Positions 1-64,000 of a DNA stretch of 64,000 bases are shown piece after piece. A program made the position numbers and the translations under genes. The DNA lies in the NCBI RefSeq assembly GCF_026163685.1, contig NZ_JAOXSR010000001.1, forward strand, positions 682,001-746,000. The letters are read 5' to 3'. The notes under the pieces are model-generated. The model was not told the DNA's origin, ran no database searches, and saw only the letters and a program-made list of their open reading frames with translations. Position 1 is the first letter of the stretch. Every line of letters begins with the position of its first letter. The DNA comes from Oerskovia flava. GTDB taxonomy: Bacteria > Actinomycetota > Actinomycetes > Actinomycetales > Cellulomonadaceae.

Positions 1-2
1 TC

Positions 3-455
3 CATCTCGCGGACATCGAGCTGCGCCGGCTCGGGCGCCGTGAGCGCAAGGGCGCGCCGGACACGTTCGACGCCGCGGGGTACGTCGCGCTGCTGCGCCG
101 CCTGGCCGAGCCGCGGGAGAGGCGCGGCGACGTGTACGCGCCGGAGTTCCGTCGGGAGATCGAGGAGCCCGTCGCCGGTGCCGTGCGGGTCGGCCCCGAG
201 ACGGACCTCGTCGTCACCGAGGGCAACTACCTCCTGCTCGACGGCGCTCCGTGGGACCAGGTCCGCACCCTCCTCGACGAGGTCTGGTACCTCGACGTGC
301 CGGACGACGTCCGACGGGCACGGCTCGAGGCCCGGCACGTGCGGCACGGCAAGTCCCCGGCAGCGGCGCGCGCCTGGACGCTGGGGCCCGACGAGGCCAA
401 CGCCCGGCTGGTGGCCGCGGGCCGGGGGCACGCTGCCGTCGTCGTCCCGGAGTGA
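3..455 (+). CDS. Nucleoside/nucleotide kinase family protein (5' truncated)
   Basis: This is the C-terminal part of a P-loop kinase of the uridine kinase/PanK-like superfamily; the frame is open from the left edge, so the N-terminal half with the Walker A loop is outside the window. Visible are a TEGNYLLL strand (the usual lid-domain strand motif of this family), a DEVWYLDVP strand, and an RLEARHVRHGKSP lid helix rich in Arg that contacts phosphates in relatives, followed by an NARLV helix. The family phosphorylates small hydroxylated substrates (nucleosides, sugars, pantothenate); the substrate cannot be told from this piece. It is followed by an RNA-modifying gene on the same strand about 60 bases downstream. 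Confidence 0.75.
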   Translation, partial: HLADIELRRLGRRERKGAPDTFDAAGYVALLRRLAEPRERRGDVYAPEFRREIEEPVAGAVRVGPETDLVVTEGNYLLLDGAPWDQVRTLLDEVWYLDVPDDVRRARLEARHVRHGKSPAAARAWTLGPDEANARLVAAGRGHAAVVVPE

Positions 456-504
456 CGCCGTCGCGCCGGCGTCACGCGGTGCGGCCGTGGACCAGGGGCA
501 CCGC

Positions 505-510
505 TACCGT
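505..510 (+). promoter_or_regulatory. Candidate -10 box for the pseudouridine synthase gene
   Basis: TACCGT lies exactly 7 bases before the ATG at 518 with no Shine-Dalgarno sequence between them, the spacing expected for a leaderless actinobacterial transcript. No convincing -35 box is seen. Confidence 0.4.
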
Positions 511-517
511 GGTGCGT

Positions 518-1453
518 ATGCCCCCCGTCGAGCCAGGCCGCCGCGCGCGCAGCCCGCTGCCCGTGCGCGACGGGCTCAACGCGACCCGGCTCGTGCTCCC
601 GCACGACCCGGTGAGCACGGCGCGTTTCACGCGGACGCTCGACTACGTCCTGCACCGGTTCCCCGGTGACGCCGAGCGGCTCGCGGTGAAGGTCGCCGCG
701 GGAGAGGTCGTCGACGGGCGTGGCCGCCCGGTCACGGCGCGCACGCCGTACGAGCCGCGCGGCTTCGTCTTCCTCTACCGGGACCCGCCGGTCGAGCCGG
801 AGGTCCCGTTCGAGATCGCCGTCCTGCACCGCGACGAGAACCTGCTGGTGGTCGACAAGCCGCACTTCCTGGCGAGCATCCCGCGGGGCGCGTTCGTGGC
901 CCGCAGCGCGCTCGTCCGGCTGCGACGCGACCTCGACCTGCCGGAGCTCAGCCCGGCGCACCGCCTCGACCGGGTGACCGCCGGTGTGCTCGTCCTCACG
1001 GTCCGGCCCGAGGTCCGCGGCGCCTACCAGGAGCTCTTCGCGCGGCGGGAGGTCCGCAAGGAGTACGAGGCGGTCGCGCCGTTCGACCCCGCGCTCGCGC
1101 TGCCGTGCACCGTTCGCAGCCGCATCCACAAGGAGCGGGGCGTCATGCGGGCCACGGAGGTGCCCGGGGAGCCCAACGCCGAGAGCCATGTTGAGCTGGT
1201 GGACGTCCGTGGGACGCTCGGGCGCTACCGGTTGCGCCCGCACACCGGCAAGACGCACCAGCTGCGGCTGCACATGAACCGCCTCGGCGTGCCGATCCTG
1301 CACGACAACTTCTACCCCGAGCCCTACGACGTCGCGCCCGACGACTACAGCCGCCCCCTGCAGCTCGTGTCGCGGTCCGTCGAGTTCACGGACCCGCTGA
1401 GCGGTCGGCCGCGCCTGTTCGCCACGGACCGCCGGCTCGACGCCTGGGGATAG
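518..1453 (+). CDS. RluA-family pseudouridine synthase
   Basis: Predicted to isomerise uridine to pseudouridine in rRNA or tRNA. The protein is 311 residues. The family signature HRLDRVTAGVLVL is present around residues 148-160; the Asp of HRLDR is the catalytic nucleophile. An N-terminal segment resembling a short S4-like RNA-binding region (residues about 35-65) precedes the synthase fold, and the RPHTGKTHQLRLH block near the C-terminus is another conserved RluA feature. I chose ATG 518 because an upstream TACCGT box gives a leaderless start; the frame stays open further upstream but that part is low-complexity Arg/Gly/Pro. The exact target uridine (RluA, RluC or RluD type) cannot be assigned from sequence alone. 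Confidence 0.88.
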   Translation: MPPVEPGRRARSPLPVRDGLNATRLVLPHDPVSTARFTRTLDYVLHRFPGDAERLAVKVAAGEVVDGRGRPVTARTPYEPRGFVFLYRDPPVEPEVPFEIAVLHRDENLLVVDKPHFLASIPRGAFVARSALVRLRRDLDLPELSPAHRLDRVTAGVLVLTVRPEVRGAYQELFARREVRKEYEAVAPFDPALALPCTVRSRIHKERGVMRATEVPGEPNAESHVELVDVRGTLGRYRLRPHTGKTHQLRLHMNRLGVPILHDNFYPEPYDVAPDDYSRPLQLVSRSVEFTDPLSGRPRLFATDRRLDAWG

Positions 1454-1490
1454 CCCGCTCCGGGCGGTACGGGTGAGAGAATCGGTGATC

Positions 1491-2783
1491 GTGAACCAGA
1501 GCCTGCCGAGCAGCCAGGGCGCCGGGTACTTCCCCGCGCGGGCCGTGATCGACCTCGCCGCGATCCGCGGGAACGTGCGGACGCTCGCGGAGCACGCGCC
1601 GGGCGCGCAGGTCATGGCCGTGGTCAAGGCGGACGCCTACGGGCACGGGCTCGTGCCGAGCGCGACGGCGGCGCTCGCGGGCGGCGCGACGTGGCTCGGG
1701 GCGGCGCAGGTCGCCGAGGCCCTGGCGCTGCGTGCGGCCGGCATCGGGAGCGAGCGCGCGCGCGTGCTCACCTGGCTCTACGGACCGGGCGCGCCGCTGG
1801 CCGCGCTCCTCGAGGCAGACGTCGACGTGTCCGTCGCGGCACCCTGGGCGCTGGACGAGGTGGTGGCCGCGGCCCGCGCGACCGGGCGCACCGCTCGTGT
1901 GCACCTCAAGGTGGACACCGGCCTCGGCCGCAACGGACTGATGCCGCACGAGCTGGACGCGGTCCTCGCGTCGGCCGTCGCCCAGCAGCGGGAGGGTGTG
2001 CTGCGTGTCGTCGGTATCTGGTCGCACTTCGCGTTCGCGGACGAGCCCGAGCACCCGACCGTGCTGCACCAGGCCGAGGTCTTCGACGACGCGGTCCGCC
2101 GCGCCGAGCGGGCGGGGGCCGACCTCGAGGTGCGGCACCTGGCGAACTCGGCGGCGACGCTGACGAACCGGCGCGTGCACCACGACCTCGTGCGGCCCGG
2201 GCTCGCGGTCTACGGGTTGTCGCCGGTGCCGCAGCTCGGCACGTCGGCGGACTACGGGCTGACGCCCGCGATGACCCTCGAGGCGCAGCTCGTGACGGTC
2301 AAGCGGGTCGCGGCCGGGCACGGCGTCTCCTACGCCCACGCGTACTCGACGTCGCAGGAGACGGTTCTCGGGGTGGTCCCGCTCGGCTACTCCGACGGTG
2401 TGCCGCGGCACGCGTCCGGGCTGCTCCCGGAGCACCCCGGCGGCCCGGTCCTCGTGGGCGGGCCGGTCGAGGACGTCGCCCAAGGTGGGAGCACCGGCCG
2501 GGTGCTGCACGTCGCCGGTCGCGTCTGCATGGACCAGTTCGTCCTCGACCTCGGACCGTACGCGACCGAGCAGGCGGGCGACGTCGTCACCCTCTTCGGG
2601 CCCGGTGCGGGCCTCGCGCGGGGTGGGGCGCCGACGGCGGAGGACTGGGCGCAGGCGGCGGGCACCATCAGCTACGAGATCACCACCCGCCTCGGGTCAC
2701 GGGTCCCGCGCGTCCACGTCGACGGTGACGAGACCCACCCGCCGCTCGAGGACCCGCACCCCACGAGGGAGTACCTGTCATGA
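1491..2783 (+). CDS. alr: Alanine racemase
   Basis: PLP enzyme interconverting L- and D-alanine for peptidoglycan precursors, cytoplasmic. The PLP-binding motif AVVKADAYGHG lies near residues 43-53 (Lys about 46), the LKVDTGLGRNG strand follows in the TIM barrel, and HGVSYAHAY near the start of the C-terminal beta domain carries the second catalytic base Tyr. About 430 residues, longer than the usual 370-390, because of an insert before the conserved VCMDQF block and an extended tail. The start is uncertain: GTG codons at 1473, 1485 and 1491 are all in frame; 1491 sits about 8 bases after a GAGAAT element, and GAGAGA at 1475 could serve as a ribosome site for 1485. It overlaps tsaE by 4 bases, as is common in Actinobacteria. 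Confidence 0.95.
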   Translation: MNQSLPSSQGAGYFPARAVIDLAAIRGNVRTLAEHAPGAQVMAVVKADAYGHGLVPSATAALAGGATWLGAAQVAEALALRAAGIGSERARVLTWLYGPGAPLAALLEADVDVSVAAPWALDEVVAAARATGRTARVHLKVDTGLGRNGLMPHELDAVLASAVAQQREGVLRVVGIWSHFAFADEPEHPTVLHQAEVFDDAVRRAERAGADLEVRHLANSAATLTNRRVHHDLVRPGLAVYGLSPVPQLGTSADYGLTPAMTLEAQLVTVKRVAAGHGVSYAHAYSTSQETVLGVVPLGYSDGVPRHASGLLPEHPGGPVLVGGPVEDVAQGGSTGRVLHVAGRVCMDQFVLDLGPYATEQAGDVVTLFGPGAGLARGGAPTAEDWAQAAGTISYEITTRLGSRVPRVHVDGDETHPPLEDPHPTREYLS

Positions 2784-3313
2784 CCGAGACCACCCTGCGC
2801 CTGCCCGACGCCGAGAGCACCCGGGCGTTCGGCCGCACTCTCGCCGGCCTGCTCCGGGCGGGCGACCTGGTCGTCCTCACCGGCGACCTGGGGGCCGGCA
2901 AGACGACCCTCACGCAGGGGATCGGTGCCGGCCTCGGGGTGCGCGGACAGATCGCGTCGCCGACGTTCATCGTGGCGCGCGAGCACCCGTCCGTGACCGG
3001 AGGGCCGGCGCTGGTGCACGTCGACGCCTACCGGATCGGGTCGCTCGACGAGATCGACGCGCTCGACCTCGACTCCGGGCTGGACGAGTCCGTCACGGTC
3101 GTCGAGTGGGGCGCGGGGCTCGTCGAGTCGCTCGCGGGGGACCGCCTCGAGATCGAGCTCGTCCGCCCGCGCGGTGCGGGGGGCGACAGCACGAACGGTG
3201 ACGACGCTCCCGAGGCGGGGGTCCGGACCGTGACGGTGCGCGGCGTCGGGCAGCGCTGGGCGGCGCTCGACGCGGCAGACCTCCAGGTCGCCGGGCGCGG
3301 GACAGTAGGCTGA
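2780..3313 (+). CDS. tsaE: tRNA t6A37 synthesis ATPase TsaE
   Basis: TsaE is the P-loop ATPase of the complex that installs threonylcarbamoyl-adenosine at position 37 of ANN-decoding tRNAs with TsaB and TsaD. At 177 residues it matches the family. Walker A GDLGAGKTT is at residues 35-43, followed by the family-specific IASPTFIVAREH block and the VHVDAYRIGS segment; VVEWGAG is the usual C-terminal motif. The ATG overlaps the alr stop codon by 4 bases (ATGA), indicating translational coupling. The last 25 residues are a low-conservation tail. Confidence 0.95.
   Translation: MTETTLRLPDAESTRAFGRTLAGLLRAGDLVVLTGDLGAGKTTLTQGIGAGLGVRGQIASPTFIVAREHPSVTGGPALVHVDAYRIGSLDEIDALDLDSGLDESVTVVEWGAGLVESLAGDRLEIELVRPRGAGGDSTNGDDAPEAGVRTVTVRGVGQRWAALDAADLQVAGRGTVG
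3306..3311 (+). promoter_or_regulatory. Possible internal -10 box before tsaB
   Basis: TAGGCT, overlapping the tsaE stop, is 6 bases before the tsaB GTG. It matches the leaderless pattern seen elsewhere in the window and could give tsaB a secondary start within the operon. Confidence 0.25.
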
Positions 3314-3317
3314 GGCC

Positions 3318-4049
3318 GTGGTAGTTCTCGCACTCGACACCTCGGCCGCGGTGACGGTCGCGCTCGTCGGCGACGGCGGTGAGCGCCTGGCCCGTCGTGA
3401 GTCCTCCGAGCGGCGTCGGCACGCCGAGTCGCTGGCCCCGCTGCTCGACGAGGTCCTCGCGGAGACCGGCACGGACCGCCGGGACCTCGGCGCGGTGGTC
3501 GCCGGGACGGGCCCGGCCCCGTTCACGGGGCTGCGCGTCGGGCTGGTCACGGCCCGAGCGCTCGCGCTCGCGCTGGGCATCCCTGTGCTCGGCGTCTGCG
3601 GCCTCGACGCGATCGCGGCGCAGGCCGTCAGCGACCTCGGCCTGACCCCCGGCACCGAGGTGTTCGTCGCCACCGACGCGCGCCGCCGCGAGGTGTACTG
3701 GGCGCGCTACCGGGTGGTGGCCCACGAGGGGCCGCACTCGACGCCCGTCGTCGAGACGGTCGCGGGCCCGGGGGTCGGCGCCGCGAGCACGCTGGCCGAC
3801 GCCGCCGCGGGAGCCGTCATCGTCGGCGAGGGCGCCGCCCTCTACCCGGACGACCTGCCGCCCGCCGACGACGCACCCCTGGTCCCCGACGCCACGGTCC
3901 TCGCGCGCCTCGCGCTCGCCCGCCGCGACGCGGGTGTGGACCAGCCCACCGAACCGCTGTACCTGCGCCGCCCCGACGTCCAGGAGCCCGCCGCCCGCAA
4001 GCGCGCGACGGAGGCCACGACGGAGGCCACCGACGGGGCCCGACCATGA
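3318..4049 (+). CDS. tsaB: tRNA t6A37 synthesis protein TsaB
   Basis: Non-catalytic ASKHA-fold partner that dimerises with TsaD in t6A synthesis. The N-terminus LALDTSAAVTVALVG is the phosphate-1 strand typical of YeaZ/TsaB, and RRHAESLAPLLDEVL plus GTGPAPFTGLRVGL are the family-defining blocks. At 243 residues it has the usual length plus a charged tail of about 30 residues containing a TEATTEAT repeat. GTG start 4 bases after the tsaE stop; its end overlaps rimI by 4 bases. Confidence 0.94.
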   Translation: MVVLALDTSAAVTVALVGDGGERLARRESSERRRHAESLAPLLDEVLAETGTDRRDLGAVVAGTGPAPFTGLRVGLVTARALALALGIPVLGVCGLDAIAAQAVSDLGLTPGTEVFVATDARRREVYWARYRVVAHEGPHSTPVVETVAGPGVGAASTLADAAAGAVIVGEGAALYPDDLPPADDAPLVPDATVLARLALARRDAGVDQPTEPLYLRRPDVQEPAARKRATEATTEATDGARP

Positions 4050-4582
4050 GCCCGCACCGGACCCACGACGTCCGGCTGCGTCCGCTGCGGGCCGCAGACC
4101 TCGCGCGGGTCGTGCAGCTCGAGCACGAGCTCTTCGGCCGGGGAGCGTGGACCTACGGGATGCTCGCCGCCGAGCTCGGCGGCCAGGGCCGCTGGTACGT
4201 GGCCGCCGAGCCGGTGCGGCTCGACGCCGCGGGCTCGCAGCCCCTCGTCGGGTACGCCGGGCTCTGGTACGACGGGGACGTCGTGCAGATCATGACCATC
4301 GGCGTCGACCCGGCCCTGCAGCACCTCGGGATCGGCTCCACGCTGCTCACCGCCCTCATCGACCGGGCCCGCGTGCTGCGTGCCGAGGCGGTCCTGCTCG
4401 AGGTGCGCGTCGACAACGACGCGGCGCTCGGGATGTACGCGAAGTTCGGCTTCGAGCAGCTCGGCATCCGCAAGCGGTACTACCAGCCCGAGGACGTCGA
4501 CGCCTACACGATGCGCCTCGAGCTCTCCCACGAGGACGCCGTCGTCCCGGGGCCGCGCGAGCCCGGGGACGACGCCGCGTGA
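4046..4582 (+). CDS. rimI: Ribosomal-protein-alanine N-acetyltransferase RimI
   Basis: GNAT enzyme that acetylates N-terminal alanine of ribosomal protein S18 in relatives. Residues about 7-160 form one GNAT domain; the acetyl-CoA binding stretch is VDPALQHLGIGSTLL (roughly residues 91-105), and LEVRVDNDAALGMYAKFGF is the usual RimI C-terminal block with the YYQPEDVDAYTM strand after it. The position between tsaB and tsaD is the classic actinobacterial arrangement and supports RimI over a generic GNAT. ATG overlaps the tsaB stop by 4 bases. Confidence 0.9.
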   Translation: MSPHRTHDVRLRPLRAADLARVVQLEHELFGRGAWTYGMLAAELGGQGRWYVAAEPVRLDAAGSQPLVGYAGLWYDGDVVQIMTIGVDPALQHLGIGSTLLTALIDRARVLRAEAVLLEVRVDNDAALGMYAKFGFEQLGIRKRYYQPEDVDAYTMRLELSHEDAVVPGPREPGDDAA

Positions 4583-5418
4583 GCGCTCGCTCCGACGTGC
4601 TCGTCACGGTCGGAGGGCTGGCGCCCGGCTGCGTCCTGCTCGACGTGCGCTGGGTGCTCGGGCGGACCGACGGTCACGCGCAGTACCTGGCCGGTCACCT
4701 TCCCGGGGCCGTCTACGTCGACCTGGAGAGCGAGCTCGCCGCCCCGGCGTCCCCGGCGTCCGGGCGCCACCCGCTCCCGGACGTGGATGCGCTGCAGGCC
4801 GCCGCGCGCCGGTGGGGCGTGCGCGCGGACAGCGACGTCGTCGTCTACGACGCGGTCGGGGGGACGTCTGCGGCGCGCGCCTGGTGGCTGCTGCGCTGGG
4901 CCGGGCACGGGCAGGTGCGGATCCTCGACGGGGGGCTCGAGGCCTGGCTGCGTGCGGGCCGGGACCTCGAGACCGGTGACGTCGTCCCCGAGCCCGGCGA
5001 CGTCGTCGTGCGCCCGGGCGCGATGCCCGTGCTCGGGCCCGACGACGCGGCGCACCTGGCGTCGTCGGGCACCGGGGTCCTGCTCGACGCCCGTGCGGCC
5101 GAGCGCTACCGGGGCGAGATCGAACCCGTCGACCCGCGGGCCGGCCACGTGCCCGGCGCCGTGAGCGCGCCCACGGCCGACAACCTCACGACCGACGGGA
5201 CGTTCCTCGACGAGAGCGCGCTGGCGGCACGGTTCCGGGGCCTCGGTGCCGTGCCCGGTGCCAGGGTCGGCGTCTACTGCGGCTCCGGGGTCACGGCCGC
5301 GCACGAGGTGGCCGCGCTCGCCGCCGTGGGCGTCGATGCCGCGCTGTGGGCGGGATCCTGGTCGCAGTGGTCGAACGACCCGGCCCGACCGGTAGAGGTC
5401 GGACCGGGACGTCGCTGA
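4579..5418 (+). CDS. Tandem-rhodanese sulfurtransferase
   Basis: Thiosulfate or 3-mercaptopyruvate sulfurtransferase of about 279 residues with two rhodanese domains: an inactive N-terminal one (about 10-125, with GHLPGAVYVDLE) and a catalytic C-terminal one (about 150-275). The active-site loop VYCGSGVTA places the persulfide-forming Cys near residue 234; CGSGVT resembles the mercaptopyruvate-type loop more than the CRKGVT loop of thiosulfate enzymes. The GTG start overlaps the rimI stop by 4 bases, so it appears to belong to the t6A operon, where it is not a usual member. Its in-cell sulfur donor is unknown. Confidence 0.88.
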   Translation: MSARSDVLVTVGGLAPGCVLLDVRWVLGRTDGHAQYLAGHLPGAVYVDLESELAAPASPASGRHPLPDVDALQAAARRWGVRADSDVVVYDAVGGTSAARAWWLLRWAGHGQVRILDGGLEAWLRAGRDLETGDVVPEPGDVVVRPGAMPVLGPDDAAHLASSGTGVLLDARAAERYRGEIEPVDPRAGHVPGAVSAPTADNLTTDGTFLDESALAARFRGLGAVPGARVGVYCGSGVTAAHEVAALAAVGVDAALWAGSWSQWSNDPARPVEVGPGRR

Positions 5419-5427
5419 CGGGGGCGG

Positions 5428-5458
5428 CCTGATCGGGTGGCCTGCTCCCTCGATCAGG
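5428..5458. terminator. Hairpin between convergent genes
   Basis: CCTGATCG (5428-5435) and CGATCAGG (5451-5458) form an 8-bp stem with a 15-base loop, between the stop codons of the convergent sulfurtransferase and nitroreductase genes. There is no T-tract, so it is only a candidate bidirectional terminator. Confidence 0.35.
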
Positions 5459-5466
5459 TGCGTCGG

Positions 5467-6099
5467 TCAGAGGGTGGCGGACACCTGGTCGAAGGCCAGC
5501 CGCGTCTGGCGCGGGTGCGAGGCGTTCTCACCGGCCGGGGTGCCGACGTTGATGACGACGAGGGACGTCCACCCGGTGCCGGCCAGCAGGTCGGCGTCGA
5601 GCGCGGCAGCGTCGAACCCCGTCATGGGCCCCACGTGCAGGCCCGCGGCACGCAGCCCCACGACGAGGTACCCCACCTGGATGAGGGCAGAGGTCCGTGC
5701 CATGGGTGCCCGGCCCTCCTCGCCGGCCACGGCGAGGTTCTCCTGCACGCCCGACATGTGCGGGGCGAGGACGGGCAGGTGCTCGTGGAAGTTCAGGTCG
5801 GCGGCCGCGACGATCGACAGCGGCGCGGCGAGCGTCTTGGCCCGGTTACCCTCGCTCATGTGGCCGACGAGGCGCTCGCGGGCCTCGGGCGTACGCACGA
5901 GCAGCAGGCGCAGCGGCACGGTGTTCATCGCGGTCGGGCCCCAGCGCACGAGGTCGTAGGCGGCCTGGACCTGGGCGTCGGTGACGTCCGTGTCGGAGAA
6001 CGCGTTGACGGTCCGCGCCTCGCGGAAGAGCAGGTCGGCCGTGGAGCCGTCGATCTCGAGGAGCTCGTCGGTCGGCCTGCTCGGCGAGTGGGCGGTCAT
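5467..6099 (-). CDS. Nitroreductase-family protein, RutE/malonic semialdehyde reductase-like
   Basis: FMN-dependent NAD(P)H oxidoreductase of the nitroreductase fold. The succession LLFREARTVNAF, WGPTAMNTVPLRLL, GPMTGFDAAALDADLL and LVVINVG follows the RutE subgroup, whose E. coli member reduces malonic semialdehyde in uracil breakdown. No other rut gene is nearby, so a general nitro/enal reductase role is as likely. About 210 residues. In-frame ATGs exist at 6135, 6120 and 6099; I use 6099 because homology starts after it and the upstream stretch is AT-rich and promoter-like. It is inverted relative to the t6A genes on both sides. Confidence 0.85.
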   Translation of the reverse strand: MTAHSPSRPTDELLEIDGSTADLLFREARTVNAFSDTDVTDAQVQAAYDLVRWGPTAMNTVPLRLLLVRTPEARERLVGHMSEGNRAKTLAAPLSIVAAADLNFHEHLPVLAPHMSGVQENLAVAGEEGRAPMARTSALIQVGYLVVGLRAAGLHVGPMTGFDAAALDADLLAGTGWTSLVVINVGTPAGENASHPRQTRLAFDQVSATL

Positions 6100-6224
6100 G
6101 GTCGGTGTCTCGATAGCCATAGACACATCAACCATTTAATCCGCAACATGTTCCGCGACAGTGTGTGACGTGTGACACCGGGTCGTCCGGTCCGTGCGCT
6201 GTCGGCCCGTCCTGCGCGTCCGAC

Positions 6225-6230
6225 TACCCT
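6225..6230 (+). promoter_or_regulatory. Candidate -10 box for tsaD
   Basis: TACCCT lies 6 bases upstream of the tsaD ATG at 6237 with no Shine-Dalgarno, a leaderless-type start. The AT-rich patch around 6119-6145 on the other strand may hold the divergent nitroreductase promoter. Confidence 0.4.
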
Positions 6231-6236
6231 GGGGCC

Positions 6237-7304
6237 ATGGTTTCCGGACGTGCTGACACCGCCGACGCCCCCCTCGTGCTCGGGATCGAGACGTCGTGCG
6301 ACGAGACCGGGGTCGCCCTGGTCCGTGGTCGAGAGCTCCTCGTCGACACGGTCGCGAGCTCGATGGACGAGCATGCCCGGTTCGGCGGCATCATCCCCGA
6401 GGTCGCCTCGCGCGCCCACCTCGAGGCGATGGTCCCCACCATCACCGCCTCCCTGGGGACGGCGGACGTCGACCTGTCGGAGATCGACGCGATCGCCGTC
6501 ACCGCCGGGCCCGGCCTCGTCGGCCCGCTGACGATCGGCGCGGCCGCCGCCAAGGCCCTGGCGCTCGGGCTCGGCAAACCCTTGTACGGGGTCAACCACG
6601 TCATCGGTCACGCCGCCGTCGACGAGCTGGTGCACGGTGAGTTCCCCGAGCGCGTCATGGCGCTGGTCGTCTCGGGCGGGCACAGCTCGCTCCTGCTCGT
6701 CGAGGACGTCGCCACCCGCGTCGTCGAGCTCGGCTCGACGCTCGACGACGCCGCGGGCGAGGCGTTCGACAAGGTCGGTCGGCTGCTCGGCCTGCCCTAC
6801 CCGGGCGGCCCCCACGTCGACCGGCTGGCACGCCAGGGCGACCCCACCGCGATCCGCTTCCCCCGAGGCCTGACCGCCCGCAAGGACCAGGCGAAGCACG
6901 CGGCGGACTTCTCCTTCTCCGGCCTCAAGACCGCGGTCGCGCGCTGGGTCGAGGCCCGGGTCGACAGCGGCCTCGAGGTGCCGACCGCCGACGTCGCGGC
7001 CTCCTTCGCGGAGGCCGTCGCCGACGTCCTCACCGCCAAGACGATCGCGGCGTGCGAGCGGCACGAGGTCGACACCCTCGTCATCGGCGGCGGGTTCTCC
7101 GCCAACTCCCAGCTCCGCGAGATGGCGGCCTCCCGGTGCGCCGCGGCCGGCATCACGCTGCGCATCCCCCCGATCCGCTACTGCACCGACAACGGCGCGA
7201 TGATCGCCGCCCTCGGGTCCGCCGTCGTGCGCGCCGGGGTCGCGCCGTCGTCCCTCGACCTGGGGGTCGACTCCTCGATGCCGCTGACCACCGTGAGCGT
7301 CTGA
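6237..7304 (+). CDS. tsaD: tRNA N6-adenosine threonylcarbamoyltransferase TsaD
   Basis: Catalytic subunit that transfers the threonylcarbamoyl group to A37 of tRNA. At 355 residues it is full length. [10 protein letters not shown] near residues 15-24 is the first phosphate motif, [11 protein letters not shown] carries the two metal-binding His (about 121 and 125), VSGGHSSL and [12 protein letters not shown] are further ASKHA motifs, and [14 protein letters not shown] is the typical C-terminal block. ATG 6237 is chosen over the longer open frame because the conserved N-terminus begins right after it and TACCCT gives a leaderless start. Confidence 0.96.
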
Positions 7305-7312
7305 TCCTTCTC

Positions 7313-7332
7313 CTCGTCGCCTCCTCGACGAG
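7313..7332 (+). terminator. Hairpin just after tsaD
   Basis: CTCGTCG (7313-7319) pairs with CGACGAG (7326-7332) over a 6-base loop, 9 bases after the tsaD stop. No T-run follows. A second hairpin, CCACGC-AATC-GCGTGG, lies at 7411-7426. The rest of the 178-base stretch to the next gene shows nothing else. Confidence 0.35.
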
Positions 7333-7482
7333 TGGGTCGAGCCGCTCACGGCCCAGGCGACCGCCGACGTCTGACGGAGGAGGCCACGGACCGAACGATC
7401 CGTGCGCGTGCCACGCAATCGCGTGGTGCCTACAGGTAGTGGGGCGAGAGGTGGCGGGCGTGGGCGGTCAGCCCGCGGGGAT

Positions 7483-8616
7483 CTAGAGCGGACGACCCGC
7501 CCGCATCTCGGCGACGAGCGAGGCCACCACGGCGTCGAGCTCACCGCCGTTGCGGCGGGCGACCGCCCGCTGCCGCTGGTAGGAGGCACCGCGGCGCAGG
7601 ATGAGCCGGACGTCGTTCAGCTCGGCGCTGCAGCCGAGGCGCTCCGCGACGGGTTCGAGCTCCACGAGCAGGGTGCCCACGGAGTCCGTGACGAGCTCCT
7701 CGTTGCCCGCCCGGTCGAGGATGACGATGGCGTCCATCCCGTAGCGGGCCGATCGCCACTTGTTCTCCTGGACGAACCACGGCGGCAGGGTGGGCAGCTC
7801 GCGACCCTCGTCGAGCATCGTCGAGAAGTGCTCGACGAGGCAGTGCGTGAGCGCGGCCAGTGCCAGGAGCTCGGTGATGTTCGTCGTCCCGTCGCAGATG
7901 CGGGCCTCGAGCGTGCCGAACCGAGGCGCGGGGCGCAGGTCCCAGCGCACCTCGTCGAACTGGTCGATCACCCCGGTGTGCATCAGGTCGGCGACGTACC
8001 CCTCGAGCTGCGACCATTCCTCGAACTGGAAGCCGAGCCCCGCGGTGGGCAGCTGCTGGAACATCAGCGCACGGTTCGACGCGTAGCCGGTGTCCTTGCC
8101 GCCCCAGAACGGCGAGGACGCGGACAGCGACTGCAGGTGGGGGAAGTAGGAGAGCATCGCTCGCTGGATCGGCAGGACCTTGTCGCGGTCCTCGATGCCG
8201 ACGTGCACGTGCACCCCGTAGATCAGCATCTGGCGCCCCCACCACTGGGTGCGGTCGATGAGGGTGTTGTAGCGCTGCTTGTCGGTGACCTTCTGCTGCG
8301 CCCAGCGCGCGAACGGGTGCGTGCCCGCGCTCATGAGCTCGACCCGCAGCGGGTCGGTGACGGCACGGATCTCCTCGATGGACCGTTCGAGGTCACGACC
8401 CGCCTCCCCGACGGTGCGGCACACGCCGCTGACGACCTCGACCGTGTTGAGCAGCAGCTCCTGCTTGATCGCGGGGTGCTCGCCCTCGGGGGGCCGGACC
8501 GCGTCGAGCACCGTCTGCGCGACCTGCCGCAGGTCGCCGGAGTCCTTGTCGACGAGCGCGAGCTCCCACTCGAGGCCGACGGACGAGCGCGCGGACCGGG
8601 CGAAGGGGATGTGCAT
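7483..8616 (-). CDS. Carboxylate-amine ligase, YbdK/GCS2 family
   Basis: ATP-dependent ligase of the glutamate-cysteine ligase type 2 family, 377 residues, which joins a carboxylate (often glutamate) to an amine. The N-terminal SSVGLEWELALVD strand bears the acidic substrate and metal site, and GVHVHVGI and FGTLEARICDGTTN are hallmark motifs. Members in E. coli have weak glutamate-cysteine ligase activity; in actinobacteria, which make mycothiol, the true product is usually unknown. The gene starts 3 bases after the preceding methyltransferase stop, so the two are probably co-transcribed. Confidence 0.85.
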   Translation of the reverse strand: MHIPFARSARSSVGLEWELALVDKDSGDLRQVAQTVLDAVRPPEGEHPAIKQELLLNTVEVVSGVCRTVGEAGRDLERSIEEIRAVTDPLRVELMSAGTHPFARWAQQKVTDKQRYNTLIDRTQWWGRQMLIYGVHVHVGIEDRDKVLPIQRAMLSYFPHLQSLSASSPFWGGKDTGYASNRALMFQQLPTAGLGFQFEEWSQLEGYVADLMHTGVIDQFDEVRWDLRPAPRFGTLEARICDGTTNITELLALAALTHCLVEHFSTMLDEGRELPTLPPWFVQENKWRSARYGMDAIVILDRAGNEELVTDSVGTLLVELEPVAERLGCSAELNDVRLILRRGASYQRQRAVARRNGGELDAVVASLVAEMRAGRPL

Positions 8617-8619
8617 CGA

Positions 8620-9888
8620 TCAGCTCTTCTGGGAGGGGACGTGCGGTGCGCTGGGCGGGGCGTCGGACCCGAGCGGTTCCACCACGAGGACCTGCTGCGA
8701 CCCGCCGACCCTGGTCAGCACGAGCGTGGTCTCGGCGTCGCCCTTGAGGTCGAGCTGCTTGCGCAGCTGCTCGGGCACGACGGCGGTGCCGCGCTTCTTG
8801 ATCGTGGCCCGCCCGACGCCGCGCTCGCGCAGGTACGCCCGCAGGCGCTTGAGCCCGAACGGCATCGTGTCGACCACGCGGTAGCCGGTGGCGAGACCTG
8901 CGGCCGAGCCGGGTGCGGGGGAGTCGGTCGTCACGTACGCGATGGTGCGGTCGACGAGGCGCCCGCCGAGCTCACCGGCGGCGTGGGCCACCAGCCCGGC
9001 GCGGATGATCGCGCCGTCCGGCTCGTACAGGTACTGCCCGACGGCGCCCACGTCCGGGACGAGCTCGGTGTCCGCCTGGTCGTGGCGCAGCTCGCGCGAC
9101 GTGGTGTGCTGCCGACCGTCGGCGTCCCGCTCGGTGCTCAGCACGAGGGCGGTGCGACCCGGTCCGTCGGGGGCGAGCGGGCCGAACCACAGGGCGGCCT
9201 CGACGACGTCGCCGTCGACCGAGACCCACTGCGTCTCGGCGTCGGCCGGCAGCCCGTTGTGCGAGATGCCGGGGCCCACCTTGATGCCGACGGCGGGCAC
9301 CTGCTCGCGCAGCGCCCAGACGGCGTCGAGGGGCGGGGCGTAGGCCTTCGGGTCGAACACCCGCGCGCCCGAGCGTGTCCGGCGCGCCGGGTCGGCATAG
9401 ATGCCGTCGATTCCCGCCAGGTCCAGCGCGAGCCCGTCGCCGTGGCGCACCTCCGCCTCGGGGAAGTGCCGGAGGTTGACGGTCGCGATCGACGCGGTGA
9501 CCTCGTCGACGTCGGTGGCCACGACCCGCAGCCCGACACCTGCGAACGCCATGGCGTCCGCGCCGATGCCGCAGGTCAGGTCGGCGACGGTCGCGACGTC
9601 CGCCGCGAGATACCGCTGCGCGTGCCGGACGGCGACGACGAGCCGGGTCGCCTGCTCGAGCCCGGCCTGGGTGAAGAGCATGCCGTCCGCGAACGAGTCG
9701 AACTTCGCCCTGCCCGCGGCGCGCAGCCGGGACTGGGTGAGCGCCGCGGCGGCGAGCTCCGGGTCGACGCCCTTGGCGCGCAGCCCTGCCGACAGGGTCA
9801 TCGCCTGGCGCTCGTCGTACGGCGGGAGCGCGCCGAGGAGCGCCCAGCCCGTCGGGCTGAGCAGCTTGGTCAGTGCGGCGGCGTCCAT
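8620..9888 (-). CDS. Class I SAM-dependent methyltransferase with THUMP-like C-terminal domain
   Basis: Predicted RNA or protein methyltransferase of about 422 residues. After an N-terminal helical region (about 1-95) the Rossmann methyltransferase begins: VADLTCGIGADAMAFAG is motif I, VVATDVDEVTASIATVN motif II, and GIDGIYADPARRT carries a D-P-[AP]-[RY]-like motif IV that replaces the usual DPPY. The C-terminal 80 residues, with LRAYLRERGVGRATIKKRG and a GDAETTLVLTRVG strand, look like the THUMP-like domain often attached to this family. ATG 9888 is preceded by GGAAGGA at good distance. Substrate unknown. Confidence 0.82.
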   Translation of the reverse strand: MDAAALTKLLSPTGWALLGALPPYDERQAMTLSAGLRAKGVDPELAAAALTQSRLRAAGRAKFDSFADGMLFTQAGLEQATRLVVAVRHAQRYLAADVATVADLTCGIGADAMAFAGVGLRVVATDVDEVTASIATVNLRHFPEAEVRHGDGLALDLAGIDGIYADPARRTRSGARVFDPKAYAPPLDAVWALREQVPAVGIKVGPGISHNGLPADAETQWVSVDGDVVEAALWFGPLAPDGPGRTALVLSTERDADGRQHTTSRELRHDQADTELVPDVGAVGQYLYEPDGAIIRAGLVAHAAGELGGRLVDRTIAYVTTDSPAPGSAAGLATGYRVVDTMPFGLKRLRAYLRERGVGRATIKKRGTAVVPEQLRKQLDLKGDAETTLVLTRVGGSQQVLVVEPLGSDAPPSAPHVPSQKS

Positions 9889-9945
9889 CCCCCGATCCTT
9901 CCACGCTTCCCGCGCGGTGGCGGTCCGTGCTCCGAGGCCGACATG

Positions 9946-9972
9946 CTGGCACTCGCCTTGACCGAGTGCTAA
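9946..9972. promoter_or_regulatory. CIRCE operator (HrcA binding site)
   Basis: CTGGCACTC (9946-9954), 9 bases, then GAGTGCTAA (9964-9972). The right arm matches the CIRCE consensus perfectly and the left arm has two changes from TTAGCACTC. CIRCE is bound by the heat-shock repressor HrcA; it lies over the predicted groES promoter. hrcA itself is not in the window. Confidence 0.9.
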
Positions 9973-9987
9973 TCGCAGATCTAGATT
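9958..9987 (+). promoter_or_regulatory. Predicted groES promoter
   Basis: TTGACC (9958-9963) and TAGATT (9982-9987) are spaced by 18 bases; the -35 box sits inside the CIRCE spacer, so HrcA binding would block polymerase. This predicts a 5' leader of about 130 bases. Confidence 0.55.
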
Positions 9988-10000
9988 GGGTCCAGGTCGT

Positions 10001-10018
10001 CGCCGCCGAGAGGCGGCG
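10001..10018 (+). other. GC-rich hairpin at the start of the groES leader
   Basis: CGCCGCC-GAGA-GGCGGCG forms a 7-bp stem with a GNRA-type tetraloop within about 10 bases of the predicted transcript start. Such 5' stems can stabilise heat-shock mRNAs; this role is inference. Confidence 0.35.
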
Positions 10019-10125
10019 TCGGCACGAGGGTCCTCATGCTCGCCGGCACCCGCGACGACGGCAGCGTGCAGTACCCGAACCCCGTACATCCACAGCAGTT
10101 CTCATAGCGAAAGGGGAGGTCCGAC

Positions 10126-10422
10126 GTGTCGGTCCCCATCAAGCCGCTCGAGGACCGGATCGTCGTCAAGGCCCTCGAGGCCGAGACCACGACTGCATCC
10201 GGCCTGGTCATCCCGGACACCGCCAAGGAGAAGCCCCAGGAGGGCGAGGTCCTGGCGGTCGGTCCCGGTCGCATCGACGACAACGGCAACCGCGTCCCGC
10301 TCGACGTCGCCGTCGGCGACAAGGTCATCTACAGCAAGTACGGCGGCACCGAGGTCAAGTACGCCGGGGAGGACTACCTCGTCCTCTCCGCGCGCGACGT
10401 CCTCGCCGTGGTCGTGAGCTGA
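10126..10422 (+). CDS. groES: Co-chaperonin GroES
   Basis: The 10-kDa lid of the GroEL chaperonin, 98 residues. [16 protein letters not shown] and [19 protein letters not shown] cover the N-terminal strand and the mobile loop that docks on Gro[19 protein letters not shown] and [14 protein letters not shown] complete the fold. GTG start with a strong AAGGGGAGG ribosome site about 7 bases upstream. It is controlled by CIRCE and followed at once by a strong terminator, with no groEL behind it, so it is monocistronic here. Confidence 0.96.
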
Positions 10423-10435
10423 CGACCTGCTCATG

Positions 10436-10473
10436 ACGAAGCCCCCGTGACCTGTTGGTCACGGGGGCTTCGT
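10436..10473 (+). terminator. Strong hairpin terminator after groES
   Basis: A perfect 17-bp inverted repeat, ACGAAGCCCCCGTGACC (10436-10452), with a 4-base TGTT loop and its complement (10457-10473). It begins 14 bases after the groES stop and ends groES transcription before any groEL. Confidence 0.85.
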
Positions 10474-10556
10474 GCGTCCTGCGCCGAGTGGATCACCGGG
10501 TGGTGCGGTCTGTCGACAGGTCCGGCCTGTCGCCTGGCGGAGTCTCTGGATCCGGG

Positions 10557-10602
10557 AGGATCGGCTCGGCGCGGCTGCGAGGATCGGCTCGGCGCGGCTG
10601 CG
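10557..10602. repeat. Perfect 23-bp tandem duplication
   Basis: Two adjacent identical 23-base units (10557-10579 and 10580-10602), each containing AGGATCGGCTCGG and GCGGCTGCG. They lie between the groES terminator and the whiB stop codon at 10605, so they would be in the whiB 3' UTR. The remaining bases of this 131-base gap show no gene. Confidence 0.9.
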
Positions 10603-10604
10603 CG

Positions 10605-10895
10605 TCAGCCGGTCTGGGACTCCCGACCCACGAGGATCGCGGAGCGCTCGTCCTCGCTGAGACCGCCCCACACGCCGTAGGGCTCCCGCACGCGGAGGGA
10701 CTGCTCGCGGCACTGCATCATCACGGGGCACGAGCCGCAGATGGCCTTGGCGGCCTCTGCCCGCCGTCGTCGGGTCGAGCCGCGCTCGCCCTCGGGGTGG
10801 AAGAACAGGGTGTCGTCCGCATCGCGGCACGAACCCTGGTACTGCCATTCCCACAGCTCCATGACCGGTCCAGGAAGTCTTGAGATCTCTGCCAT
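10605..10895 (-). CDS. WhiB-family Fe-S transcription factor, WhiB3/WhiD-like
   Basis: Small actinobacterial regulator, 96 residues, that binds a [4Fe-4S] cluster through four Cys: one in GSCRDADD, and the C-x2-C-x5-C set in CGSCPVMMQC. The helix turn GVWGG, diagnostic of WhiB proteins, follows. The opening SRLPGPVMELWEWQ, the LFFHPEGERG block and RVREPYGVWGGLSE match the WhiB3/WhiD subgroup (redox and developmental control) better than WhiB1 or WhiB2. ATG 10895 lies 7 bases after TAGGTT, a leaderless start. Divergent from the MerR gene. Confidence 0.92.
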   Translation of the reverse strand: MAEISRLPGPVMELWEWQYQGSCRDADDTLFFHPEGERGSTRRRRAEAAKAICGSCPVMMQCREQSLRVREPYGVWGGLSEDERSAILVGRESQTG

Positions 10896-10902
10896 GGCGA
10901 AC

Positions 10903-10934
10903 AACCTATAAGCGTTGCAAGACTTGTTCAAGTC
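10903..10934 (-). promoter_or_regulatory. whiB promoter with overlapping inverted repeat
   Basis: On the minus strand TAGGTT (complement of 10903-10908) ends 7 bases before the whiB ATG. A short palindrome, GACTTG-TT-CAAGTC (10921-10934), lies near the -35 position and could be an operator. Confidence 0.4.
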
Positions 10935-11073
10935 CCTCGTGTCACAAGCGGGTGACGAAACCGCGTCAGGCGGACCCGGTCAGCACTAGTGGTGGCGCGA
11001 AATCTCCCCACGGATCGGACGATGTGCGCAGGATCGTTACCCCTCCGCAGTGGCACACACCGGAACCGGTCGG

Positions 11074-11079
11074 CAGAAT
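11074..11079 (+). promoter_or_regulatory. Candidate -10 box for the MerR-family gene
   Basis: CAGAAT ends 6 bases before ATG 11086, a leaderless arrangement; there is no ribosome site in between. Confidence 0.3.
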
Positions 11080-11085
11080 CGACTC

Positions 11086-12282
11086 ATGACCACCATCCGG
11101 TCCGCCCCCGAACCCGGCGGGCCCCGACCGAACGTGCCTACCAACCCTGGGCTCGCCGTGGCTGTCGTCGCACGACGCCTCGGCGTCGCACCGGCGACCC
11201 TGCGTACTTGGGACCGCCGGTACGGTCTCGGACCCTCCGAGCACACCGCTGGATCGCACCGCCGGTACACGGGCGAGGACGTCGCGCGCCTGCTCGTCAT
11301 GCGACGACTGACGCTCGAGGGCGTCGCCCCCGCGGACGCCGCCCGCGCCGCGCTGGACGTGGGCGCCGACGAGCTCGCCGACCAGGCCCGCCAGGCCCGC
11401 GAGGCCATCGCGCCGCGGCAGCGTGCGGACCAGAGCTCCGGCGCCGAGCCCGGTGGTTCGCCGGCGCCCTCCGACGACAGGTCGGACCCCGCTCCCACGG
11501 AACGCGCCGGCGTGCCCGGGCCCGACCGCAAGGACACGGCACGGCCCGGCGGGCAGGCGAGCGGCGCCGTCGTGCGACCCATCCTGCGTGCGGTCCCCGG
11601 GACCGCGCCGGAGACGGCCCCCCGCTCCGCGCGCCGGGTCGTCGTGTCCGACGTCGTCGATGCCGCGATCGCCTACGACCAGCGCTCGTGCGACCAGCTC
11701 CTGCGGATCGCGGAGGACGGTGACCCGGGGGAGTGGTGGTCGTCCCTGGTCGAGCCGGCGCTCGAGCGGCTCGCCGAGCGCACGGTCCTCGCGGGCCCCG
11801 GTGAGGTCCCGGAGGTGGTCCTGGCGAACGCCACGCTGCGCGCGCTGCGGGAGTACACGCAGGCGTCCGAGGATGCGATGGTCGCGCGGGGCGGGCCGCC
11901 CCGCAACCACCCCAGCCGCATGCGCAAGATCGTCCTCGTCTTCGCGGCGCCCGACGAGCCCCTGCCGCTGGCGGCGCACGCGCTCGCCGCGGCGCTCGGT
12001 TCCCACGGCGCGATGGTGCGGATCGTGACCGGACCGGCCAACACGCACCGCACCCTCGAGCTCGTCGCGATGGTCCGACCGGCGGCGGTCGCCATGGTCA
12101 CCACGCAGGCGCGCCCGGAGCTCGACCTCGTCCACGCGACGCACGAGTCGAATCCCGACCTGCCGATCTTCGTGGGCCTCCCACGGGACGACGTCGTCTC
12201 CCAGCTGCCGCTCGCGGCGAACGTCCACCGTGTGCGGACGTTCACCGGCCTGCTCCACGAGGTGCTGGCGACCGTCCGCTGA
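11086..12282 (+). CDS. MerR-family regulator with degenerate B12-binding-like C-terminal domain
   Basis: DNA-binding regulator of 398 residues. The MerR winged helix spans about residues 22-90: VAVVARRLGVAPATLRTWDRR is the recognition helix region and GSHRRYTGEDVARL the wing. A disordered Pro/Ala/Arg linker (about 110-185) follows. The rest resembles the helical cap (residues about 190-280) plus Rossmann domain (about 285-398) of CarH/LitR-type cobalamin photoreceptors, but the DxHxxG cobalamin-binding motif is missing where the Rossmann half begins (VFAAPDEPLPLAAHALAAAL). It may sense another ligand or none. Divergent from whiB. Confidence 0.8.
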   Translation: MTTIRSAPEPGGPRPNVPTNPGLAVAVVARRLGVAPATLRTWDRRYGLGPSEHTAGSHRRYTGEDVARLLVMRRLTLEGVAPADAARAALDVGADELADQARQAREAIAPRQRADQSSGAEPGGSPAPSDDRSDPAPTERAGVPGPDRKDTARPGGQASGAVVRPILRAVPGTAPETAPRSARRVVVSDVVDAAIAYDQRSCDQLLRIAEDGDPGEWWSSLVEPALERLAERTVLAGPGEVPEVVLANATLRALREYTQASEDAMVARGGPPRNHPSRMRKIVLVFAAPDEPLPLAAHALAAALGSHGAMVRIVTGPANTHRTLELVAMVRPAAVAMVTTQARPELDLVHATHESNPDLPIFVGLPRDDVVSQLPLAANVHRVRTFTGLLHEVLATVR

Positions 12283-12300
12283 CCGGGCGGGCTGCTGCAC

Positions 12301-12320
12301 GGCCCGGAATATCCCGGGCC
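12301..12320 (+). terminator. Hairpin after the MerR-family gene
   Basis: GGCCCGG (12301-12307), AATATC loop, CCGGGCC (12314-12320). It lacks a T-tract and ends 10 bases before the guaB -10 box, so it may terminate the upstream transcript. Confidence 0.4.
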
Positions 12321-12329
12321 GCCCGAGCG

Positions 12330-13874
<1,545 letters not shown>

Positions 13875-13884
13875 CAGCCCCACC

Positions 13885-13975
13885 CCTCGCCGAGGTAGAA
13901 CGCCAGAGGCCGAGGTAGAACGCCAGTCCGTGACTGGCGTTCTACCTCGGCCTCTGCGGTTCTACCTCGGCGAGG
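13885..13975. repeat. Large palindromic element built from CCGAGGTAGAAC units
   Basis: A 91-base near-perfect inverted repeat: a 44-base left arm (13885-13928), CGT loop (13929-13931) and 44-base right arm (13932-13975) with only two mismatches. Each arm contains two copies of the unit, CCGAGGTAGAACGCCAG forwards and its complement backwards. It fills nearly all of the space between the convergent guaB and murA stop codons and should act at least as a bidirectional terminator. The same unit recurs at 42415-42475. Confidence 0.9.
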
Positions 13976-13977
13976 TG

Positions 13978-15513
13978 TCAGTCGCGGAAGGTCTCGATCT
14001 GCGCGCCGAGCTCGATGAGGCGCTCCTGGAGCTGCTCGTACCCGCGGGAGATGATGTCGACGTTGCGGAGCACGGAGGTGCCCTTCGCGGCGAGCATCGC
14101 GAGCAGGATGACGACGGCGGGGCGCAGCGCGGGCGGGCAGCTGACCTCGGCGCCGGACCAGCGGGTCGGGCCGGTGACGTCGAGCCGGTGCGCGTCGAGG
14201 AGCCGCACGTCCGCGCCGAGCCGGGTCAGGTCGCTGAGGTGGATCGCGCGACCCTCGTAGACCCAGTCGTGGATGAGGGTCTTGCCACTCGCGCACGCCG
14301 CGATGACGGCGAAGAACGGCAGGTTGTCGATGTTCAGCCCCGGGAACGGCATCGGGTGGATCTTGTCGATCGGTGCGTGCAGCGCGCTCGGGCGGACCGT
14401 GACGTCGACGAGCCGGGTGCGTCCGTTCCGGGACAGGTACTCGGGGCTCAGCGAGTACTCCAGGCCCATCTCGGCGAGCGTCGCGAGCTCGATCTCCATG
14501 AACTCGATCGGCACCCGCGCGACCGTGATCTCCGACCCCGTGACGATGCCAGCGGTGAGCAGGCTCATCGCCTCGACCGGGTCCTCGGAGACCGCGTACT
14601 CGACGTCCGCCTCGATGCGCGGCACGCCGTGCACGCGGAGCGTCGTCGTGCCGATGCCGTCGATCCGCACGCCCAGCAGCTCGAGGTAGAAGCACAGGTC
14701 CTGGACCATGTAGTTCGGGCTCGCGTTGCGCAGGGTGGTGACGCCGTCGCGGTGCGCCGCGGCCATGATCGCGTTCTCGGTGACGGTGTCGCCGCGCTCG
14801 GTGAGCACGACCGTCAGGTCGCGTGCGGTGCCCGCGTTGACGGTCGCCTCGTAGTTCCCCTCGGTCGCGGTGACTGCGAGGCCGAACGGGCGCAGGGCGA
14901 TCATGTGGGGCTCGACGGTCCGGGTGCCGAGGTCGCAGCCGCCCGCGTAGGGCAGGGCGAACGAGGGCTCGAGGCCCAGGAGCGGGCCGAGGAACATGAT
15001 GATGGAACGGGTGCGCCGTGCGGCGTCCACGTCGATCGCCGCGAGGTCCAGCTGTGCCGGGGCGACGATCTCGAGGTCGCGGCCGTCGGTGGACCACGTG
15101 GCCCGCACGCCGATGCTGCGCAGGACGTCGACGATCCGGTCGACCTCGACGATCCGTGCGACGCCTCGCAGCGTCGTGCGCCCGCGGTTGAGGAGCGAGG
15201 CGCACAGCAGCGCCACGGCGCCGTTCTTGGAGGAGTTGACCTCGATGCGCCCGGAGAGCTGGTGCCCGCCGGACACCCGCAGGTGCGCGTGCCGGGGTCC
15301 GCCGAGGGTGATGATCTCGGAGTCGAGGGCCTGGCTGATGCGGGTCAGCATGTCGAGGCTGACGTTCTGCGAACCCTGCTCGATGCGGTGGATCGCGCTC
15401 TGGCTCGTGGCGAGGCGTTCGGCGAGTTGCGCCTGGGTGAGTCCGCGGTGCTGGCGGGCGCTGCGGATGAGCGTCCCCACCTGGGTGAGAGGTGCGTCGT
15501 CGACAAGTGTCAT
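13978..15513 (-). CDS. MurA-type UDP-GlcNAc 1-carboxyvinyltransferase fused to an N-terminal XRE helix-turn-helix
   Basis: Predicted to transfer enolpyruvate from PEP to UDP-GlcNAc in peptidoglycan synthesis. Residues about 10-66 are a complete XRE/Cro-type HTH (LIRSARQHRGLTQAQLAERL, then TSQSAIHRIEQG). From about residue 78 an EPSP/MurA fold follows with key residues kept: SKNG (Lys96, Asn97), the PEP-loop GGCDLGTRTVEPH (Cys193), and RGYEQLQERLIELGA at the C-terminus. So the enzyme looks active, and the fusion suggests a DNA-binding or moonlighting role. ATG 15513 follows TACGGT by 6 bases; ATG 15531 is an alternative. A separate canonical murA may exist elsewhere. Confidence 0.88.
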   Translation of the reverse strand: MTLVDDAPLTQVGTLIRSARQHRGLTQAQLAERLATSQSAIHRIEQGSQNVSLDMLTRISQALDSEIITLGGPRHAHLRVSGGHQLSGRIEVNSSKNGAVALLCASLLNRGRTTLRGVARIVEVDRIVDVLRSIGVRATWSTDGRDLEIVAPAQLDLAAIDVDAARRTRSIIMFLGPLLGLEPSFALPYAGGCDLGTRTVEPHMIALRPFGLAVTATEGNYEATVNAGTARDLTVVLTERGDTVTENAIMAAAHRDGVTTLRNASPNYMVQDLCFYLELLGVRIDGIGTTTLRVHGVPRIEADVEYAVSEDPVEAMSLLTAGIVTGSEITVARVPIEFMEIELATLAEMGLEYSLSPEYLSRNGRTRLVDVTVRPSALHAPIDKIHPMPFPGLNIDNLPFFAVIAACASGKTLIHDWVYEGRAIHLSDLTRLGADVRLLDAHRLDVTGPTRWSGAEVSCPPALRPAVVILLAMLAAKGTSVLRNVDIISRGYEQLQERLIELGAQIETFRD

Positions 15514-15519
15514 ACGTCG

Positions 15520-15525
15520 ACCGTA
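15520..15525 (-). promoter_or_regulatory. Candidate -10 box for the XRE-MurA gene
   Basis: TACGGT on the minus strand ends 6 bases before ATG 15513. Next to it are CTCATGGATGAG (15527-15538, 5-bp arms) and two copies of GATGAGATA (15533-15541, 15607-15615), which could be binding sites for the protein's own HTH; that is speculation. Confidence 0.35.
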
Positions 15526-15637
15526 ACTCATGGATGAGATAAGACCACGGAGGTTCGGGGCTGCTGAGGCGCTTTCACGGGGCCGTCACAACATCTTCAT
15601 TCACCTGATGAGATACGCGCCGCTCATGTGCTCACGG

Positions 15638-16342
15638 TCACGCGCCGGAGGGCCAGCCGCCCGACGCCCCCGCACCGACGAAACCCTGGGACGCCCGCCA
15701 GGCGTTGAAGGAGTCGGCCCAGTCGCGGTGGGCGCTGATCTGGAACCGGTGCAGGTCGGCGAGGCTCCGGTCGGCGAGCTCGGGATGCCGGTGCGCCATC
15801 GCGGCGAGCACGTCGAGCGTCGCGACGACGTCGACGTCGGCGGTGTGCAGCGAGCCGGCGTCGAAGACCCCGTACTCCTCGACGAGGGCGCCCAGCGTGC
15901 GCTTTCCTCGTCGGCGCGGCTCGAGGGCGCGGTCGAGCACCAGCGGGTCGAGCACCGGGGAGACGTCGCGCCCCAGCCGCTGGGGCAGCGTGGGCAGCGC
16001 GTGCCGCACGAGCTCGGCGTCCAGCAGGGAGAGGTCGAACGCGGCGTTGAACGCCACGACGGGCAGGCCGCGAGCGACGTGCCGGGTGATGAGGGTCGCG
16101 ATCTCGTCGAGCGCGGGGCCCGGAGCCCGGCCGTGGGCGACCGCCTGGGCGGTCGTCACGCCGTGGATCGCGGCGGCCTCGGCGGGGATCGGCACACCGG
16201 GGTCGACGAGCCAGGTGCGGATCTCGGTCGCCGTCCCCGGGCTCCGCAGGACGAGCGCCGCCGTGACGATGCGGTCGCCCGCGACGTCGACCCCCGTCGT
16301 CTCCGTGTCGAAGCCCAGCAGGGGCTCGTCGATCCAGCTCAT
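15638..16342 (-). CDS. DEDDh 3'-5' exonuclease domain protein
   Basis: DnaQ-like exonuclease of 234 residues, cleaving nucleotides from 3' ends using two metal ions. ExoI motif FDTETTGVD near residue 11, ExoII region AFNAAFDLSLLDAEL (Asn-x-x-x-Asp) near 95, and ExoIII HTADVDVVATLDVL with the catalytic His near 178 are all present. No polymerase domain is attached. The ATG at 16342 has an AGGAGA ribosome site. Proofreading of DNA polymerase or RNA/oligonucleotide turnover are both possible. The 164-base divergent gap to the PfpI gene holds no further ORF. Confidence 0.88.
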   Translation of the reverse strand: MSWIDEPLLGFDTETTGVDVAGDRIVTAALVLRSPGTATEIRTWLVDPGVPIPAEAAAIHGVTTAQAVAHGRAPGPALDEIATLITRHVARGLPVVAFNAAFDLSLLDAELVRHALPTLPQRLGRDVSPVLDPLVLDRALEPRRRGKRTLGALVEEYGVFDAGSLHTADVDVVATLDVLAAMAHRHPELADRSLADLHRFQISAHRDWADSFNAWRASQGFVGAGASGGWPSGA

Positions 16343-16506
16343 CGTCTCTCCTGTCCCGTACCCGTCCTGTGCCGTGAGCCCCCTGCCGGCCACCCGAACC
16401 GTACCTTTCGTCCGAGCATGGCACCGGCCACCCACGCCCGGCGTGCGAGCGCTCGGCCCGCGCGCCACGGTGGACGGGTCCCTGCACCCGATCACGGGAG
16501 GTCACC

Positions 16507-17100
16507 GTGACCACCTCCACCACGCCCACGGACGACCGGTCCACCGACGCCGGACCCCACGTCGTCTTCCTCACCGCCGCGAAGGGGGTCGAGCGCTCCG
16601 AGCTCACGGGCCCGTGGGAGGCCCTGCGTGCCGCGGGCGTGCGGACGAGCCTGGCGACGCCCGACGGCGCGACGGTCGCGACGGTCGAGGGCGACCTGGA
16701 GCCGGCGGGAGACGTTCCCGCAGACCTCGCCCTCGCGGACGTCGACGCCGCCGACGTCGACCTCCTCGTGCTCCCCGGCGGGACGGTCAACGCCGACACG
16801 CTGCGCCTGGAGGCCGACGCCGTCGCGCTCGTGCGTGCCGTCGCGGCGTCCGGCGCACCCGTCGCGGCGATCTGCCACGCGCCGTGGCTGCTCGTCGAGA
16901 GCGACCTCGTGCGGGGCAAGGACGTCACGTCCTACCCGAGCCTGCGCACGGACGTCACGAACGCGGGCGGGACGTGGCACGACGACGCACCGGTCGTGTG
17001 CCGCAAGGGCGGGCGCACGCTCGTCACCGCACGCAACCCCGACGACGTGCCCGCGTTCTCCGCCGCGATCCTCGAGCTGCTCGGGCACCGCGACGCCTGA
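16507..17100 (+). CDS. DJ-1/PfpI-family protein (type 1 glutamine amidotransferase-like)
   Basis: 197-residue member of the DJ-1/PfpI superfamily (protease, chaperone or deglycase-type stress proteins). VFLTAAKGVERSELTGPWEAL is the N-terminal strand-helix with the conserved Glu, LLVLPGGTVNAD the second block, and AICHAPWLL the nucleophile elbow with Cys near residue 120 followed by LVRGKDVTSYPSLRTDV. GTG start after a GGGAGG ribosome site. Substrate unknown; divergent from the exonuclease. Confidence 0.9.
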   Translation: MTTSTTPTDDRSTDAGPHVVFLTAAKGVERSELTGPWEALRAAGVRTSLATPDGATVATVEGDLEPAGDVPADLALADVDAADVDLLVLPGGTVNADTLRLEADAVALVRAVAASGAPVAAICHAPWLLVESDLVRGKDVTSYPSLRTDVTNAGGTWHDDAPVVCRKGGRTLVTARNPDDVPAFSAAILELLGHRDA

Positions 17101-17114
17101 GGGCCGGCCCCCGG

Positions 17115-17120
17115 TACGCT
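17115..17120 (+). promoter_or_regulatory. Candidate guaB3 -10 box
   Basis: TACGCT ends 7 bases before the guaB3 GTG at 17128, with no ribosome site in between. Confidence 0.4.
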
Positions 17121-17127
17121 GTCCTGC

Positions 17128-18252
17128 GTGAGCAACGAGATCGAGATCGGACGTGGCAAGCGCGGACGGCGCGCCTTCTCCTTCGACGACATCGCCGTGG
17201 TGCCGTCGCGGAGGACGCGTGACCCTGAGGACGTCTCGGTGGGATGGCAGATCGACGCCTACCACTTCGAGCTGCCGATCCTCGCGGCGCCGATGGACTC
17301 CGTGATGAGCCCCGCGACGGCCGTCGCGCTCGGCAACCACGGCGGCCTGGGCGTCCTCGACCTCGAGGGCCTGTGGACCCGGTACGAGTCCCCGGAGCCG
17401 ATCCTCGCGGAGATCGCGGGCCTCGACCCGGCGGACGCGACCCGACGCATGCAGGAGATCTACGCCGAGCCGATCAAGCCGGAGCTCATCACGCAGCGGC
17501 TCAAGGAGATCCGCGCCGCGGGCGTGACGGTCGCCGGTGCGCTGTCGCCGCAGCGCACGCAGGAGCACTACCAGACGGTGGTCGACGCCGGGGTGGACCT
17601 CTTCGTCATCCGTGGCACCACGGTCTCGGCCGAGCACGTGTCCGGCAACGCCGAGCCGCTCAACCTCAAGCGGTTCATCTACGAGCTCGACGTCCCGGTG
17701 GTCGTGGGGGGTGCGTCGACGTACACCGCGGCGCTGCACCTCATGCGGACCGGCGCGGCGGGCGTCCTCGTCGGGTTCGGCGGTGGCGCGGCGCACACGA
17801 CCCGTGTGAGCCTCGGCATCCACGCCCCGATGGCGACCGCGGTCGCCGACGTCGCGGCCGCCCGGCGGGACTACCTCGACGAGTCGGGCGGCCGCTACGT
17901 CCACGTCATCGCCGACGGCGGCGTCGGCCGCTCGGGCGACCTCGTCAAGGCGGTCGCGTGCGGCGCGGACGCCGTGATGGTCGGCGCGGCGCTCGCCCGT
18001 GCGTCGGAGGCACCCGGCCAGGGATGGCACTGGGGCTCCGAGGCGCACCACCCGCAGCTGCCGCGCGGCGAGCGCGTCCGCGTGGGCACGGCGGGCACGC
18101 TCGACGAGATCCTCTTCGGCCCCGGCCGGCAGGCCGACGGCACGCTCAACCTCGTCGGGGCGCTCAAGCGTGCCATGGCGACGACGGGATACTCGGACCT
18201 CAAGGAGTTCCAGCGCATCGAGGTCGTCGTCTCCCCGTACCAGCCGCGCTGA
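17128..18252 (+). CDS. guaB3: GuaB3-family IMP dehydrogenase-related protein
   Basis: 374-residue IMPDH/GMP reductase-fold protein without CBS domains, the GuaB3 group typical of Actinobacteria. RRAFSFDDIAVVPSRRTRDP and LPILAAPMDSVMSPATAVALG mark the barrel N-terminus, GRYVHVIADGGVGRSGDLVKA and GADAVMVGAALA the phosphate site, and GYSDLKEFQRIEV the C-terminus. At the place of the catalytic Cys (CTTR in GuaB) it reads AAHTTR, with His at 223. Classical IMPDH chemistry, which needs the Cys thioimidate, is therefore doubtful; a structural or regulatory role in guanine metabolism is possible. Confidence 0.92.
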   Translation: MSNEIEIGRGKRGRRAFSFDDIAVVPSRRTRDPEDVSVGWQIDAYHFELPILAAPMDSVMSPATAVALGNHGGLGVLDLEGLWTRYESPEPILAEIAGLDPADATRRMQEIYAEPIKPELITQRLKEIRAAGVTVAGALSPQRTQEHYQTVVDAGVDLFVIRGTTVSAEHVSGNAEPLNLKRFIYELDVPVVVGGASTYTAALHLMRTGAAGVLVGFGGGAAHTTRVSLGIHAPMATAVADVAAARRDYLDESGGRYVHVIADGGVGRSGDLVKAVACGADAVMVGAALARASEAPGQGWHWGSEAHHPQLPRGERVRVGTAGTLDEILFGPGRQADGTLNLVGALKRAMATTGYSDLKEFQRIEVVVSPYQPR

Positions 18253-18263
18253 GCGGGTCGCGC

Positions 18264-18770
18264 GTGCCCGGCAGGATCGGTGACGGCGGGCGGCTGGCCC
18301 GCGGCCCGCAGGGGAGCGGGCGGCCGACGGGCGGCCGGCTGCGCGTCGCGGAGATCACGGACACCGACGTCGACGACGTGATCGCGCTGTGGCGTGCGTG
18401 CGACCTCACCCGGCCCTGGAACGATCCCGCGCGCGACGTCGCGGACGCCCGCATCGCGCCGTCGGCGACGGTCCTCGTGGGTCGCCTGGGCGACGACGTC
18501 GTCGCGGCCGTGATGGCCGGGTACGACGGTCACCGGGGCTGGCTCTACTACCTGGCGGTCGATCCGGAGCTTCGTGGGGGCGGGTACGGCCGCGACCTCG
18601 TCGTGGCCGGCGAGGCGTGGCTCGCGGCGGCGGGTGCGCGCAAGGTGCAGCTGATGGTCCGGGGCACCAACGATGGCGTCCGAGGCTTCTACGACGCCCT
18701 CGGGTACACCGCCGCCGACGTCGTGGTCCTCTCCCGCTGGTTCGAGGAGCCCCCCGGTGGCGCACCGTAG
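18264..18770 (+). CDS. GNAT-family N-acetyltransferase (YpeA-like)
   Basis: About 168 residues; one GNAT domain from residue 30 on. ALWRACDLTRPWNDPARDV resembles the YpeA subgroup, YYLAVDPELRGGGYGRDLV is the acetyl-CoA pyrophosphate-binding motif, and VRGFYDALGYTAADVVVLSRWF the usual C-terminal helix and strand. The N-terminus before LRVAEITDTD is low-complexity; GTG 18264 is the only reasonable in-frame start after the guaB3 stop but is uncertain. Substrate unknown. Confidence 0.8.
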   Translation: MPGRIGDGGRLARGPQGSGRPTGGRLRVAEITDTDVDDVIALWRACDLTRPWNDPARDVADARIAPSATVLVGRLGDDVVAAVMAGYDGHRGWLYYLAVDPELRGGGYGRDLVVAGEAWLAAAGARKVQLMVRGTNDGVRGFYDALGYTAADVVVLSRWFEEPPGGAP

Positions 18771-18779
18771 GGCGCGGTC

Positions 18780-19835
18780 GTGACGCCGGACGAGCTCGAC
18801 GAGCTCGACGCCGCGCACACCGCGCGGCTCGCGCGCCTCGACCCCGCGGTGCCCGCGCCGACGCCGCTGACCGCGTCGCTCGACCCGGCAGCCGACCCGG
18901 CGTCCGACCCGGCATCGGACCCCGCACGGCCGAGCGCGACGGGAGACGGACTGTTCGCCGTCCGGCTCCAGGACGGCTCACGCGCCGCCGGGGTGGCGGA
19001 GTCGTCCTCGGTCGACGAGCGGTCGGCCGCGGCGACGTTCCGCGCGCTGCACGAGCACCGGCTGCGGCCCCGGGTGGCGGGCCCGGACGTGCCGGGGGCG
19101 CTCGGCGCGCTGCTCGACCGCTGGACCGCGGCGGTCGACGCGAGCGCCCACGAGGTCTCTCCCCAGGGCGCCGGGTCGACGAGCGACCCACGCGACCGGG
19201 TGCTCGCGGTGAGCTGGCCGAGCCGCGACGTCGCCGGCGGCTCCGCGCTGCTGGCGCGCGGTTTCCGTCCCACGAGCGTCGTCGCGGCCCGGCCGCCGAG
19301 GTCGCGGACCGCCGGCGCCCCGGACGACGACCGGACGGACGGTGTCGTCGTCCGGGACGCGGTGCCCGCCGACCTCGAGGCCGTCGTCGCCCAGCAGCTC
19401 GCCGAGATCGCCTACGACGACCTGACGGGCGCTGCGCACCTGCGCGAGCACACCCGTGCGGTGCTCGACGTCCAGGTCGCCGCGGCGATCGCCCGCCCGC
19501 GCAGCACGGTCCTCGTGGCCGAGTCCGGCGGACGGGTCGTCGGCGTGGTGGCGGTCGACGCACCGGAGCTGTCGACGTGGATGGCCGGGACGGTGGTGTG
19601 GGACCCGGTCGCGTATCTCGTCCTGCTGCACGTGCACGAGGACGTCCGCGGTCGGGGTCTCGGCGAGCTGCTGGCCCGCGCGGCGATCGACCGGGTCGGT
19701 CCGCGGCTCGGGCAGACGGGTGCGGTCGTGCTCCACCACGGTGCCCTCAACCCGTTGTCGACCCCGTTCTGGGCCCGGCTGGGCTTCCGCCCGGTGCACA
19801 CGGCGTGGGAGCTGCCTGTCGGTCGGACCCCGTAG
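18780..19835 (+). CDS. GNAT-family acetyltransferase with degenerate N-terminal half
   Basis: 351 residues. Residues about 190-345 form a clear GNAT domain: VVVRDAVPADLEAVVAQQ at its start and LLHVHEDVRGRGLGELLARAAI as the acetyl-CoA loop, ending FWARLGFRPVHTAWEL. The first half (about 55-185) ends with ALLARGFRPTSVVAARP, which looks like the end of a second, eroded GNAT domain, so this may be a tandem GNAT with one dead half. Residues about 35-48 carry an Asp-Pro repeat (DPAADPASDPASDPA). GTG start 9 bases after the previous GNAT; likely one operon. Confidence 0.78.
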   Translation: MTPDELDELDAAHTARLARLDPAVPAPTPLTASLDPAADPASDPASDPARPSATGDGLFAVRLQDGSRAAGVAESSSVDERSAAATFRALHEHRLRPRVAGPDVPGALGALLDRWTAAVDASAHEVSPQGAGSTSDPRDRVLAVSWPSRDVAGGSALLARGFRPTSVVAARPPRSRTAGAPDDDRTDGVVVRDAVPADLEAVVAQQLAEIAYDDLTGAAHLREHTRAVLDVQVAAAIARPRSTVLVAESGGRVVGVVAVDAPELSTWMAGTVVWDPVAYLVLLHVHEDVRGRGLGELLARAAIDRVGPRLGQTGAVVLHHGALNPLSTPFWARLGFRPVHTAWELPVGRTP

Positions 19836-19838
19836 CCT
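19833..19838 (+). promoter_or_regulatory. Candidate -10 box for the aldehyde dehydrogenase
   Basis: TAGCCT, overlapping the stop codon of the preceding GNAT gene, ends 7 bases before ATG 19846; a leaderless-type start. Confidence 0.4.
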
Positions 19839-19845
19839 TGATCTC

Positions 19846-21480
19846 ATGACTTCACCTTCCGGTCCGGCGTTCGGCGACGGCGCCGCTCTCGACGGACTCA
19901 TCGACCCTGAGCACCCGGCCGCCACGTACGTCCTGGAGCCCGAGGTCCTCGCCCCGCTCGTCGCACGGATCGCGACGAGCCACGAGGTCGGGATGCACCG
20001 CTCCGTCCTGCCGTTCAGCGGCGCTCCGCTCGCTGCGATCCCCCTGTCGTCGACCGACGACGTCGCGGAGGCCGTGGTGCGTGCCCGGACCGCCCAGCGC
20101 TCGTGGGCGCGCGTGCCCGTGCGGGAGCGTGCCGCGGTGCTGCTGCGGTTCGGCGATCTCGTGCTCGGCGCGCAGTCGGAGGTCCTCGATCTCATCCAGA
20201 TGGAGACCGGCAAGGCCCGACGCAGTGCATTCGAGGAGGTCGGCGACATCGCGCAGCTGTCCCGGCACTTCGGTGTGCGGGCCGGCTCCTACCTGCGCAC
20301 GCGCCGGGTGCCGGGCATGCTGCCCGTCCTCACGGGCGCGCGCGTCCACCGCCGCCCGGTCGGTGTCGTCGGGGTGATCTCGCCCTGGAACTACCCGCTG
20401 ACCCTCGCCTACGCGGAGGTGCTGCCCGCGCTCGTCGCAGGGAACGCCGTCGTGCTCAAGCCGGACCCGCAGGCGACGCTGACGGCGCTGTGGGCGGCCG
20501 AGCAGCTCGAGGCCGCGGGTCTGCCCGCGGGCGTCCTCCAGGTCGTCGCGGGCGCGGGGGACGTCGGCGCCGCCCTGACGGACCACGTCGACCACATCGC
20601 GTTCACCGGGTCCACCGAGACCGGTCGCCGTGTCGCTGCGCGGGCTGGGCAGCGGCTCATCGGGGCGACGCTCGAGCTCGGGGGCAAGAACCCCCTGTAC
20701 GTCGCCGCGGACGCGCACGTCCCGACGGCCGCGCGCGGCGCGGTGCGCGCGTGCTTCTCGAACAGCGGGCAGATCTGCGTGTCGATCGAGCGGCTGATCC
20801 TCCACGAGGCGGTCGCCGACGAGTTCCTGGCGGCGTTCGTGCCGCTCGTGCGCGAGCTCCGGCTCGGGACGGGGCTGGACTACACCGCCGACATGGGGTC
20901 GCTGACCTCGCAGGCGCAGCTCGACCGGGTCGTCGCGCACGTCGACGACGCCCTCTCGAAGGGCGCGCGCGTGCTCGCGGGCGCCGTCCACCGCTCGGAC
21001 ATCGGGCCGTTCTTCTACGCCCCGACGGTGCTGGACCGGGTGCCCGACGACGCGGCGTGCGCCCGGCAGGAGACGTTCGGCCCGGTCGTCTCGGTGACGC
21101 GCGTGGCGGACGACGCCGAGGCCGTGCGGATCATGAACGACTCCGAGTTCGGGCTCAACGCGAGCATCTGGACGCGGGACGTCGCGCGGGGTCGTCGACT
21201 CGCGGCGCAGGTCGAGGCCGGCACCGTGAACGTCAACGACGGGTATGCGGCCGCCTGGGGCTCGGTCGCCGCGCCGATGGGCGGGTTCAAGGCGTCCGGT
21301 CTCGGGCGGCGGCACGGCCGCGAGAGCGTCGAGGCCATGACGGAGGCACAGTCGGTCGTCGCCCAGCGCGGCACCAGCCTGGGGCTGACCATGGATGCCC
21401 TCTACGAGCTCGGCGGCGAGGTGCCGAGCCAGGCCCTCACCGCGGTGCTGACCGCGATGCGGCGGCTTCGCCTGCCCTAG
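19846..21480 (+). CDS. Succinate-semialdehyde dehydrogenase-type aldehyde dehydrogenase (GabD2-like)
   Basis: NAD(P)+-dependent aldehyde dehydrogenase of 544 residues. VGVISPWNYPLTLAY is the cofactor-binding strand, LELGGKNPLYVAADA contains the general-base Glu, and FSNSGQICVSIERL the nucleophilic Cys, near residue 309; QETFGPVVSVTRV and GLGRRHG complete the fold. The unusual N-terminus of about 40 residues and the sequence order resemble mycobacterial GabD2, which oxidises succinate semialdehyde to succinate; other aldehydes are possible. No gabT is nearby. Confidence 0.88.
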   Translation: MTSPSGPAFGDGAALDGLIDPEHPAATYVLEPEVLAPLVARIATSHEVGMHRSVLPFSGAPLAAIPLSSTDDVAEAVVRARTAQRSWARVPVRERAAVLLRFGDLVLGAQSEVLDLIQMETGKARRSAFEEVGDIAQLSRHFGVRAGSYLRTRRVPGMLPVLTGARVHRRPVGVVGVISPWNYPLTLAYAEVLPALVAGNAVVLKPDPQATLTALWAAEQLEAAGLPAGVLQVVAGAGDVGAALTDHVDHIAFTGSTETGRRVAARAGQRLIGATLELGGKNPLYVAADAHVPTAARGAVRACFSNSGQICVSIERLILHEAVADEFLAAFVPLVRELRLGTGLDYTADMGSLTSQAQLDRVVAHVDDALSKGARVLAGAVHRSDIGPFFYAPTVLDRVPDDAACARQETFGPVVSVTRVADDAEAVRIMNDSEFGLNASIWTRDVARGRRLAAQVEAGTVNVNDGYAAAWGSVAAPMGGFKASGLGRRHGRESVEAMTEAQSVVAQRGTSLGLTMDALYELGGEVPSQALTAVLTAMRRLRLP

Positions 21481-21488
21481 CAGTGCAC

Positions 21489-22106
21489 CTAGCGCAGTCG
21501 TCTGCCGCGGTGCACGGGCCGACGCCGCACGAGCGCGTCGCGGGCGGCACGTACCGAGGCGAGCACCTCGCGCACGCGGTACCAGAGCACCGCTGCCGGG
21601 TCGACGCTCACGGACGAGACCCCGAGTCCGACCGTGTCGATGCCGGCGGACGCGCACGAGAACACGGCGCGCGGCAGGTGGTAGTCCTGCGTGACCACGA
21701 CTGCGCCCCGGACACCGAAGACGTCGTGCGCCCGGACGCAGGAGTCGTGGGTGTCGAGGCCGCCCGGGTCGCGCACGACGTGCTCCGCCGGCACCCCGCG
21801 CTCGACGAGCCAGGCCGCCATGGCCTCCGGTTCGTCGTAGCCGGGCCGAGCGCCGTCCCCGCTGACGAGGATCTGCGTGACGGTGCCGCGCTCGTAGAGC
21901 CGGCGGGCGCCCTCGAGTCGGCGGCGCAGGTATGCCGACGGGGTACCGTCCGGGCGCAGCCCGGCGCCGAGCACGAGCGCGACGGGTCGACGGGGCATCG
22001 TGTCCGCCGTCCGGACGTGTCCCCGGCCCGAGAGCTGCACCCACAGGACCGGTGCGGCGAGCAGGCTCCCGAGGGCCACGGCCGTGAGCCCGGCGTGCCG
22101 GGTCAT
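21489..22106 (-). CDS. SanA/YdcF-like DUF218 membrane protein
   Basis: 205 residues. An N-terminal hydrophobic segment (about residues 5-26) would anchor it in the membrane. It is followed by a DUF218 domain: VALVLGAGLRPDGTPSAYLRRRLEGA is the SanA-type opening, ILVSGDGARPGYDEPEAMAAWL and THDSCVRAHDVFG are conserved blocks, and TQDYHLPRAVF the last. SanA of enteric bacteria affects envelope permeability to vancomycin at high temperature; the enzymatic role is unsettled. It overlaps the upstream DUF4031-HD gene by 4 bases and so is coupled to it. Confidence 0.82.
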   Translation of the reverse strand: MTRHAGLTAVALGSLLAAPVLWVQLSGRGHVRTADTMPRRPVALVLGAGLRPDGTPSAYLRRRLEGARRLYERGTVTQILVSGDGARPGYDEPEAMAAWLVERGVPAEHVVRDPGGLDTHDSCVRAHDVFGVRGAVVVTQDYHLPRAVFSCASAGIDTVGLGVSSVSVDPAAVLWYRVREVLASVRAARDALVRRRPVHRGRRLR

Positions 22107-23068
22107 GCGCGCAGGCCCGCGAGCTCGTCGCGCAGGTTCGACTCGGCGCGGTCCTGCCAGCGCCGGGCGCCGGCGACGGTGCGGAACAGCGCGCCGGTGG
22201 AGAGCAGCTGTTCGAGGACGGCGGCTCGTGCGGGGACGAACACGTCGTCCGGCACGGCGGCGTACTCCGCGCGGACCTGGCGCACGTAGCGCGCGTACCG
22301 GTCGGGCGCGCTTCCGAGGATCGCGAGGTCGGCGTCGCTCAGCAGGCTCCCGGCGGTGTCGGCCGGGTCCGGGTCGTGGTCCCGGGTGAGCAGCACGAGG
22401 CGCGCGACCTCGTCGACGTCGTCGGGCGTGAGGTCCGCGCCGCTGCCGGGGCGCGCGAGCGGCCCCAGCAGCCGCACGGCGAGCTCGGCAGACCGCTCCT
22501 CGTCCTGGCGCGCGACGCCGTCGTGCACGGCGTCGTGGAACCAGACCGCGAGCTCGGTGACCCGCGACCCGTCCGTGCGTCGGGTGGCCGCGATCGGGGC
22601 GGGACCGGCCGGCAGGCCGGGCGGGCGTCCCTCGAGCAGGGCGAGAGAGTCCAGCACGTGCACGAGGTGCTCGCGGCCGTGGTAGGCGCGGTGCGGTTCG
22701 CCCCACCGCTCCACCAGCTCGTGCCCGACGTCGCGCGCGCCCCGGACGTGGTCGTCGGGCAGCAGCGCGTCCCACCGGGTCCGCAACGCGTGCGCCTTGC
22801 CTGCACCCCGGTCGCGTCCACGCACGCGCAGGCCGGACGCGGCGAGTCGCACGACGAGCTCCCGACCGGAGACCGGGTGCGCGCCCGCGGCGACGGCGTC
22901 CTGGTAGCGCTCGGCGGCCACGTCGTAGTGGTCGAGGTCGAAGGACCGGGGGCTGAGCCCGATCCGGGCGGCGGCGTCGTGCAGCTCGGCGAGCGAGGAG
23001 TCCGAGACGAGGTGCGACCAGACGGTGCCGTGCGCGGGCCACGACGGCGGGTCGATGAGGACGGCCAT
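22103..23068 (-). CDS. Fusion of DUF4031 with an HD-superfamily metal-dependent phosphohydrolase
   Basis: 321 residues in two parts. Residues 1-95 (MAVLIDPPSWPAHGTVWSHL, then SPRSFDLDHYDVAAERY and SGRELVVRLAASGLRV) match the DUF4031 domain, function unknown. Residues about 105-320 form an HD hydrolase: RAYHGREHLVHVLDSL gives the first His, LAVWFHDAVHDG the HD pair, and LSDADLAILG the distal Asp, so the metal site looks intact. Such HD proteins cleave phosphate esters of nucleotides. ATG 23068 is where DUF4031 homology begins; GTG 23086 is possible. The stop overlaps the sanA-like start. Confidence 0.82.
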   Translation of the reverse strand: MAVLIDPPSWPAHGTVWSHLVSDSSLAELHDAAARIGLSPRSFDLDHYDVAAERYQDAVAAGAHPVSGRELVVRLAASGLRVRGRDRGAGKAHALRTRWDALLPDDHVRGARDVGHELVERWGEPHRAYHGREHLVHVLDSLALLEGRPPGLPAGPAPIAATRRTDGSRVTELAVWFHDAVHDGVARQDEERSAELAVRLLGPLARPGSGADLTPDDVDEVARLVLLTRDHDPDPADTAGSLLSDADLAILGSAPDRYARYVRQVRAEYAAVPDDVFVPARAAVLEQLLSTGALFRTVAGARRWQDRAESNLRDELAGLRA

Positions 23069-23165
23069 GGTCCTACTGTGCCGCACGGCGCGCGCCGTCC
23101 TGCGTCGGATGTCCGGTACGGCAGTCTGTTCGGCCCCGATTGAGAGGTCAAAGGTCCCCAGGGGC

Positions 23166-23194
23166 TTGTGTTCGGACAGAAACGGGCGTATACA
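23166..23194 (+). promoter_or_regulatory. Promoter of the fru operon with overlapping operator-like palindrome
   Basis: TTGTGT (23166-23171) and TATACA (23189-23194) with exactly 17 bases between. The near-palindrome TGTTCGGACA (23169-23178) overlaps the -35 box and is a candidate site for the DeoR-type repressor encoded just downstream. Predicted leader about 45-50 bases. Confidence 0.6.
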
Positions 23195-23247
23195 AGTTCA
23201 TACAGACATCCCGATCGCGTCGCAGCGATCCCGACGACGGAGTCAGC

Positions 23248-24009
23248 GTGTACGCACCGGAGCGCCATCAGCAGATCCTCGAGCGAGCCCGGACCGACGG
23301 GCGCGTCGAGGTCACCAGCCTCGCCCGCGACCTCGGGGTCACCCCCGAGACCGTGCGCCGCGACCTGTCCGTGCTCGAGCGCCACGGCCACGTCCGCCGG
23401 GTGCACGGCGGCGCGATCCCCGTCGAGCGCCTCGGCATCGAGCCCGCGATCGCCGAGCGCGAGGGTGTGCTCGCCGCCGAGAAGGCGCGCATCGCCAAGA
23501 CCGCGCTCGACGAGCTGCCCGACCAGGGGTCCGTCATCCTCGACGCGGGCACCACGACCGTCCGCCTCGCGGAGATGCTGCCGACCGACCGTGAGCTCAC
23601 GGTCGTGACCCACTCGCTGCCGATCGCGATGCTCGTCGCCGCCCGCTCCAACCTGCACCTGCACCTCGTGGGCGGGTCGGTCCGCGGACGCACGCTCGCC
23701 GCCGTCGGGCCGTGGGCCGAGCGCGACCTGCACGACGTCCACGTCGACGTCGCGTTCCTCGGCACCAACGGCCTCACGGTCGAGCAGGGCCTGACCACCC
23801 CGGACCTCGTCGAGGCGTCCGTCAAGCGGGCCATCGTCGACGCCGCCCGCCGCGTCGTCGTCCTCGCGGACCACACGAAGGTCGGTCGCTCCGACTTCGC
23901 GCACGTCGCCGACCTGTCCCGCGTGGACGTCCTCATCACCGACACCGGGATCGACCCCGACCTCGCCGAGGGCGTCCAGGACGCCGGACCGATGGTGGTG
24001 CGGGCATGA
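23248..24009 (+). CDS. DeoR/GlpR-family repressor of the fructose operon
   Basis: 253 residues. A DeoR winged helix occupies residues 1-58 (QQILERARTDGRVEVTSLARDL, then GVTPETVRRDLSVLERHG and the RRVHGGA signature). The C-terminal sugar-phosphate sensor domain has the phosphate loop ILDAGTTTVRLAEML and VAFLGTNGLTVEQGLTTPD. In relatives the inducer is a fructose phosphate. The GTG at 23248 lies downstream of the promoter; an earlier TTG start would sit upstream of the -35 box. It overlaps fruK by 4 bases, so it is autoregulated with the operon. Confidence 0.9.
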   Translation: MYAPERHQQILERARTDGRVEVTSLARDLGVTPETVRRDLSVLERHGHVRRVHGGAIPVERLGIEPAIAEREGVLAAEKARIAKTALDELPDQGSVILDAGTTTVRLAEMLPTDRELTVVTHSLPIAMLVAARSNLHLHLVGGSVRGRTLAAVGPWAERDLHDVHVDVAFLGTNGLTVEQGLTTPDLVEASVKRAIVDAARRVVVLADHTKVGRSDFAHVADLSRVDVLITDTGIDPDLAEGVQDAGPMVVRA

Positions 24010-24974
24010 TCCTCACCGTCACGCCCAACCCGAGCCTCGACCGCACCTATGTGGCGGGCACCGTCGTGCGCGGCGAGGTCAACCGCGCCCGGGCGACGCA
24101 CACCGACGCCGGCGGCAAGGGCATCAACGTCACCCGCGCGCTGACGGCCGGGGGAGCGGAGTCCGTCGCGGTCTTCCCCGTCGGGGGACCCGACGGTGCC
24201 CAGATCGTCGCCGAGCTGGCGGCGCGCGGGATCGCGAGCCTGCCGGTCCCCGTCGCCGGGTCCGTGCGCTCGAACATCACGCTCGCCGAGGACGACGGCA
24301 CGACGACGAAGATCAACGCGCCGGGTCCGGTGCTCAGCGCGGCAGAGACCGACGCTGTCCTGGAGGCCGTCCGCGCCCGGCTCGCGTCGCACCCGGCAGC
24401 GTCCGGTCCGGCCGTCGTCGTCGGCGCCGGCAGCCTGCCGGACGGGATCGGGCACGACTTCTACCTTCGCCTCGGCGTCGTCGCCCACGAGCACGGGGCG
24501 GCGTTCGTCGTCGACACGTCGGGCGAGCCGCTCGCGGCCGTCGCTCGCGCCGGGGTGGCGCAGCTCCTCAAGCCGAACGACGACGAGCTCGCCGACGTCG
24601 TCGGCGGGGACCTGGTGACCGTCGGCGACGTGGTCGCCGCCTGCCACGAGCTGCGGTCCGCGGGAACCGCCGAGATCCTCGTCTCGCTCGGCGCGCACGG
24701 CGCGCTCCTCGTCACCGGGACGGGGACGTGGTGGGCCGGTGGCCCCGCGCTCGTGCCGCGCTCGACCGTCGGCGCGGGCGACTCCACCCTCGCCGGCTAT
24801 CTCTCCTCGGGGACCCGCGACCGCGGCCCCGACGACCTGCGTGCGGCGGTGGCCTGGGGCCGCGCCGCCGTCCTGCTGCCCGGGAGCGCCGTCCCGGCGC
24901 CCACGGACATCCGACCCGACGAGGTCGACGTCATCGCCGACCCCGACCCTCGCATCGCACTGAAGGAGCTGTGA
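24006..24974 (+). CDS. fruK: 1-phosphofructokinase
   Basis: PfkB-type kinase that phosphorylates fructose 1-phosphate, the product of the fructose PTS, to fructose 1,6-bisphosphate. 322 residues. MILTVTPNPSLDRTY and ATHTDAGGKGINVTRAL are the N-terminal family motifs, and RSTVGAGDSTLAGYLS contains the anion hole and the catalytic Asp. The FruK sub-type is supported by the operon with EIIA and EIIBC. The ATG overlaps the repressor stop. Confidence 0.94.
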   Translation: MILTVTPNPSLDRTYVAGTVVRGEVNRARATHTDAGGKGINVTRALTAGGAESVAVFPVGGPDGAQIVAELAARGIASLPVPVAGSVRSNITLAEDDGTTTKINAPGPVLSAAETDAVLEAVRARLASHPAASGPAVVVGAGSLPDGIGHDFYLRLGVVAHEHGAAFVVDTSGEPLAAVARAGVAQLLKPNDDELADVVGGDLVTVGDVVAACHELRSAGTAEILVSLGAHGALLVTGTGTWWAGGPALVPRSTVGAGDSTLAGYLSSGTRDRGPDDLRAAVAWGRAAVLLPGSAVPAPTDIRPDEVDVIADPDPRIALKEL

Positions 24975-24978
24975 TCCC

Positions 24979-25434
24979 ATGAGTACCCCCCTCATCACCC
25001 CCGAGCTGGTCGCCCTCGACATCGAGGCGAGCGACCGCGACGCCGCGACGCGCCAGCTGGTCGAGCTGCTCGCGGCCGCCGGGCGTGTGACCGACGCCGA
25101 GGGCTTCCTCGCCGACGTGCGTGCCCGCGAGGCGCAGATGGCGACCGGCATGCCCGGCGGCGTCGGCCTCCCGCACGCCCGGTCCGAGCACGTCACGGTG
25201 CCCACGCTCGCGGTGGGCCGTGTGCCTGCGGGCGTCGACTTCGGCGCGCCCGACGGCCCCGCGACGCTGCTGTTCCTCATCGCGGCGCCGGCCTCCGGCG
25301 ACGGCGACCACCTGAAGATCCTCGCCTCGCTCGCGCGCAGGCTCGTCCACCCCTCCTTCCGTGACTCGCTGCGCTCTGCGCCCGACGCCGAGACCGTCGC
25401 GGAGATCGTCACGCGAGAGGTCGTGCCCTCATGA
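24979..25434 (+). CDS. PTS fructose-specific EIIA component
   Basis: 151-residue fructose/mannitol-type EIIA that passes phosphate from HPr to EIIB. The phosphorylated His is His66 in GGVGLPHARSEHV. TLLFLIAAPASGDGDHLKILASL is the typical fructose-EIIA block. It begins 4 bases after fruK and overlaps the EIIBC start by 4 bases. Confidence 0.93.
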   Translation: MSTPLITPELVALDIEASDRDAATRQLVELLAAAGRVTDAEGFLADVRAREAQMATGMPGGVGLPHARSEHVTVPTLAVGRVPAGVDFGAPDGPATLLFLIAAPASGDGDHLKILASLARRLVHPSFRDSLRSAPDAETVAEIVTREVVPS

Positions 25435-27011
25435 AGTTCGTCGCCGTCACCTCCTGCCCCACCGGCATCGCCCACACGTACATGGCCGCCGAGGCCCTCG
25501 AGCAGGCCGGCCGGGCCGCCGGCCACGAGGTGGTCGTGGAGACCCAGGGCTCCGCCGGTTCCGACCCGCTCGACCCCGCCGTCATCGCGGCGGCCGACGG
25601 CGTGATCTTCGCCGCCGACCTTGAGGTCAAGGACCGCGAGCGGTTCGCGGGCAAGCCGACCGTCGACGTCGGCGTGAAGAAGGCCGTCCACGACGCCCCC
25701 GGCGTCATCGGCCAGGCCGTCGCCGCCGTCGAGGCCGGGCCCGTCGCGGCACCCGCGGCCGGCGCCGCACCCGTGCCGGCGACCAAGGTCGACTCCGGCG
25801 CGGGCGTGGGGACGCGCGTCCGCCAGTGGCTCATGACCGGGATCTCCTACATGATCCCGTTCGTCGCCGCCGGAGGGATCCTCATCGCGCTCGGCTTCAT
25901 GGTGGGCGGCTACGACGTCACCGACCTGCCGACCGTCGAGCTCGACGGCGGTGTCACGCTCGTCGAGGCCATCCGCAACTTCGACATCACGTCGTCGGCG
26001 AGCTGGGGTGCGCTGCTCTTCCAGACCGGTGGCACCGCGTTCGGGTTCCTCGTCCCGGTCCTCGCCGGGTTCATCGCCTACGCGATCGCGGACCGACCGG
26101 GCCTGGTGCCCGGGTTCGTCGGCGGCGCGATCGCCGTCACCGTCGGCGCGGGCTTCCTCGGTGGCCTCGCCGCCGGCTTCCTGGGTGGCTTCCTCGCTCT
26201 GTGGATCAGCCGCTGGAAGGTACCGCGCGGTGTGCGGGGCGTGATGCCCGTCGTCGTGACACCGCTGCTGTCCACGTTCGTCGTCGGCCTGCTGATGTTC
26301 GTCGTCATCGGGCAGCCCCTGGCCGCCCTGATGACCGGCCTGACCACCTGGCTCAACGGCCTCTCCGGGGCCAACCTCGTCCTGCTGGGCGTGCTGCTCG
26401 GCGCCATGATGGGCTTCGACCTCGGCGGACCCGTCAACAAGGTCGCGTACTCGTTCGCGGTCGCCGGGCTCTCGACCCCGAACCTCGCCGTCGACGCCAC
26501 GGAGTACCGCGTCATGGCTGCCGTCATGGCCGCCGGCATGGTCGCGCCGCTCGCGATGGCGCTCGCCACGGTCGTGCGCAAGCGGCTCTTCACGCACGCC
26601 GAGCGCGAGAACGGCAAGGCGGCGTGGCTGCTCGGGGCGTCGTTCATCTCCGAGGGCGCGATCCCGTTCGCCGCGGTCGACCCCCTGCGGGTGCTGCCCG
26701 CGTCGGTCGTCGGCTCCGCCGCCGCCGGCGGTCTCGTCATGGCGCTCGACTCGACCCTGCGCGCCCCGCACGGCGGGATCTGGGTGCTGCCGCTCATCGG
26801 CAACCCGCTCGGCTTCCTCGTCGCGGTCGTGCTGGGCACCGTGATCGCCGCCGCCGTCGTCATCGCGCTCAAGAGCATCGGCACGAACTCGGTGGTCGCC
26901 GCCGAGCGCGAGGCCGACGCCGCCGCTCAGGCTGCCGAGACTGCCCAGGCCACCGCTCCGGCCGGCCAGGCGCCCGCCACCGGGACCGCGCGACCTGCCG
27001 CGACGTCCTGA
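25431..27011 (+). CDS. PTS fructose-specific EIIBC component
   Basis: 526-residue membrane permease. Residues 1-100 are EIIB with the phospho-Cys in VAVTSCPTGIAHTYMAAE (Cys9). After an Ala/Pro linker (about 103-125) comes EIIC, starting LMTGISYMIPFVAAGGILIAL, with about nine hydrophobic segments and the GASFISEGAIPFAA motif around residue 405, which binds sugar in this family. RAPHGGIWVLPLIGNP is near the end, followed by an Ala/Thr-rich tail of about 40 residues. It imports fructose as fructose 1-phosphate. Confidence 0.94.
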   Translation: MKFVAVTSCPTGIAHTYMAAEALEQAGRAAGHEVVVETQGSAGSDPLDPAVIAAADGVIFAADLEVKDRERFAGKPTVDVGVKKAVHDAPGVIGQAVAAVEAGPVAAPAAGAAPVPATKVDSGAGVGTRVRQWLMTGISYMIPFVAAGGILIALGFMVGGYDVTDLPTVELDGGVTLVEAIRNFDITSSASWGALLFQTGGTAFGFLVPVLAGFIAYAIADRPGLVPGFVGGAIAVTVGAGFLGGLAAGFLGGFLALWISRWKVPRGVRGVMPVVVTPLLSTFVVGLLMFVVIGQPLAALMTGLTTWLNGLSGANLVLLGVLLGAMMGFDLGGPVNKVAYSFAVAGLSTPNLAVDATEYRVMAAVMAAGMVAPLAMALATVVRKRLFTHAERENGKAAWLLGASFISEGAIPFAAVDPLRVLPASVVGSAAAGGLVMALDSTLRAPHGGIWVLPLIGNPLGFLVAVVLGTVIAAAVVIALKSIGTNSVVAAEREADAAAQAAETAQATAPAGQAPATGTARPAATS

Positions 27012-27037
27012 CCACCGCACCGATCGAGGAGAGTCAC

Positions 27038-27310
27038 ATGCCCAGCCGTACCGTCGCCGTCGCCTCCCGCGTCGGCCTCCACGCCCGCCCCGCGTCGATC
27101 TTCACCGAGGCCGTCGCCGGCGCCGGGATCGACGTGACCATCGCCCACGGAGACGGCGAGCCCGTCGACGCCGGGAGCATCCTGCTCGTCATGTCGCTCG
27201 GTGTGCCGCACGGGGACGAGGTCACGCTCGCGGCCGACGGCCCCGAGGCCGACCGTGTGCTCGACGAGCTCGTCACGCTCCTCGCGACGGACCTCGACGA
27301 GGTGCCGTGA
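27038..27310 (+). CDS. ptsH: Phosphocarrier protein HPr
   Basis: 90-residue general PTS carrier. GLHARPAS contains the phospho-His15, and the residue corresponding to the regulatory serine is in DAGSILLVMSLG (about Ser47). ATG after a GAGGAGAG ribosome site, 26 bases after the EIIBC stop. Its presence here, with ptsI, places the general PTS proteins inside the fructose operon. Confidence 0.94.
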   Translation: MPSRTVAVASRVGLHARPASIFTEAVAGAGIDVTIAHGDGEPVDAGSILLVMSLGVPHGDEVTLAADGPEADRVLDELVTLLATDLDEVP

Positions 27311-29037
27311 TGCCCGCCGCCGTCGCACCGGCCGACGCCGGCGCCGTCCTGCACGGCATCGGCGTCGGGCGCGGTGGCGCCGTCGGGCCGGTCGTCACGG
27401 TCGCCCGGCCGGTCGCCGCACCCACCGACGAGCAGCCGCCGACGGACCGCGCAGCGGCCCAGGAGTCCGTCCTCGCGGCGTTCGGGACGGTCGCCGACGG
27501 GCTCCTCGCGCAGTCCGCCGCCGCGACGGGTGCCGCGGCACCCGTCCTCAAGGCCACGGCCCAGATGGCGCAGGACAAGGCGCTGCGCTCGCAGACGCTC
27601 GCGCGGATCGCGGACGGCGAGCCGCCCGTGCACGCCCTCGACGCCGTGATCGAGACCTTCGAGCACATGTTCGTCTCGGCCGGCGGCTACCTCGCCGAGC
27701 GGGTCACCGACCTGCGCAGCGTGCGCGACCGGGTCGCGGCCGAGATCCTCGGCGTACCTGCCCCCGGCGTCCCGGTGCTCACCGAGCCGTCCGTCGTGGT
27801 CGCGCTCGACCTCGCACCCGCGGACACTGCTGCCCTCGACGTCGACCAGGTCCTCGCGATCGTCACGGAGCTCGGCGGCGCGACCAGCCACACCGCGATC
27901 ATCGCGAACCAGCTCGGCATCCCGTGCGTCGTGCGGGCCCGGGGCGCGGCCGACCTCGTCGAGGGCACCACGGTCGCCGTCGACGCGGCCGCCGGGACGG
28001 TCACCCTCGACCCGGCACCGCAGGTCGCCGAGGCCTTCGCCCGCCGGGCGCAGGTCCAGGCCCGCCTCGCCGAGGACACCGCGCCGGGGGCGCTCGTGGA
28101 CGGCACCCCCGTCGCGCTGCTCGCGAACGTCGGCAAGGCGGCGGACGCCGAGCGGGCCGCGGGCGCCGGCGGCCCCGACGGGCCGGCCGTCGAGGGCTCG
28201 GGGCTCTTCCGGACCGAGGTGCTCTTCCTCGACCGGTCCGACGCGCCGACCCGGGCGGAGCAGGCCGAGGTCTACGCCCAGGTGCTGCGCGCGTTCGGCG
28301 ACCGCAAGGTCGTCGTGCGGACCCTGGACGCGGGGGCCGACAAGCCGCTCGCCTTCGCGAGCACGGCCGAGGAGGAGAACCCGGCCCTCGGCGTGCGCGG
28401 GTACCGGCTGCGCCGCACGGTCCCCGAGCTGTTCGAGACGCAGCTCGCCGCCCTCGCCGACGCGCAGCAGGAGACCGGGGCGGTGCCGTGGGTCATGGCG
28501 CCCATGGTCTCGACCGCCACGGAGGCGCGGGAGTTCGCGAGCGCCGCGCGCGGGCACGGCCTGACGACGGTCGGGGTCATGGTCGAGGTGCCGGCGGCGG
28601 CGCTGCGGGCCCGGGAGATCCTCGCGGAGGTCGACTTCGTCTCCCTGGGGACCAACGACCTCGCCCAGTACACGATGGCGACCGACCGGCTGCGCGGCGA
28701 GCTCGCCGACCTGATCGACCCGTGGCAGCCGGCCGTCCTCGACCTGGTCGCGGCCACCGCGACGGCAGGCGGCGAGGTCGGCAAGCCGGTCGGTGTCTGC
28801 GGGGAGTCGGCGTCCGACCCGGCCATGGCGGTCGTGCTCGCGGGCCTCGGCATCACGTCGCTGTCGATGTCACCCGCGGCGGTCCCGGCGGTGCGCTACG
28901 CGCTCGCGCAGCACACCACCGAGCAGGCGACGGCGATCGCCGTCGCGGCGCGCGCGGCGCCGGACGCACCGGCCGCCCGCGCGGCCGCGCTGGCTCTGCT
29001 CGACCCGACGGTCGTCGAGGTGCTCGCGCTGCGCTGA
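27307..29037 (+). CDS. ptsI: PTS Enzyme I (phosphoenolpyruvate-protein phosphotransferase)
   Basis: Takes phosphate from PEP and gives it to HPr. 576 residues. The N-terminal domain has the phospho-His in ELGGATSHTAIIANQLGIP (His about 195); the PEP-binding barrel shows GSGLFRTEVLFLDR, RTLDAGADKPLAF, VMVEVPAAALRA, SLGTNDLAQYTMATDR and VGVCGESASDP with the catalytic Cys. The GTG at 27307 overlaps the ptsH stop; ATG 27310 is the alternative one codon later. It ends the rightward operon, facing ackA. Confidence 0.94.
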   Translation: MMPAAVAPADAGAVLHGIGVGRGGAVGPVVTVARPVAAPTDEQPPTDRAAAQESVLAAFGTVADGLLAQSAAATGAAAPVLKATAQMAQDKALRSQTLARIADGEPPVHALDAVIETFEHMFVSAGGYLAERVTDLRSVRDRVAAEILGVPAPGVPVLTEPSVVVALDLAPADTAALDVDQVLAIVTELGGATSHTAIIANQLGIPCVVRARGAADLVEGTTVAVDAAAGTVTLDPAPQVAEAFARRAQVQARLAEDTAPGALVDGTPVALLANVGKAADAERAAGAGGPDGPAVEGSGLFRTEVLFLDRSDAPTRAEQAEVYAQVLRAFGDRKVVVRTLDAGADKPLAFASTAEEENPALGVRGYRLRRTVPELFETQLAALADAQQETGAVPWVMAPMVSTATEAREFASAARGHGLTTVGVMVEVPAAALRAREILAEVDFVSLGTNDLAQYTMATDRLRGELADLIDPWQPAVLDLVAATATAGGEVGKPVGVCGESASDPAMAVVLAGLGITSLSMSPAAVPAVRYALAQHTTEQATAIAVAARAAPDAPAARAAALALLDPTVVEVLALR

Positions 29038-29048
29038 GCGGGAGCAGG

Positions 29049-29081
29049 GTCCGCCGCACCGCTCAGGCGCGGGCGGCGGAC
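29049..29081. terminator. Hairpin at the ptsI/ackA convergent junction
   Basis: GTCCGCCGC (29049-29057) pairs with GCGGCGGAC (29073-29081) across a 15-base loop; the right arm is inside the last codons of ackA. No T-tract. Confidence 0.35.
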
Positions 29082-30319
29082 TCCACGGCCTCGACGCACT
29101 GACGCGCGATCGCCAGCTCCTCCATGGTCGGCACGACCATCACCAGCGTGCTCGTCCAGTCCGGCGAGATCACGCGAGGTTCGCCCGAGCGGACCGCGTT
29201 GCGGTCGGGGTCGACCGCGATGCCGAACGGCTCGAGACCCTCGACGACCGCGGCCCGCACGTCGCTGTCGTTCTCCCCGACGCCCGCGGTGAAGGCCACG
29301 ACGTCGACGCGCCCGAGCACCGCGGCGTACGCGCCGAGGTACTTGCGCAGCCGGTGGATGTACACCTCGAACGCGAGGGTCGCGTCCTCGTCGCCGGCGT
29401 CGATGAGACGCCGCAGCTCTCGGAAGTCGTTGACCCCCGAGAGCCCCTTGACGCCCGAGCGCTTGTTGAACAAGTCGTCGACCTCGTCGATCGACAGTCC
29501 GGCGTTGCGCACCAGGTGGAAGACGACCGCCGGGTCGATGTCACCGGTCCGCGTCCCCATCACCAGGCCCTCGAGCGGGGTCATCCCCATCGACGTGTCG
29601 ACCGCGACACCACCGCGCACCGCGGACGCAGACGCCCCGTTCCCCAGGTGCAGGACGATCGTGTTGAGGCTCTCGACGCGCCGGCCCAGGACCCGGGCGA
29701 CCTTCCCCGAGACGTACTGGTGGCTCGTGCCGTGGAAGCCGTACCGGCGCACGCCGTGCTCGGTGGCGACCGTGCGGTCGAGGGCGTAGGTGGACGCGGC
29801 CTCGGGCAGGGTCGTGAAGAACGCGGTGTCGAAGACCGCCACGTGCGGGACGTCGGGCAGCATCTCGCGTGCCACCTCGATCCCGCGCACGTTCGGCGGG
29901 TTGTGCAGCGGGGCGAGCGGGGAGAGGTCCGCGATCTGCCGCACGACCTCGTCGTCCACCAGGACGGGCTCCGAGAACGTCGCGCCGCCGTGCACCACCC
30001 GGTGCCCGACGGCGTACACGTCGGCGTCCGCCAGCGCCGGGCCGACCTCGTCGAACAGCGACAGCGCGATGCGCAGCGCGACGCCGTGGTCGCCGACGGG
30101 CTCCTCGCGGGTCGTCGTGTTGCCCGCGAACCGGTGCTTGACGATCCCGGTGTCCTCACCGATCCGCTCGATCGTGCCCGCGGCGATGGCCTCGCCCCCC
30201 ACGGGGTTGACCAGCTGGTACTTCAGCGAGGAGGACCCCGAGTTCAGGACGAGCACGGATCCGTGCGCGCCGTACGCGCTGTAGGGGTTCGGGCGCTCGC
30301 CCTCGGGCAGGATGGTCAC
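29063..30319 (-). CDS. ackA: Acetate kinase
   Basis: Converts acetyl-phosphate and ADP to acetate and ATP. 418 residues. [17 protein letters not shown] is the ASKHA phosphate-1 motif, [18 protein letters not shown] and [16 protein letters not shown] follow, [15 protein letters not shown] has the catalytic His, [14 protein letters not shown] and [20 protein letters not shown] complete the signature. The GTG start overlaps the pta stop by 4 bases (GTGA). Last gene of xfp-pta-ackA. Confidence 0.95.
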
Positions 30320-32505
30320 GCGGTGGCTCCAGAGGCGGTGGGTGCGGGTGTGGTGCTGGTGTCGGCGACGGCGTGCGCGACGGCGGGCTGCTGGGCCTGG
30401 ATCGCCGTGATCGCCACGGTGTTGACGATGTCCTGGACGAGCGCGCCGCGCGACAGGTCGTTCACGGGCTTGTTCAGGCCCTGCAGGACCGGCCCGATCG
30501 CGACCGCTCCTGCGGAGCGCTGCACCGCCTTGTAGGTGTTGTTGCCCGTGTTGAGGTCCGGGAAGATGAAGACGGTCGCGCGACCTGCGACGTCCGACCC
30601 GGGCATCTTCGACGCCGCGACGGAGGCGTCCACGGCGGCGTCGTACTGGATCGGGCCCGCCACGGTGAGGTCGGGTCGGCGCGAGCGCACGAGCTCGGTC
30701 GCCTCTCGCACCTTGTCGACGTCGGCCCCCGAGCCGGACTCTCCCGTCGAGTAGGAGAGCATCGCGACCCGCTGGTCGACGCCGAACTGCGCCGCGGTCG
30801 CGGCCGAGGAGATCGCGATGTCGGCGAGCTGCGTGTCGCTCGGGTCCGGGTTCACGGCGCAGTCGCCGTAGACGAGGACACGGTCCTCGAGGCACATGAG
30901 GAACACCGACGACACGACCGAGACGCCCGGGACGGTCTTGATGATCTCGAACGACGGCTTGATGGTGTGCGCGGTGGTGTGCCGCGCCCCGGAGACCATG
31001 CCGTCCGCGAGGCCCAGGTGCACCATGAGCGTGCCGAAGTACGACACGTCGGTCACCGTCTCGCGTGCCATGTCGACCGTGACGCCCTTGTGCGCGCGCA
31101 GCCGCGCGTACTCGACGGCGAAGCGCTCCACGAGCTCCGGGTCGTGCGGGCTGAGCACCGTCGCGGCCTCGATGTCGAGGCCGAGCTCGGTGGCGCGCGC
31201 GCGGACCGCACGCTCGTCGCCGAGAATCGTCAGGTCGGCGACCTGGCGGCCCAGCAGCGTCGAGGCCGCCCGCAGGATGCGGTCGTCGTCGCCCTCCGGC
31301 AGCACGATGTGCTTGCGGTCCGCGCGGGCCCGCGCGAGCAGCTCGTACTCGAACATCAGCGGGGTGACGACCTCGGGGCGGGGCACGTCGAGCTCCGCGA
31401 GGAGCGCGGCGCCGTCGACGTTCTGCTCGAACAGCGCGAGGGCCGTGTCGACCTTGCGCTGCGAGTCCTTGGTCACGCGACCGCGTGCGTTCGCCGCGGC
31501 GCTGGCGGAGCGGAACGTCCCGAGGTCCGTGCGGATGATCGGCAGGCTCGGGTCGAGGTCGGCGACGAGCCGGGCCGTCGAGTCCTGCGGGTAGAACCCG
31601 CCGTTGAGGATGATGCCCGCGAGCGACGGGAAGTGCTGCGCGGAGTGCGCAGCGAGCAGCCCGATGAGGATGTCGCTGCGGTCACCGGGGGTGATGACGA
31701 CCGCACCGTCGGTGAGCTTGCCGAGCAGGTGCTCCAGGGACATCGCGCCCACGAGGACGTCGAGCGCCTCCCGCGAGAGGAGCTCCTCCTCGCCCAGGGC
31801 GAGGGTGCCGCCCACGGCCTCCATGAGCGCCCGCACGGTGGGGGCGTTGAGCAGCGGGTCCTCGGGGATGGCCCAGCCCGGCAGCGGCCCGACGTCGGGC
31901 CCGCCGTGCGCCTCGGGTCTCGCCGCGAGCGTGGGGAGGCCCGCGAGGACGTCGCGCAGGGCGCCGATCGCGCCCGGGAAGCAGCGGTTGACCACGACCC
32001 CGATCGGCTGCGCGTGGTGCGACCGCAGCTCGGCGACGCTCACCTCGATGAGGTTGCCGACGGCCTCCGGGGTGCGCCCCCGACCCGACGCGACCAGCAG
32101 GACCGGTGCGCCGAGGTTGGCCGCGATGCGCGCGTTGAACGACAGCTCGGTCGGCCCCGCGACGTCCGTGTAGTCCGTGCCGACGACCACGACGAAGTCG
32201 CAGGCCGCGGCGACCTCGTGGTAGCGCGACACGATGGTCGACAACGCCGCCTCGGGGTCGGCGTGCACCTCGTCGTAGGTCACCCCCATGGCCTGCTCGT
32301 ACGTGAGGTCCACGCCGTCGTGCTCCAGGAGCAGCTCGAGCACGTAGTCCGGGTCCTGAGCACCCGTCCCCCGCGTCACCGGGCGGAAGATGCCCACCCG
32401 GTGCACCGTGCGCGTGAGGAGGTCGAGCACGCCGAGGGCGATCGTCGACTTGCCCGTCTCGCCCTCGGGGGACGTGATGTAGATGCTGCGAGCCGGTTCG
32501 CTCAC
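30316..32505 (-). CDS. pta: Phosphate acetyltransferase, long form
   Basis: Interconverts acetyl-phosphate and acetyl-CoA. 729 residues, the long form with a P-loop dethiobiotin-synthetase-like N-terminal domain (about 1-230, opening with [20 protein letters not shown]), a DRTGG domain (about 240-350) and the catalytic PTA_PTB domain from about 390 ([55 protein letters not shown]). The N-terminal domains are regulatory in enteric Pta. A Thr/Ala tail of about 20 residues follows. GTG overlaps the xfp stop. Confidence 0.94.
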
Positions 32506-35006
32506 TCGTTGTCTCCTCCTGTGTCCTGCGCGGCGGCCGGTGCGTCGTACGCGGGGCCGCTCGACTCGGTGCCGGTGTCTCCGGCGTCCGGCCATACCCA
32601 ATCACGGACCGTGGGGATGTCCTCACCGTGCTCGCGCGTGTACTGCCGGGCCGCGAGCCGGGCGTCCACCATCTCCTGGCGCAGGCCCGCGGCCTTCGAG
32701 CGCAGGAACGGCACCCGGTCGATGACGTCGATCACCATGTGGTACCGGTCGATGTCGTTGAGCATCGCCATGTCGAAGGGCGTGGTCGTCGTGCCCTCCT
32801 CCTTGTACCCGCGCACGTGGATGTTCGAGTGGTTCGTGCGCCGGTACGTCAGACGGTGGATCAGCCACGGGTAGCCGTGGTAGTTGAAGATCACCGGCTT
32901 GTCCGCGGTGAACAGCGTGTCGAAGTCCTTGTCCGACAGGCCGTGCGGGTGCTCGTTCTCGTCCTGCAGGCGCATGAGGTCGACGACGTTCACCACCCGC
33001 ACCTTGAGGTGGGGGAGCCGTTCGCGCAGGATGTGCGCGGCGGCGAGCACCTCGAGCGTCGGGACGTCGCCCGCGCACCCCAGCACGACGTCCGGGTCCT
33101 CGCCCTCGACCTCAGACCCGGCCCACTCCCAGATGCCGAGCCCGCGCGTGCAGTGCGCGATCGCGGCGTCCATGGACAGGAACTGCGGCGCGGGCTGCTT
33201 GCCCGCCACGACCACGTTGACGTATTGGCGCGAGCGCAGGCAGTGGTCGTAGGTGGACAGCAGCGTGTTCGCGTCCGGTGGCAGGTAGACCCGGACGATC
33301 TCCGCCTTCTTGTTGACCACGTGGTCGATGAACCCCGGGTCCTGGTGGGAGAACCCGTTGTGGTCCTGGCGCCACACGTGGCTCGAGAGGAGGTAGTTGA
33401 GGCTCGCGATCGGGCGGCGCCACGGGATGTGGTTGGTGATCTTGAGCCACTTCGCGTGCTGGTTGAACATCGAGTCGACGATGTGGATGAACGCCTCGTA
33501 GCTCGTGAACAGCCCGTGCCGGCCGGTGAGCAGGTAGCCCTCGAGCCACCCCTGGCACTGGTGCTCCGAGAGCATCTCCATCACCCGACCCACGCGGGCC
33601 ATGTGGTCGTCGACCTCGGGGCCGTAGAAGTCGGCGTTCCACTGCTTGTCCGTCACCTCGTAGACCGCCTGCAGGCGGTTCGAGGCCGTCTCGTCCGGCC
33701 CGAAGATCCGGAAGTTGTCCGGGTTGAGCCGCACGACGTCGGTCAGCCACTGCCCGAGGACGCGCGTCGCCTCCGCGACAGCACCACCCGGCCCCACGAC
33801 GTCGACCGCGTAGTCGCGGAAGTCCGGCAGCCGCAGGTCCTTGAGCAGCAGACCGCCGTTGGCGTGCGGGTTGTCGCTCATCCGCAGCGTCGCGGGCGGG
33901 GCGAGCGCGGCGACGTCCTCGACGAGCCGGCCCGCGTCGTCGAACAGCTCACCGGGGCGGTACGACTCGAGCCAGCCCCTGAGGACCTCGAGGTGCTCCG
34001 GGGTGTCCCGGGCGCTCGCGAGCGGCACCTGGTGCGAGCGCCACGAGTCCTCGGTCTTCTTGCCGTCGATCTCCGGCGGGCAGGTCCAGCCCTTGGGGGT
34101 GCGGAAGACGATCATCGGCCAGGCCGGTCGCTCCTCGTTCCCGGCGGCCGCGTCGGCCTTGATCTGCGCGATGTGGTTGAGGACCTCGTCCAGGAGGGTC
34201 GCGAACCGCCGGTGCACCTCGCCGTGGTCCTCGCCGTCGAACCCGCCGCTGAAGAAGTACGGCGTGTGGCCGTAGCCGACCATGAGCGCGCGCAGCTCGT
34301 CGTCGCTGATCCGCGCGAGGACCGTGGGGTTGGCGATCTTGTACCCGTTGAGGTGCAGGATCGGCAGCACGACACCGTCCGTGCGCGCGTTGACGAACTT
34401 GTTCGAGTGCCAGCTCGTCGCGAGCGGCCCCGTCTCCGCCTCGCCGTCGCCCACGACGGCCGCGACGAGGAGGTCCGGGTTGTCGAACGCCGCGCCGTAC
34501 GCGTGCGAGAGCGCGTAGCCCAGCTCGCCCCCCTCGTGGATCGAACCCGGCGTCTCGGGCGCGACGTGGCTGGGGATGCCCCCCGGGAACGAGAACTGGC
34601 GGAAGAGGCGTCGCAGGCCCTCGGTGTCCTCGGTGATGTCCGAGTACACCTCCGAGTACGTGCCCTCGAGGTAGGCGTTCGCCACGAGGCCGGGTCCGCC
34701 GTGACCCGGGCCCGTCACGTAGATCGTCGACTGCTCCCGCTCGGCGATCGCGCGGTTGAGGTGCGCGTACAGGAAGTTCAGGCCGGGGGTCGTGCCCCAG
34801 TGGCCCAGGAGGCGCGGCTTGACGTCGTCGCGGTCGAGCGGTGTCCGCAGCAGCGGGTTCGCGAGCAGGTAGATCTGCCCGACCGAGAGATAGTTCGCCG
34901 CCCGCCACCAGCCGTCGACGCGAGCGAGCGTCTCCTCGCTGAGGGGCTCCACCTCCGTCGCACGCCAGGCGGTCTTCGCGGTCGAGGGAGGGGTCGTCGT
35001 CGTCAT
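32502..35006 (-). CDS. xfp: Phosphoketolase (xylulose-5-P/fructose-6-P)
   Basis: ThDP enzyme splitting xylulose 5-phosphate or fructose 6-phosphate with phosphate into acetyl-phosphate plus glyceraldehyde 3-phosphate or erythrose 4-phosphate. 834 residues, the usual length. Conserved blocks: [95 protein letters not shown] (ThDP/Mg site) and [16 protein letters not shown]-like C-terminal segments. ATG 35006 has an AGGAG ribosome site. It heads xfp-pta-ackA, a compact route from sugar phosphates to acetate and ATP. Confidence 0.96.
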
Positions 35007-35156
35007 CACAGCTCCTGCGGGCAGGGGGACGGATACGTCCTCATACAACCGCATGCCAGGGCCCCCCGCACCAGGTTGTGGCGGGCTGCGGGGTGTGACG
35101 TGCGCCCAGGACGGGAGAAAGGGACGAAGGTCCCGCCCGGTGCGCCGACCAAGGTC

Positions 35157-35216
35157 CTCGCCATGGTTCTCGGCACGGTCCTCGGCACGGTCCTCGGCAC
35201 GGTCACCGGCACGGTC
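35157..35216. repeat. 12-bp tandem repeat upstream of xfp and SURF1
   Basis: Five 12-base units end to end: a degenerate CTCGCCATGGTT, three identical CTCGGCACGGTC (35169-35204) and ACCGGCACGGTC. It lies in the 287-base divergent gap between xfp and the SURF1 gene. The rest of that gap contains a GC-rich imperfect inverted repeat (CCCCGCA ... TGCGGGG) around 35065-35097 but no ORF I can support. Confidence 0.85.
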
Positions 35217-35280
35217 CTCGCGAGAGTGTGAGATGCGCCCGAACCCGCCGCAGGATTGCTGCCGACCCGAGCCGCGCGGC

Positions 35281-35286
35281 TACGGT
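35281..35286 (+). promoter_or_regulatory. Candidate -10 box for the SURF1 gene
   Basis: TACGGT ends 7 bases before GTG 35294. GGGAGG lies in the spacer but too close to the start for an ordinary ribosome site, so a leaderless start is likely. Confidence 0.4.
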
Positions 35287-35293
35287 GGGAGGC

Positions 35294-36160
35294 GTGCCCG
35301 AGCCCCGCCGCCGCTCCTTCTGGGACGTCGCGCGCCAGCCGCGCATGATCGGCCTGCTCCTGGTCTTCCTGCTCGCCGCCGCCGTGTGCGCCCGGCTCGG
35401 TGTCTGGCAGCTCGACCGCGCCCAGCAGCGCGCCGACCTTGCGGCGCAGAACGCCGCCGTCGAGGCCGCCGCCACCGGGCCCGAGGGCCTGGGCGTCCTG
35501 CTCCCGCCGCAGTCCACCTTCCCCGGTGAGATCGTCGGTCGCGAGGTCTGGGTCGAGGGCGAGTACGAGCAGGACCAGCTCCTCGTCGCCGGCCGGTCGC
35601 TCGACGGGCGGACCGGCTACCTCGTGCTCACACCGCTGCGCGTCGAGGACGACGGCACCGGCGGTGCGTCGTGGTCCGACCTCTCCGGGCCGCCCGTGGT
35701 GCCCGTGGTGCGCGGGTGGGTCGAGAGCCCGGACGACGACGCCGCGCTCGACATCCCGACCGGCACGGTGCGGCTCACCGGCTGGGTCCAGGCGTCGGAG
35801 TCCACCGGGCCCGGCGGACTGCCCGTCGGGCAGACGGACTCCGTCTCGTCCGCGGCGCTCGCGAACGCGTGGGGCGGACCGATCTACGGCGGCTACGTCG
35901 TGCTCGTCTCCGCGGAGCCCCCGCAGCCGGGCCCGGCCGAGGGCGGACCCGCCCTCCTGCCGCGCCCCGTGATCGAGGGCGGCACGGGCCTCAACCTGCA
36001 GAACGTCTTCTACGCCCTGCAGTGGTGGGTCTTCGGCGGCTTCGCCGTGCTGCTGTGGGCCCGCCTGGTCCGCGACGAGGTCACCGGCGGCCGCCGCGCC
36101 GGTACGGGCGGCCGCGGTGACGACGCCGGCATCGCCGGCCTCCCGGTCAGGCCCGGCTGA
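35294..36160 (+). CDS. SURF1-family cytochrome oxidase biogenesis protein
   Basis: Integral membrane protein of 288 residues helping assembly of the haem-copper oxidase. Transmembrane helix at about 15-35 (MIGLLLVFLLAAAVCARLG) directly followed by the family motif LGVWQLDRAQQR. The extracytoplasmic domain holds VEGEYEQDQLLVAGR and VPVVRGWVES, and the second helix (about 240-262, VFYALQWWVFGGFAVLLWAR) carries the C-terminal signature with NLQNVFYALQWW. A Gly/Arg tail follows. Its end overlaps the convergent yceI-like gene by 14 bases. No oxidase genes are in the window. Confidence 0.9.
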   Translation: MPEPRRRSFWDVARQPRMIGLLLVFLLAAAVCARLGVWQLDRAQQRADLAAQNAAVEAAATGPEGLGVLLPPQSTFPGEIVGREVWVEGEYEQDQLLVAGRSLDGRTGYLVLTPLRVEDDGTGGASWSDLSGPPVVPVVRGWVESPDDDAALDIPTGTVRLTGWVQASESTGPGGLPVGQTDSVSSAALANAWGGPIYGGYVVLVSAEPPQPGPAEGGPALLPRPVIEGGTGLNLQNVFYALQWWVFGGFAVLLWARLVRDEVTGGRRAGTGGRGDDAGIAGLPVRPG

Positions 36161-36848
36161 TCGTCAGGAGCGCCTCGACGATGCCGACGTCCTCGACCTG
36201 GACGAACCCGAGGTTCGGTGCCTCGACGCCGTAGTCCTCGAACGCCACGGGGATGGAAACGCTCACGTCGGCGCCGTGCGCCGTCGTGCGCACCTCGAGA
36301 GCGACGGTCACCTCGCGGCTCTCGCCGGCGATCGTCAGCTCTCCCGTGGCGGGCCGGGAGACGAGGTCTCCCGTCACGGTGTCGGCGAGGTCGACGGGCT
36401 CGGTGAGCGAGAACGTCGCCGTCGGGTACGTGGCCGTGTCGAGGATCGACAGGAACTGGTTGTCGCGGCCCGAGTCGTCGGTCGTGATCGTCGTCATGTC
36501 GACCTCGACCTGCGCCGCGGTGAGCGACCCGCCGGCCACCGTGATCGACCCGGTGACGTCCTCGGTCCGCCCGACGACCGTGACGTCCTGGCCCGAGAGC
36601 ACCTCGTCCACGCGGTAGCCGGCCTGCGAGCCCTCGCCCACGACGTACTCGCCGTCGAGGTCCTCTGCCGAGGTCGCCGACCCGTCTGCGGCGTCAGCGG
36701 CGCCCTCGTCCTCGGCCGTGGCGCTGCTCAGGGCGAGCGGTGCGGCCTCGGTGCCCTGCTGCGAGCGGGCGTAGAGGAACAGGCCCCCGAGGCCGAGCAG
36801 GGCAGCGACGAGTGCGCCGACGATGACGATGACGACAGGCTTCTTCAC
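36147..36848 (-). CDS. YceI-family lipid-binding protein, membrane-anchored
   Basis: 233 residues. A single N-terminal hydrophobic segment (about 5-27) anchors or exports the protein; an acidic linker follows, then a YceI lipocalin-like beta-barrel from about residue 65 (GYRVDEVLSGQDVTVVGRTEDVTG, FLSILDTATYPTATFSL, LTIAGESREV). YceI proteins bind polyisoprenoids such as quinones or amides. GTG start with GAGGAG upstream. A palindrome in front of it suggests control by a MarR-type repressor not in the window. Confidence 0.87.
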   Translation of the reverse strand: MKKPVVIVIVGALVAALLGLGGLFLYARSQQGTEAAPLALSSATAEDEGAADAADGSATSAEDLDGEYVVGEGSQAGYRVDEVLSGQDVTVVGRTEDVTGSITVAGGSLTAAQVEVDMTTITTDDSGRDNQFLSILDTATYPTATFSLTEPVDLADTVTGDLVSRPATGELTIAGESREVTVALEVRTTAHGADVSVSIPVAFEDYGVEAPNLGFVQVEDVGIVEALLTISRA

Positions 36849-36861
36849 GACTGCTCCTCGA

Positions 36862-36879
36862 TAGTTGACGAGTCAAGTA
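36862..36879 (-). promoter_or_regulatory. Palindromic operator candidate before the YceI-family gene
   Basis: TAGTTGAC-GA-GTCAAGTA, 8-base arms with one mismatch, 13 bases upstream of the gene. TTGACT on the coding strand may also be a -35 box. The form resembles MarR-family sites. Confidence 0.45.
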
Positions 36880-36929
36880 CCGAGGATGCGCCCTCAACCT
36901 GGGGAGAGCCTGGAGGTCGGCTGAGGCAA

Positions 36930-38663
36930 CTATTCGTGCTGCCAGGAGTGCCACAGGCGCGCGTACTCACCGCCCGCCGCGACGAGCTCGTCGTGCGGGC
37001 CGATCTCGCTGATCCGTCCGTCGTCGACCACCGCGACGCGGTCCGCGTCGTGGGCCGTGTGCAGGCGGTGCGCGATCGCCACGACGGTCCGTCCCTCCAG
37101 CACCGCGTTGAGCGAACGCTCGAGGTGGCGTGCCGCGCGCGGGTCGAGCAGCGAGGTCGCCTCGTCGAGCACGAGCGTGTGCGGGTCGAGCAGGACCAGC
37201 CGGGCGAGCGCGACCTGCTGGGCTTGCGCGGGTGTCAGCACGTGACCGCCCGAGCCCACCTCGGTCTCCAGCCCTTGGGGGAGCGCCGCGACCCACTCGT
37301 GGGCGTCGACGGCGTCGAGCGCAGCGAGCAGCCGCTCCTCGGTCGCGTCGACGTCCGCCAGGCGGAGGTTGTCGGCCAGCGACCCGACGAACACGTGGTG
37401 CTCCTGCGTGACGAGCGCGACGTGCCGGCGCAGGTCCTCCAGCGGGAGGTCGACGAGCGAGACCCCGCCGACGGTCACCGAACCGCCCGTGGGTGGGTGG
37501 ATACCGGCGAGCATCCGCCCGAGCGTGGACTTGCCGGCGCCCGACGGACCGACGACGGCGAGCCGCTCGCCGAGCCGGAGATCGAGGTCGATGCCGTGCA
37601 GGACGTTGTGCCCCTCCCGGTACGCGTACTCCACGTCCCGCGCCACGAGGTGCTCGTCGGCGGGCACGTCGGTCCCCGCCTCGCGGTCGCTCTCGACGAG
37701 CTTGACGCCGATGATCCGGCTCAGCGACGTGGCCGCGACCTGGATCTCGTCCAGCCAGAAGATGAGCTCCCAGACCGGGCCGGCGAGCTGGAAGGCGTAC
37801 ATCGCGATCGTCGTCACCGCACCGATCGTCACGTTGCCGGTCGACAGGAGGTACCCGCCCCAGCAGATGACCGCGACGGGGGCGATGACGAACGTGAAGT
37901 CGACCGCCGGGAACAGCACGGTGCGCAGGCGCAGCGTGAACTTCTCCGCGGCGAAGGCCTCCGTCAGGTCGGCGTCCACGCGGGCGCGGCGGCGCGCGCC
38001 CAGACCGAGGGCGTCGACCGTGCGTGCACCCTCGACGCTCTCGGTGATCGTGCCGTTGAGCGTGGCGTAGGCGGCCGACTCGCGCTGGTACCCGGGGGAC
38101 GCGCGGCGCAGGTACCAGCGGGACACACCCACCATGAGCGGCACGCCGACGAAGAGCCCGAGCGCGACGAGCGGCGAGATGAGCACGCTCGCGACGACGG
38201 TGAGCAGGATCGTCACGACCGCGACGATGACGCGAGGGATCCCGAACCGCACGGCGTGCTGGATCCGGTTGACGTCGTTCGTCGTGCGGGCGACGAGGTC
38301 ACCGGTGCCGGCCCGCTCCACGGTCGACAGCGGCAGCGTCGTCACGGTCTCGAGGAAGTCCTCGCGGAGCTCGGCGAACACCGTCTCGCCGAAGACCATG
38401 GCGCTGCGCTGCGCGTAGCGGATGAGCACGGCCTGCGCCACGACCGCGCACACGCCGATCGCGATGACCTGGTTGACGTAGGTGGCCGTCGTGCCCTCGG
38501 CGACCGCGTCCACGAGCCGTCCGAGCAGCCACGGACCGGCGAGGCCGGCGATCGCGGCGACGGTGTGCAGGACCGCGACACCGATCAGGGGGCGACGGTG
38601 CTCGGTGAGCAGGTAGGCGGTGTGCTTGCGCACGGTGGCGGCGTCGGCCACGGGGAGCCTCAT
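36930..38663 (-). CDS. ABC exporter half-transporter, catalytic-Walker subunit
   Basis: 577-residue fused membrane-ATPase subunit. Six hydrophobic helices span about 25-300 and the ATPase domain about 335-577. Walker A GPSGAGKST (372-380) and Walker B TLVLDEATS (about 496-504) are intact, with an H-loop His in VAIAHRLHTAHDAD. The signature that should read LSGGQ reads LTPAQ (476-480). Together with the upstream subunit, which has the reverse defects, it should form a heterodimeric exporter with one active ATP site. It overlaps its partner by 4 bases. Substrate unknown. Confidence 0.9.
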   Translation of the reverse strand: MRLPVADAATVRKHTAYLLTEHRRPLIGVAVLHTVAAIAGLAGPWLLGRLVDAVAEGTTATYVNQVIAIGVCAVVAQAVLIRYAQRSAMVFGETVFAELREDFLETVTTLPLSTVERAGTGDLVARTTNDVNRIQHAVRFGIPRVIVAVVTILLTVVASVLISPLVALGLFVGVPLMVGVSRWYLRRASPGYQRESAAYATLNGTITESVEGARTVDALGLGARRRARVDADLTEAFAAEKFTLRLRTVLFPAVDFTFVIAPVAVICWGGYLLSTGNVTIGAVTTIAMYAFQLAGPVWELIFWLDEIQVAATSLSRIIGVKLVESDREAGTDVPADEHLVARDVEYAYREGHNVLHGIDLDLRLGERLAVVGPSGAGKSTLGRMLAGIHPPTGGSVTVGGVSLVDLPLEDLRRHVALVTQEHHVFVGSLADNLRLADVDATEERLLAALDAVDAHEWVAALPQGLETEVGSGGHVLTPAQAQQVALARLVLLDPHTLVLDEATSLLDPRAARHLERSLNAVLEGRTVVAIAHRLHTAHDADRVAVVDDGRISEIGPHDELVAAGGEYARLWHSWQHE

Positions 38664-40531
38664 CCTCGTGCTCCCTTCGTGGCGTCGGCCATCTGGTCGG
38701 TCTGTTCGGGTGAGTCGGTCGGTCCGGGCTGGTCGGTCTGGTGCGGTGGGTCGCTCGGGTGGGTGGGGTCGGGCTCGTCCATCGAGCGCCCGACGACGTC
38801 CCGGTAGCGGGCGGCCTCGGCGCCCTGGTGGGCGGTCCTGGGTCGATCGAGCAGCTCGCGGTGCGAGCCCCTGGTCGTCACGCGACCGTCCTCGACGAAC
38901 AGGACCTCGTCGACGTGGTCGAGCACGAGCGGGCTCGCGGTGACGATGAGCGTCGTGCGGCCGCGTCGTACCTCGGCGAGCCGCTCGGCGATGCGCGCCT
39001 CGGTGTGGGCGTCGACGGCGCTCGTCGGCTCGACGAGCACGAGGATCTCGGGCTCGGTGAGGAGCGCGCGGGCGAGCGCGACGCGCTGGCGCTGGCCGCC
39101 CGACAGCGAGCGGCCCTTCTCGGGGAGCTCGCCCGCGAGGCCTCCGGGCACCGAGTCGAGGACGTCGTGCGCGTCGGCGACCATGATCGCGCGCAGGAGC
39201 TCGGCCTCGACGGTGTCGCCGCGGACGTCGAGCTCGTCGCGCAGGACGCCCGAGAAGAGGTGGGGCGTGGCCTCGGCGACGACGATCCGCTCGCGGACGA
39301 CCTCCTTGTCGAGGTCGGCGAGCCGGATGCCGCCGAGGCGGACCGGCGTGGCGGACTCTGCCTCGTCGTCGAACCGGCCCATGCGGGTGGCGATGCGGGC
39401 GGTCTCGTCCGGGTCGACGCTCACGAGGGCGACGACCCTGCCCGCGGTCAGCTCGACCCCGCTCGTGTCGTCGACCAGCGGCGAGCCGGCCGGGGGAGCC
39501 GCCGTCGCGGCGCCCTGGGCGCCGGTCGCGGGCTGGACCGACAGCACCGTGATGAGCTTCTTGGCCGCGACGAGGGCGCGCGTGGTGACCTGGAGCGTCT
39601 GGGTGGCGTTCTGCAGGGGCCACGACAGGAACGCGGCGTACCCGTAGAACGCGACGAGCTGTCCGGCGCTGATGTCGCCGCGCAGCGCGGCGTGCGCGCC
39701 CAGGTAGAGCACGAGCGCGACGAACAGCCCGGGCAGCAGGACCTGCAGCCCGTCGAGGTACGACTGGGTCGTGGCCACCCGCACGCCCGTGCGGCGCACG
39801 GTCTGGGACTGCGCCCGGTACCGGTCGGTGAAGACCTTCTCGCCGCCGATCCCGCGCAGGATGCGCAGGCCGCTCACGGTGTCGGCGCCGAGCGTGGTGA
39901 GCCGGCCCGACGCCTCGCGCTGGGCGGCCTGACGCTGCTGCAACGGCTTGACGAGGAAGGCGAGCACCCCGGCGACGGCCGGGAGGCCGAGCACGACGAC
40001 GAGCCCGAGCTGCAGGGACGTGCTGAGCATGATCCCGGCGACGACCGCGTAGGCGACGAGGCTGCCGGCGAACCGGGCCGCGATCGCGTAGACCTCGCCG
40101 ACGCGCAGCGCGTCGCTCGCCACCGCGGAGACGACCTCCCCGGTGGGCAGCTCCTCCGTGATGTTGTCACCCGAGCGGGCGACCGTGTCGCCGACGAGCT
40201 GGGACGTGGTGAACGCCGAGCGCAGCCAGTTCTCCACGTCGTAGCGGTGCCCGACGGCCGACGCGGCCACCTGCACGAGGCCGATGCCGAGCATGACGGC
40301 GGCCCACCCGAGGAGCGTGCGGCCGAACCCGTCGGCGAGCCCTTCGTCGAGGGCCTGGCCGAGCACGTACGGCATCACGGCCTGGCAGACGAAGGTCACG
40401 ACGCCGAGCAGGACGGCGATCGCGAGGATGCCCCACTGACGGCGCGCGAGCCACCACAGGTAGGCGGCCGGGCCGGTGAGGTCAGGGGTTCCCGGGTCGG
40501 GGAGGGGGAGGGGTCGCACGTTCACTAACAT
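38660..40531 (-). CDS. ABC exporter half-transporter, degenerate-Walker subunit
   Basis: About 623 residues: membrane domain (about 30-320) and ATPase domain (about 355-580). Walker A is lost; where GxxGxGKST is expected it reads VVALVSVDPDETARIATR (366-383). Walker B is LVLVEPTSAVD with Val500 in place of Asp, and the H-loop reads LIVTASPLVLDHVD. The signature LSGGQRQRVALARALL (476-) is perfect. It therefore completes the active site of its partner but cannot hydrolyse ATP itself. The tail (about 590-623) is Pro/Asp/Gln-rich. Start uncertain: ATG 40531 or GTG 40525. Divergent from DUF3817. Confidence 0.87.
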   Translation of the reverse strand: MLVNVRPLPLPDPGTPDLTGPAAYLWWLARRQWGILAIAVLLGVVTFVCQAVMPYVLGQALDEGLADGFGRTLLGWAAVMLGIGLVQVAASAVGHRYDVENWLRSAFTTSQLVGDTVARSGDNITEELPTGEVVSAVASDALRVGEVYAIAARFAGSLVAYAVVAGIMLSTSLQLGLVVVLGLPAVAGVLAFLVKPLQQRQAAQREASGRLTTLGADTVSGLRILRGIGGEKVFTDRYRAQSQTVRRTGVRVATTQSYLDGLQVLLPGLFVALVLYLGAHAALRGDISAGQLVAFYGYAAFLSWPLQNATQTLQVTTRALVAAKKLITVLSVQPATGAQGAATAAPPAGSPLVDDTSGVELTAGRVVALVSVDPDETARIATRMGRFDDEAESATPVRLGGIRLADLDKEVVRERIVVAEATPHLFSGVLRDELDVRGDTVEAELLRAIMVADAHDVLDSVPGGLAGELPEKGRSLSGGQRQRVALARALLTEPEILVLVEPTSAVDAHTEARIAERLAEVRRGRTTLIVTASPLVLDHVDEVLFVEDGRVTTRGSHRELLDRPRTAHQGAEAARYRDVVGRSMDEPDPTHPSDPPHQTDQPGPTDSPEQTDQMADATKGARG

Positions 40532-40590
40532 TAGGTACGGCCTCCGACACCCGGCCAGGCTTTTTCGGACAGCGTAAGGAATCCTCACAG

Positions 40591-41109
40591 ATGATCCACC
40601 CCGAGCCAGCGGAGCCCACCTCGACGACCCCGACCGCTGCGGCCGGGCCGGCCGCTCCGGCGGACCCGGCAACGACCACGGCAACGACCACGGCAGCGAC
40701 CACGGCAACGACCACGGCAGCGGCCGCGGGACCGAGCCCGGAGGCTGCGCGCACCGCGATCCGCAAGGCCCGCGGGTCGCTGGCGCGCTACCGCGCGGCG
40801 GCGCTCGTCACCGGCATCATGCTCCTCGTCCTCGTCGTCGAGATGCTCCTCAAGTACGTCGTGTTCCGGTTCGTCGACGGGTCCGCCGTCCTGCCGTTCA
40901 TCGAGTGGATCCCGTTCGCGCACGGGTGGATCTACGTCGTGTACCTCGTCACGGTGCTCGACCTGTGGACCAAGATGCGCTGGGGCTGGGGCCGCCTGGC
41001 GTCGCTGGTGTTCGCCGGCGTCGTGCCGGTCATGTCGTTCGTCCTGGAGAAGAAGGTCCACGCCGAGGCGGACGCCAAGCTCGGCGCGCTCGAGGAGCAG
41101 TACACCTGA
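40591..41109 (+). CDS. DUF3817 integral membrane protein
   Basis: 172 residues. An N-terminal Ala/Thr/Pro-rich, probably disordered, region (1-60) contains an ATTTATTT-type repeat made by near-exact repeats of ACGACCACGGCA in the DNA. The DUF3817 core has three hydrophobic segments: YRAAALVTGIMLLVLVVEML, FAHGWIYVVYLVTVLDL and LASLVFAGVVPVMSFVLE. Function unknown; it is widespread in Actinobacteria. AAGGA lies 10 bases before the ATG. Its stop overlaps the next start (TGATG). Confidence 0.87.
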   Translation: MIHPEPAEPTSTTPTAAAGPAAPADPATTTATTTAATTATTTAAAAGPSPEAARTAIRKARGSLARYRAAALVTGIMLLVLVVEMLLKYVVFRFVDGSAVLPFIEWIPFAHGWIYVVYLVTVLDLWTKMRWGWGRLASLVFAGVVPVMSFVLEKKVHAEADAKLGALEEQYT

Positions 41110-42434
41110 TGAGCGCCGCCCGTCGCGGCCCGGGGGAGCCGGGCAGCGCCTCGCTCGCACCGCTCGTCGAGCCACGGGCCGAGGACCTGTCGGTCGACGA
41201 GGTCGCGCGCTACGCCCGGCACCTGAGCCTGCCGGGCATCGGTCCGCAGGGGCAGCGCCGGCTGGCGGGCGCGCGGGTGCTCGTCGTCGGTGCGGGCGGG
41301 CTCGGCAGCCCCGCGCTGCTGTACCTCGCCGCGGCCGGGGTGGGCACGATCGGCATCGTGGACGACGACGTCGTGGACACCTCGAACCTGCAGCGCCAGG
41401 TGATCCACGGCGGGTCGGACGTCGGCCGGCCGAAGGTCACCTCCGCGACGGAGACGATCGCGGAGGTGAACCCGCACGTGCGGGTCGTCGAGCACGCGGT
41501 GCGCCTCGACGCCTCGAACGCGCTGGACGTCCTGGCGGGCTACGACGTCGTCCTCGACGGCGCGGACAACTTCGCGACCCGCTACCTCGTGTCCGACGCC
41601 GCGGAGATCAGCGGTATCCCGGTCGTCTGGGGCTCGATCTACCGGTTCGGCGGTCAGGTGAGCGTGTTCTGGGGCCGGCCCCGCCCCGCTCCCGGTGCGG
41701 TCGACGGTCCCGCCGGCGTGACCTACCGGGACGTCTTCCCGGAGCCGCCGCCGCCCGGTGCCGCGCCGGACTGCGCCACGGGCGGGGTGCTCGGCGCGAT
41801 GTGCGGGACGATCGGCTCGGTCATGGCGACCGAGGCCGTCAAGCTCGTCACGGGGGCGGGCACGACGCTGCTGGGTCGCCTGGCGGTCTACGGCGCGCTC
41901 GACCTCACGTGGCGCCAGCTCACCGTCCGGCCGGACCCCACCCGGCCCCCCGTGACCGCGCTGCTCACCGGCGACGACGCGTACGCGGCGTTCTGCGGGG
42001 TCGCGGCCCCGGCGACCGCGGCGCCCGGTGAGGCGGACGCGGCGGGCGAGGGGCCGTCGTCGGGCCCGGGCGCGGGCCCGGCGGAGGTGGCGCGCCTGCT
42101 GGCGGGCGGGTCCGTGCTGCTCGACGTCCGCGAGGAGTGGGAGGCGAAGCTCGCGCCCCTGGCGGGCGCGCACGTGGTGCCGAGCGGACGGTTCGTCGGC
42201 GGCGAGGACGACGCCCGGGCCGCGCTGGCCGAGCTGGGCGACGTGGCTGACCTGACCGCCGACGGGCCGCTGCTCGTGGTCTGCGCCGCGGGCATCCGGT
42301 CGGCGCGCGTGGTCGAGGTGCTGCGCGCGGCCGGCGTCGACGCCCGCGACGTCCTGGGCGGCGCCCCGGCGCTCCGCGCCGCGCTGACCCCACGCCGAGA
42401 GAGAACCCCCGTTGCCGAGGTAGAACTCCAGTGA
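41109..42434 (+). CDS. MoeB/MoeZ/ThiF-type adenylyltransferase with C-terminal rhodanese domain
   Basis: E1-like enzyme that adenylates the C-terminal Gly-Gly of a sulfur carrier (ThiS, MoaD or CysO) and hands over sulfur through the rhodanese domain. 441 residues. VLVVGAGGLGSPALLYLAAAG is the nucleotide loop, VDTSNLQRQVIHG and LDGADNFATRYL are E1 signatures, and CATGGVLGAMCGTIGS has the conserved cysteines. The rhodanese part (about 335-425) has VLLDVREEWE and the loop VVCAAGIRSARV. The lack of a thiF in the neighbouring thi operon makes ThiS a likely partner. The last seven codons and stop come from a repeat element. Confidence 0.88.
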   Translation: MSAARRGPGEPGSASLAPLVEPRAEDLSVDEVARYARHLSLPGIGPQGQRRLAGARVLVVGAGGLGSPALLYLAAAGVGTIGIVDDDVVDTSNLQRQVIHGGSDVGRPKVTSATETIAEVNPHVRVVEHAVRLDASNALDVLAGYDVVLDGADNFATRYLVSDAAEISGIPVVWGSIYRFGGQVSVFWGRPRPAPGAVDGPAGVTYRDVFPEPPPPGAAPDCATGGVLGAMCGTIGSVMATEAVKLVTGAGTTLLGRLAVYGALDLTWRQLTVRPDPTRPPVTALLTGDDAYAAFCGVAAPATAAPGEADAAGEGPSSGPGAGPAEVARLLAGGSVLLDVREEWEAKLAPLAGAHVVPSGRFVGGEDDARAALAELGDVADLTADGPLLVVCAAGIRSARVVEVLRAAGVDARDVLGGAPALRAALTPRRERTPVAEVELQ

Positions 42435-42475
42435 CGTACTGGAGTTCTATCTCGGCGACTGCCGTTCTACCTCGG
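42415..42475. repeat. Second CCGAGGTAGAAC-type palindromic element
   Basis: CCGAGGTAGAACTCCAGT (42415-42432), a 5-base loop GACGT, then ACTGGAGTTCTATCTCGG (42438-42455), differing from a perfect complement at one base that still allows a G-U pair. A third, inverted unit GTTCTACCTCGG follows at 42464-42475. The left arm overlaps the end of the adenylyltransferase gene including its TGA. It lies at the convergent junction with thiG. Confidence 0.88.
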
Positions 42476-42504
42476 CCGTGGGCACGGGTGGGTTGAGGGG
42501 TGGG

Positions 42505-43629
<1,125 letters not shown>

Positions 43630-43637
<8 letters not shown>

Positions 43638-44934
43638 GCGGTTCTCCTGCGAAGGTCGGGCGAGGGTCGCTCGAGGGCGTGGCGTACGGGTCGGTGTGCC
43701 CGGGGTCGGTGCGCCCGGGGTCGAAGCGGCCGGGGTCGACGGCCGCGACGGACGCTGGCAACGGGCGTCCCGCGAGCAGGGCGTCGAGCGCGGCGGCGGT
43801 GAGGGGCGCGAGCAGGACCCCGTTGCGGTGGTGCCCGGTGGCGAGCACCAGGCCGGGCACGGCCGTCGGGCCGAGGAGCGGCAGGTTGTCCGGGGTGGTC
43901 GGGCGTCCGCGGGGCGTGACGTCGACGAGCGCGGCCTCGTCGATGCCGGGGACCAGGACGCGGGCGTCGCGCAGCAGGGCGAACACCCCGCCGGCGGTGG
44001 CGCGCCGGTCGTCGGGGCGTTCCTCGCTCGTTGCTCCGACGACGACCTCGCGGCGCCCGTCGGGTCCGGCGAGCCGGGGCACCACGTACACCGGGCGCCC
44101 CTGCACGATGCCGCGCACCACGTGCGCGAGGTCGAGGTCCGGGGCGTCGAGCCGCAGCGTCTGGCCCGTGACCGGGCGCGTGGGGGCGCCGATCTCGGGG
44201 AGGCCAGCCAGGAGCTCGCCCGTGCGCCACCCGGCGGCGAGCACGACGGTCGCGGCGCGGTGCGTCGTCCCGGCGTCGTCCAGCGCCCCCGTCACCGGTC
44301 CGCGGGAGCCGGACCGGGTGAGCCGCACCACGCTGCGCGGCACGACGGCGGCGCGCGGGTCCGCGTCGAGCACCCGCCGCAGCGCACGGTGGGTCGCGCG
44401 CGGGTCGACCTGGTGGTCACCGGGCGCCCAGAGGGCCCCCGAGAGGCGTGGGCCCAGCAGGGGTTCACGGCGCCGTGCGTCGGCGAGCGTGAGCTCGGTC
44501 GAGTCCAGCCCCCACCGGTGGTGCAGCGCGAGGACCCGGCGGGCGGCGACCAGGTCGTCGGCGTCGTAGGCGACGGTGAGGGTGCCGCACGCGCGCAGGG
44601 CGACATCGATCCCGGAGGCCGCCTCGAGCTCGGCGGCGAACGCCGGCCACAGCGCCGCCGAGTCCGTGCTCAGCCGCAGCAGGCGCGACTCACCGAAGTC
44701 CGCCTCGGTGACGGGGGCGAGCATCCCGGCGGCGGCGTGGGTGGCGCCGTCCCCGGGCGACGGGTCGAGGACCGTCACCGACAGCCCCGCGCGCAGCGCG
44801 CGCCACGCGGCCGTCAGCCCGATGATGCCGCCCCCGACGACGACGACGTCGCGGGACGATCCCGTGGCGGGCGTGGTGCTCGCAGGGTCGGGCACGTCCG
44901 ACCGGTCCGGAGCGGACGGCAGGCCAGGATCCAT
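43630..44934 (-). CDS. thiO: Glycine oxidase ThiO
   Basis: FAD enzyme that oxidises glycine to the imine used by ThiG. About 434 residues. DVVVVGGGIIGLTAAWRALRAG is the FAD-binding Rossmann motif, THAAAGMLAPVTEADFGESRL the DAO-family block, and GHHRNGVLLAPLTAAALDALL the C-terminal signature. An upstream ATG at 44955 lies inside the riboswitch, so ATG 44934, with GAAGGGAG as ribosome site, is chosen. First gene of thiO-thiS-thiG, controlled by the TPP riboswitch. Confidence 0.92.
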
Positions 44935-45031
44935 GGGTGCTCCCTTCGCTGGCATGACCCAGATCAGGTTCGACGGTCGGCGCCCTGCGCCCTCTCAGCC
45001 CCGTGCTGGGGCTCCCGTGCTCCGCTCACCC
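44935..45031 (-). promoter_or_regulatory. TPP riboswitch (THI element)
   Basis: On the minus strand the aptamer reads GGGTG (P1) ... ACGGGAGCCCC-AGCA-CGGGGCTGAGAG ... GACCGTCGAACCTGATC-TGGGTCATGCC-AGCGAAGGGAGCACCC. The conserved GCTGAGA, ACCTGATC and TCATGCCAGCGAAGGGA words are all present, in order. P1 pairs GGGTG with CACCC right before the thiO ATG; since GAAGGGAG is also the ribosome site, control is probably at translation initiation: TPP binding hides the site. Confidence 0.93.
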
Positions 45032-45049
45032 TACATGCGACCCGCTGGC

Positions 45050-45055
45050 TAGACT
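45050..45055 (+). promoter_or_regulatory. Candidate thiE -10 box
   Basis: TAGACT ends 7 bases before ATG 45063; leaderless, so thiE itself appears not to be under a riboswitch. Confidence 0.45.
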
Positions 45056-45062
45056 CCGGCGG

Positions 45063-45719
45063 ATGACCCCACCGCCCGGCCCCCGCGACCGCCTCGCCGA
45101 CGCACGGCTCTACCTGTGCACCGACGCCCGTGAGGACACCGGCGATCTGGAGGGTTTCCTGCACGCGGCGCTCGCGGGCGGGGTGGACGTCGTGCAGCTG
45201 CGGGACAAGACGCTGGACGTCGCCCGTGAGCTCGAGCTCCAGGAGCTGGTCGCCCGGGTCGCGGACGAGCACAATGCGCTGTGGGCGGTCAACGACCGGG
45301 CCGACGTCGCGCAGCTGCTCGGTGCACCCGTCGTGCACATGGGGCAGGGCGACCTGCCGGTGCCGGCGGTGCGCACGCTCCTCGGTGCCGGTCCCGTCCT
45401 GGGCCGCTCGACGCACTCCGCCGCGCAGGCGGCGGCCGCCGAGGCCGACCCGGCGGTCGACTACTTCTGCGTCGGGCCGCTGTGGGCGACGCCCACGAAG
45501 CCGGGGCGGGCCGCCGTCGGGACCGGGCTGCTGCGCGAGGTCGCGGCGACGCGTCCCCGGACCCCGTGGTTCGCGATCGGCGGCATCGACGCCGAGCGGC
45601 TCGACGAGGTGCTCGACGCCGGTGCGCGCCGCGTCGTCGTCGTCCGCGCTATCACGCAGGCGGCCGATCCCGAGCGGGCGGCACGCGCGCTGCGCGACCG
45701 CGTGGTGGAGCGCGACTGA
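45063..45719 (+). CDS. thiE: Thiamine-phosphate synthase
   Basis: Joins HMP pyrophosphate and thiazole phosphate to give thiamine phosphate. 218 residues. [18 protein letters not shown] has the substrate-binding Arg and Lys, [27 protein letters not shown] the Mg and pyrophosphate site, [17 protein letters not shown] the signature Pro/Lys loop, and [29 protein letters not shown] the C-terminal phosphate loop. Divergent from thiO. Confidence 0.94.
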
Positions 45720-45738
45720 CCGGGCGCCGTCGGGCACC

Positions 45739-45744
45739 TATCCT
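45739..45744 (+). promoter_or_regulatory. Candidate guaA -10 box
   Basis: TATCCT ends 6 bases before GTG 45751; no ribosome site, a leaderless start. Confidence 0.45.
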
Positions 45745-45750
45745 TGTCCC

Positions 45751-47358
45751 GTGACTTCCGCTCCCGACGCGACCACCGACGCGACCACCGGCCCGCCCAC
45801 GCCCCGCCCCGTCCTCGTCGTCGACTTCGGCGCCCAGTACGCCCAGCTCATCGCGCGCCGTGTGCGCGAGGCGAAGGTGTACTCCGAGATCGTGCCGCAC
45901 ACGTTCTCCGTCGAGCAGATGCTCGCGAAGGACCCGGCGGCGATCATCCTCTCGGGCGGGCCGTCGTCGGTCTACGCGACGGGTGCACCGTTCGTCGACC
46001 CCGCCCTGTTCGACGCGGGCGTGCCCGTGCTCGGCATCTGCTACGGCTTCCAGGCCATGGCCAAGGCGCTCGGCGGCGACGTCGCGCAGACGGGCCTGCG
46101 CGAGTACGGCGGCACCGAGGTCGAGGTCTGCTCGGCCGGTGTGCTGCTGGCGGACACCCCCACGCACCAGACCACGTGGATGAGCCACGGCGACGCCGTG
46201 CACGCCGCCCCCGAGGGCTTCGAGGTGCTCGCGACGTCGTCGGGCTCGCCCGTCGCCGCGTTCGAGGACACCGGCCGGCGCCTCTACGGCGTCCAGTGGC
46301 ACCCCGAGGTCAAGCACTCCGCGCACGGTCAGACCGTGCTCGAGCACTTCCTGTACGACGGCGCGGGGCTGGCCCCCGACTGGACCCCCGGCAACGTCAT
46401 CGCGGACCAGGTCGCGGCGATCCGCGCACAGGTCGGTGACGCGCGCGTGGTCTGCGGGCTGTCGGGCGGGGTGGATTCCTCGGTCGCCGCGGCGCTCGTG
46501 CAGAAGGCGGTCGGCGACCAGCTGACCTGCGTGTTCGTCGACCACGGTCTGCTGCGCGCGGGCGAGGCCGAGCAGGTCGAGCGCGACTTCGTCGCGGCGA
46601 CCGGCGTGCGGCTGGTCGTGCGCGACGAGCGGCAGCGGTTCCTGCACGCGCTCGCCGGGCACTCCGACCCCGAGACGAAGCGCAAGATCATCGGGCGTGA
46701 GTTCATCCGCGTGTTCGAGGATGCCGCGCGCGACGTCGTCGCCGAGGCGGGTGAGCACGGGGAAGAGGTGAAGTTCCTCGTGCAGGGCACGCTCTACCCC
46801 GACGTCGTGGAGTCAGGTGGGGGCGAGGGCGCGGCGAACATCAAGAGCCACCACAACGTCGGCGGGCTGCCCGACGACCTGCAGTTCTCGCTCGTGGAGC
46901 CGCTGCGGACGCTGTTCAAGGACGAGGTCCGCGCGGTCGGTCTCGAGCTCGGGGTGCCGGAGGAGATCGTCTGGCGCCAGCCGTTCCCCGGGCCGGGCCT
47001 CGGCATCCGCATCGTCGGCGAGGTCACGGGCGAACGCCTCGAGACGCTGCGCGCCGCCGACGCGATCGCGCGCGAGGAGCTGACCAAGGCCGGGCTCGAC
47101 CGCGAGATCTGGCAGTGCCCCGTCGTGCTGCTCGCCGACGTCCGCTCGGTCGGGGTCCAGGGCGACGGTCGCACCTATGGCCACCCGATCGTGCTGCGGC
47201 CCGTGTCGTCCGAGGACGCCATGACGGCCGACTGGACGCGACTGCCCTACGACGTGCTCTCCGTCATCTCGACGCGGATCACCAACGAGGTCGCCGAGGT
47301 CAACCGGGTCGTGCTCGACGTGACGAGCAAGCCGCCGGGCACCATCGAGTGGGAGTGA
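45751..47358 (+). CDS. guaA: GMP synthase (glutamine-hydrolysing)
   Basis: Converts XMP to GMP with ATP and glutamine. 535 residues. N-terminal glutaminase: [20 protein letters not shown], the nucleophile elbow [16 protein letters not shown] (Cys97) and [14 protein letters not shown]-pyrophosphatase P-loop [18 protein letters not shown], and the C-terminal dimerisation domain with [21 protein letters not shown] and [13 protein letters not shown] start. Ends 4 bases from the convergent glycosyltransferase. Confidence 0.97.
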
Positions 47359-47362
47359 TCCC

Positions 47363-48526
47363 TCAGGCGCGGACGCGGCGGGCGTCGAACTCGTCGCGGG
47401 CGGCGACCGCGCGCTCGTAGGCCGCCATGGTGTCGGCGAGCACCGTCGGCCACGTCGTGGCCGGCGGTGTGCTGCGGTTGTGCGCGACGATCGAGTCGAG
47501 CAGCCCGTCCTCGGTCGCGAGCCGCACCAGCTCGTCGGACAGGGCGGCGTCGTCGTCGGCCAGCAGGCCGTTGACACCGTGCTCGAGGCACTCGGCGGCG
47601 CCCGACTGCGAGCGGCAGAGGATGGCGAGCCCGGCCGCCTGCGCCTCCTGGACGGCGACGCTGAAGGCGTCCTTGACCCCGGGGGCGAGGTAGACGTCGG
47701 ACCGGGCGTAGAGCCGCTTGAGCTCGACCGGGCTCAGGCGCCCCGGCAGCGAGACCCGGTCGCGGATGCCGTGGCGCGCCACGAAACGGCGGGCGTCGTC
47801 GAGCTCCGGACCCTCGCCGGCGATCGTCACGTGCAGGGCGCGCGCGTCGACCCGCTCGCCGGCGTCGCGCACGGCCTCGAGCAGCGGCAGGACGCGCTTG
47901 CGCGGGTTGAACCGGGTCGCGGCGACGGCGTGCACCGCGGTCCCCTCCGCGCGATCGGCGCGCTCGGTGCGCGGTACGCGCCACGCGTCGAGGTCGACAC
48001 CGTTGTGCAGGACGAGGACGGGCACACGGTCGCGCGCGATGCGTCGCAGCGGTGTCGCCGCGAGCTCGCTCACGGCGGTCAGCAGGATCGGCCAGCGCGT
48101 CCAGCCGACGAGGCGGTCGAGCAGGGCGTGGGCCGCGGCGTAGTGGCTGAGCACGCTGTGCAGCGTGAACACGGCAGGGATCCCGGCACGCACGACGGGC
48201 CGGAACGACGCCTGCGTGGTCGGGGCCAGGACCCCGGTGTGCAGGTGGACGACGTCGGGCTTGGTGTCCGCGAGCAGGTTCCGGACGTGGTGCGCGGGCC
48301 GAGGGTGCAGGGGCAGGTCACCCGGCACGCGCGCGGCGAGCCGGTGCACCGTCACGGGACCCTCGTGCTCGACGCTCAGTCCGTGGTCGCCCCGGGCGGC
48401 AGGGGTGGACGTGATGACGTGGACCTCGTGGCCCGCCGCGGCCTGTCGCTGGGCGAGACCGCTGACCTGGACCTCGATGCCGCCGAGGGAGGGCAGGTAG
48501 CTGTCGGTGATGTGGGTGATGCGCAC
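47363..48526 (-). CDS. GT4-family glycosyltransferase
   Basis: 387-residue GT-B glycosyltransferase. The N-terminal acceptor domain begins ITHITDSYLPSLGGIEVQV, the opening of PimB-like actinobacterial mannosyltransferases, with DVVHLHTGV later. The C-terminal nucleotide-sugar domain has VAATRFNPRKRVLPLLEAV and VKDAFSVAVQEAQAAGLAILC, where the first acidic residue of the E-x7-E motif is Asp. Likely transfers mannose or a related sugar to a lipid or envelope glycan. GTG start with GAGAAT 6 bases upstream; divergent from the gene at 48747. Confidence 0.85.
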   Translation of the reverse strand: MRITHITDSYLPSLGGIEVQVSGLAQRQAAAGHEVHVITSTPAARGDHGLSVEHEGPVTVHRLAARVPGDLPLHPRPAHHVRNLLADTKPDVVHLHTGVLAPTTQASFRPVVRAGIPAVFTLHSVLSHYAAAHALLDRLVGWTRWPILLTAVSELAATPLRRIARDRVPVLVLHNGVDLDAWRVPRTERADRAEGTAVHAVAATRFNPRKRVLPLLEAVRDAGERVDARALHVTIAGEGPELDDARRFVARHGIRDRVSLPGRLSPVELKRLYARSDVYLAPGVKDAFSVAVQEAQAAGLAILCRSQSGAAECLEHGVNGLLADDDAALSDELVRLATEDGLLDSIVAHNRSTPPATTWPTVLADTMAAYERAVAARDEFDARRVRA

Positions 48527-48634
48527 GGCTGGATTCTCCCACCCTCGGCCGGGCGGGGCCTCACCCTGGACGGCATGGCGTGGCGGGCGTGACCGACACG
48601 GTGTGCCGCGAGGGCGTGCGGTGCCCGTTGTCGC

Positions 48635-48640
48635 TACCGT
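48635..48640 (+). promoter_or_regulatory. Candidate -10 box for the 25-codon ORF and following membrane gene
   Basis: TACCGT, 6 bases before ATG 48647, the same arrangement as for rluA, tsaD and guaB. Confidence 0.35.
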
Positions 48641-48646
48641 GAGGAC

Positions 48647-48724
48647 ATGGTTGGTACGACTGCGTGCCGGGCCAGACGGCGGACCGTGCCGTCCGGTGGT
48701 CGCCGGACGCGTCGACCGGGGTAG
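48647..48724 (+). CDS. Possible 25-codon leaderless upstream ORF
   Basis: Starts ATG 6 bases after TACCGT and runs 25 codons to TAG, ending 22 bases before the ATG of the next gene. The peptide begins MVGTTACRARRR, is Arg-rich, and looks like nothing I know. It could be a translated leader peptide or just the 5' UTR of the membrane-protein gene. Confidence 0.3.
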   Translation: MVGTTACRARRRTVPSGGRRTRRPG

Positions 48725-48746
48725 TCCGTCGAGGGGAAGGCACACC

Positions 48747-49607
48747 ATGTCGAGCACCGTCACTGTCAGACCGGCCAAGGGGGCACGAGGCATTGGTCTC
48801 TTCGCCGTCATCGCCGGGATCGTCATGATTCTCGCCGGCGCGGCCACCTGGGTCGTCGTCGCCACGCAGCTCTCCGCCGAGAACATCACGGTGTCGGAGG
48901 ACGCCTCCTTCATGGCGGGCCGGCACGTCAACGGCCCGCTCACCGCGTACGCCCAGGCGGAGATCATCAACGAGCACGCGCTGGAGGCGACCGGCGGTCA
49001 GACGTACGCCGAGCTCCCGCAGGACGACGAGCGGCGGGCGACCGTGATGAACGCCTCGTTCCTGCGTGCCTCGCTCTTCACCTCGGTCGTCGCGTTCGGC
49101 GTCAGCGCGCTCGTGATGGGGCTCGGCCTCCTCTTCCTCCTCGTCGGCATCGCGCTGCGGACGCTCGCGGGCGGGCCGTCCGTGGAGATCGGCACGTCGG
49201 ACGACCTCACGTCCTCGGGCGACCTGTCCGACGCCTCCCGGCACCGGTCGCCCGCGCACGCCGCGCCGCCGGCACGACCGGCGGGCCCGTCCGTCCCTGC
49301 CGCACGTGCCACCCCCGCCGTCCCCGCTGCTGCCGCGGCCGGTGCTCCTGCCTCCGGGGCTGCGGACAGCACGTCGCCGACCTCCCCGGGAGCGGCGTCC
49401 ACCTCGCCGGGTTCGACGGACGTCCGCGGCACGACCCCCACGGCACCCGGGGCGCCGGCCGCGCCGGGCACGACACCGGCTGCCGATGCCCGTGCGGCAG
49501 GTGTGGGCGAGGCCCCGACGGCTCACCCGGACGACCCGGGCGCGGCACCCGCTGCACCGGACGACGGGGCGGCGCCTCCGGACCGGCCGGCGCCCCCCGC
49601 CCGCTGA
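48747..49607 (+). CDS. Conserved actinobacterial membrane protein with Ala/Pro-rich tail
   Basis: 286 residues. Two transmembrane helices, about 16-40 (GLFAVIAGIVMILAGAATWV) and about 112-136 (VVAFGVSALVMGLGLLFLLV), enclose an extracytoplasmic loop of about 70 residues with the conserved-looking ITVSEDASFMAGRHVNGPL and YAQAEIINEHALEATGG. The last 135 residues are low-complexity Ala/Pro/Thr/Ser, which may be cell-wall spanning or just disordered. Ribosome site GAGGGGAAGG. I do not recognise a function. Confidence 0.75.
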   Translation: MSSTVTVRPAKGARGIGLFAVIAGIVMILAGAATWVVVATQLSAENITVSEDASFMAGRHVNGPLTAYAQAEIINEHALEATGGQTYAELPQDDERRATVMNASFLRASLFTSVVAFGVSALVMGLGLLFLLVGIALRTLAGGPSVEIGTSDDLTSSGDLSDASRHRSPAHAAPPARPAGPSVPAARATPAVPAAAAAGAPASGAADSTSPTSPGAASTSPGSTDVRGTTPTAPGAPAAPGTTPAADARAAGVGEAPTAHPDDPGAAPAAPDDGAAPPDRPAPPAR

Positions 49608-50027
49608 TCAAGGTCGTCGCCGGTTCCTGCGGGCTCCGGCGACGACCGCTCCGACGAGCAGAGACACTCCCGCGAGCCCGAGCAGCGAGATCGCCGCGAG
49701 CTCGACGTCGATCTGCGCGCCGAACGAGATCGCGAGGACCCCGATCCCGATCGCCACGACGACGAAGCCCCAGACGACCGTGCCGACCCGCAGCGTGGAC
49801 GGCGCCTTCGTCGCGGTGTGGGCCGTGGCCCCGTCGTCCCCGGTGGACGTGTCAGTGCCCACCGGTTCGTCGTCGGCCACCGTCTTGTCGGGAAGACCGG
49901 TCTCGGAGGCCGCCGGCGCCGCGTAGGTCGCCGGGGTCTCGATCGCCAAGGTCGGCTGGTCGGGTGTGTCGTCCTGCGCTCTGCCGCCCTCGGTGGGCAG
50001 GGGGACGGTGGGATGGTTGTCGCTCAT
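49608..50027 (-). CDS. Small membrane protein, function unknown
   Basis: 139 residues. The first 78 are Thr/Pro/Asp-rich and likely disordered. Two hydrophobic helices follow, TVVWGFVVVAIGIGVLAISF and ELAAISLLGLAGVSLLVGAVVA, ending with a basic ARRNRRRP. Its stop abuts the stop of the convergent preceding gene with no gap, and its start overlaps the PspC gene stop by 4 bases, so it is likely part of the PspC transcript. Confidence 0.72.
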   Translation of the reverse strand: MSDNHPTVPLPTEGGRAQDDTPDQPTLAIETPATYAAPAASETGLPDKTVADDEPVGTDTSTGDDGATAHTATKAPSTLRVGTVVWGFVVVAIGIGVLAISFGAQIDVELAAISLLGLAGVSLLVGAVVAGARRNRRRP

Positions 50028-51625
50028 GATTCCTCCGTGATGGTGACCTGGCCGGCGCCCGCCTCGATCTCGAGCCGCAGCGCGGGCGTCTGTCCGGCGT
50101 CGACCTCGTCGCTGGTGAACGTGGAGGGACGGGTGCTCACGCCGCTGGCGGTCTCGTCCCGGTCGACGAACCAGTGAGCCTCCCCGGCGAAGACCCGCAC
50201 CTGTGCCTCCACCGCGGTGTCGGCGGGCACGATCACCGTCACGTCGCCCGCGGCGAGGTGGATCGGCACGGTGACCGTCTCGTCGTCGGGCACCGTGCTC
50301 AGGTCGAGCTCGGTGAGGTCGACCACGGGATCACCGAAGTTCACCGAGTAGCCCCGCTCCGCCTCGGCCACGGTCCGGACGGTGTAGGTGCCCTCGCTGA
50401 CCCAACGGGTCGGTCCGTCGATCGTGGGGACGGCACGCCAGACGGCGAGCGGTGCGGCGACGAAGATGATCACCAGAACCGCGAGCGCGGTCAGAGCGCC
50501 GCCCGTGCGTCCTCGGAAGCCCGCCAGCACGATGCCGAGCCCGGCGAGCACGACGCTGGCGCCGATCCAGGTGAGGGCCACGGACGAGCCGACGAGACCC
50601 TGACGGTCCAGGAGCAGGAGGACGGCGGCGGTGAGGAAGCTCAGGCCGAGCACGATCCCGACGGTCGTCGCGCCAGGGCCGGGAGTGTTCGGAGCCGCAG
50701 GCTTCGTGGGCGGGGTGGGCGGCGGTGTCGCCCCTCGCTGCGCCCACGGCTGTGACGACTGCGGTGACCACTGCTGTGACGACTGCGGTGACCACTGCTG
50801 GGACGAGGCCGGGGGCGGAGCGTCGGCCGGTGCGTCGTCGGCCCCTCCCACGGGGGCGGTCGGCGGGTAGGTCGCCGGGCCGGTCGCGGCGGACCAGCCG
50901 TAGGGCGGGGGCGACGCGAGCGGAGCGGGCTGCGCCGGCGGGGCGGCCGGGCCACCGGACGGGTGCGGACGGTTGCCCGACGACGACGAGGTGCTGCTGC
51001 GCTGCGACACGAGCGTGATCGCGACGACGGCGACGGTCGCGACGGCGGCGAGCCAGAAGAGGCCGTTGAGCCATCCGAGTCCGAGCCGGTTCCACCAGGA
51101 GAACCAGCCGAAGCCCCAGTTGAGCCCGACGATGAACACGGCGATCGCACCCAGCATCGCGACGTCGAAGTTGCCGCGGAACGCCTCCTGGAGGTGGATC
51201 CTGCCGTCGCGGCGCTCGGGCAGCAACGCCCAGGCCAGCCCGTACAGCACGATGCCCGCTCCCGAGACGAACAGCGAGACGAAGAGCAGCCCGCGCACGA
51301 GGAGCGGGTCGATCCCGAACCTGTCGGCGACCCCTGCCGCGACGCCGCCGACCCAGCGGTCGTCCGACCGGCTGATCCCGGCACGGCGAATCCGGTCGAA
51401 GAAGCCGTCGGCTCCGTCGAGGCGTACCTGGAACGGCGGCTTCTGCTCACCGTGCCAGCCCTGGTTGCCTCCCGTCGGGTTCGGGCCGGCCGGTCCTGTC
51501 GGCCCGGTCGGCCCTGCATGGTCGTGGGACCGCATGGGGTCGGGGCGGTCAGGCCCGTGGGCCGTACCGGTGGTGTCGTCGGTGGCGCCGCCCGACCCGA
51601 GCGGCGGCTGGTTCTCGGTGCTCAT
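50024..51625 (-). CDS. PspC-domain membrane protein with C-terminal LiaF/Toastrack-like region
   Basis: 533 residues. A disordered N-terminus (1-65) precedes a PspC domain (about 75-150: RSDDRWVGGVAAGVADRFGID, then LLVRGLLFVSLFVSGAGIVLYG). More helices follow at about 160-215, then a Gln/Ser/Pro-rich linker with a SSQQWSPQ repeat encoded by near-identical DNA units, then three helices (about 335-420) and an extracellular beta-rich end (about 430-533) with IHLAAGDVTVIVP, typical of LiaF/Toastrack domains. Likely an envelope-stress sensor partner for the divergent kinase. Confidence 0.82.
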   Translation of the reverse strand: MSTENQPPLGSGGATDDTTGTAHGPDRPDPMRSHDHAGPTGPTGPAGPNPTGGNQGWHGEQKPPFQVRLDGADGFFDRIRRAGISRSDDRWVGGVAAGVADRFGIDPLLVRGLLFVSLFVSGAGIVLYGLAWALLPERRDGRIHLQEAFRGNFDVAMLGAIAVFIVGLNWGFGWFSWWNRLGLGWLNGLFWLAAVATVAVVAITLVSQRSSTSSSSGNRPHPSGGPAAPPAQPAPLASPPPYGWSAATGPATYPPTAPVGGADDAPADAPPPASSQQWSPQSSQQWSPQSSQPWAQRGATPPPTPPTKPAAPNTPGPGATTVGIVLGLSFLTAAVLLLLDRQGLVGSSVALTWIGASVVLAGLGIVLAGFRGRTGGALTALAVLVIIFVAAPLAVWRAVPTIDGPTRWVSEGTYTVRTVAEAERGYSVNFGDPVVDLTELDLSTVPDDETVTVPIHLAAGDVTVIVPADTAVEAQVRVFAGEAHWFVDRDETASGVSTRPSTFTSDEVDAGQTPALRLEIEAGAGQVTITEES

Positions 51626-51761
51626 ACGTCCATGCTGGCCCTCGGCCGGGCGCGGCGGTATCCGGGACCACCCCTGAGCGGACCCTGAACCTGCACGCCC
51701 GCGACCCTGAATTCCGGGGTCGGGGTGCACCCGGAGGCTCTCGTCGTGTGACGATCGGAGC

Positions 51762-53162
51762 GTGACCTCGACCTCGCCGGCCCCCGGGCCCACGGCCCCA
51801 CCGCGCCTTCCGCTGCGCCGTCCCGAGGACGGACGCTGGGTCGGCGGGGTCTGCCAAGGCCTGGCCGCGCACCTCGGCCTGCCCGTGCGGATCGTGCGGC
51901 TCATCTTTGCCGGGCTCGGCCTCGCCGGGGGAGCGGGCGTCGCCCTCTACGTCTTCTTCTGGGTGACGGTGCCGACGGGCGACCCCCTCCGGGCGGCCGA
52001 CGACGCCCGGCCCGTGGCGCTGCGGCGCCTCGCCCCGCGCCTCGAGAACGGCGCGGCGCGGATCCCCGTGCGGGACGTCGCGGTGGGTGTCGTGCTGCTG
52101 AGCGGCGCGGCCCTCCTGGTCGCGTCGCGGGCCGGGGTCGACGTCGAGGTGTCGTGGGTGATACCGGTGCTCCTCGCCCTCGCGGGCACGGCTCTGGCGT
52201 GGAGCCAGCTCGACGCCGCGGAGCGCGGACGCTGGCTCTCGCGGGCGGGCGGACGCACCCCCGGCGGTGTGCTCCGGCTGGTGGGCGGGATCTTCCTCGT
52301 CCTTGTCGGGGTGCTGCTCCTCGTCGGCCAGGACGCCCCGATGTCGTCGATGGTGCGGGCGACGGTGGCCGCGCTCGCGGTGCTCGCGGGCGCGGCGATC
52401 GTCCTGGCGCCGTGGTGGCTGCGTCTCGTGCGCGAGCTGGGGAACGAGCGCGCGGCGCGCGCCCGGGAGGCGGAGCGGGCAGACATCGCGGCGCACCTGC
52501 ACGACTCCGTCCTGCAGACGCTTGCCCTCATCCGGTCGCACGCCGATCACCCGGACACCGTGGCGCGCCTCGCTCGCGCGCAGGAACGCGAGCTGCGCGA
52601 GTGGTTGTACAACGACAGGCCGTCTCCTGGTACGTCGCTCGCCGCGGAGCTGCGCGGCCTGGTCGGCGAGGTGGAGGACGGCATCGCGCTGCGCCGCAAC
52701 GGGAACGGTGAGAGCACCGCGGGCGTCGGGGCGGTGGTGATCGACACCGTCGTCGTCGGTGACTGCGTGCCGACCGAGGAGACCACGGCCTTGCTGCAGG
52801 CGACGCGCGAGGCGCTCGTCAACGCCGTCGTCCACGGGCGGCCGCCCGTCTCCCTCTATCTCGAAGTCTCCGACGACGCGGTGCAGGTCTTCGTCCGGGA
52901 CCGGGGGGACGGCTTCGCGATGGACGAGATCGCACCCGACCGGTTCGGCGTCCGCGAGTCGATCCTCGGTCGGATCACCCGTCGGGGCGGTGAGGCGACC
53001 GTGGAGAGCCGCGCCGGGTGGGGCACCGAGGTGCGCCTGCGTGTGCCGCGCGCCGCGAACGGGCAGGATGGGGACCACGGCGCCCGGCCGACCGGTTCCT
53101 GGCCGCCCGCCGCCCGCGCAGGAGCCCGGACCGCGACCCGACCCGACCAGGAGCACGCGTGA
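51762..53162 (+). CDS. PspC-domain sensor histidine kinase (NarL-system type)
   Basis: 466 residues. An N-terminal PspC domain (about 20-75, GRWVGGVCQGLAAHLGLPVRI), several membrane helices (about 105-222), then a HisKA_3-type dimerisation helix with HLHDSVLQTLALIRSH (His247 the likely phosphorylation site), and an HATPase_c domain: LLQATREALVNAVVHG is the N-box, RDRGDGFAMDEIAPDRFGVRESI the G boxes. It overlaps the response regulator by 4 bases. The PspC domain suggests that it senses envelope stress with the divergent PspC protein. Confidence 0.87.
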   Translation: MTSTSPAPGPTAPPRLPLRRPEDGRWVGGVCQGLAAHLGLPVRIVRLIFAGLGLAGGAGVALYVFFWVTVPTGDPLRAADDARPVALRRLAPRLENGAARIPVRDVAVGVVLLSGAALLVASRAGVDVEVSWVIPVLLALAGTALAWSQLDAAERGRWLSRAGGRTPGGVLRLVGGIFLVLVGVLLLVGQDAPMSSMVRATVAALAVLAGAAIVLAPWWLRLVRELGNERAARAREAERADIAAHLHDSVLQTLALIRSHADHPDTVARLARAQERELREWLYNDRPSPGTSLAAELRGLVGEVEDGIALRRNGNGESTAGVGAVVIDTVVVGDCVPTEETTALLQATREALVNAVVHGRPPVSLYLEVSDDAVQVFVRDRGDGFAMDEIAPDRFGVRESILGRITRRGGEATVESRAGWGTEVRLRVPRAANGQDGDHGARPTGSWPPAARAGARTATRPDQEHA

Positions 53163-53878
53163 CCACGACCCCCGACCCCGTCCCCGCGGGACAGCCGTCC
53201 GGTGCAGTGACCGGTGCAGTGACCGGTGGTCCGGTCGCCGTCGTCCTCGTCGACGACCACCACATGTTCCGCACGGGGGTCAAGGCAAGCCTCGACGAGC
53301 GGGTCGACGTCGTCGGCGAGGCGGCCGACGTCGACTCGGCGGTGGCGCAGGTCCGCCGGCTCCGACCGCCCGTGGTGCTGCTGGACGTCCACCTGCCCGG
53401 CGGCGACGGGGGCGGTGGCGCGGAGGTCATCTCGCGCTGCACGGACCTGCTGGCCACGACGCGGTTCCTCGCGCTGTCGGTGTCCGACGCCGCGGAGGAC
53501 GTCGTCGCGGTGATCCGTGCCGGCGCCCGGGGGTACGTGACCAAGGCGATCTCGGGGCCGGACCTGTCGGCCGCCGTCGTGCAGGTCGCGGGCGGCGACG
53601 CGGTGTTCAGCCCTCGTCTCGCGGGCTTCGTCCTCGACGCGTTCGGAACCGGTGCTGCGGACGTCGCGGTGCGCGACGACGAGCTCGACCGGCTCTCGGC
53701 CCGTGAGCAGGAGGTCATGCGCCTCATCGCCCGCGGGTACAGCTACCGCGAGGTCGCCTCGGAGCTGTTCATCTCCATCAAGACGGTCGAGACCCACGTG
53801 TCGGCGGTGCTGCGCAAGCTGCAGCTGTCGTCCCGGCACGAGCTCACGCGCTGGGCGGCTGCCCGCCGCCTGCTGTAG
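53159..53878 (+). CDS. LuxR/NarL-family response regulator
   Basis: 239 residues. Receiver domain about 25-145 with acidic pair DD (32-33) in VVLVDDHHMFRTGV, phospho-acceptor Asp76 in VVLLDVHLPGGDGGGG and Lys near 127 in YVTKAI. The LuxR-type HTH spans about 175-235 (LSAREQEVMRLIARGYSYREVASEL, FISIKTVETHVSAVLRKL). The first residues contain a repeat from a duplicated GGTGCAGTGACC. Partner of the upstream kinase; its targets probably include the divergent PspC gene. Confidence 0.9.
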   Translation: MTTTPDPVPAGQPSGAVTGAVTGGPVAVVLVDDHHMFRTGVKASLDERVDVVGEAADVDSAVAQVRRLRPPVVLLDVHLPGGDGGGGAEVISRCTDLLATTRFLALSVSDAAEDVVAVIRAGARGYVTKAISGPDLSAAVVQVAGGDAVFSPRLAGFVLDAFGTGAADVAVRDDELDRLSAREQEVMRLIARGYSYREVASELFISIKTVETHVSAVLRKLQLSSRHELTRWAAARRLL

Positions 53879-53888
53879 CGCGCGCGGC

Positions 53889-54758
53889 TCAGGCCTCGAA
53901 GACCTGACCTGCCGCGGGCAGGCCCTCGACCACGTCGGTGGGGACGGCACCCCGCGCGCGCGTGGGGTCGGTGTCGTCGAGGATCGTCGCGTCCTCCCAC
54001 CGGAAGGGGATGCCCGCCGCTCGGAGGGGTCGGGCGCGGTCCATGAGCTGGACGTGCAGGTGCGGCTCGGAGGTGTTGCCGGAGTTCCCCACCTCGCCGA
54101 GCACGTCGCCGGCGCGGACCGCGTCGCCCACGGCGACGCGCGCGCTGCCCCGCCGCAGGTGCGCGTACAGGCTGAACACCCCGTCGCCGTGGTCGAGGAC
54201 GACGTGGTTCCCGACGACGCCGCCCGGCCCGACGAGGTCGCGGAACGACTCGACGGTCAGCAGGTAGACGATCGCGGGCCACGAGGTGCGGGCGCGGTGG
54301 TCACGCCGCCACGAGGAGGCGGTGACGACCGTGCCGTCGGCGACGGCGTGCACCGGTTCGCCGAACGAGGAGAACGTCTCGGGCCGGCGGGAGCCGCCCG
54401 TCCAGCCGAGGGTCGTGGCGGCGCCGGCCGGGCTGGGGTGCAGGACGTCGATCGCGTACGTCTGTCCGTACGCCCGGATCCCGTGGCTGGGGACCGCGTC
54501 GGCGGGACTGTTGATCGCGGTCCACCGGCCGCGGACCGGGCTCGCCACGCCGACGGGGTCGTGGTCCGTCCGGGGCGGGCGGACGAACGCGAGCGCGAGG
54601 AACAGCGCGGGCAGGACCATGCCCGTGGCCGAGGGGGCCTCGACCACGACGGCGCCGACCACGGCGAGGACGAAGAGCCAGAACCACAGGGGCATGAGGC
54701 CGGCGACGCCGCGGCGCAACGACGCGACGGGGGCGGTGCGGGCGGTCGTCGTGGTCAT
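53889..54758 (-). CDS. M23-family metallopeptidase, membrane anchored
   Basis: 289 residues. Two hydrophobic stretches at about 22-60 (PLWFWLFVLAVVGAVVVE, MVLPALFLALAFV) anchor it. The LytM/M23 domain has HGIRAYGQTYAID (Hx..D), VHAVADGTVVTASS, GNHVVLDHGDGVFSLYAHL and HLHVQLMD with the HxH zinc ligands, so the site appears complete. Such enzymes cut peptidoglycan cross-bridges. It is translationally coupled (ATGA) to an ArsR-type regulator, which is unusual. Confidence 0.85.
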   Translation of the reverse strand: MTTTTARTAPVASLRRGVAGLMPLWFWLFVLAVVGAVVVEAPSATGMVLPALFLALAFVRPPRTDHDPVGVASPVRGRWTAINSPADAVPSHGIRAYGQTYAIDVLHPSPAGAATTLGWTGGSRRPETFSSFGEPVHAVADGTVVTASSWRRDHRARTSWPAIVYLLTVESFRDLVGPGGVVGNHVVLDHGDGVFSLYAHLRRGSARVAVGDAVRAGDVLGEVGNSGNTSEPHLHVQLMDRARPLRAAGIPFRWEDATILDDTDPTRARGAVPTDVVEGLPAAGQVFEA

Positions 54759-55294
54759 CGCAGTCCTCCGAGGATCGTCGTGAGCAGGGGCACGAGGCGC
54801 TCGGGCGGGATGACGAAGACGCCGCCCGGCCGGGTGCGGAGCCATCCCGCCGCCTGGAGCTGCTTGAGGTGGTGGTAGACCTGGCCGGTCGAGCCCGCGC
54901 CGACCTCCTCGGCGAGCTCGCGCGCGGCGCGCGGGGCGTCCGCGACGGCCCGCAGCAGCGCGAGCCGGACGGGGTGGCCGAGGGCCGCGAAGACGTCGGC
55001 GGCGTCGTCCCACGCGAGCGCGAGGACGTCGTCGGTCCCGAGACCGTACTGCCACCGGGCGCCCTGGCCACCCGGCAGGGTCACGTCGCCGACGATCATC
55101 ACCGCACCCGTGCCGTCGGGGCGCCCGGTCCGGGCCTGCAGGCCCTCGAGGGCCCAGAAGGTGTCGTCCGGCGGTGGGTGCGGCGACGCCGGTGACGGGT
55201 CGGCGGCGTCGTGTGCGGCGGTGTCCCGGGCCTCCTGCTCGAGGCGGGCGACCCGCTCCTCGAGCACGCTCAGTCGCTGCGTGAGCTCATCCAT
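54755..55294 (-). CDS. ArsR-like winged-helix regulator
   Basis: 179 residues. Residues 1-28 form a short coiled coil (LTQRLSVLEERVARLEQEA) and the winged helix occupies about 100-178: DVFAALGHPVRLALLRAVADAP, then STGQVYHHLKQLQAAGWLR as the recognition helix and a wing ending VFVIPPERLVPLL. No cysteine metal site is present, so it probably does not sense metal. ATG 55294 is 6 bases after TATTCT in an AT-rich palindrome, consistent with autoregulation. Confidence 0.8.
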   Translation of the reverse strand: MDELTQRLSVLEERVARLEQEARDTAAHDAADPSPASPHPPPDDTFWALEGLQARTGRPDGTGAVMIVGDVTLPGGQGARWQYGLGTDDVLALAWDDAADVFAALGHPVRLALLRAVADAPRAARELAEEVGAGSTGQVYHHLKQLQAAGWLRTRPGGVFVIPPERLVPLLTTILGGLR

Positions 55295-55300
55295 GAATCC

Positions 55301-55315
55301 AGAATAATGGAATTA
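55301..55315 (-). promoter_or_regulatory. AT-rich palindrome and -10 box before the ArsR-like gene
   Basis: The palindrome TAAT-GGA-ATTA (55305-55315) overlaps TATTCT (complement of 55301-55306), which ends 6 bases before the ATG. The AT content stands out sharply from its surroundings. Candidate autoregulatory operator. Confidence 0.5.
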
Positions 55316-55329
55316 CGGAATCCGTCGAC

Positions 55330-56607
55330 TCAGCCGGTGTGCGCCGCCCAGGCGGGGGAGAGGCGCACGACGTCGCCGACGACGGTCACGGCCGGCGGCC
55401 GGACCCCTGCCTCCCGGGCGCGGTCGGCGATCGTCGCGAGGGTCCCGACCGTCGCGCGCTGGCGCGGGCCGTAGCCGTCCTCGACGACCGCGACGGGTGT
55501 GGCGGGCGACCGTCCGGCCGCCACGAGCGCGGCGGCGGTCTCCGCGAGGCGGGACACGCCCATGAGCAGGACGACCGTGTGGTCCGGGGCCGCCGGCACC
55601 GTGCCGACGTCCTCGTGCCCGGTGAGGACGGTGAAGCCGCGCGAGACACCACGGTGCGTCACGGGGATGCCGACCGCCGCGGGCACGGACACCGCCGACG
55701 TCACGCCCGGCACGACCTCGACGGGGATCCGGTGCTCCTCGCACGCGGCCAGCTCCTCGCCGCCGCGGCCGAACACGTAGGGGTCGCCGCCCTTGAGCCG
55801 CACGACGGAGCGTCCGGCGAGCGCGTGGTGCACGAGGATCGCGTTGATCTCGTCCTGCGGCACGGGGTGGTGCCCGGGCGTCTTGCCGACGTCCACGACG
55901 ACGACGTCGTCGCCGAGCTCGGCCAGCAGACCCCGGGGGCCGAGCCGGTCCACGACGACGACGTCCGCCTCGGCGAGCAGGCGGCGTCCGCGCGCGGTGA
56001 TGAGGCCCAGGTGTCCCGGTCCGCCGCCCACGAGCGCGACCCGGCCGAGCGGGCGCACGTCCGCGTCGGGCTGCGGACCGGCCGGACGCACACGGCGCAG
56101 CGGGAGATCGCCCGCGGCCAGCGCTGCCGCGACCGCGTCGCGCACCCGCTGGGCCCGCCGCGGGTCGCGGCCGGCGTTGACGGCCACCACGACCTCGGCC
56201 GGAGACCCGTCACCGTCGGTCTCGCCCGCGAGCGTGGTGCGGGCGACCGCGGGCACCCAGGCGGTCCCCGCCGCCGCGTCGCCCGCCGTGACGCAGAGGA
56301 TGCGGTCGGCCTCGGCGTCCTGCGCGACGAGCGCGTCGACAGCGCGGTCGCCCGTCGCGGTGTGCACGACCCAGGCGCCGTCCAGGTCGCCCGTGAGGTA
56401 CTCGCGCCGGACCCAGGTCACGGCGCCCTGCGCGACGTGCTCGGCGAGGTCCTCGCAGACGAACGGCGCGACGACGGTCACGTGCGCGCCCGCCGCGAGC
56501 AGGCCGCCTGTACGGCGCGCCGCGACCGGGCCGCCACCGACGACGACGGTGCGGCGGCCGGCGAGGCGCAGGCCCAGCGGGTAGAGGGTGGGGTTCTGCT
56601 CGTCCAC
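55330..56607 (-). CDS. cysG: Siroheme synthase: precorrin-2 dehydrogenase/uroporphyrinogen-III C-methyltransferase fusion
   Basis: Bifunctional CysG-like protein of 425 residues making siroheme. N-terminal CysG-N domain (about 8-170): LRLAGRRTVVVGGGPVAARRTGGLLAAG binds NAD. C-terminal SUMT methylase (about 185-420): VALVGGGPGHLGLITARG, ADVVVVDRL, VRLKGGDPYVFGRGGEE, PVEVVPGVTSAVSVPAAVGIPVTHRG and ILTGHE-like strands. The ferrochelatase step may sit in the N-terminal half as in CysG. It is in the sulfur operon and supplies the sulfite reductase cofactor. Confidence 0.9.
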   Translation of the reverse strand: MDEQNPTLYPLGLRLAGRRTVVVGGGPVAARRTGGLLAAGAHVTVVAPFVCEDLAEHVAQGAVTWVRREYLTGDLDGAWVVHTATGDRAVDALVAQDAEADRILCVTAGDAAAGTAWVPAVARTTLAGETDGDGSPAEVVVAVNAGRDPRRAQRVRDAVAAALAAGDLPLRRVRPAGPQPDADVRPLGRVALVGGGPGHLGLITARGRRLLAEADVVVVDRLGPRGLLAELGDDVVVVDVGKTPGHHPVPQDEINAILVHHALAGRSVVRLKGGDPYVFGRGGEELAACEEHRIPVEVVPGVTSAVSVPAAVGIPVTHRGVSRGFTVLTGHEDVGTVPAAPDHTVVLLMGVSRLAETAAALVAAGRSPATPVAVVEDGYGPRQRATVGTLATIADRAREAGVRPPAVTVVGDVVRLSPAWAAHTG

Positions 56608-56612
56608 GGTGC

Positions 56613-57599
56613 TCAGCCTCCCGACCGGATCGTGGCGGCGGTTCGGCGGCGGCTGAGCCAGGAGGACCTGTTCGCGGGGGCGGGGTCGGCCGCGAGGCCG
56701 CGCCGGCGCAGCATGGCCTTCTCGACGGGGGAGAAGAACAGCAGCTCGATCGCGATGCCGACGACCAGGATCAGCAGGATCGCGACGAAGACGATCGCCA
56801 TGTCGGACAGCTCGCGGCCCTGCTGCAGGAACGCGCCGAGGCCGAACCCGATGGACCCGCCCACCGCGATGATCTCCGCGGCCATGAGGGAGCGCCACGA
56901 GAACGCCCAGCCCTGCTTGAGGCCCGCGAGGTAGCCGGGGAGCGAGGCGGGCAGGATGACGTCCTTGACCATGGTGATGCGCCCGGCGCCGAGGACGTGC
57001 CCGACCCGGCGGTACAGCGGCGGCACCTGGTCGACGCCCGCGACGATGCCGTTGATGATCGACGGCACGGCGCCCATGAGGATGACGAAGTAGACGGTCG
57101 CGTCCGACAGCCCGAACCAGATGATCCCGGCGGGGACCCAGGCGACCGACGGCAGGACCTGGAGCCCCGTGATGATCGGCCCGAACGTCACGCGGACCCA
57201 GCGCACGCGCGCCACGACGATCCCGAGAGGCGTGCCGATCGCGACCGCGGCGAGGAAGCCGAGGACTCCCCGCGACAGGCTCGTGGCGAGCGCCTCCCAC
57301 AGCGCCCCGCTGGCGGCGGCGCGGGCGATCGCCTCGCCGACCTCCGCAGGCCCGGGGATGACGTACACGGGACGGATCTCGAGCCAGACGACAACCTGCC
57401 AGACGGCGAGCAGGATCACCACCGCGAGCAGCGGCGGGTAGGCGGCGGCGAGGACGGCACGGCCCCGGCTGCGGGTCGAGCCGGACACGGTCTGCAGCGC
57501 GTCGAGACCGGCCTCGAGGTCGCTGATGGTGTCGGTGTCGGTGCTCGCGCCGGCCGCCGTCGACGTCTCCCGCGCGCGGGTCGGGGAATCAGTGGGCAT
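56613..57599 (-). CDS. SsuC/TauC-type ABC transporter permease
   Basis: 328 residues. About 55 disordered N-terminal residues, then six or so helices: LLAVVILLAVWQVVVWLEI, and a binding-protein-dependent permease domain with the EAA-like loop around LGAGRITMVKDVILPASLPGYLAGLKQGWAFSW. NitT/TauT family, usually importing sulfonates, taurine, sulfate esters or nitrate. Position in an assimilatory sulfur operon favours an organic or inorganic sulfur source. Ends 5 bases from cysG; overlaps the ATPase gene by 11 bases. Confidence 0.87.
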   Translation of the reverse strand: MPTDSPTRARETSTAAGASTDTDTISDLEAGLDALQTVSGSTRSRGRAVLAAAYPPLLAVVILLAVWQVVVWLEIRPVYVIPGPAEVGEAIARAAASGALWEALATSLSRGVLGFLAAVAIGTPLGIVVARVRWVRVTFGPIITGLQVLPSVAWVPAGIIWFGLSDATVYFVILMGAVPSIINGIVAGVDQVPPLYRRVGHVLGAGRITMVKDVILPASLPGYLAGLKQGWAFSWRSLMAAEIIAVGGSIGFGLGAFLQQGRELSDMAIVFVAILLILVVGIAIELLFFSPVEKAMLRRRGLAADPAPANRSSWLSRRRTAATIRSGG

Positions 57600-58407
57600 G
57601 GCGGCGGATCTCCTCGCGCAGGTCGTTCGTGATCTCGATCGCGAGCCGCGACACGTCGGGCGCCTCGATACGGCGCTCGCCCGTCACGTCGACCCGCCAC
57701 TCGCGGGCGATGCGACCCGGCCGCGACGACATGAGCAGCACACGCTGCCCGAGCCGCACGGCCTCGCGCACGTTGTGCGTGATGAACACGACGGTGCGGC
57801 CGGTCTGCTTCCAGATCCGCTCGAGCTCGTCGTGCAGGAGGTCGCGGGTGATCGCGTCGAGCGCCGCGAACGGCTCGTCCATGAGCAGCACGTCGCGCTC
57901 CTGGGCGAGGGACCGGGCGAGGGCCACACGCTGGCGCATCCCGCCCGAGAGCTCGTGCGGGCGCTTGTCCGCGGCGCCGTCGAGACGCACGAGGTGCAGC
58001 AGCTCGGCCGCTCGCCCGCGGCGCTCGCCGCGGGGCACCCCGCGCAGCTTGAGCGCGAGCTCGACGTTGCGCGACGCGGTGAGCCAGGGGAAGAGAGCCG
58101 GCTCCTGGAACATCAGCGCCGAGCCGGACCCGCCGACCACCACCTCGCCCGCGGTCGGGTCCTGCAGTCCCGCGACGATGTTGAGCAGCGTCGACTTGCC
58201 GCAGCCCGACGCGCCGAGCAGGCACACGAACTCACCGGGCGCGATGTCGAGGTCGATCCCGTCGAGGACGGGTGCGCCCGCTGGGGCGAACCGCTGCGTG
58301 ATGCCGCGCAGCCGCACGCCGCCGGACTCCACGGCGCCGGACTCCATGATGCCCGGGGTCGCGACGCCGGCAGTCGCGCTGCCGGTGGGGGAGGTGGTGG
58401 TCGACAC
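57589..58407 (-). CDS. SsuB/TauB-type ABC transporter ATP-binding protein
   Basis: 272 residues. Walker A CLLGASGCGKSTLLN, Q-loop ALMFQEPALFPWLT, signature ELSGGMRQRVALARSLA, Walker B VLLMDEPFAALDAIT and H-loop VVFITHNVREAVRLGQRV are all intact. Drives uptake through the permease encoded next. The substrate follows that of the whole transporter. Confidence 0.9.
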   Translation of the reverse strand: MSTTTSPTGSATAGVATPGIMESGAVESGGVRLRGITQRFAPAGAPVLDGIDLDIAPGEFVCLLGASGCGKSTLLNIVAGLQDPTAGEVVVGGSGSALMFQEPALFPWLTASRNVELALKLRGVPRGERRGRAAELLHLVRLDGAADKRPHELSGGMRQRVALARSLAQERDVLLMDEPFAALDAITRDLLHDELERIWKQTGRTVVFITHNVREAVRLGQRVLLMSSRPGRIAREWRVDVTGERRIEAPDVSRLAIEITNDLREEIRRHAH

Positions 58408-58410
58408 GGT

Positions 58411-59505
58411 CTACTCCTGGCCCAGGCCGGCCGCCGAGACGGTCGCCAGGCCCTCGTCGGTGAGCACCTCGTTGAGGATGCGCAGGTCGTAGATGCCGTC
58501 GAGGTCGGCCTCGGTGGTGGTCCCGGCGGTCACGCCGTCCTCGAGCAGGGTCTGGAGCGTCCCGGCGAGCGGGTCGATCGTGAAGGTGATGTTCGAGAAC
58601 GCGCGGTCGAGGACGGCGTCGGACAACGGCTTGCCGGCGATCTTCTCGATCTCCCCGTTGACGAGGGTCTGGGCCTCGTCGGGGTTCTCCTCGATCCACG
58701 CGAGCGCCGCGAGCTCGCCCCGGATCAGCGCCTCGACCGTCTCGGGGTGCTCCTCGAGGAAGTCGGTCCGCACGACGAGATGCGTGGTGAGGAACTCGCC
58801 GCCCTCCCACAGGTCCTTCTCGTCGACGAGGACCTCCGCACCGGCGTCGAGCACGAGGCGCGACGCCCACGGCTCGGGCAGCCACCCGCCGTCGAGCTCG
58901 CCCGACTGGAACAGGGCGAGGGACTGAGCGTTCTCGGTGGGCGTCACCGCGACGTCGCCACCGCCCTGGATGTCGTTGGCGAGGCCGTTCTCGGTCAGCC
59001 ACGCACGCAGCGCGACGTCCTGGGTGCCACCGAGCTGCGGGGTCGCGAGCGCGGAGCCCGCCAGGTCCGCGGGGCTCTCGATCCCGGGCCGGACCACGAG
59101 CTGGGCGCCGCCCGACGTCGAGCCCGCGACGATGCGCACCGCCTCGCCGTTCGACTTCACGAAGTTGTTGATCGCCGGGTTGGGGCCGATGAACGTCGCG
59201 TCGATCGCGCCCGCGTTGAGCGCCTCGATCGCGGCCGGGCCCGCGTTGAAGACCTGCGTGGTGAGCTCCGTCTCACCGAGCGCCTCGGCCACGTGGCCAC
59301 CCGCGACACCGACGACCGCCGGGGCGTGCGTGACGTTGGCGAAGTACCCGAGCCGGAGCGAGTCGTCGTCGGACGAGGCGGCCGACGTGCCGGTCGAGCA
59401 CGCGGCGAGCACACCGAGCAGGGGCAGGACGACGAGGGCCGCGGCGGCCCGGGACGGGAACAGGGACGGACGTCGGGACGGACGGGGTGCGGTGCGTTCG
59501 GTCAT
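58411..59505 (-). CDS. SsuA/TauA-type substrate-binding lipoprotein
   Basis: 364 residues. Signal peptide with lipobox GVLAACSTG (lipidated Cys about 36) and hydrophobic core AAALVVLPLLGVLA. The binding domain starts LRLGYFANVTHAPAVVGVAGG and shows the NitT/TauT-type blocks GPNPAINNFVKSNG and LATPQLGGTQDVALRAWLTENGL with WLPEPWASRLV. Captures an organosulfur compound, sulfate or similar anion outside the membrane. Start ATG 59505 with AGGAAGAAG upstream. The 93-base gap to cysN holds no feature I can support. Confidence 0.88.
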   Translation of the reverse strand: MTERTAPRPSRRPSLFPSRAAAALVVLPLLGVLAACSTGTSAASSDDDSLRLGYFANVTHAPAVVGVAGGHVAEALGETELTTQVFNAGPAAIEALNAGAIDATFIGPNPAINNFVKSNGEAVRIVAGSTSGGAQLVVRPGIESPADLAGSALATPQLGGTQDVALRAWLTENGLANDIQGGGDVAVTPTENAQSLALFQSGELDGGWLPEPWASRLVLDAGAEVLVDEKDLWEGGEFLTTHLVVRTDFLEEHPETVEALIRGELAALAWIEENPDEAQTLVNGEIEKIAGKPLSDAVLDRAFSNITFTIDPLAGTLQTLLEDGVTAGTTTEADLDGIYDLRILNEVLTDEGLATVSAAGLGQE

Positions 59506-59598
59506 GGCTTCTTCCTGAGGGCCGGGAGGGAGTGGACGGCGGCACGCCGACCGGCCGTGCACGACCTGACGAACGCGGGGACGGGCCCCGCGGGTGCG

Positions 59599-60996
59599 TC
59601 AGATCGTGTACGCGCCGGGGCGCTGTGCAGGACATCGCACGGCCGCGAGGGCGTCCCCGACCATCCCGGCGGCGAGGGTGCCGCCGTCCTGGCCGTCGAT
59701 CAGGAGGAAGGCACCGGTGCGGCGCGAGGTGAGGTACTCCTCGGCGGCGACCGGTGCGGCGAGCCGCAACGTGACGCGGCCGATGTCGTTGAGGTCCAGC
59801 TGCTCGGCCGGGTCGAGGGCCGTCGTGTCGAGGTTCAGGCGCCCGACGACGTCCCGCACGACCGCCTGCACCGTGCGGGTGGTGTGCTTGAGCAGCACGC
59901 GCGAGCCCGGTCGCAGGGGCCGGTCCGAGAGCCACGCGACCGTGCCCTCGACGTCCTGCGTGACCTCCGGGGCCTCGTCGGCCGCGGCGATGAGGTCGCC
60001 GCGGGCGATGTCGATCTCGTCGGCCAGGCGCAGCGTCACCGACTGGGGCGCGAACGCCTCGGCCAGGACCGTACCGGTCTGCAGGGAGTCGGCCGTGTCG
60101 ATGCCCGCGACCGTCGTCCGGCGCCCCGACGGGAGGACGACGACCGGGTCGCCGACCCGCACGACGCCCGCGGCGACCTGACCCGCGTAGCCCCGGTAGT
60201 CCCGGAACTCCTCCGCGCCACCGGCCACGGCGGCGCCTTGCGGGCGCAGCACGACCTGGACGGGGAAGCGGAAGGCCTCGGCGTCCGGGTCCTCACCCGT
60301 GGGGAGCTCCTCGAGCAGCTCGAGCAGGCTCGGGCCGTCGTACCAGGGGGTGTTGACGCTGCCGCGCTCCACCACGTTGTCCCCGACGAGCGCCGAGACC
60401 GGCACGGTCCGGATGTCCGGCACGCCGAGGGCGGCGGCTGCCTCGCGGATGTCGTCCGCCAGCTCGGCGTAGCGCTCGGCCGAGTAGTCGACGAGGTCGA
60501 TCTTGTTCACCGCGACGACCACGTGCGGGACCCGCAGCAGGCTCGCGACGGCGAGGTGGCGGCGCGTCTGCTCGAGCAGGCCCTTACGGGCGTCGATGAG
60601 CAGCACGACCGCGTCGGCGGTCGAGGCGCCGGTGACCGTGTTCCGGGTGTACTGCACGTGCCCGGGGCAGTCGGCCAGGATGAACGCCCGGCGTGCGGTC
60701 GCGAAGTAGCGGTAGGCGACGTCGATCGTGATGCCCTGCTCCCGCTCGGCCCGCAGACCGTCCGTGAGCAGCGCGAGGTCGGCGCTCTCCAGGCCGCGGT
60801 CGCGCGAGACGCGCTCGACGGCGTCGAGCTGGTCGGCGAGGACCGACTTGGAGTCGTACAGCAACCGACCCACCAGGGTGGACTTGCCGTCGTCGACGGA
60901 GCCGGCCGTGGCCAGCCGCAGGAGCGTTCCCGGCAGCTCGGTGAGCAGCCCGCCCTCGGCGGCGGGCGTGGCGTCGTGCGTGAGCTGGGTGCCCAT
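59599..60996 (-). CDS. cysN: Sulfate adenylyltransferase GTPase subunit
   Basis: EF-Tu-like GTPase that drives APS formation with CysD. 465 residues. G1 loop ATAGSVDDGKSTLVGRLL (residues 32-40 hold the P-loop), REQGITIDVAYRYF switch region, LADCPGHVQYTRN (G3) and VAVNKIDLVDY (G4). Beta-barrel domains follow. No APS kinase (CysC) is fused, consistent with direct APS reduction by the CysH here. Overlaps the cysD stop by 1 base. Confidence 0.95.
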   Translation of the reverse strand: MGTQLTHDATPAAEGGLLTELPGTLLRLATAGSVDDGKSTLVGRLLYDSKSVLADQLDAVERVSRDRGLESADLALLTDGLRAEREQGITIDVAYRYFATARRAFILADCPGHVQYTRNTVTGASTADAVVLLIDARKGLLEQTRRHLAVASLLRVPHVVVAVNKIDLVDYSAERYAELADDIREAAAALGVPDIRTVPVSALVGDNVVERGSVNTPWYDGPSLLELLEELPTGEDPDAEAFRFPVQVVLRPQGAAVAGGAEEFRDYRGYAGQVAAGVVRVGDPVVVLPSGRRTTVAGIDTADSLQTGTVLAEAFAPQSVTLRLADEIDIARGDLIAAADEAPEVTQDVEGTVAWLSDRPLRPGSRVLLKHTTRTVQAVVRDVVGRLNLDTTALDPAEQLDLNDIGRVTLRLAAPVAAEEYLTSRRTGAFLLIDGQDGGTLAAGMVGDALAAVRCPAQRPGAYTI

Positions 60997-61970
60997 CAGA
61001 AGTACCCTTCCTTCTTGCGGTCTTCCATGGCGGCCTCGGAGATGCGGTCGTCGGCGCGGGTGGCTCCGCGCTCGGTGATGCGTGTCGCGGCGACCTCGGT
61101 GATGACGTCCTGGACGCCCGTGGCGTCCGAGAGCACCGCGCCGGTGCAGGACATGTCGCCCACCGTGCGGTAGCGGACCTGCTCGGTGCGCAGCGACGCC
61201 GCCTCGGCGTCGGTGCGGGGCGAGGAGTACGGCCCGACGGCGAGCAGCATGCCGTCCCGGTCGAAGACCTCGCGCTCGTGCGCGTAGTACAGCCCCGGCA
61301 GCTCGATGCGCTCGCGGGCGATGTACCGCCAGACGTCGAGCTCGGTCCAGTTCGACAGCGGGAACACGCGGACGTGCTCACCGGGCCGGTGCTTGCCGTT
61401 GTAGAGGTTCCACAGCTCGGGGCGCTGGTTGCGCGGGTCCCACTGCCCGAACTCGTCGCGCAGGGAGAACACCCGCTCCTTGGCGCGGGCCTTCTCCTCG
61501 TCGCGGCGCCCGCCGCCGAACACGGCGTCGAACTTGTGACCGCTGATCGCGTCGAGCAGCGGCTGCGTCTGCAGGGGGTTGCGCGTGCCGTCGGCCCGCT
61601 CCCGCAGACGGCCGTCGTCGAGGTAGTCCTGCACGCTGGCGACCTCGAGGCGCAGGTGCAGGCGCTCGGCGGTCGCGTCGCGGTAGGCGAGGACCTCGGG
61701 GAAGTTGTGCCCGGTGTCGACGTGCAGCACGGGGAACGGCACGGGTGCCGGCCAGAACGCCTTGGTCGCCAGGTGCAGCATCACCACGGAGTCCTTGCCG
61801 CCGCTGAACAGCAGCACCGGTCGCTCGAACTCGGCGACGACCTCACGGATGATGTGGATGCCCTCGCTCTCGAGCGCCTCGAGCTGGCTCAGGCGGTGCG
61901 CCGGGACGGTCGGGTCGTCGAGCCCGACGCTCTGCTCGGCGGTCTGCTCGGTGGTCAGGTCGATCGTCAT
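60996..61970 (-). CDS. cysD: Sulfate adenylyltransferase subunit 2
   Basis: Adenylates sulfate to APS. 324 residues. PVLLFSGGKDSVVMLHLATKAF is the PP-loop (56-61 SGGKDS), FPVLHVDTGHNFPEVLAYRD, FGGGRRDEEKARAKERVFSLRD and RVFPLSNWTELDVWRYI follow, ending with the signature MEDRKKEGYF. Its ATG overlaps the cysH stop by 4 bases. Confidence 0.96.
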   Translation of the reverse strand: MTIDLTTEQTAEQSVGLDDPTVPAHRLSQLEALESEGIHIIREVVAEFERPVLLFSGGKDSVVMLHLATKAFWPAPVPFPVLHVDTGHNFPEVLAYRDATAERLHLRLEVASVQDYLDDGRLRERADGTRNPLQTQPLLDAISGHKFDAVFGGGRRDEEKARAKERVFSLRDEFGQWDPRNQRPELWNLYNGKHRPGEHVRVFPLSNWTELDVWRYIARERIELPGLYYAHEREVFDRDGMLLAVGPYSSPRTDAEAASLRTEQVRYRTVGDMSCTGAVLSDATGVQDVITEVAATRITERGATRADDRISEAAMEDRKKEGYF

Positions 61971-62833
61971 GTGTGGAGCCCGCATTCGGTCTTGTCGAGG
62001 CCTGCCCAGCGGCCGGATCGGGGGTCGTCGCCGGGGGCGACGCGCTTGGTGCACGGTGCGCAGCCGATCGACGGGTAGCCGTCGTTCAGCAGCGGGTTGA
62101 GGATCACCTGGTTCCGCGTGGCGTAGCCGAGCAGGTCGTCGAACGACCAGGCGGCCAGCGGGTTGATCTTCACGAGACCGTTCTTGTCGTCCCAGGTGAC
62201 GAGCGGGGTGCCGGCACGGGTCGGGGCCTCGTCGCGGCGCACGCCCGTGACCCAGACCTCGTACCCGGCGAGGGTGCGCTGCAGCGGGACGACCTTGCGC
62301 ATCTGGCAGCACGCCGCCGGGTCGCGGCCGAAGAGGTCCTTGCCGTGGGCGGCGTCCTGCTGTGCGACCGTGAGGTCCGGCAGGACGTCGACGATCGTCA
62401 CGTCCATCTGCTGCTCGACGGCGTCGCGGGTGCCGACCGTCTCGGCGAAGTGGTACCCGGTGTCGAGGAAGAGCACGTCCACCCAGGGGGCCTGGGCGGC
62501 GACCAGGTGCGGCAGGACCGCGTCCGCCATCGAGCAGGCCACGGCGATCGAGGTGCCGAACTCCCGCACGGCCCAGGCGACGACCTGCTCGGCGGTCGCC
62601 TCCGGCGTCGTGGCACCGTCGACGCCGGGGGTCCCGGCGCCGTGCAGCTCGGCCTGGCCGCGCGCGACGATCTCACGCAGCTCGTCGGCGCTGCGCTTGC
62701 CGCGCGCGTGCGCCGCGCGCTGCGCGTGGTGCTCGGCCTTGGCGGTCTCCCGACCTGCCGCCCGCGCCTGCGCGGCCGCCCGGAGCGCGGCCAGCGGGTC
62801 GCTCGTGCTCGTGCCGCTCGTGCCCGCGCTCAC
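61967..62833 (-). CDS. cysH: Assimilatory APS reductase (Fe-S type CysH)
   Basis: Reduces APS to sulfite. 288 residues. The Cys pairs CC at 175-176 (DPAACCQMRKV) and C-x2-C at 258/261 (GCAPCTKRV) ligate a [4Fe-4S] cluster, the mark of APS (not PAPS) reductases; the catalytic Cys is at 284 in the C-terminal ECGLHT. VACSMADAVLPHL and VLFLDTGYHFAET form the nucleotide site. The first 60 residues are an Ala/Arg-rich extension absent from short homologues. GTG overlaps the reductase gene upstream by 4 bases. Confidence 0.95.
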   Translation of the reverse strand: MSAGTSGTSTSDPLAALRAAAQARAAGRETAKAEHHAQRAAHARGKRSADELREIVARGQAELHGAGTPGVDGATTPEATAEQVVAWAVREFGTSIAVACSMADAVLPHLVAAQAPWVDVLFLDTGYHFAETVGTRDAVEQQMDVTIVDVLPDLTVAQQDAAHGKDLFGRDPAACCQMRKVVPLQRTLAGYEVWVTGVRRDEAPTRAGTPLVTWDDKNGLVKINPLAAWSFDDLLGYATRNQVILNPLLNDGYPSIGCAPCTKRVAPGDDPRSGRWAGLDKTECGLHT

Positions 62834-64000
62834 GTGAGGGACCCCTCGTCCGCCCGGTGCGCCCACTGGGCGAAGGTCTCGTCGCCGGACTTCTCCGCCT
62901 CGTACCGGCGCACGACCCGCTCGACGTAGTCGGGCAGGTCGTCGTTCGTGACCTTGAGCCCGCGCACGGTGCGACCGAGGCCTGCCTCCTCGCGGTCGTC
63001 CGAGGCCAGCCCGCCACCCAGGTGGACCTGGAAGCCGGGGACCTGCTGGCCGTCGTCGTCCAGGACGAGCTGGCCCTTGAGGCCGATGTCCGCGGTCTGG
63101 ATGCGGGCGCACGAGTTGGGGCAGCCGTTGATGTGCAGGGAGAGCGGCTTCATGCTCGACAGGTCGCCGAGGCGCTTCTCGAGGTCGTCGATCGCGCGCG
63201 CCGCGGCGGCCTTGGTCTCGACGATCGCGAGCTTGCAGTACTCGATGCCGGTGCAGGCGATGGTGCTGCGGCGGAACGGGCTGGGGTTCGCGTCCAGGCC
63301 GTGCTCCTTGAGCCCGGACACGACCTGCTCGACGTGCTCGTCCGGCACGTCCAGGACGAGGAGCTTCTGGTGCGGGGTGAGGCGCACCCGGTGGGAGCCG
63401 ACGGACTCCGCGAGGTCGGCGACCGCCGCGAGGATGCTGCCCGAGACCCGGCCCACGTACGGTGCCGCGCCGATGTAGTTGCGCCCGTCCTTCTGGCGGT
63501 GGACGCCGACGTGGTCGCCGGGCGCGCCGGGCTGCGGGGCGGGCGGCCCGTCCGGCAGGGCGTAGCCGAGGTACTCGGTCTCGAGGACCTCGCGGAACTT
63601 CGCGGGACCCCAGTCGGCGAGCAGGAACTTCAGGCGGGCCTTGTTGCGCAGGCGGCGGTAGCCGTAGTCGCGGAAGATCTGCACGACGCCGTGCCACACG
63701 TCGGGCACCTGCTCCTCGGTCGCGAAGACGCCGAGGCGCTCGCCGAGGCGGGGGTTGGCGGACAGCCCGCCGCCGACCCACACGTCGAAGCCGATGCCGA
63801 GCTCGGGGTGACGGTGCGCGACGAACGCGACGTCGTTGATCTCGTGGACCACGTCCTGGCTCGGGTGGCCGGTGATCGCGGTCTTGAACTTGCGGGGGAG
63901 GTTGGCGAGCTCGGGGACGCCGATGTAGCGCTGGGTGATCTCGGCGATCGCGCCCGCCGGGTCGATGAGCTCGTCGGCGGCGATGCCGGCGACCGGGCTG
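62830..64000 (-). CDS. Ferredoxin-dependent sulfite (nitrite/sulfite) reductase, 5' truncated by the window
   Basis: Siroheme/[4Fe-4S] reductase that converts sulfite to sulfide. The visible C-terminal part has about 389 residues. The cluster and siroheme ligands are C-x5-C (ACTGIEYCKLAIVE) and C-x3-C (INGCPNSCARIQTADIG). Further conserved blocks are LPRKFKTAITGHPSQDVVHEIND, FDVWVGGGLSANPRLGERLGVF and VRLTPHQKLLVLDV. Sequence alone does not split sulfite from nitrite reductase; the overlap with cysH favours sulfite. The frame stays open to the right edge, so the start is beyond 64000. Confidence 0.92.
   Translation of the reverse strand, partial: SPVAGIAADELIDPAGAIAEITQRYIGVPELANLPRKFKTAITGHPSQDVVHEINDVAFVAHRHPELGIGFDVWVGGGLSANPRLGERLGVFATEEQVPDVWHGVVQIFRDYGYRRLRNKARLKFLLADWGPAKFREVLETEYLGYALPDGPPAPQPGAPGDHVGVHRQKDGRNYIGAAPYVGRVSGSILAAVADLAESVGSHRVRLTPHQKLLVLDVPDEHVEQVVSGLKEHGLDANPSPFRRSTIACTGIEYCKLAIVETKAAAARAIDDLEKRLGDLSSMKPLSLHINGCPNSCARIQTADIGLKGQLVLDDDGQQVPGFQVHLGGGLASDDREEAGLGRTVRGLKVTNDDLPDYVERVVRRYEAEKSGDETFAQWAHRADEGSLT

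Follow-up and report, generated by a model that had tools for sequence, protein, structure and literature searches.

A dispersed family of palindromic repeat arrays at gene 3′ ends in a few related actinobacterial genera

The long palindrome between guaB and a murA-like gene is one member of a dispersed, non-coding repeat family found in a few related actinobacterial genera. The arrays of this family lie at gene ends, have the potential to form hairpins and combine a near-fixed core with covarying linkers, and their spread among relatives is patchy. On balance, we conclude that they probably represent a REP/BIME-like family with an architecture of its own and no detectable RAYT, which holds the slot of a bidirectional terminator; that the arrays end transcripts is what their position and folding suggest.

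In the window (the whole stretch of 64,000 nucleotides that was analysed), guaB on the + strand and the murA-like gene on the - strand converge on this palindrome, designated element 1. The features of the junction are as follows.

13885..13975: element 1, a palindromic array in the guaB/murA gap, with two 20-bp units on the + strand and then two inverted units
13890..13901, + strand: unit 1, core CGAGGTAGAAC, exact match
13910..13921, + strand: unit 2, exact match
13939..13950, - strand: unit 3, inverted, exact match
13959..13970, - strand: unit 4, inverted, exact match
12342..13874, + strand: guaB, from an open reading frame and gene call, with relatives in 80 named loci; ends 15 bp before unit 1
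13978..15480 (longer start at 15531), - strand: murA-like gene, from a gene call, named from its translation; ends 8 bp from element 1

A sequence-only reading of this DNA had described a near-perfect 91-base palindrome, and its anatomy was borne out: the arms measure 44 bases, with two adjacent mismatches between them and a 3-base loop, CGT. Two unit copies per arm had also been claimed, correctly: the 20-bp units are built around the core CGAGGTAGAAC, and CCGAGGTAGAAC matches exactly at 13890 and 13910 (+) and at 13939 and 13959 (-), a spacing of 20 bp inside each arm. The RNA fold of positions 13880-13980 reaches -92.8 kcal/mol (z -15.4), and none of 200 shuffles folded as well. In this fold, as in columns 26-29 of alignment A1, the motif GTAG sits inside the paired arm. 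A terminator scan of 13800-14050 returned 0 sites, and no T run follows the hairpin. Across the window, 14 matches to the unit were found with at most two mismatches, against a mean of 4.19 and a maximum of 13 in 100 shuffles.

The suggestion that the palindrome belongs to a dispersed REP/BIME-like family gained support from the genome in which the window lies (G000; 4.11 Mb, 22 contigs, 99.99% complete), where copies are numerous. The core CGAGGTAGAAC occurs 92 times exactly, versus 0 times for its reversed control, and 366 versus 42 times with one mismatch, so the repeat is not confined to two copies. Defining an array as at least two units within 62 bp, we counted 34 arrays in 42 stretches retrieved from this genome. 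Covariance model R1, built from 25 arrays that include the element 1 it scored, recovered 33 genomic places, 25 of them used in building it, from a search in which 150 of 5384 candidates were scored. These counts bear directly on the idea that the arrays are nothing more than ordinary terminators whose resemblance is due to chance or convergence. Relatives do carry long hairpins at the guaB junction, as this idea would have it; the 92 exact cores versus 0 reversed ones and the presence of the same core in 6 genera leave it hardly any credibility, and we regard it as refuted by copy number.

Most exact cores (80/92) lie in arrays. The other 12 are single, 10 of them inside called genes, all in the one frame that reads Phe-Tyr-Leu, and 2 outside genes. 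Because single copies in this genome are mostly in frame within genes, the baseline of other family genomes, mostly about a dozen exact copies or fewer, is probably coding. The layout of the arrays is regular: same-strand neighbours are one 20-bp step apart in 78 of 81 cases, in 27 of 31 arrays the inverted blocks are 27–28 bp apart where they meet, measured between core starts, and the + block precedes the - block in all 31 two-strand arrays, an order that in the other five genomes is forced by the pattern used to pick loci. CGAG(G/A)TAGAAC, repeated every 20 bp, is a better description of the conserved unit. Three arrays (L136, L142 and L146) are direct-only, with no inverted partner, and all three are oriented in the sense of the abutting gene. 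In genus g6, unpaired array L400 runs in the sense of its gene and L398 does not; given this one-to-one split, strand polarity was dropped as a general feature.

The next convergent junction found to carry an array in the window is that of element 2.

42395..42475: element 2, array of type ++--
41109-42434, + strand: ThiF/MoeB-like gene (name from reading), which runs into element 2 and stops inside it at 42434
42505-43410, - strand: ThiG-like gene (name from reading), on the other side of element 2

The unit had been said to recur as a palindrome at a second convergent junction. It does so, in four units at 42395 (2 mismatches), 42415 (0), 42444 (1) and 42464 (0), and element 2 is a far less perfect palindrome than element 1, with mismatches at 1 of 18 positions in the inner stem and 6 of 20 in the outer part. 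Arrays are present at 2 of the 11 convergent gene pairs in the window and absent from 9, which indicates that the genome does not need an array to end transcripts. An Rfam scan of the window matched only a TPP riboswitch (RF00059, 69.9 bits) at 44924-45028 on the - strand, upstream of a run of thiamine-like genes.

Enrichment at convergent junctions, which had been anticipated, is marked. Among the 34 arrays, 16 are in convergent, 16 in codirectional and 2 in divergent gaps (32/34 convergent or codirectional), compared with 18, 118 and 49 of the 185 other gaps in the same stretches, these background gaps being at least 20 bp long and shorter than most array-bearing ones, with genes called by a simple purpose-written script. 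Convergent gaps are thus over-represented (16/34 versus 18/185, Fisher p 1.2e-6) and divergent ones depleted (p 0.007). Both divergent arrays come from loci in which a single membrane-protein-like gene lies between arrays (L113:4406-5357 and L143:4227-5079). Integron-like cassettes were considered for the loci where arrays flank genes (L113, L143 and L135) and rejected, as the flanked genes are of differing kinds. In G000, the distance from gene 3′ side to array ranges from -46 to +43 bp in all 48 cases, so that a further hairpin could hardly fit in between; gene start sides (n=20) are 18-294 bp away.

Some genes end inside the arrays themselves. The ORF enters the array at 14 of the 48 gene ends, and 12 of these 14 stop at the TAG of the first core, versus the one third expected from random frames (p 8e-5). 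TAG is the stop codon of 48 of 364 called genes overall versus 14 of 48 array-abutting ends. Five other genomes together gave 23 gene ends within arrays, 14 of them at the first core (0 in G170, 7/10 in G187), and the lending of TAG per gene end ranges from 0/11 in G170 to 7/48 in G187. At the junction represented by L401-L412, the sequences of several congeners show the - gene ending at the TAG of the flanking core.

To separate core from linker, we aligned the 25 of 34 arrays that passed the filter. Inner-unit core columns barely vary, and linker columns vary on both arms. Pairing is nevertheless maintained in 87.7% of cells, versus 37-43% in slid versions of the alignment, and 65 cells are changed on both sides versus 33.5 in shuffles, a value that none of 500 shuffles reached. 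Counted by column pair, two-sided change shows only a slight excess (14 versus 11.3 shuffled; 32/500 reach it). Identity between arrays is 89% in the core and 55% in the linker; linkers within one arm are 65% identical, and those of opposite arms of one array 60%, slightly more alike (permutation p 0.022). Single consensus units, of which seven were typed, fold at 0 to -4.4 kcal/mol and form no self-standing stem-loop. Template switching in imperfect palindromes could also create covariation at the DNA level, a point against the terminator reading; it could perfect the arms, yet could not hold one core across loci and genera. An Rfam scan of 13 array loci gave no match.

The family is present in relatives, as had been expected, with a patchy distribution. 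Searching the 221 genomes of the family for the inverted core pair, with either G or A allowed, gave 28 carriers spread over 6 of its 25 genera (g1 1, g6 13, g9 1, g16 4, g17 1, g19 8). Genus g16 is Oerskovia-like, its guaB being 93-96% identical to that of Oerskovia rustica. Of 396 genomes sampled in the order, 3 have the strict core pair; they belong to the 35 from the own family, and 0 of the 361 from other families have it. The 6 genera have a common core with genus-specific periods: 20 bp in G000 and G138, 19 in G170, 16 in G187, and 21 in G115 and G122. Core dialects also occur, namely CGAGATAGAAC in G194, CGAGGTAGAGC in G120, G124 and G113, and CGAGGTAGTAC in G121.

If the duplex core were bound by a conserved protein (gyrase-like, nucleoid or barrier) handling collisions or supercoils where genes converge, one would expect the core to be preserved across genera that differ in linkers and period, as is observed, and the direct-only arrays of G000 fit such a site as well. 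Half of the arrays, however, are away from convergent junctions, the distribution is patchy (28/221), and periods of 16, 19, 20 or 21 bp mean that no common helix face is kept. We therefore consider a protein-bound site of this kind improbable.

The reading of the arrays as terminators draws its main support from what relatives carry in the same guaB slot. The core is at the 3′ end of guaB in 0 of 80 named guaB loci, four of which have one copy 2-3 kb off. Among 16 further family genomes, G194 alone carries an array at this site; its period is 16 bp and its core is the variant CGAGATAGAAC. Nine relatives were hand-picked from these 80 named and 16 further loci for a hairpin test with loops of at most 12 bases: besides the array of G194, the test gave unrelated hairpins in seven (arm length 13-26 bp) and a score of just 8 bp in G187. 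Other long hairpins were observed at the guaB 3′ end in L181 (G122, 26-bp arms with AT-rich parts) and L174 (G187), and these possibly belong to other dispersed families.

We propose that the arrays, placed past stop codons where relatives carry unrelated hairpins, most likely either terminate transcription coming from both sides or label and shield the 3′ ends of those transcripts. Because tandem units (20 bp here), near-fixed at CGAG(G/A)TAGAAC but variable in their linkers, are repeated in inverted orientation, one strand could fold into a long hairpin; transcripts from either side would run into it no more than about 45 bases past the stop and would end there or be trimmed back. As for the constancy of the core, either some factor may recognise it, or copying errors driven by the hairpin may homogenise the arms while selection holds the core. 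Several observations count against a terminator role: the lack of a T run at element 1, the absence of arrays from 9 of the 11 convergent pairs in the window, the 8 bp of G187 at guaB, the 6 of 11 gene 3′ sides that are within 50 bp of an array in G170, and two loci (L387 and L393) in which an ordinary GC-rich hairpin comes straight after the stop codon with the array composite beyond, so that the array there is not the first terminator candidate.

The composites of genus g6 are of a different form. In 15 of 20 stretches from G115 and G122, chosen mainly for nearby opposite-strand blocks, a gap of 113-674 bp free of called genes separates the + and - blocks; three of the remaining stretches have genes between blocks and two have a single block. 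The inner segment of L381 recurs in five other loci with about 84-88% identity across 150-218 bp. A nested hairpin of about 90 bp with 22-bp ends, GGGTGGGTGGTGGTGCCGCGTC, was observed in many composites (L381-L397; G115 and G122), a possible second repeat family. One junction was compared across 14 congeners: nine carry an element (degenerate in G112), ranging from a simple +-- palindrome (G120) to a 1.1-kb composite (G122), and five carry none. No clean empty site was found among the 14, the five array-less congeners differing in neighbour genes or gene calls.

Such composites raise the question of whether the repeat is selfish or neutral, spreading like a miniature mobile element and surviving past gene ends with no role in ending transcripts. 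Its copy number jumps within genera (117 exact cores in G138 versus 2-9 in 17 congeners; 333 in G187 versus 4-38 in 12 congeners), and the spaced blocks of g6, their shared inner segments and the entry of arrays into coding ends would all be expected of such an element. Against this, pairing of the linkers is kept, the array occupies the slot of other hairpins in relatives, and neutral decay after copying would not produce 89% identity in the core next to 55% in the linkers. A purely selfish repeat is thus unlikely, and we prefer the reading in which the arrays hold a terminator slot.

A search for the mobilising enzyme used Y1_Tnp (PF01797), which we take to be the Pfam family where RAYTs are expected. 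Neither the own genome nor any of 53 relatives, 27 carriers among them, yielded a match, though a strongly diverged enzyme could be missed; matches were obtained in 5 of 14 control genomes, including E. coli. The RAYT link raised by the sequence-only reading was thus not supported, and RAYT was rejected as the amplifier. Nor did a scan of ten proteins encoded at array loci reveal a transposase: six lie between the blocks of L399, L382 and L388, one adjoins the L399 block, and three are the products of flanked genes in G000. A phage or plasmid origin was rejected after blastn of 13880-13980 returned 4 plasmid and 4 phage records with a best query cover of 34%; a scan of viral contigs gave at least 120 stretches, with one match each in the 80 loci listed. 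Our search of the open-access literature found no paper describing this repeat family, and none on binding of AGAAC by NusA, which we had considered as a candidate role of the core.

PMC2817692 attributes REP/BIME repeats to RAYT transposases, and according to PMC3733652 a TAG stop is often lent by GTAG REPs to flanking ORFs; the word Actinobacteria is absent from both texts. The arrays could in principle be genuine GTAG REPs that owe their spread to a RAYT since lost or too diverged to be recognised: GTAG is in the core, TAG is lent at 12 of 48 gene ends, as PMC3733652 describes for GTAG REPs, and the convergent and unidirectional 3′ location is the same. With PF01797 at 0/1 in the own genome and 0/53 in relatives, lone units that hardly fold, and GTAG in the paired arm, we judge this very unlikely. 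It is possible, if somewhat doubtful, that the repeats amplify with no REP transposase at all, through a factor that recognises CGAG(G/A)TAGAAC in DNA or nascent RNA, copies arrays from one gene end to another and keeps the core constant, leaving linkers and period free to drift among genera. REP/BIME-like habits with no RAYT detected make the need of such repeats for RAYT testable, and a fixed core with genus-specific periods and linkers separates the part that would be recognised (the core) from the part that merely pairs (the linkers).

Comparison with known systems places the family as follows. DNA uptake sequences of Neisseria and Haemophilus have a core of roughly ten bases, are often inverted at gene ends, and occur as many isolated copies with a receptor. 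The repeat described here shares the first two traits, but 80 of its 92 exact cores are in arrays and 10 of the 12 singles in genes in the Phe-Tyr-Leu frame. MITE-like elements have terminal inverted repeats, a target duplication and a matching transposase. The inverted blocks of g6 flank shared non-coding segments as MITEs do, whereas block length varies, no target duplication was identified, no transposase was found in the ten proteins and no clean empty site among the 14 congeners. Like bidirectional intrinsic terminators, the arrays offer a strong hairpin right past the stop codons of convergent genes; unlike them, they are much longer, have no T run (in the element 1 region scanned) and have one core common to dozens of loci in several genera.

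The closest likeness is to GTAG REPs and BIMEs as presented in PMC3733652 and PMC2817692, further comparison sources being PMC6006769 and PMC8266576 and the stem-loop survey PMC1590033. Both are high-copy dispersed palindromes with GTAG present, clusters and complementary stem changes, and both are located between convergent or unidirectional genes near 3′ ends and lend TAG to ORFs. The architecture differs. A GTAG REP unit is a stem-loop with a stem of 6-13 bp and an unpaired GTAG at one end, whereas the unit here is not itself a hairpin (0 to -4.4 kcal/mol) and carries its GTAG inside a paired arm, with units head to tail in each arm and no Y1/RAYT found. We conclude that the family behaves like REP/BIME but should not be filed as GTAG REP.
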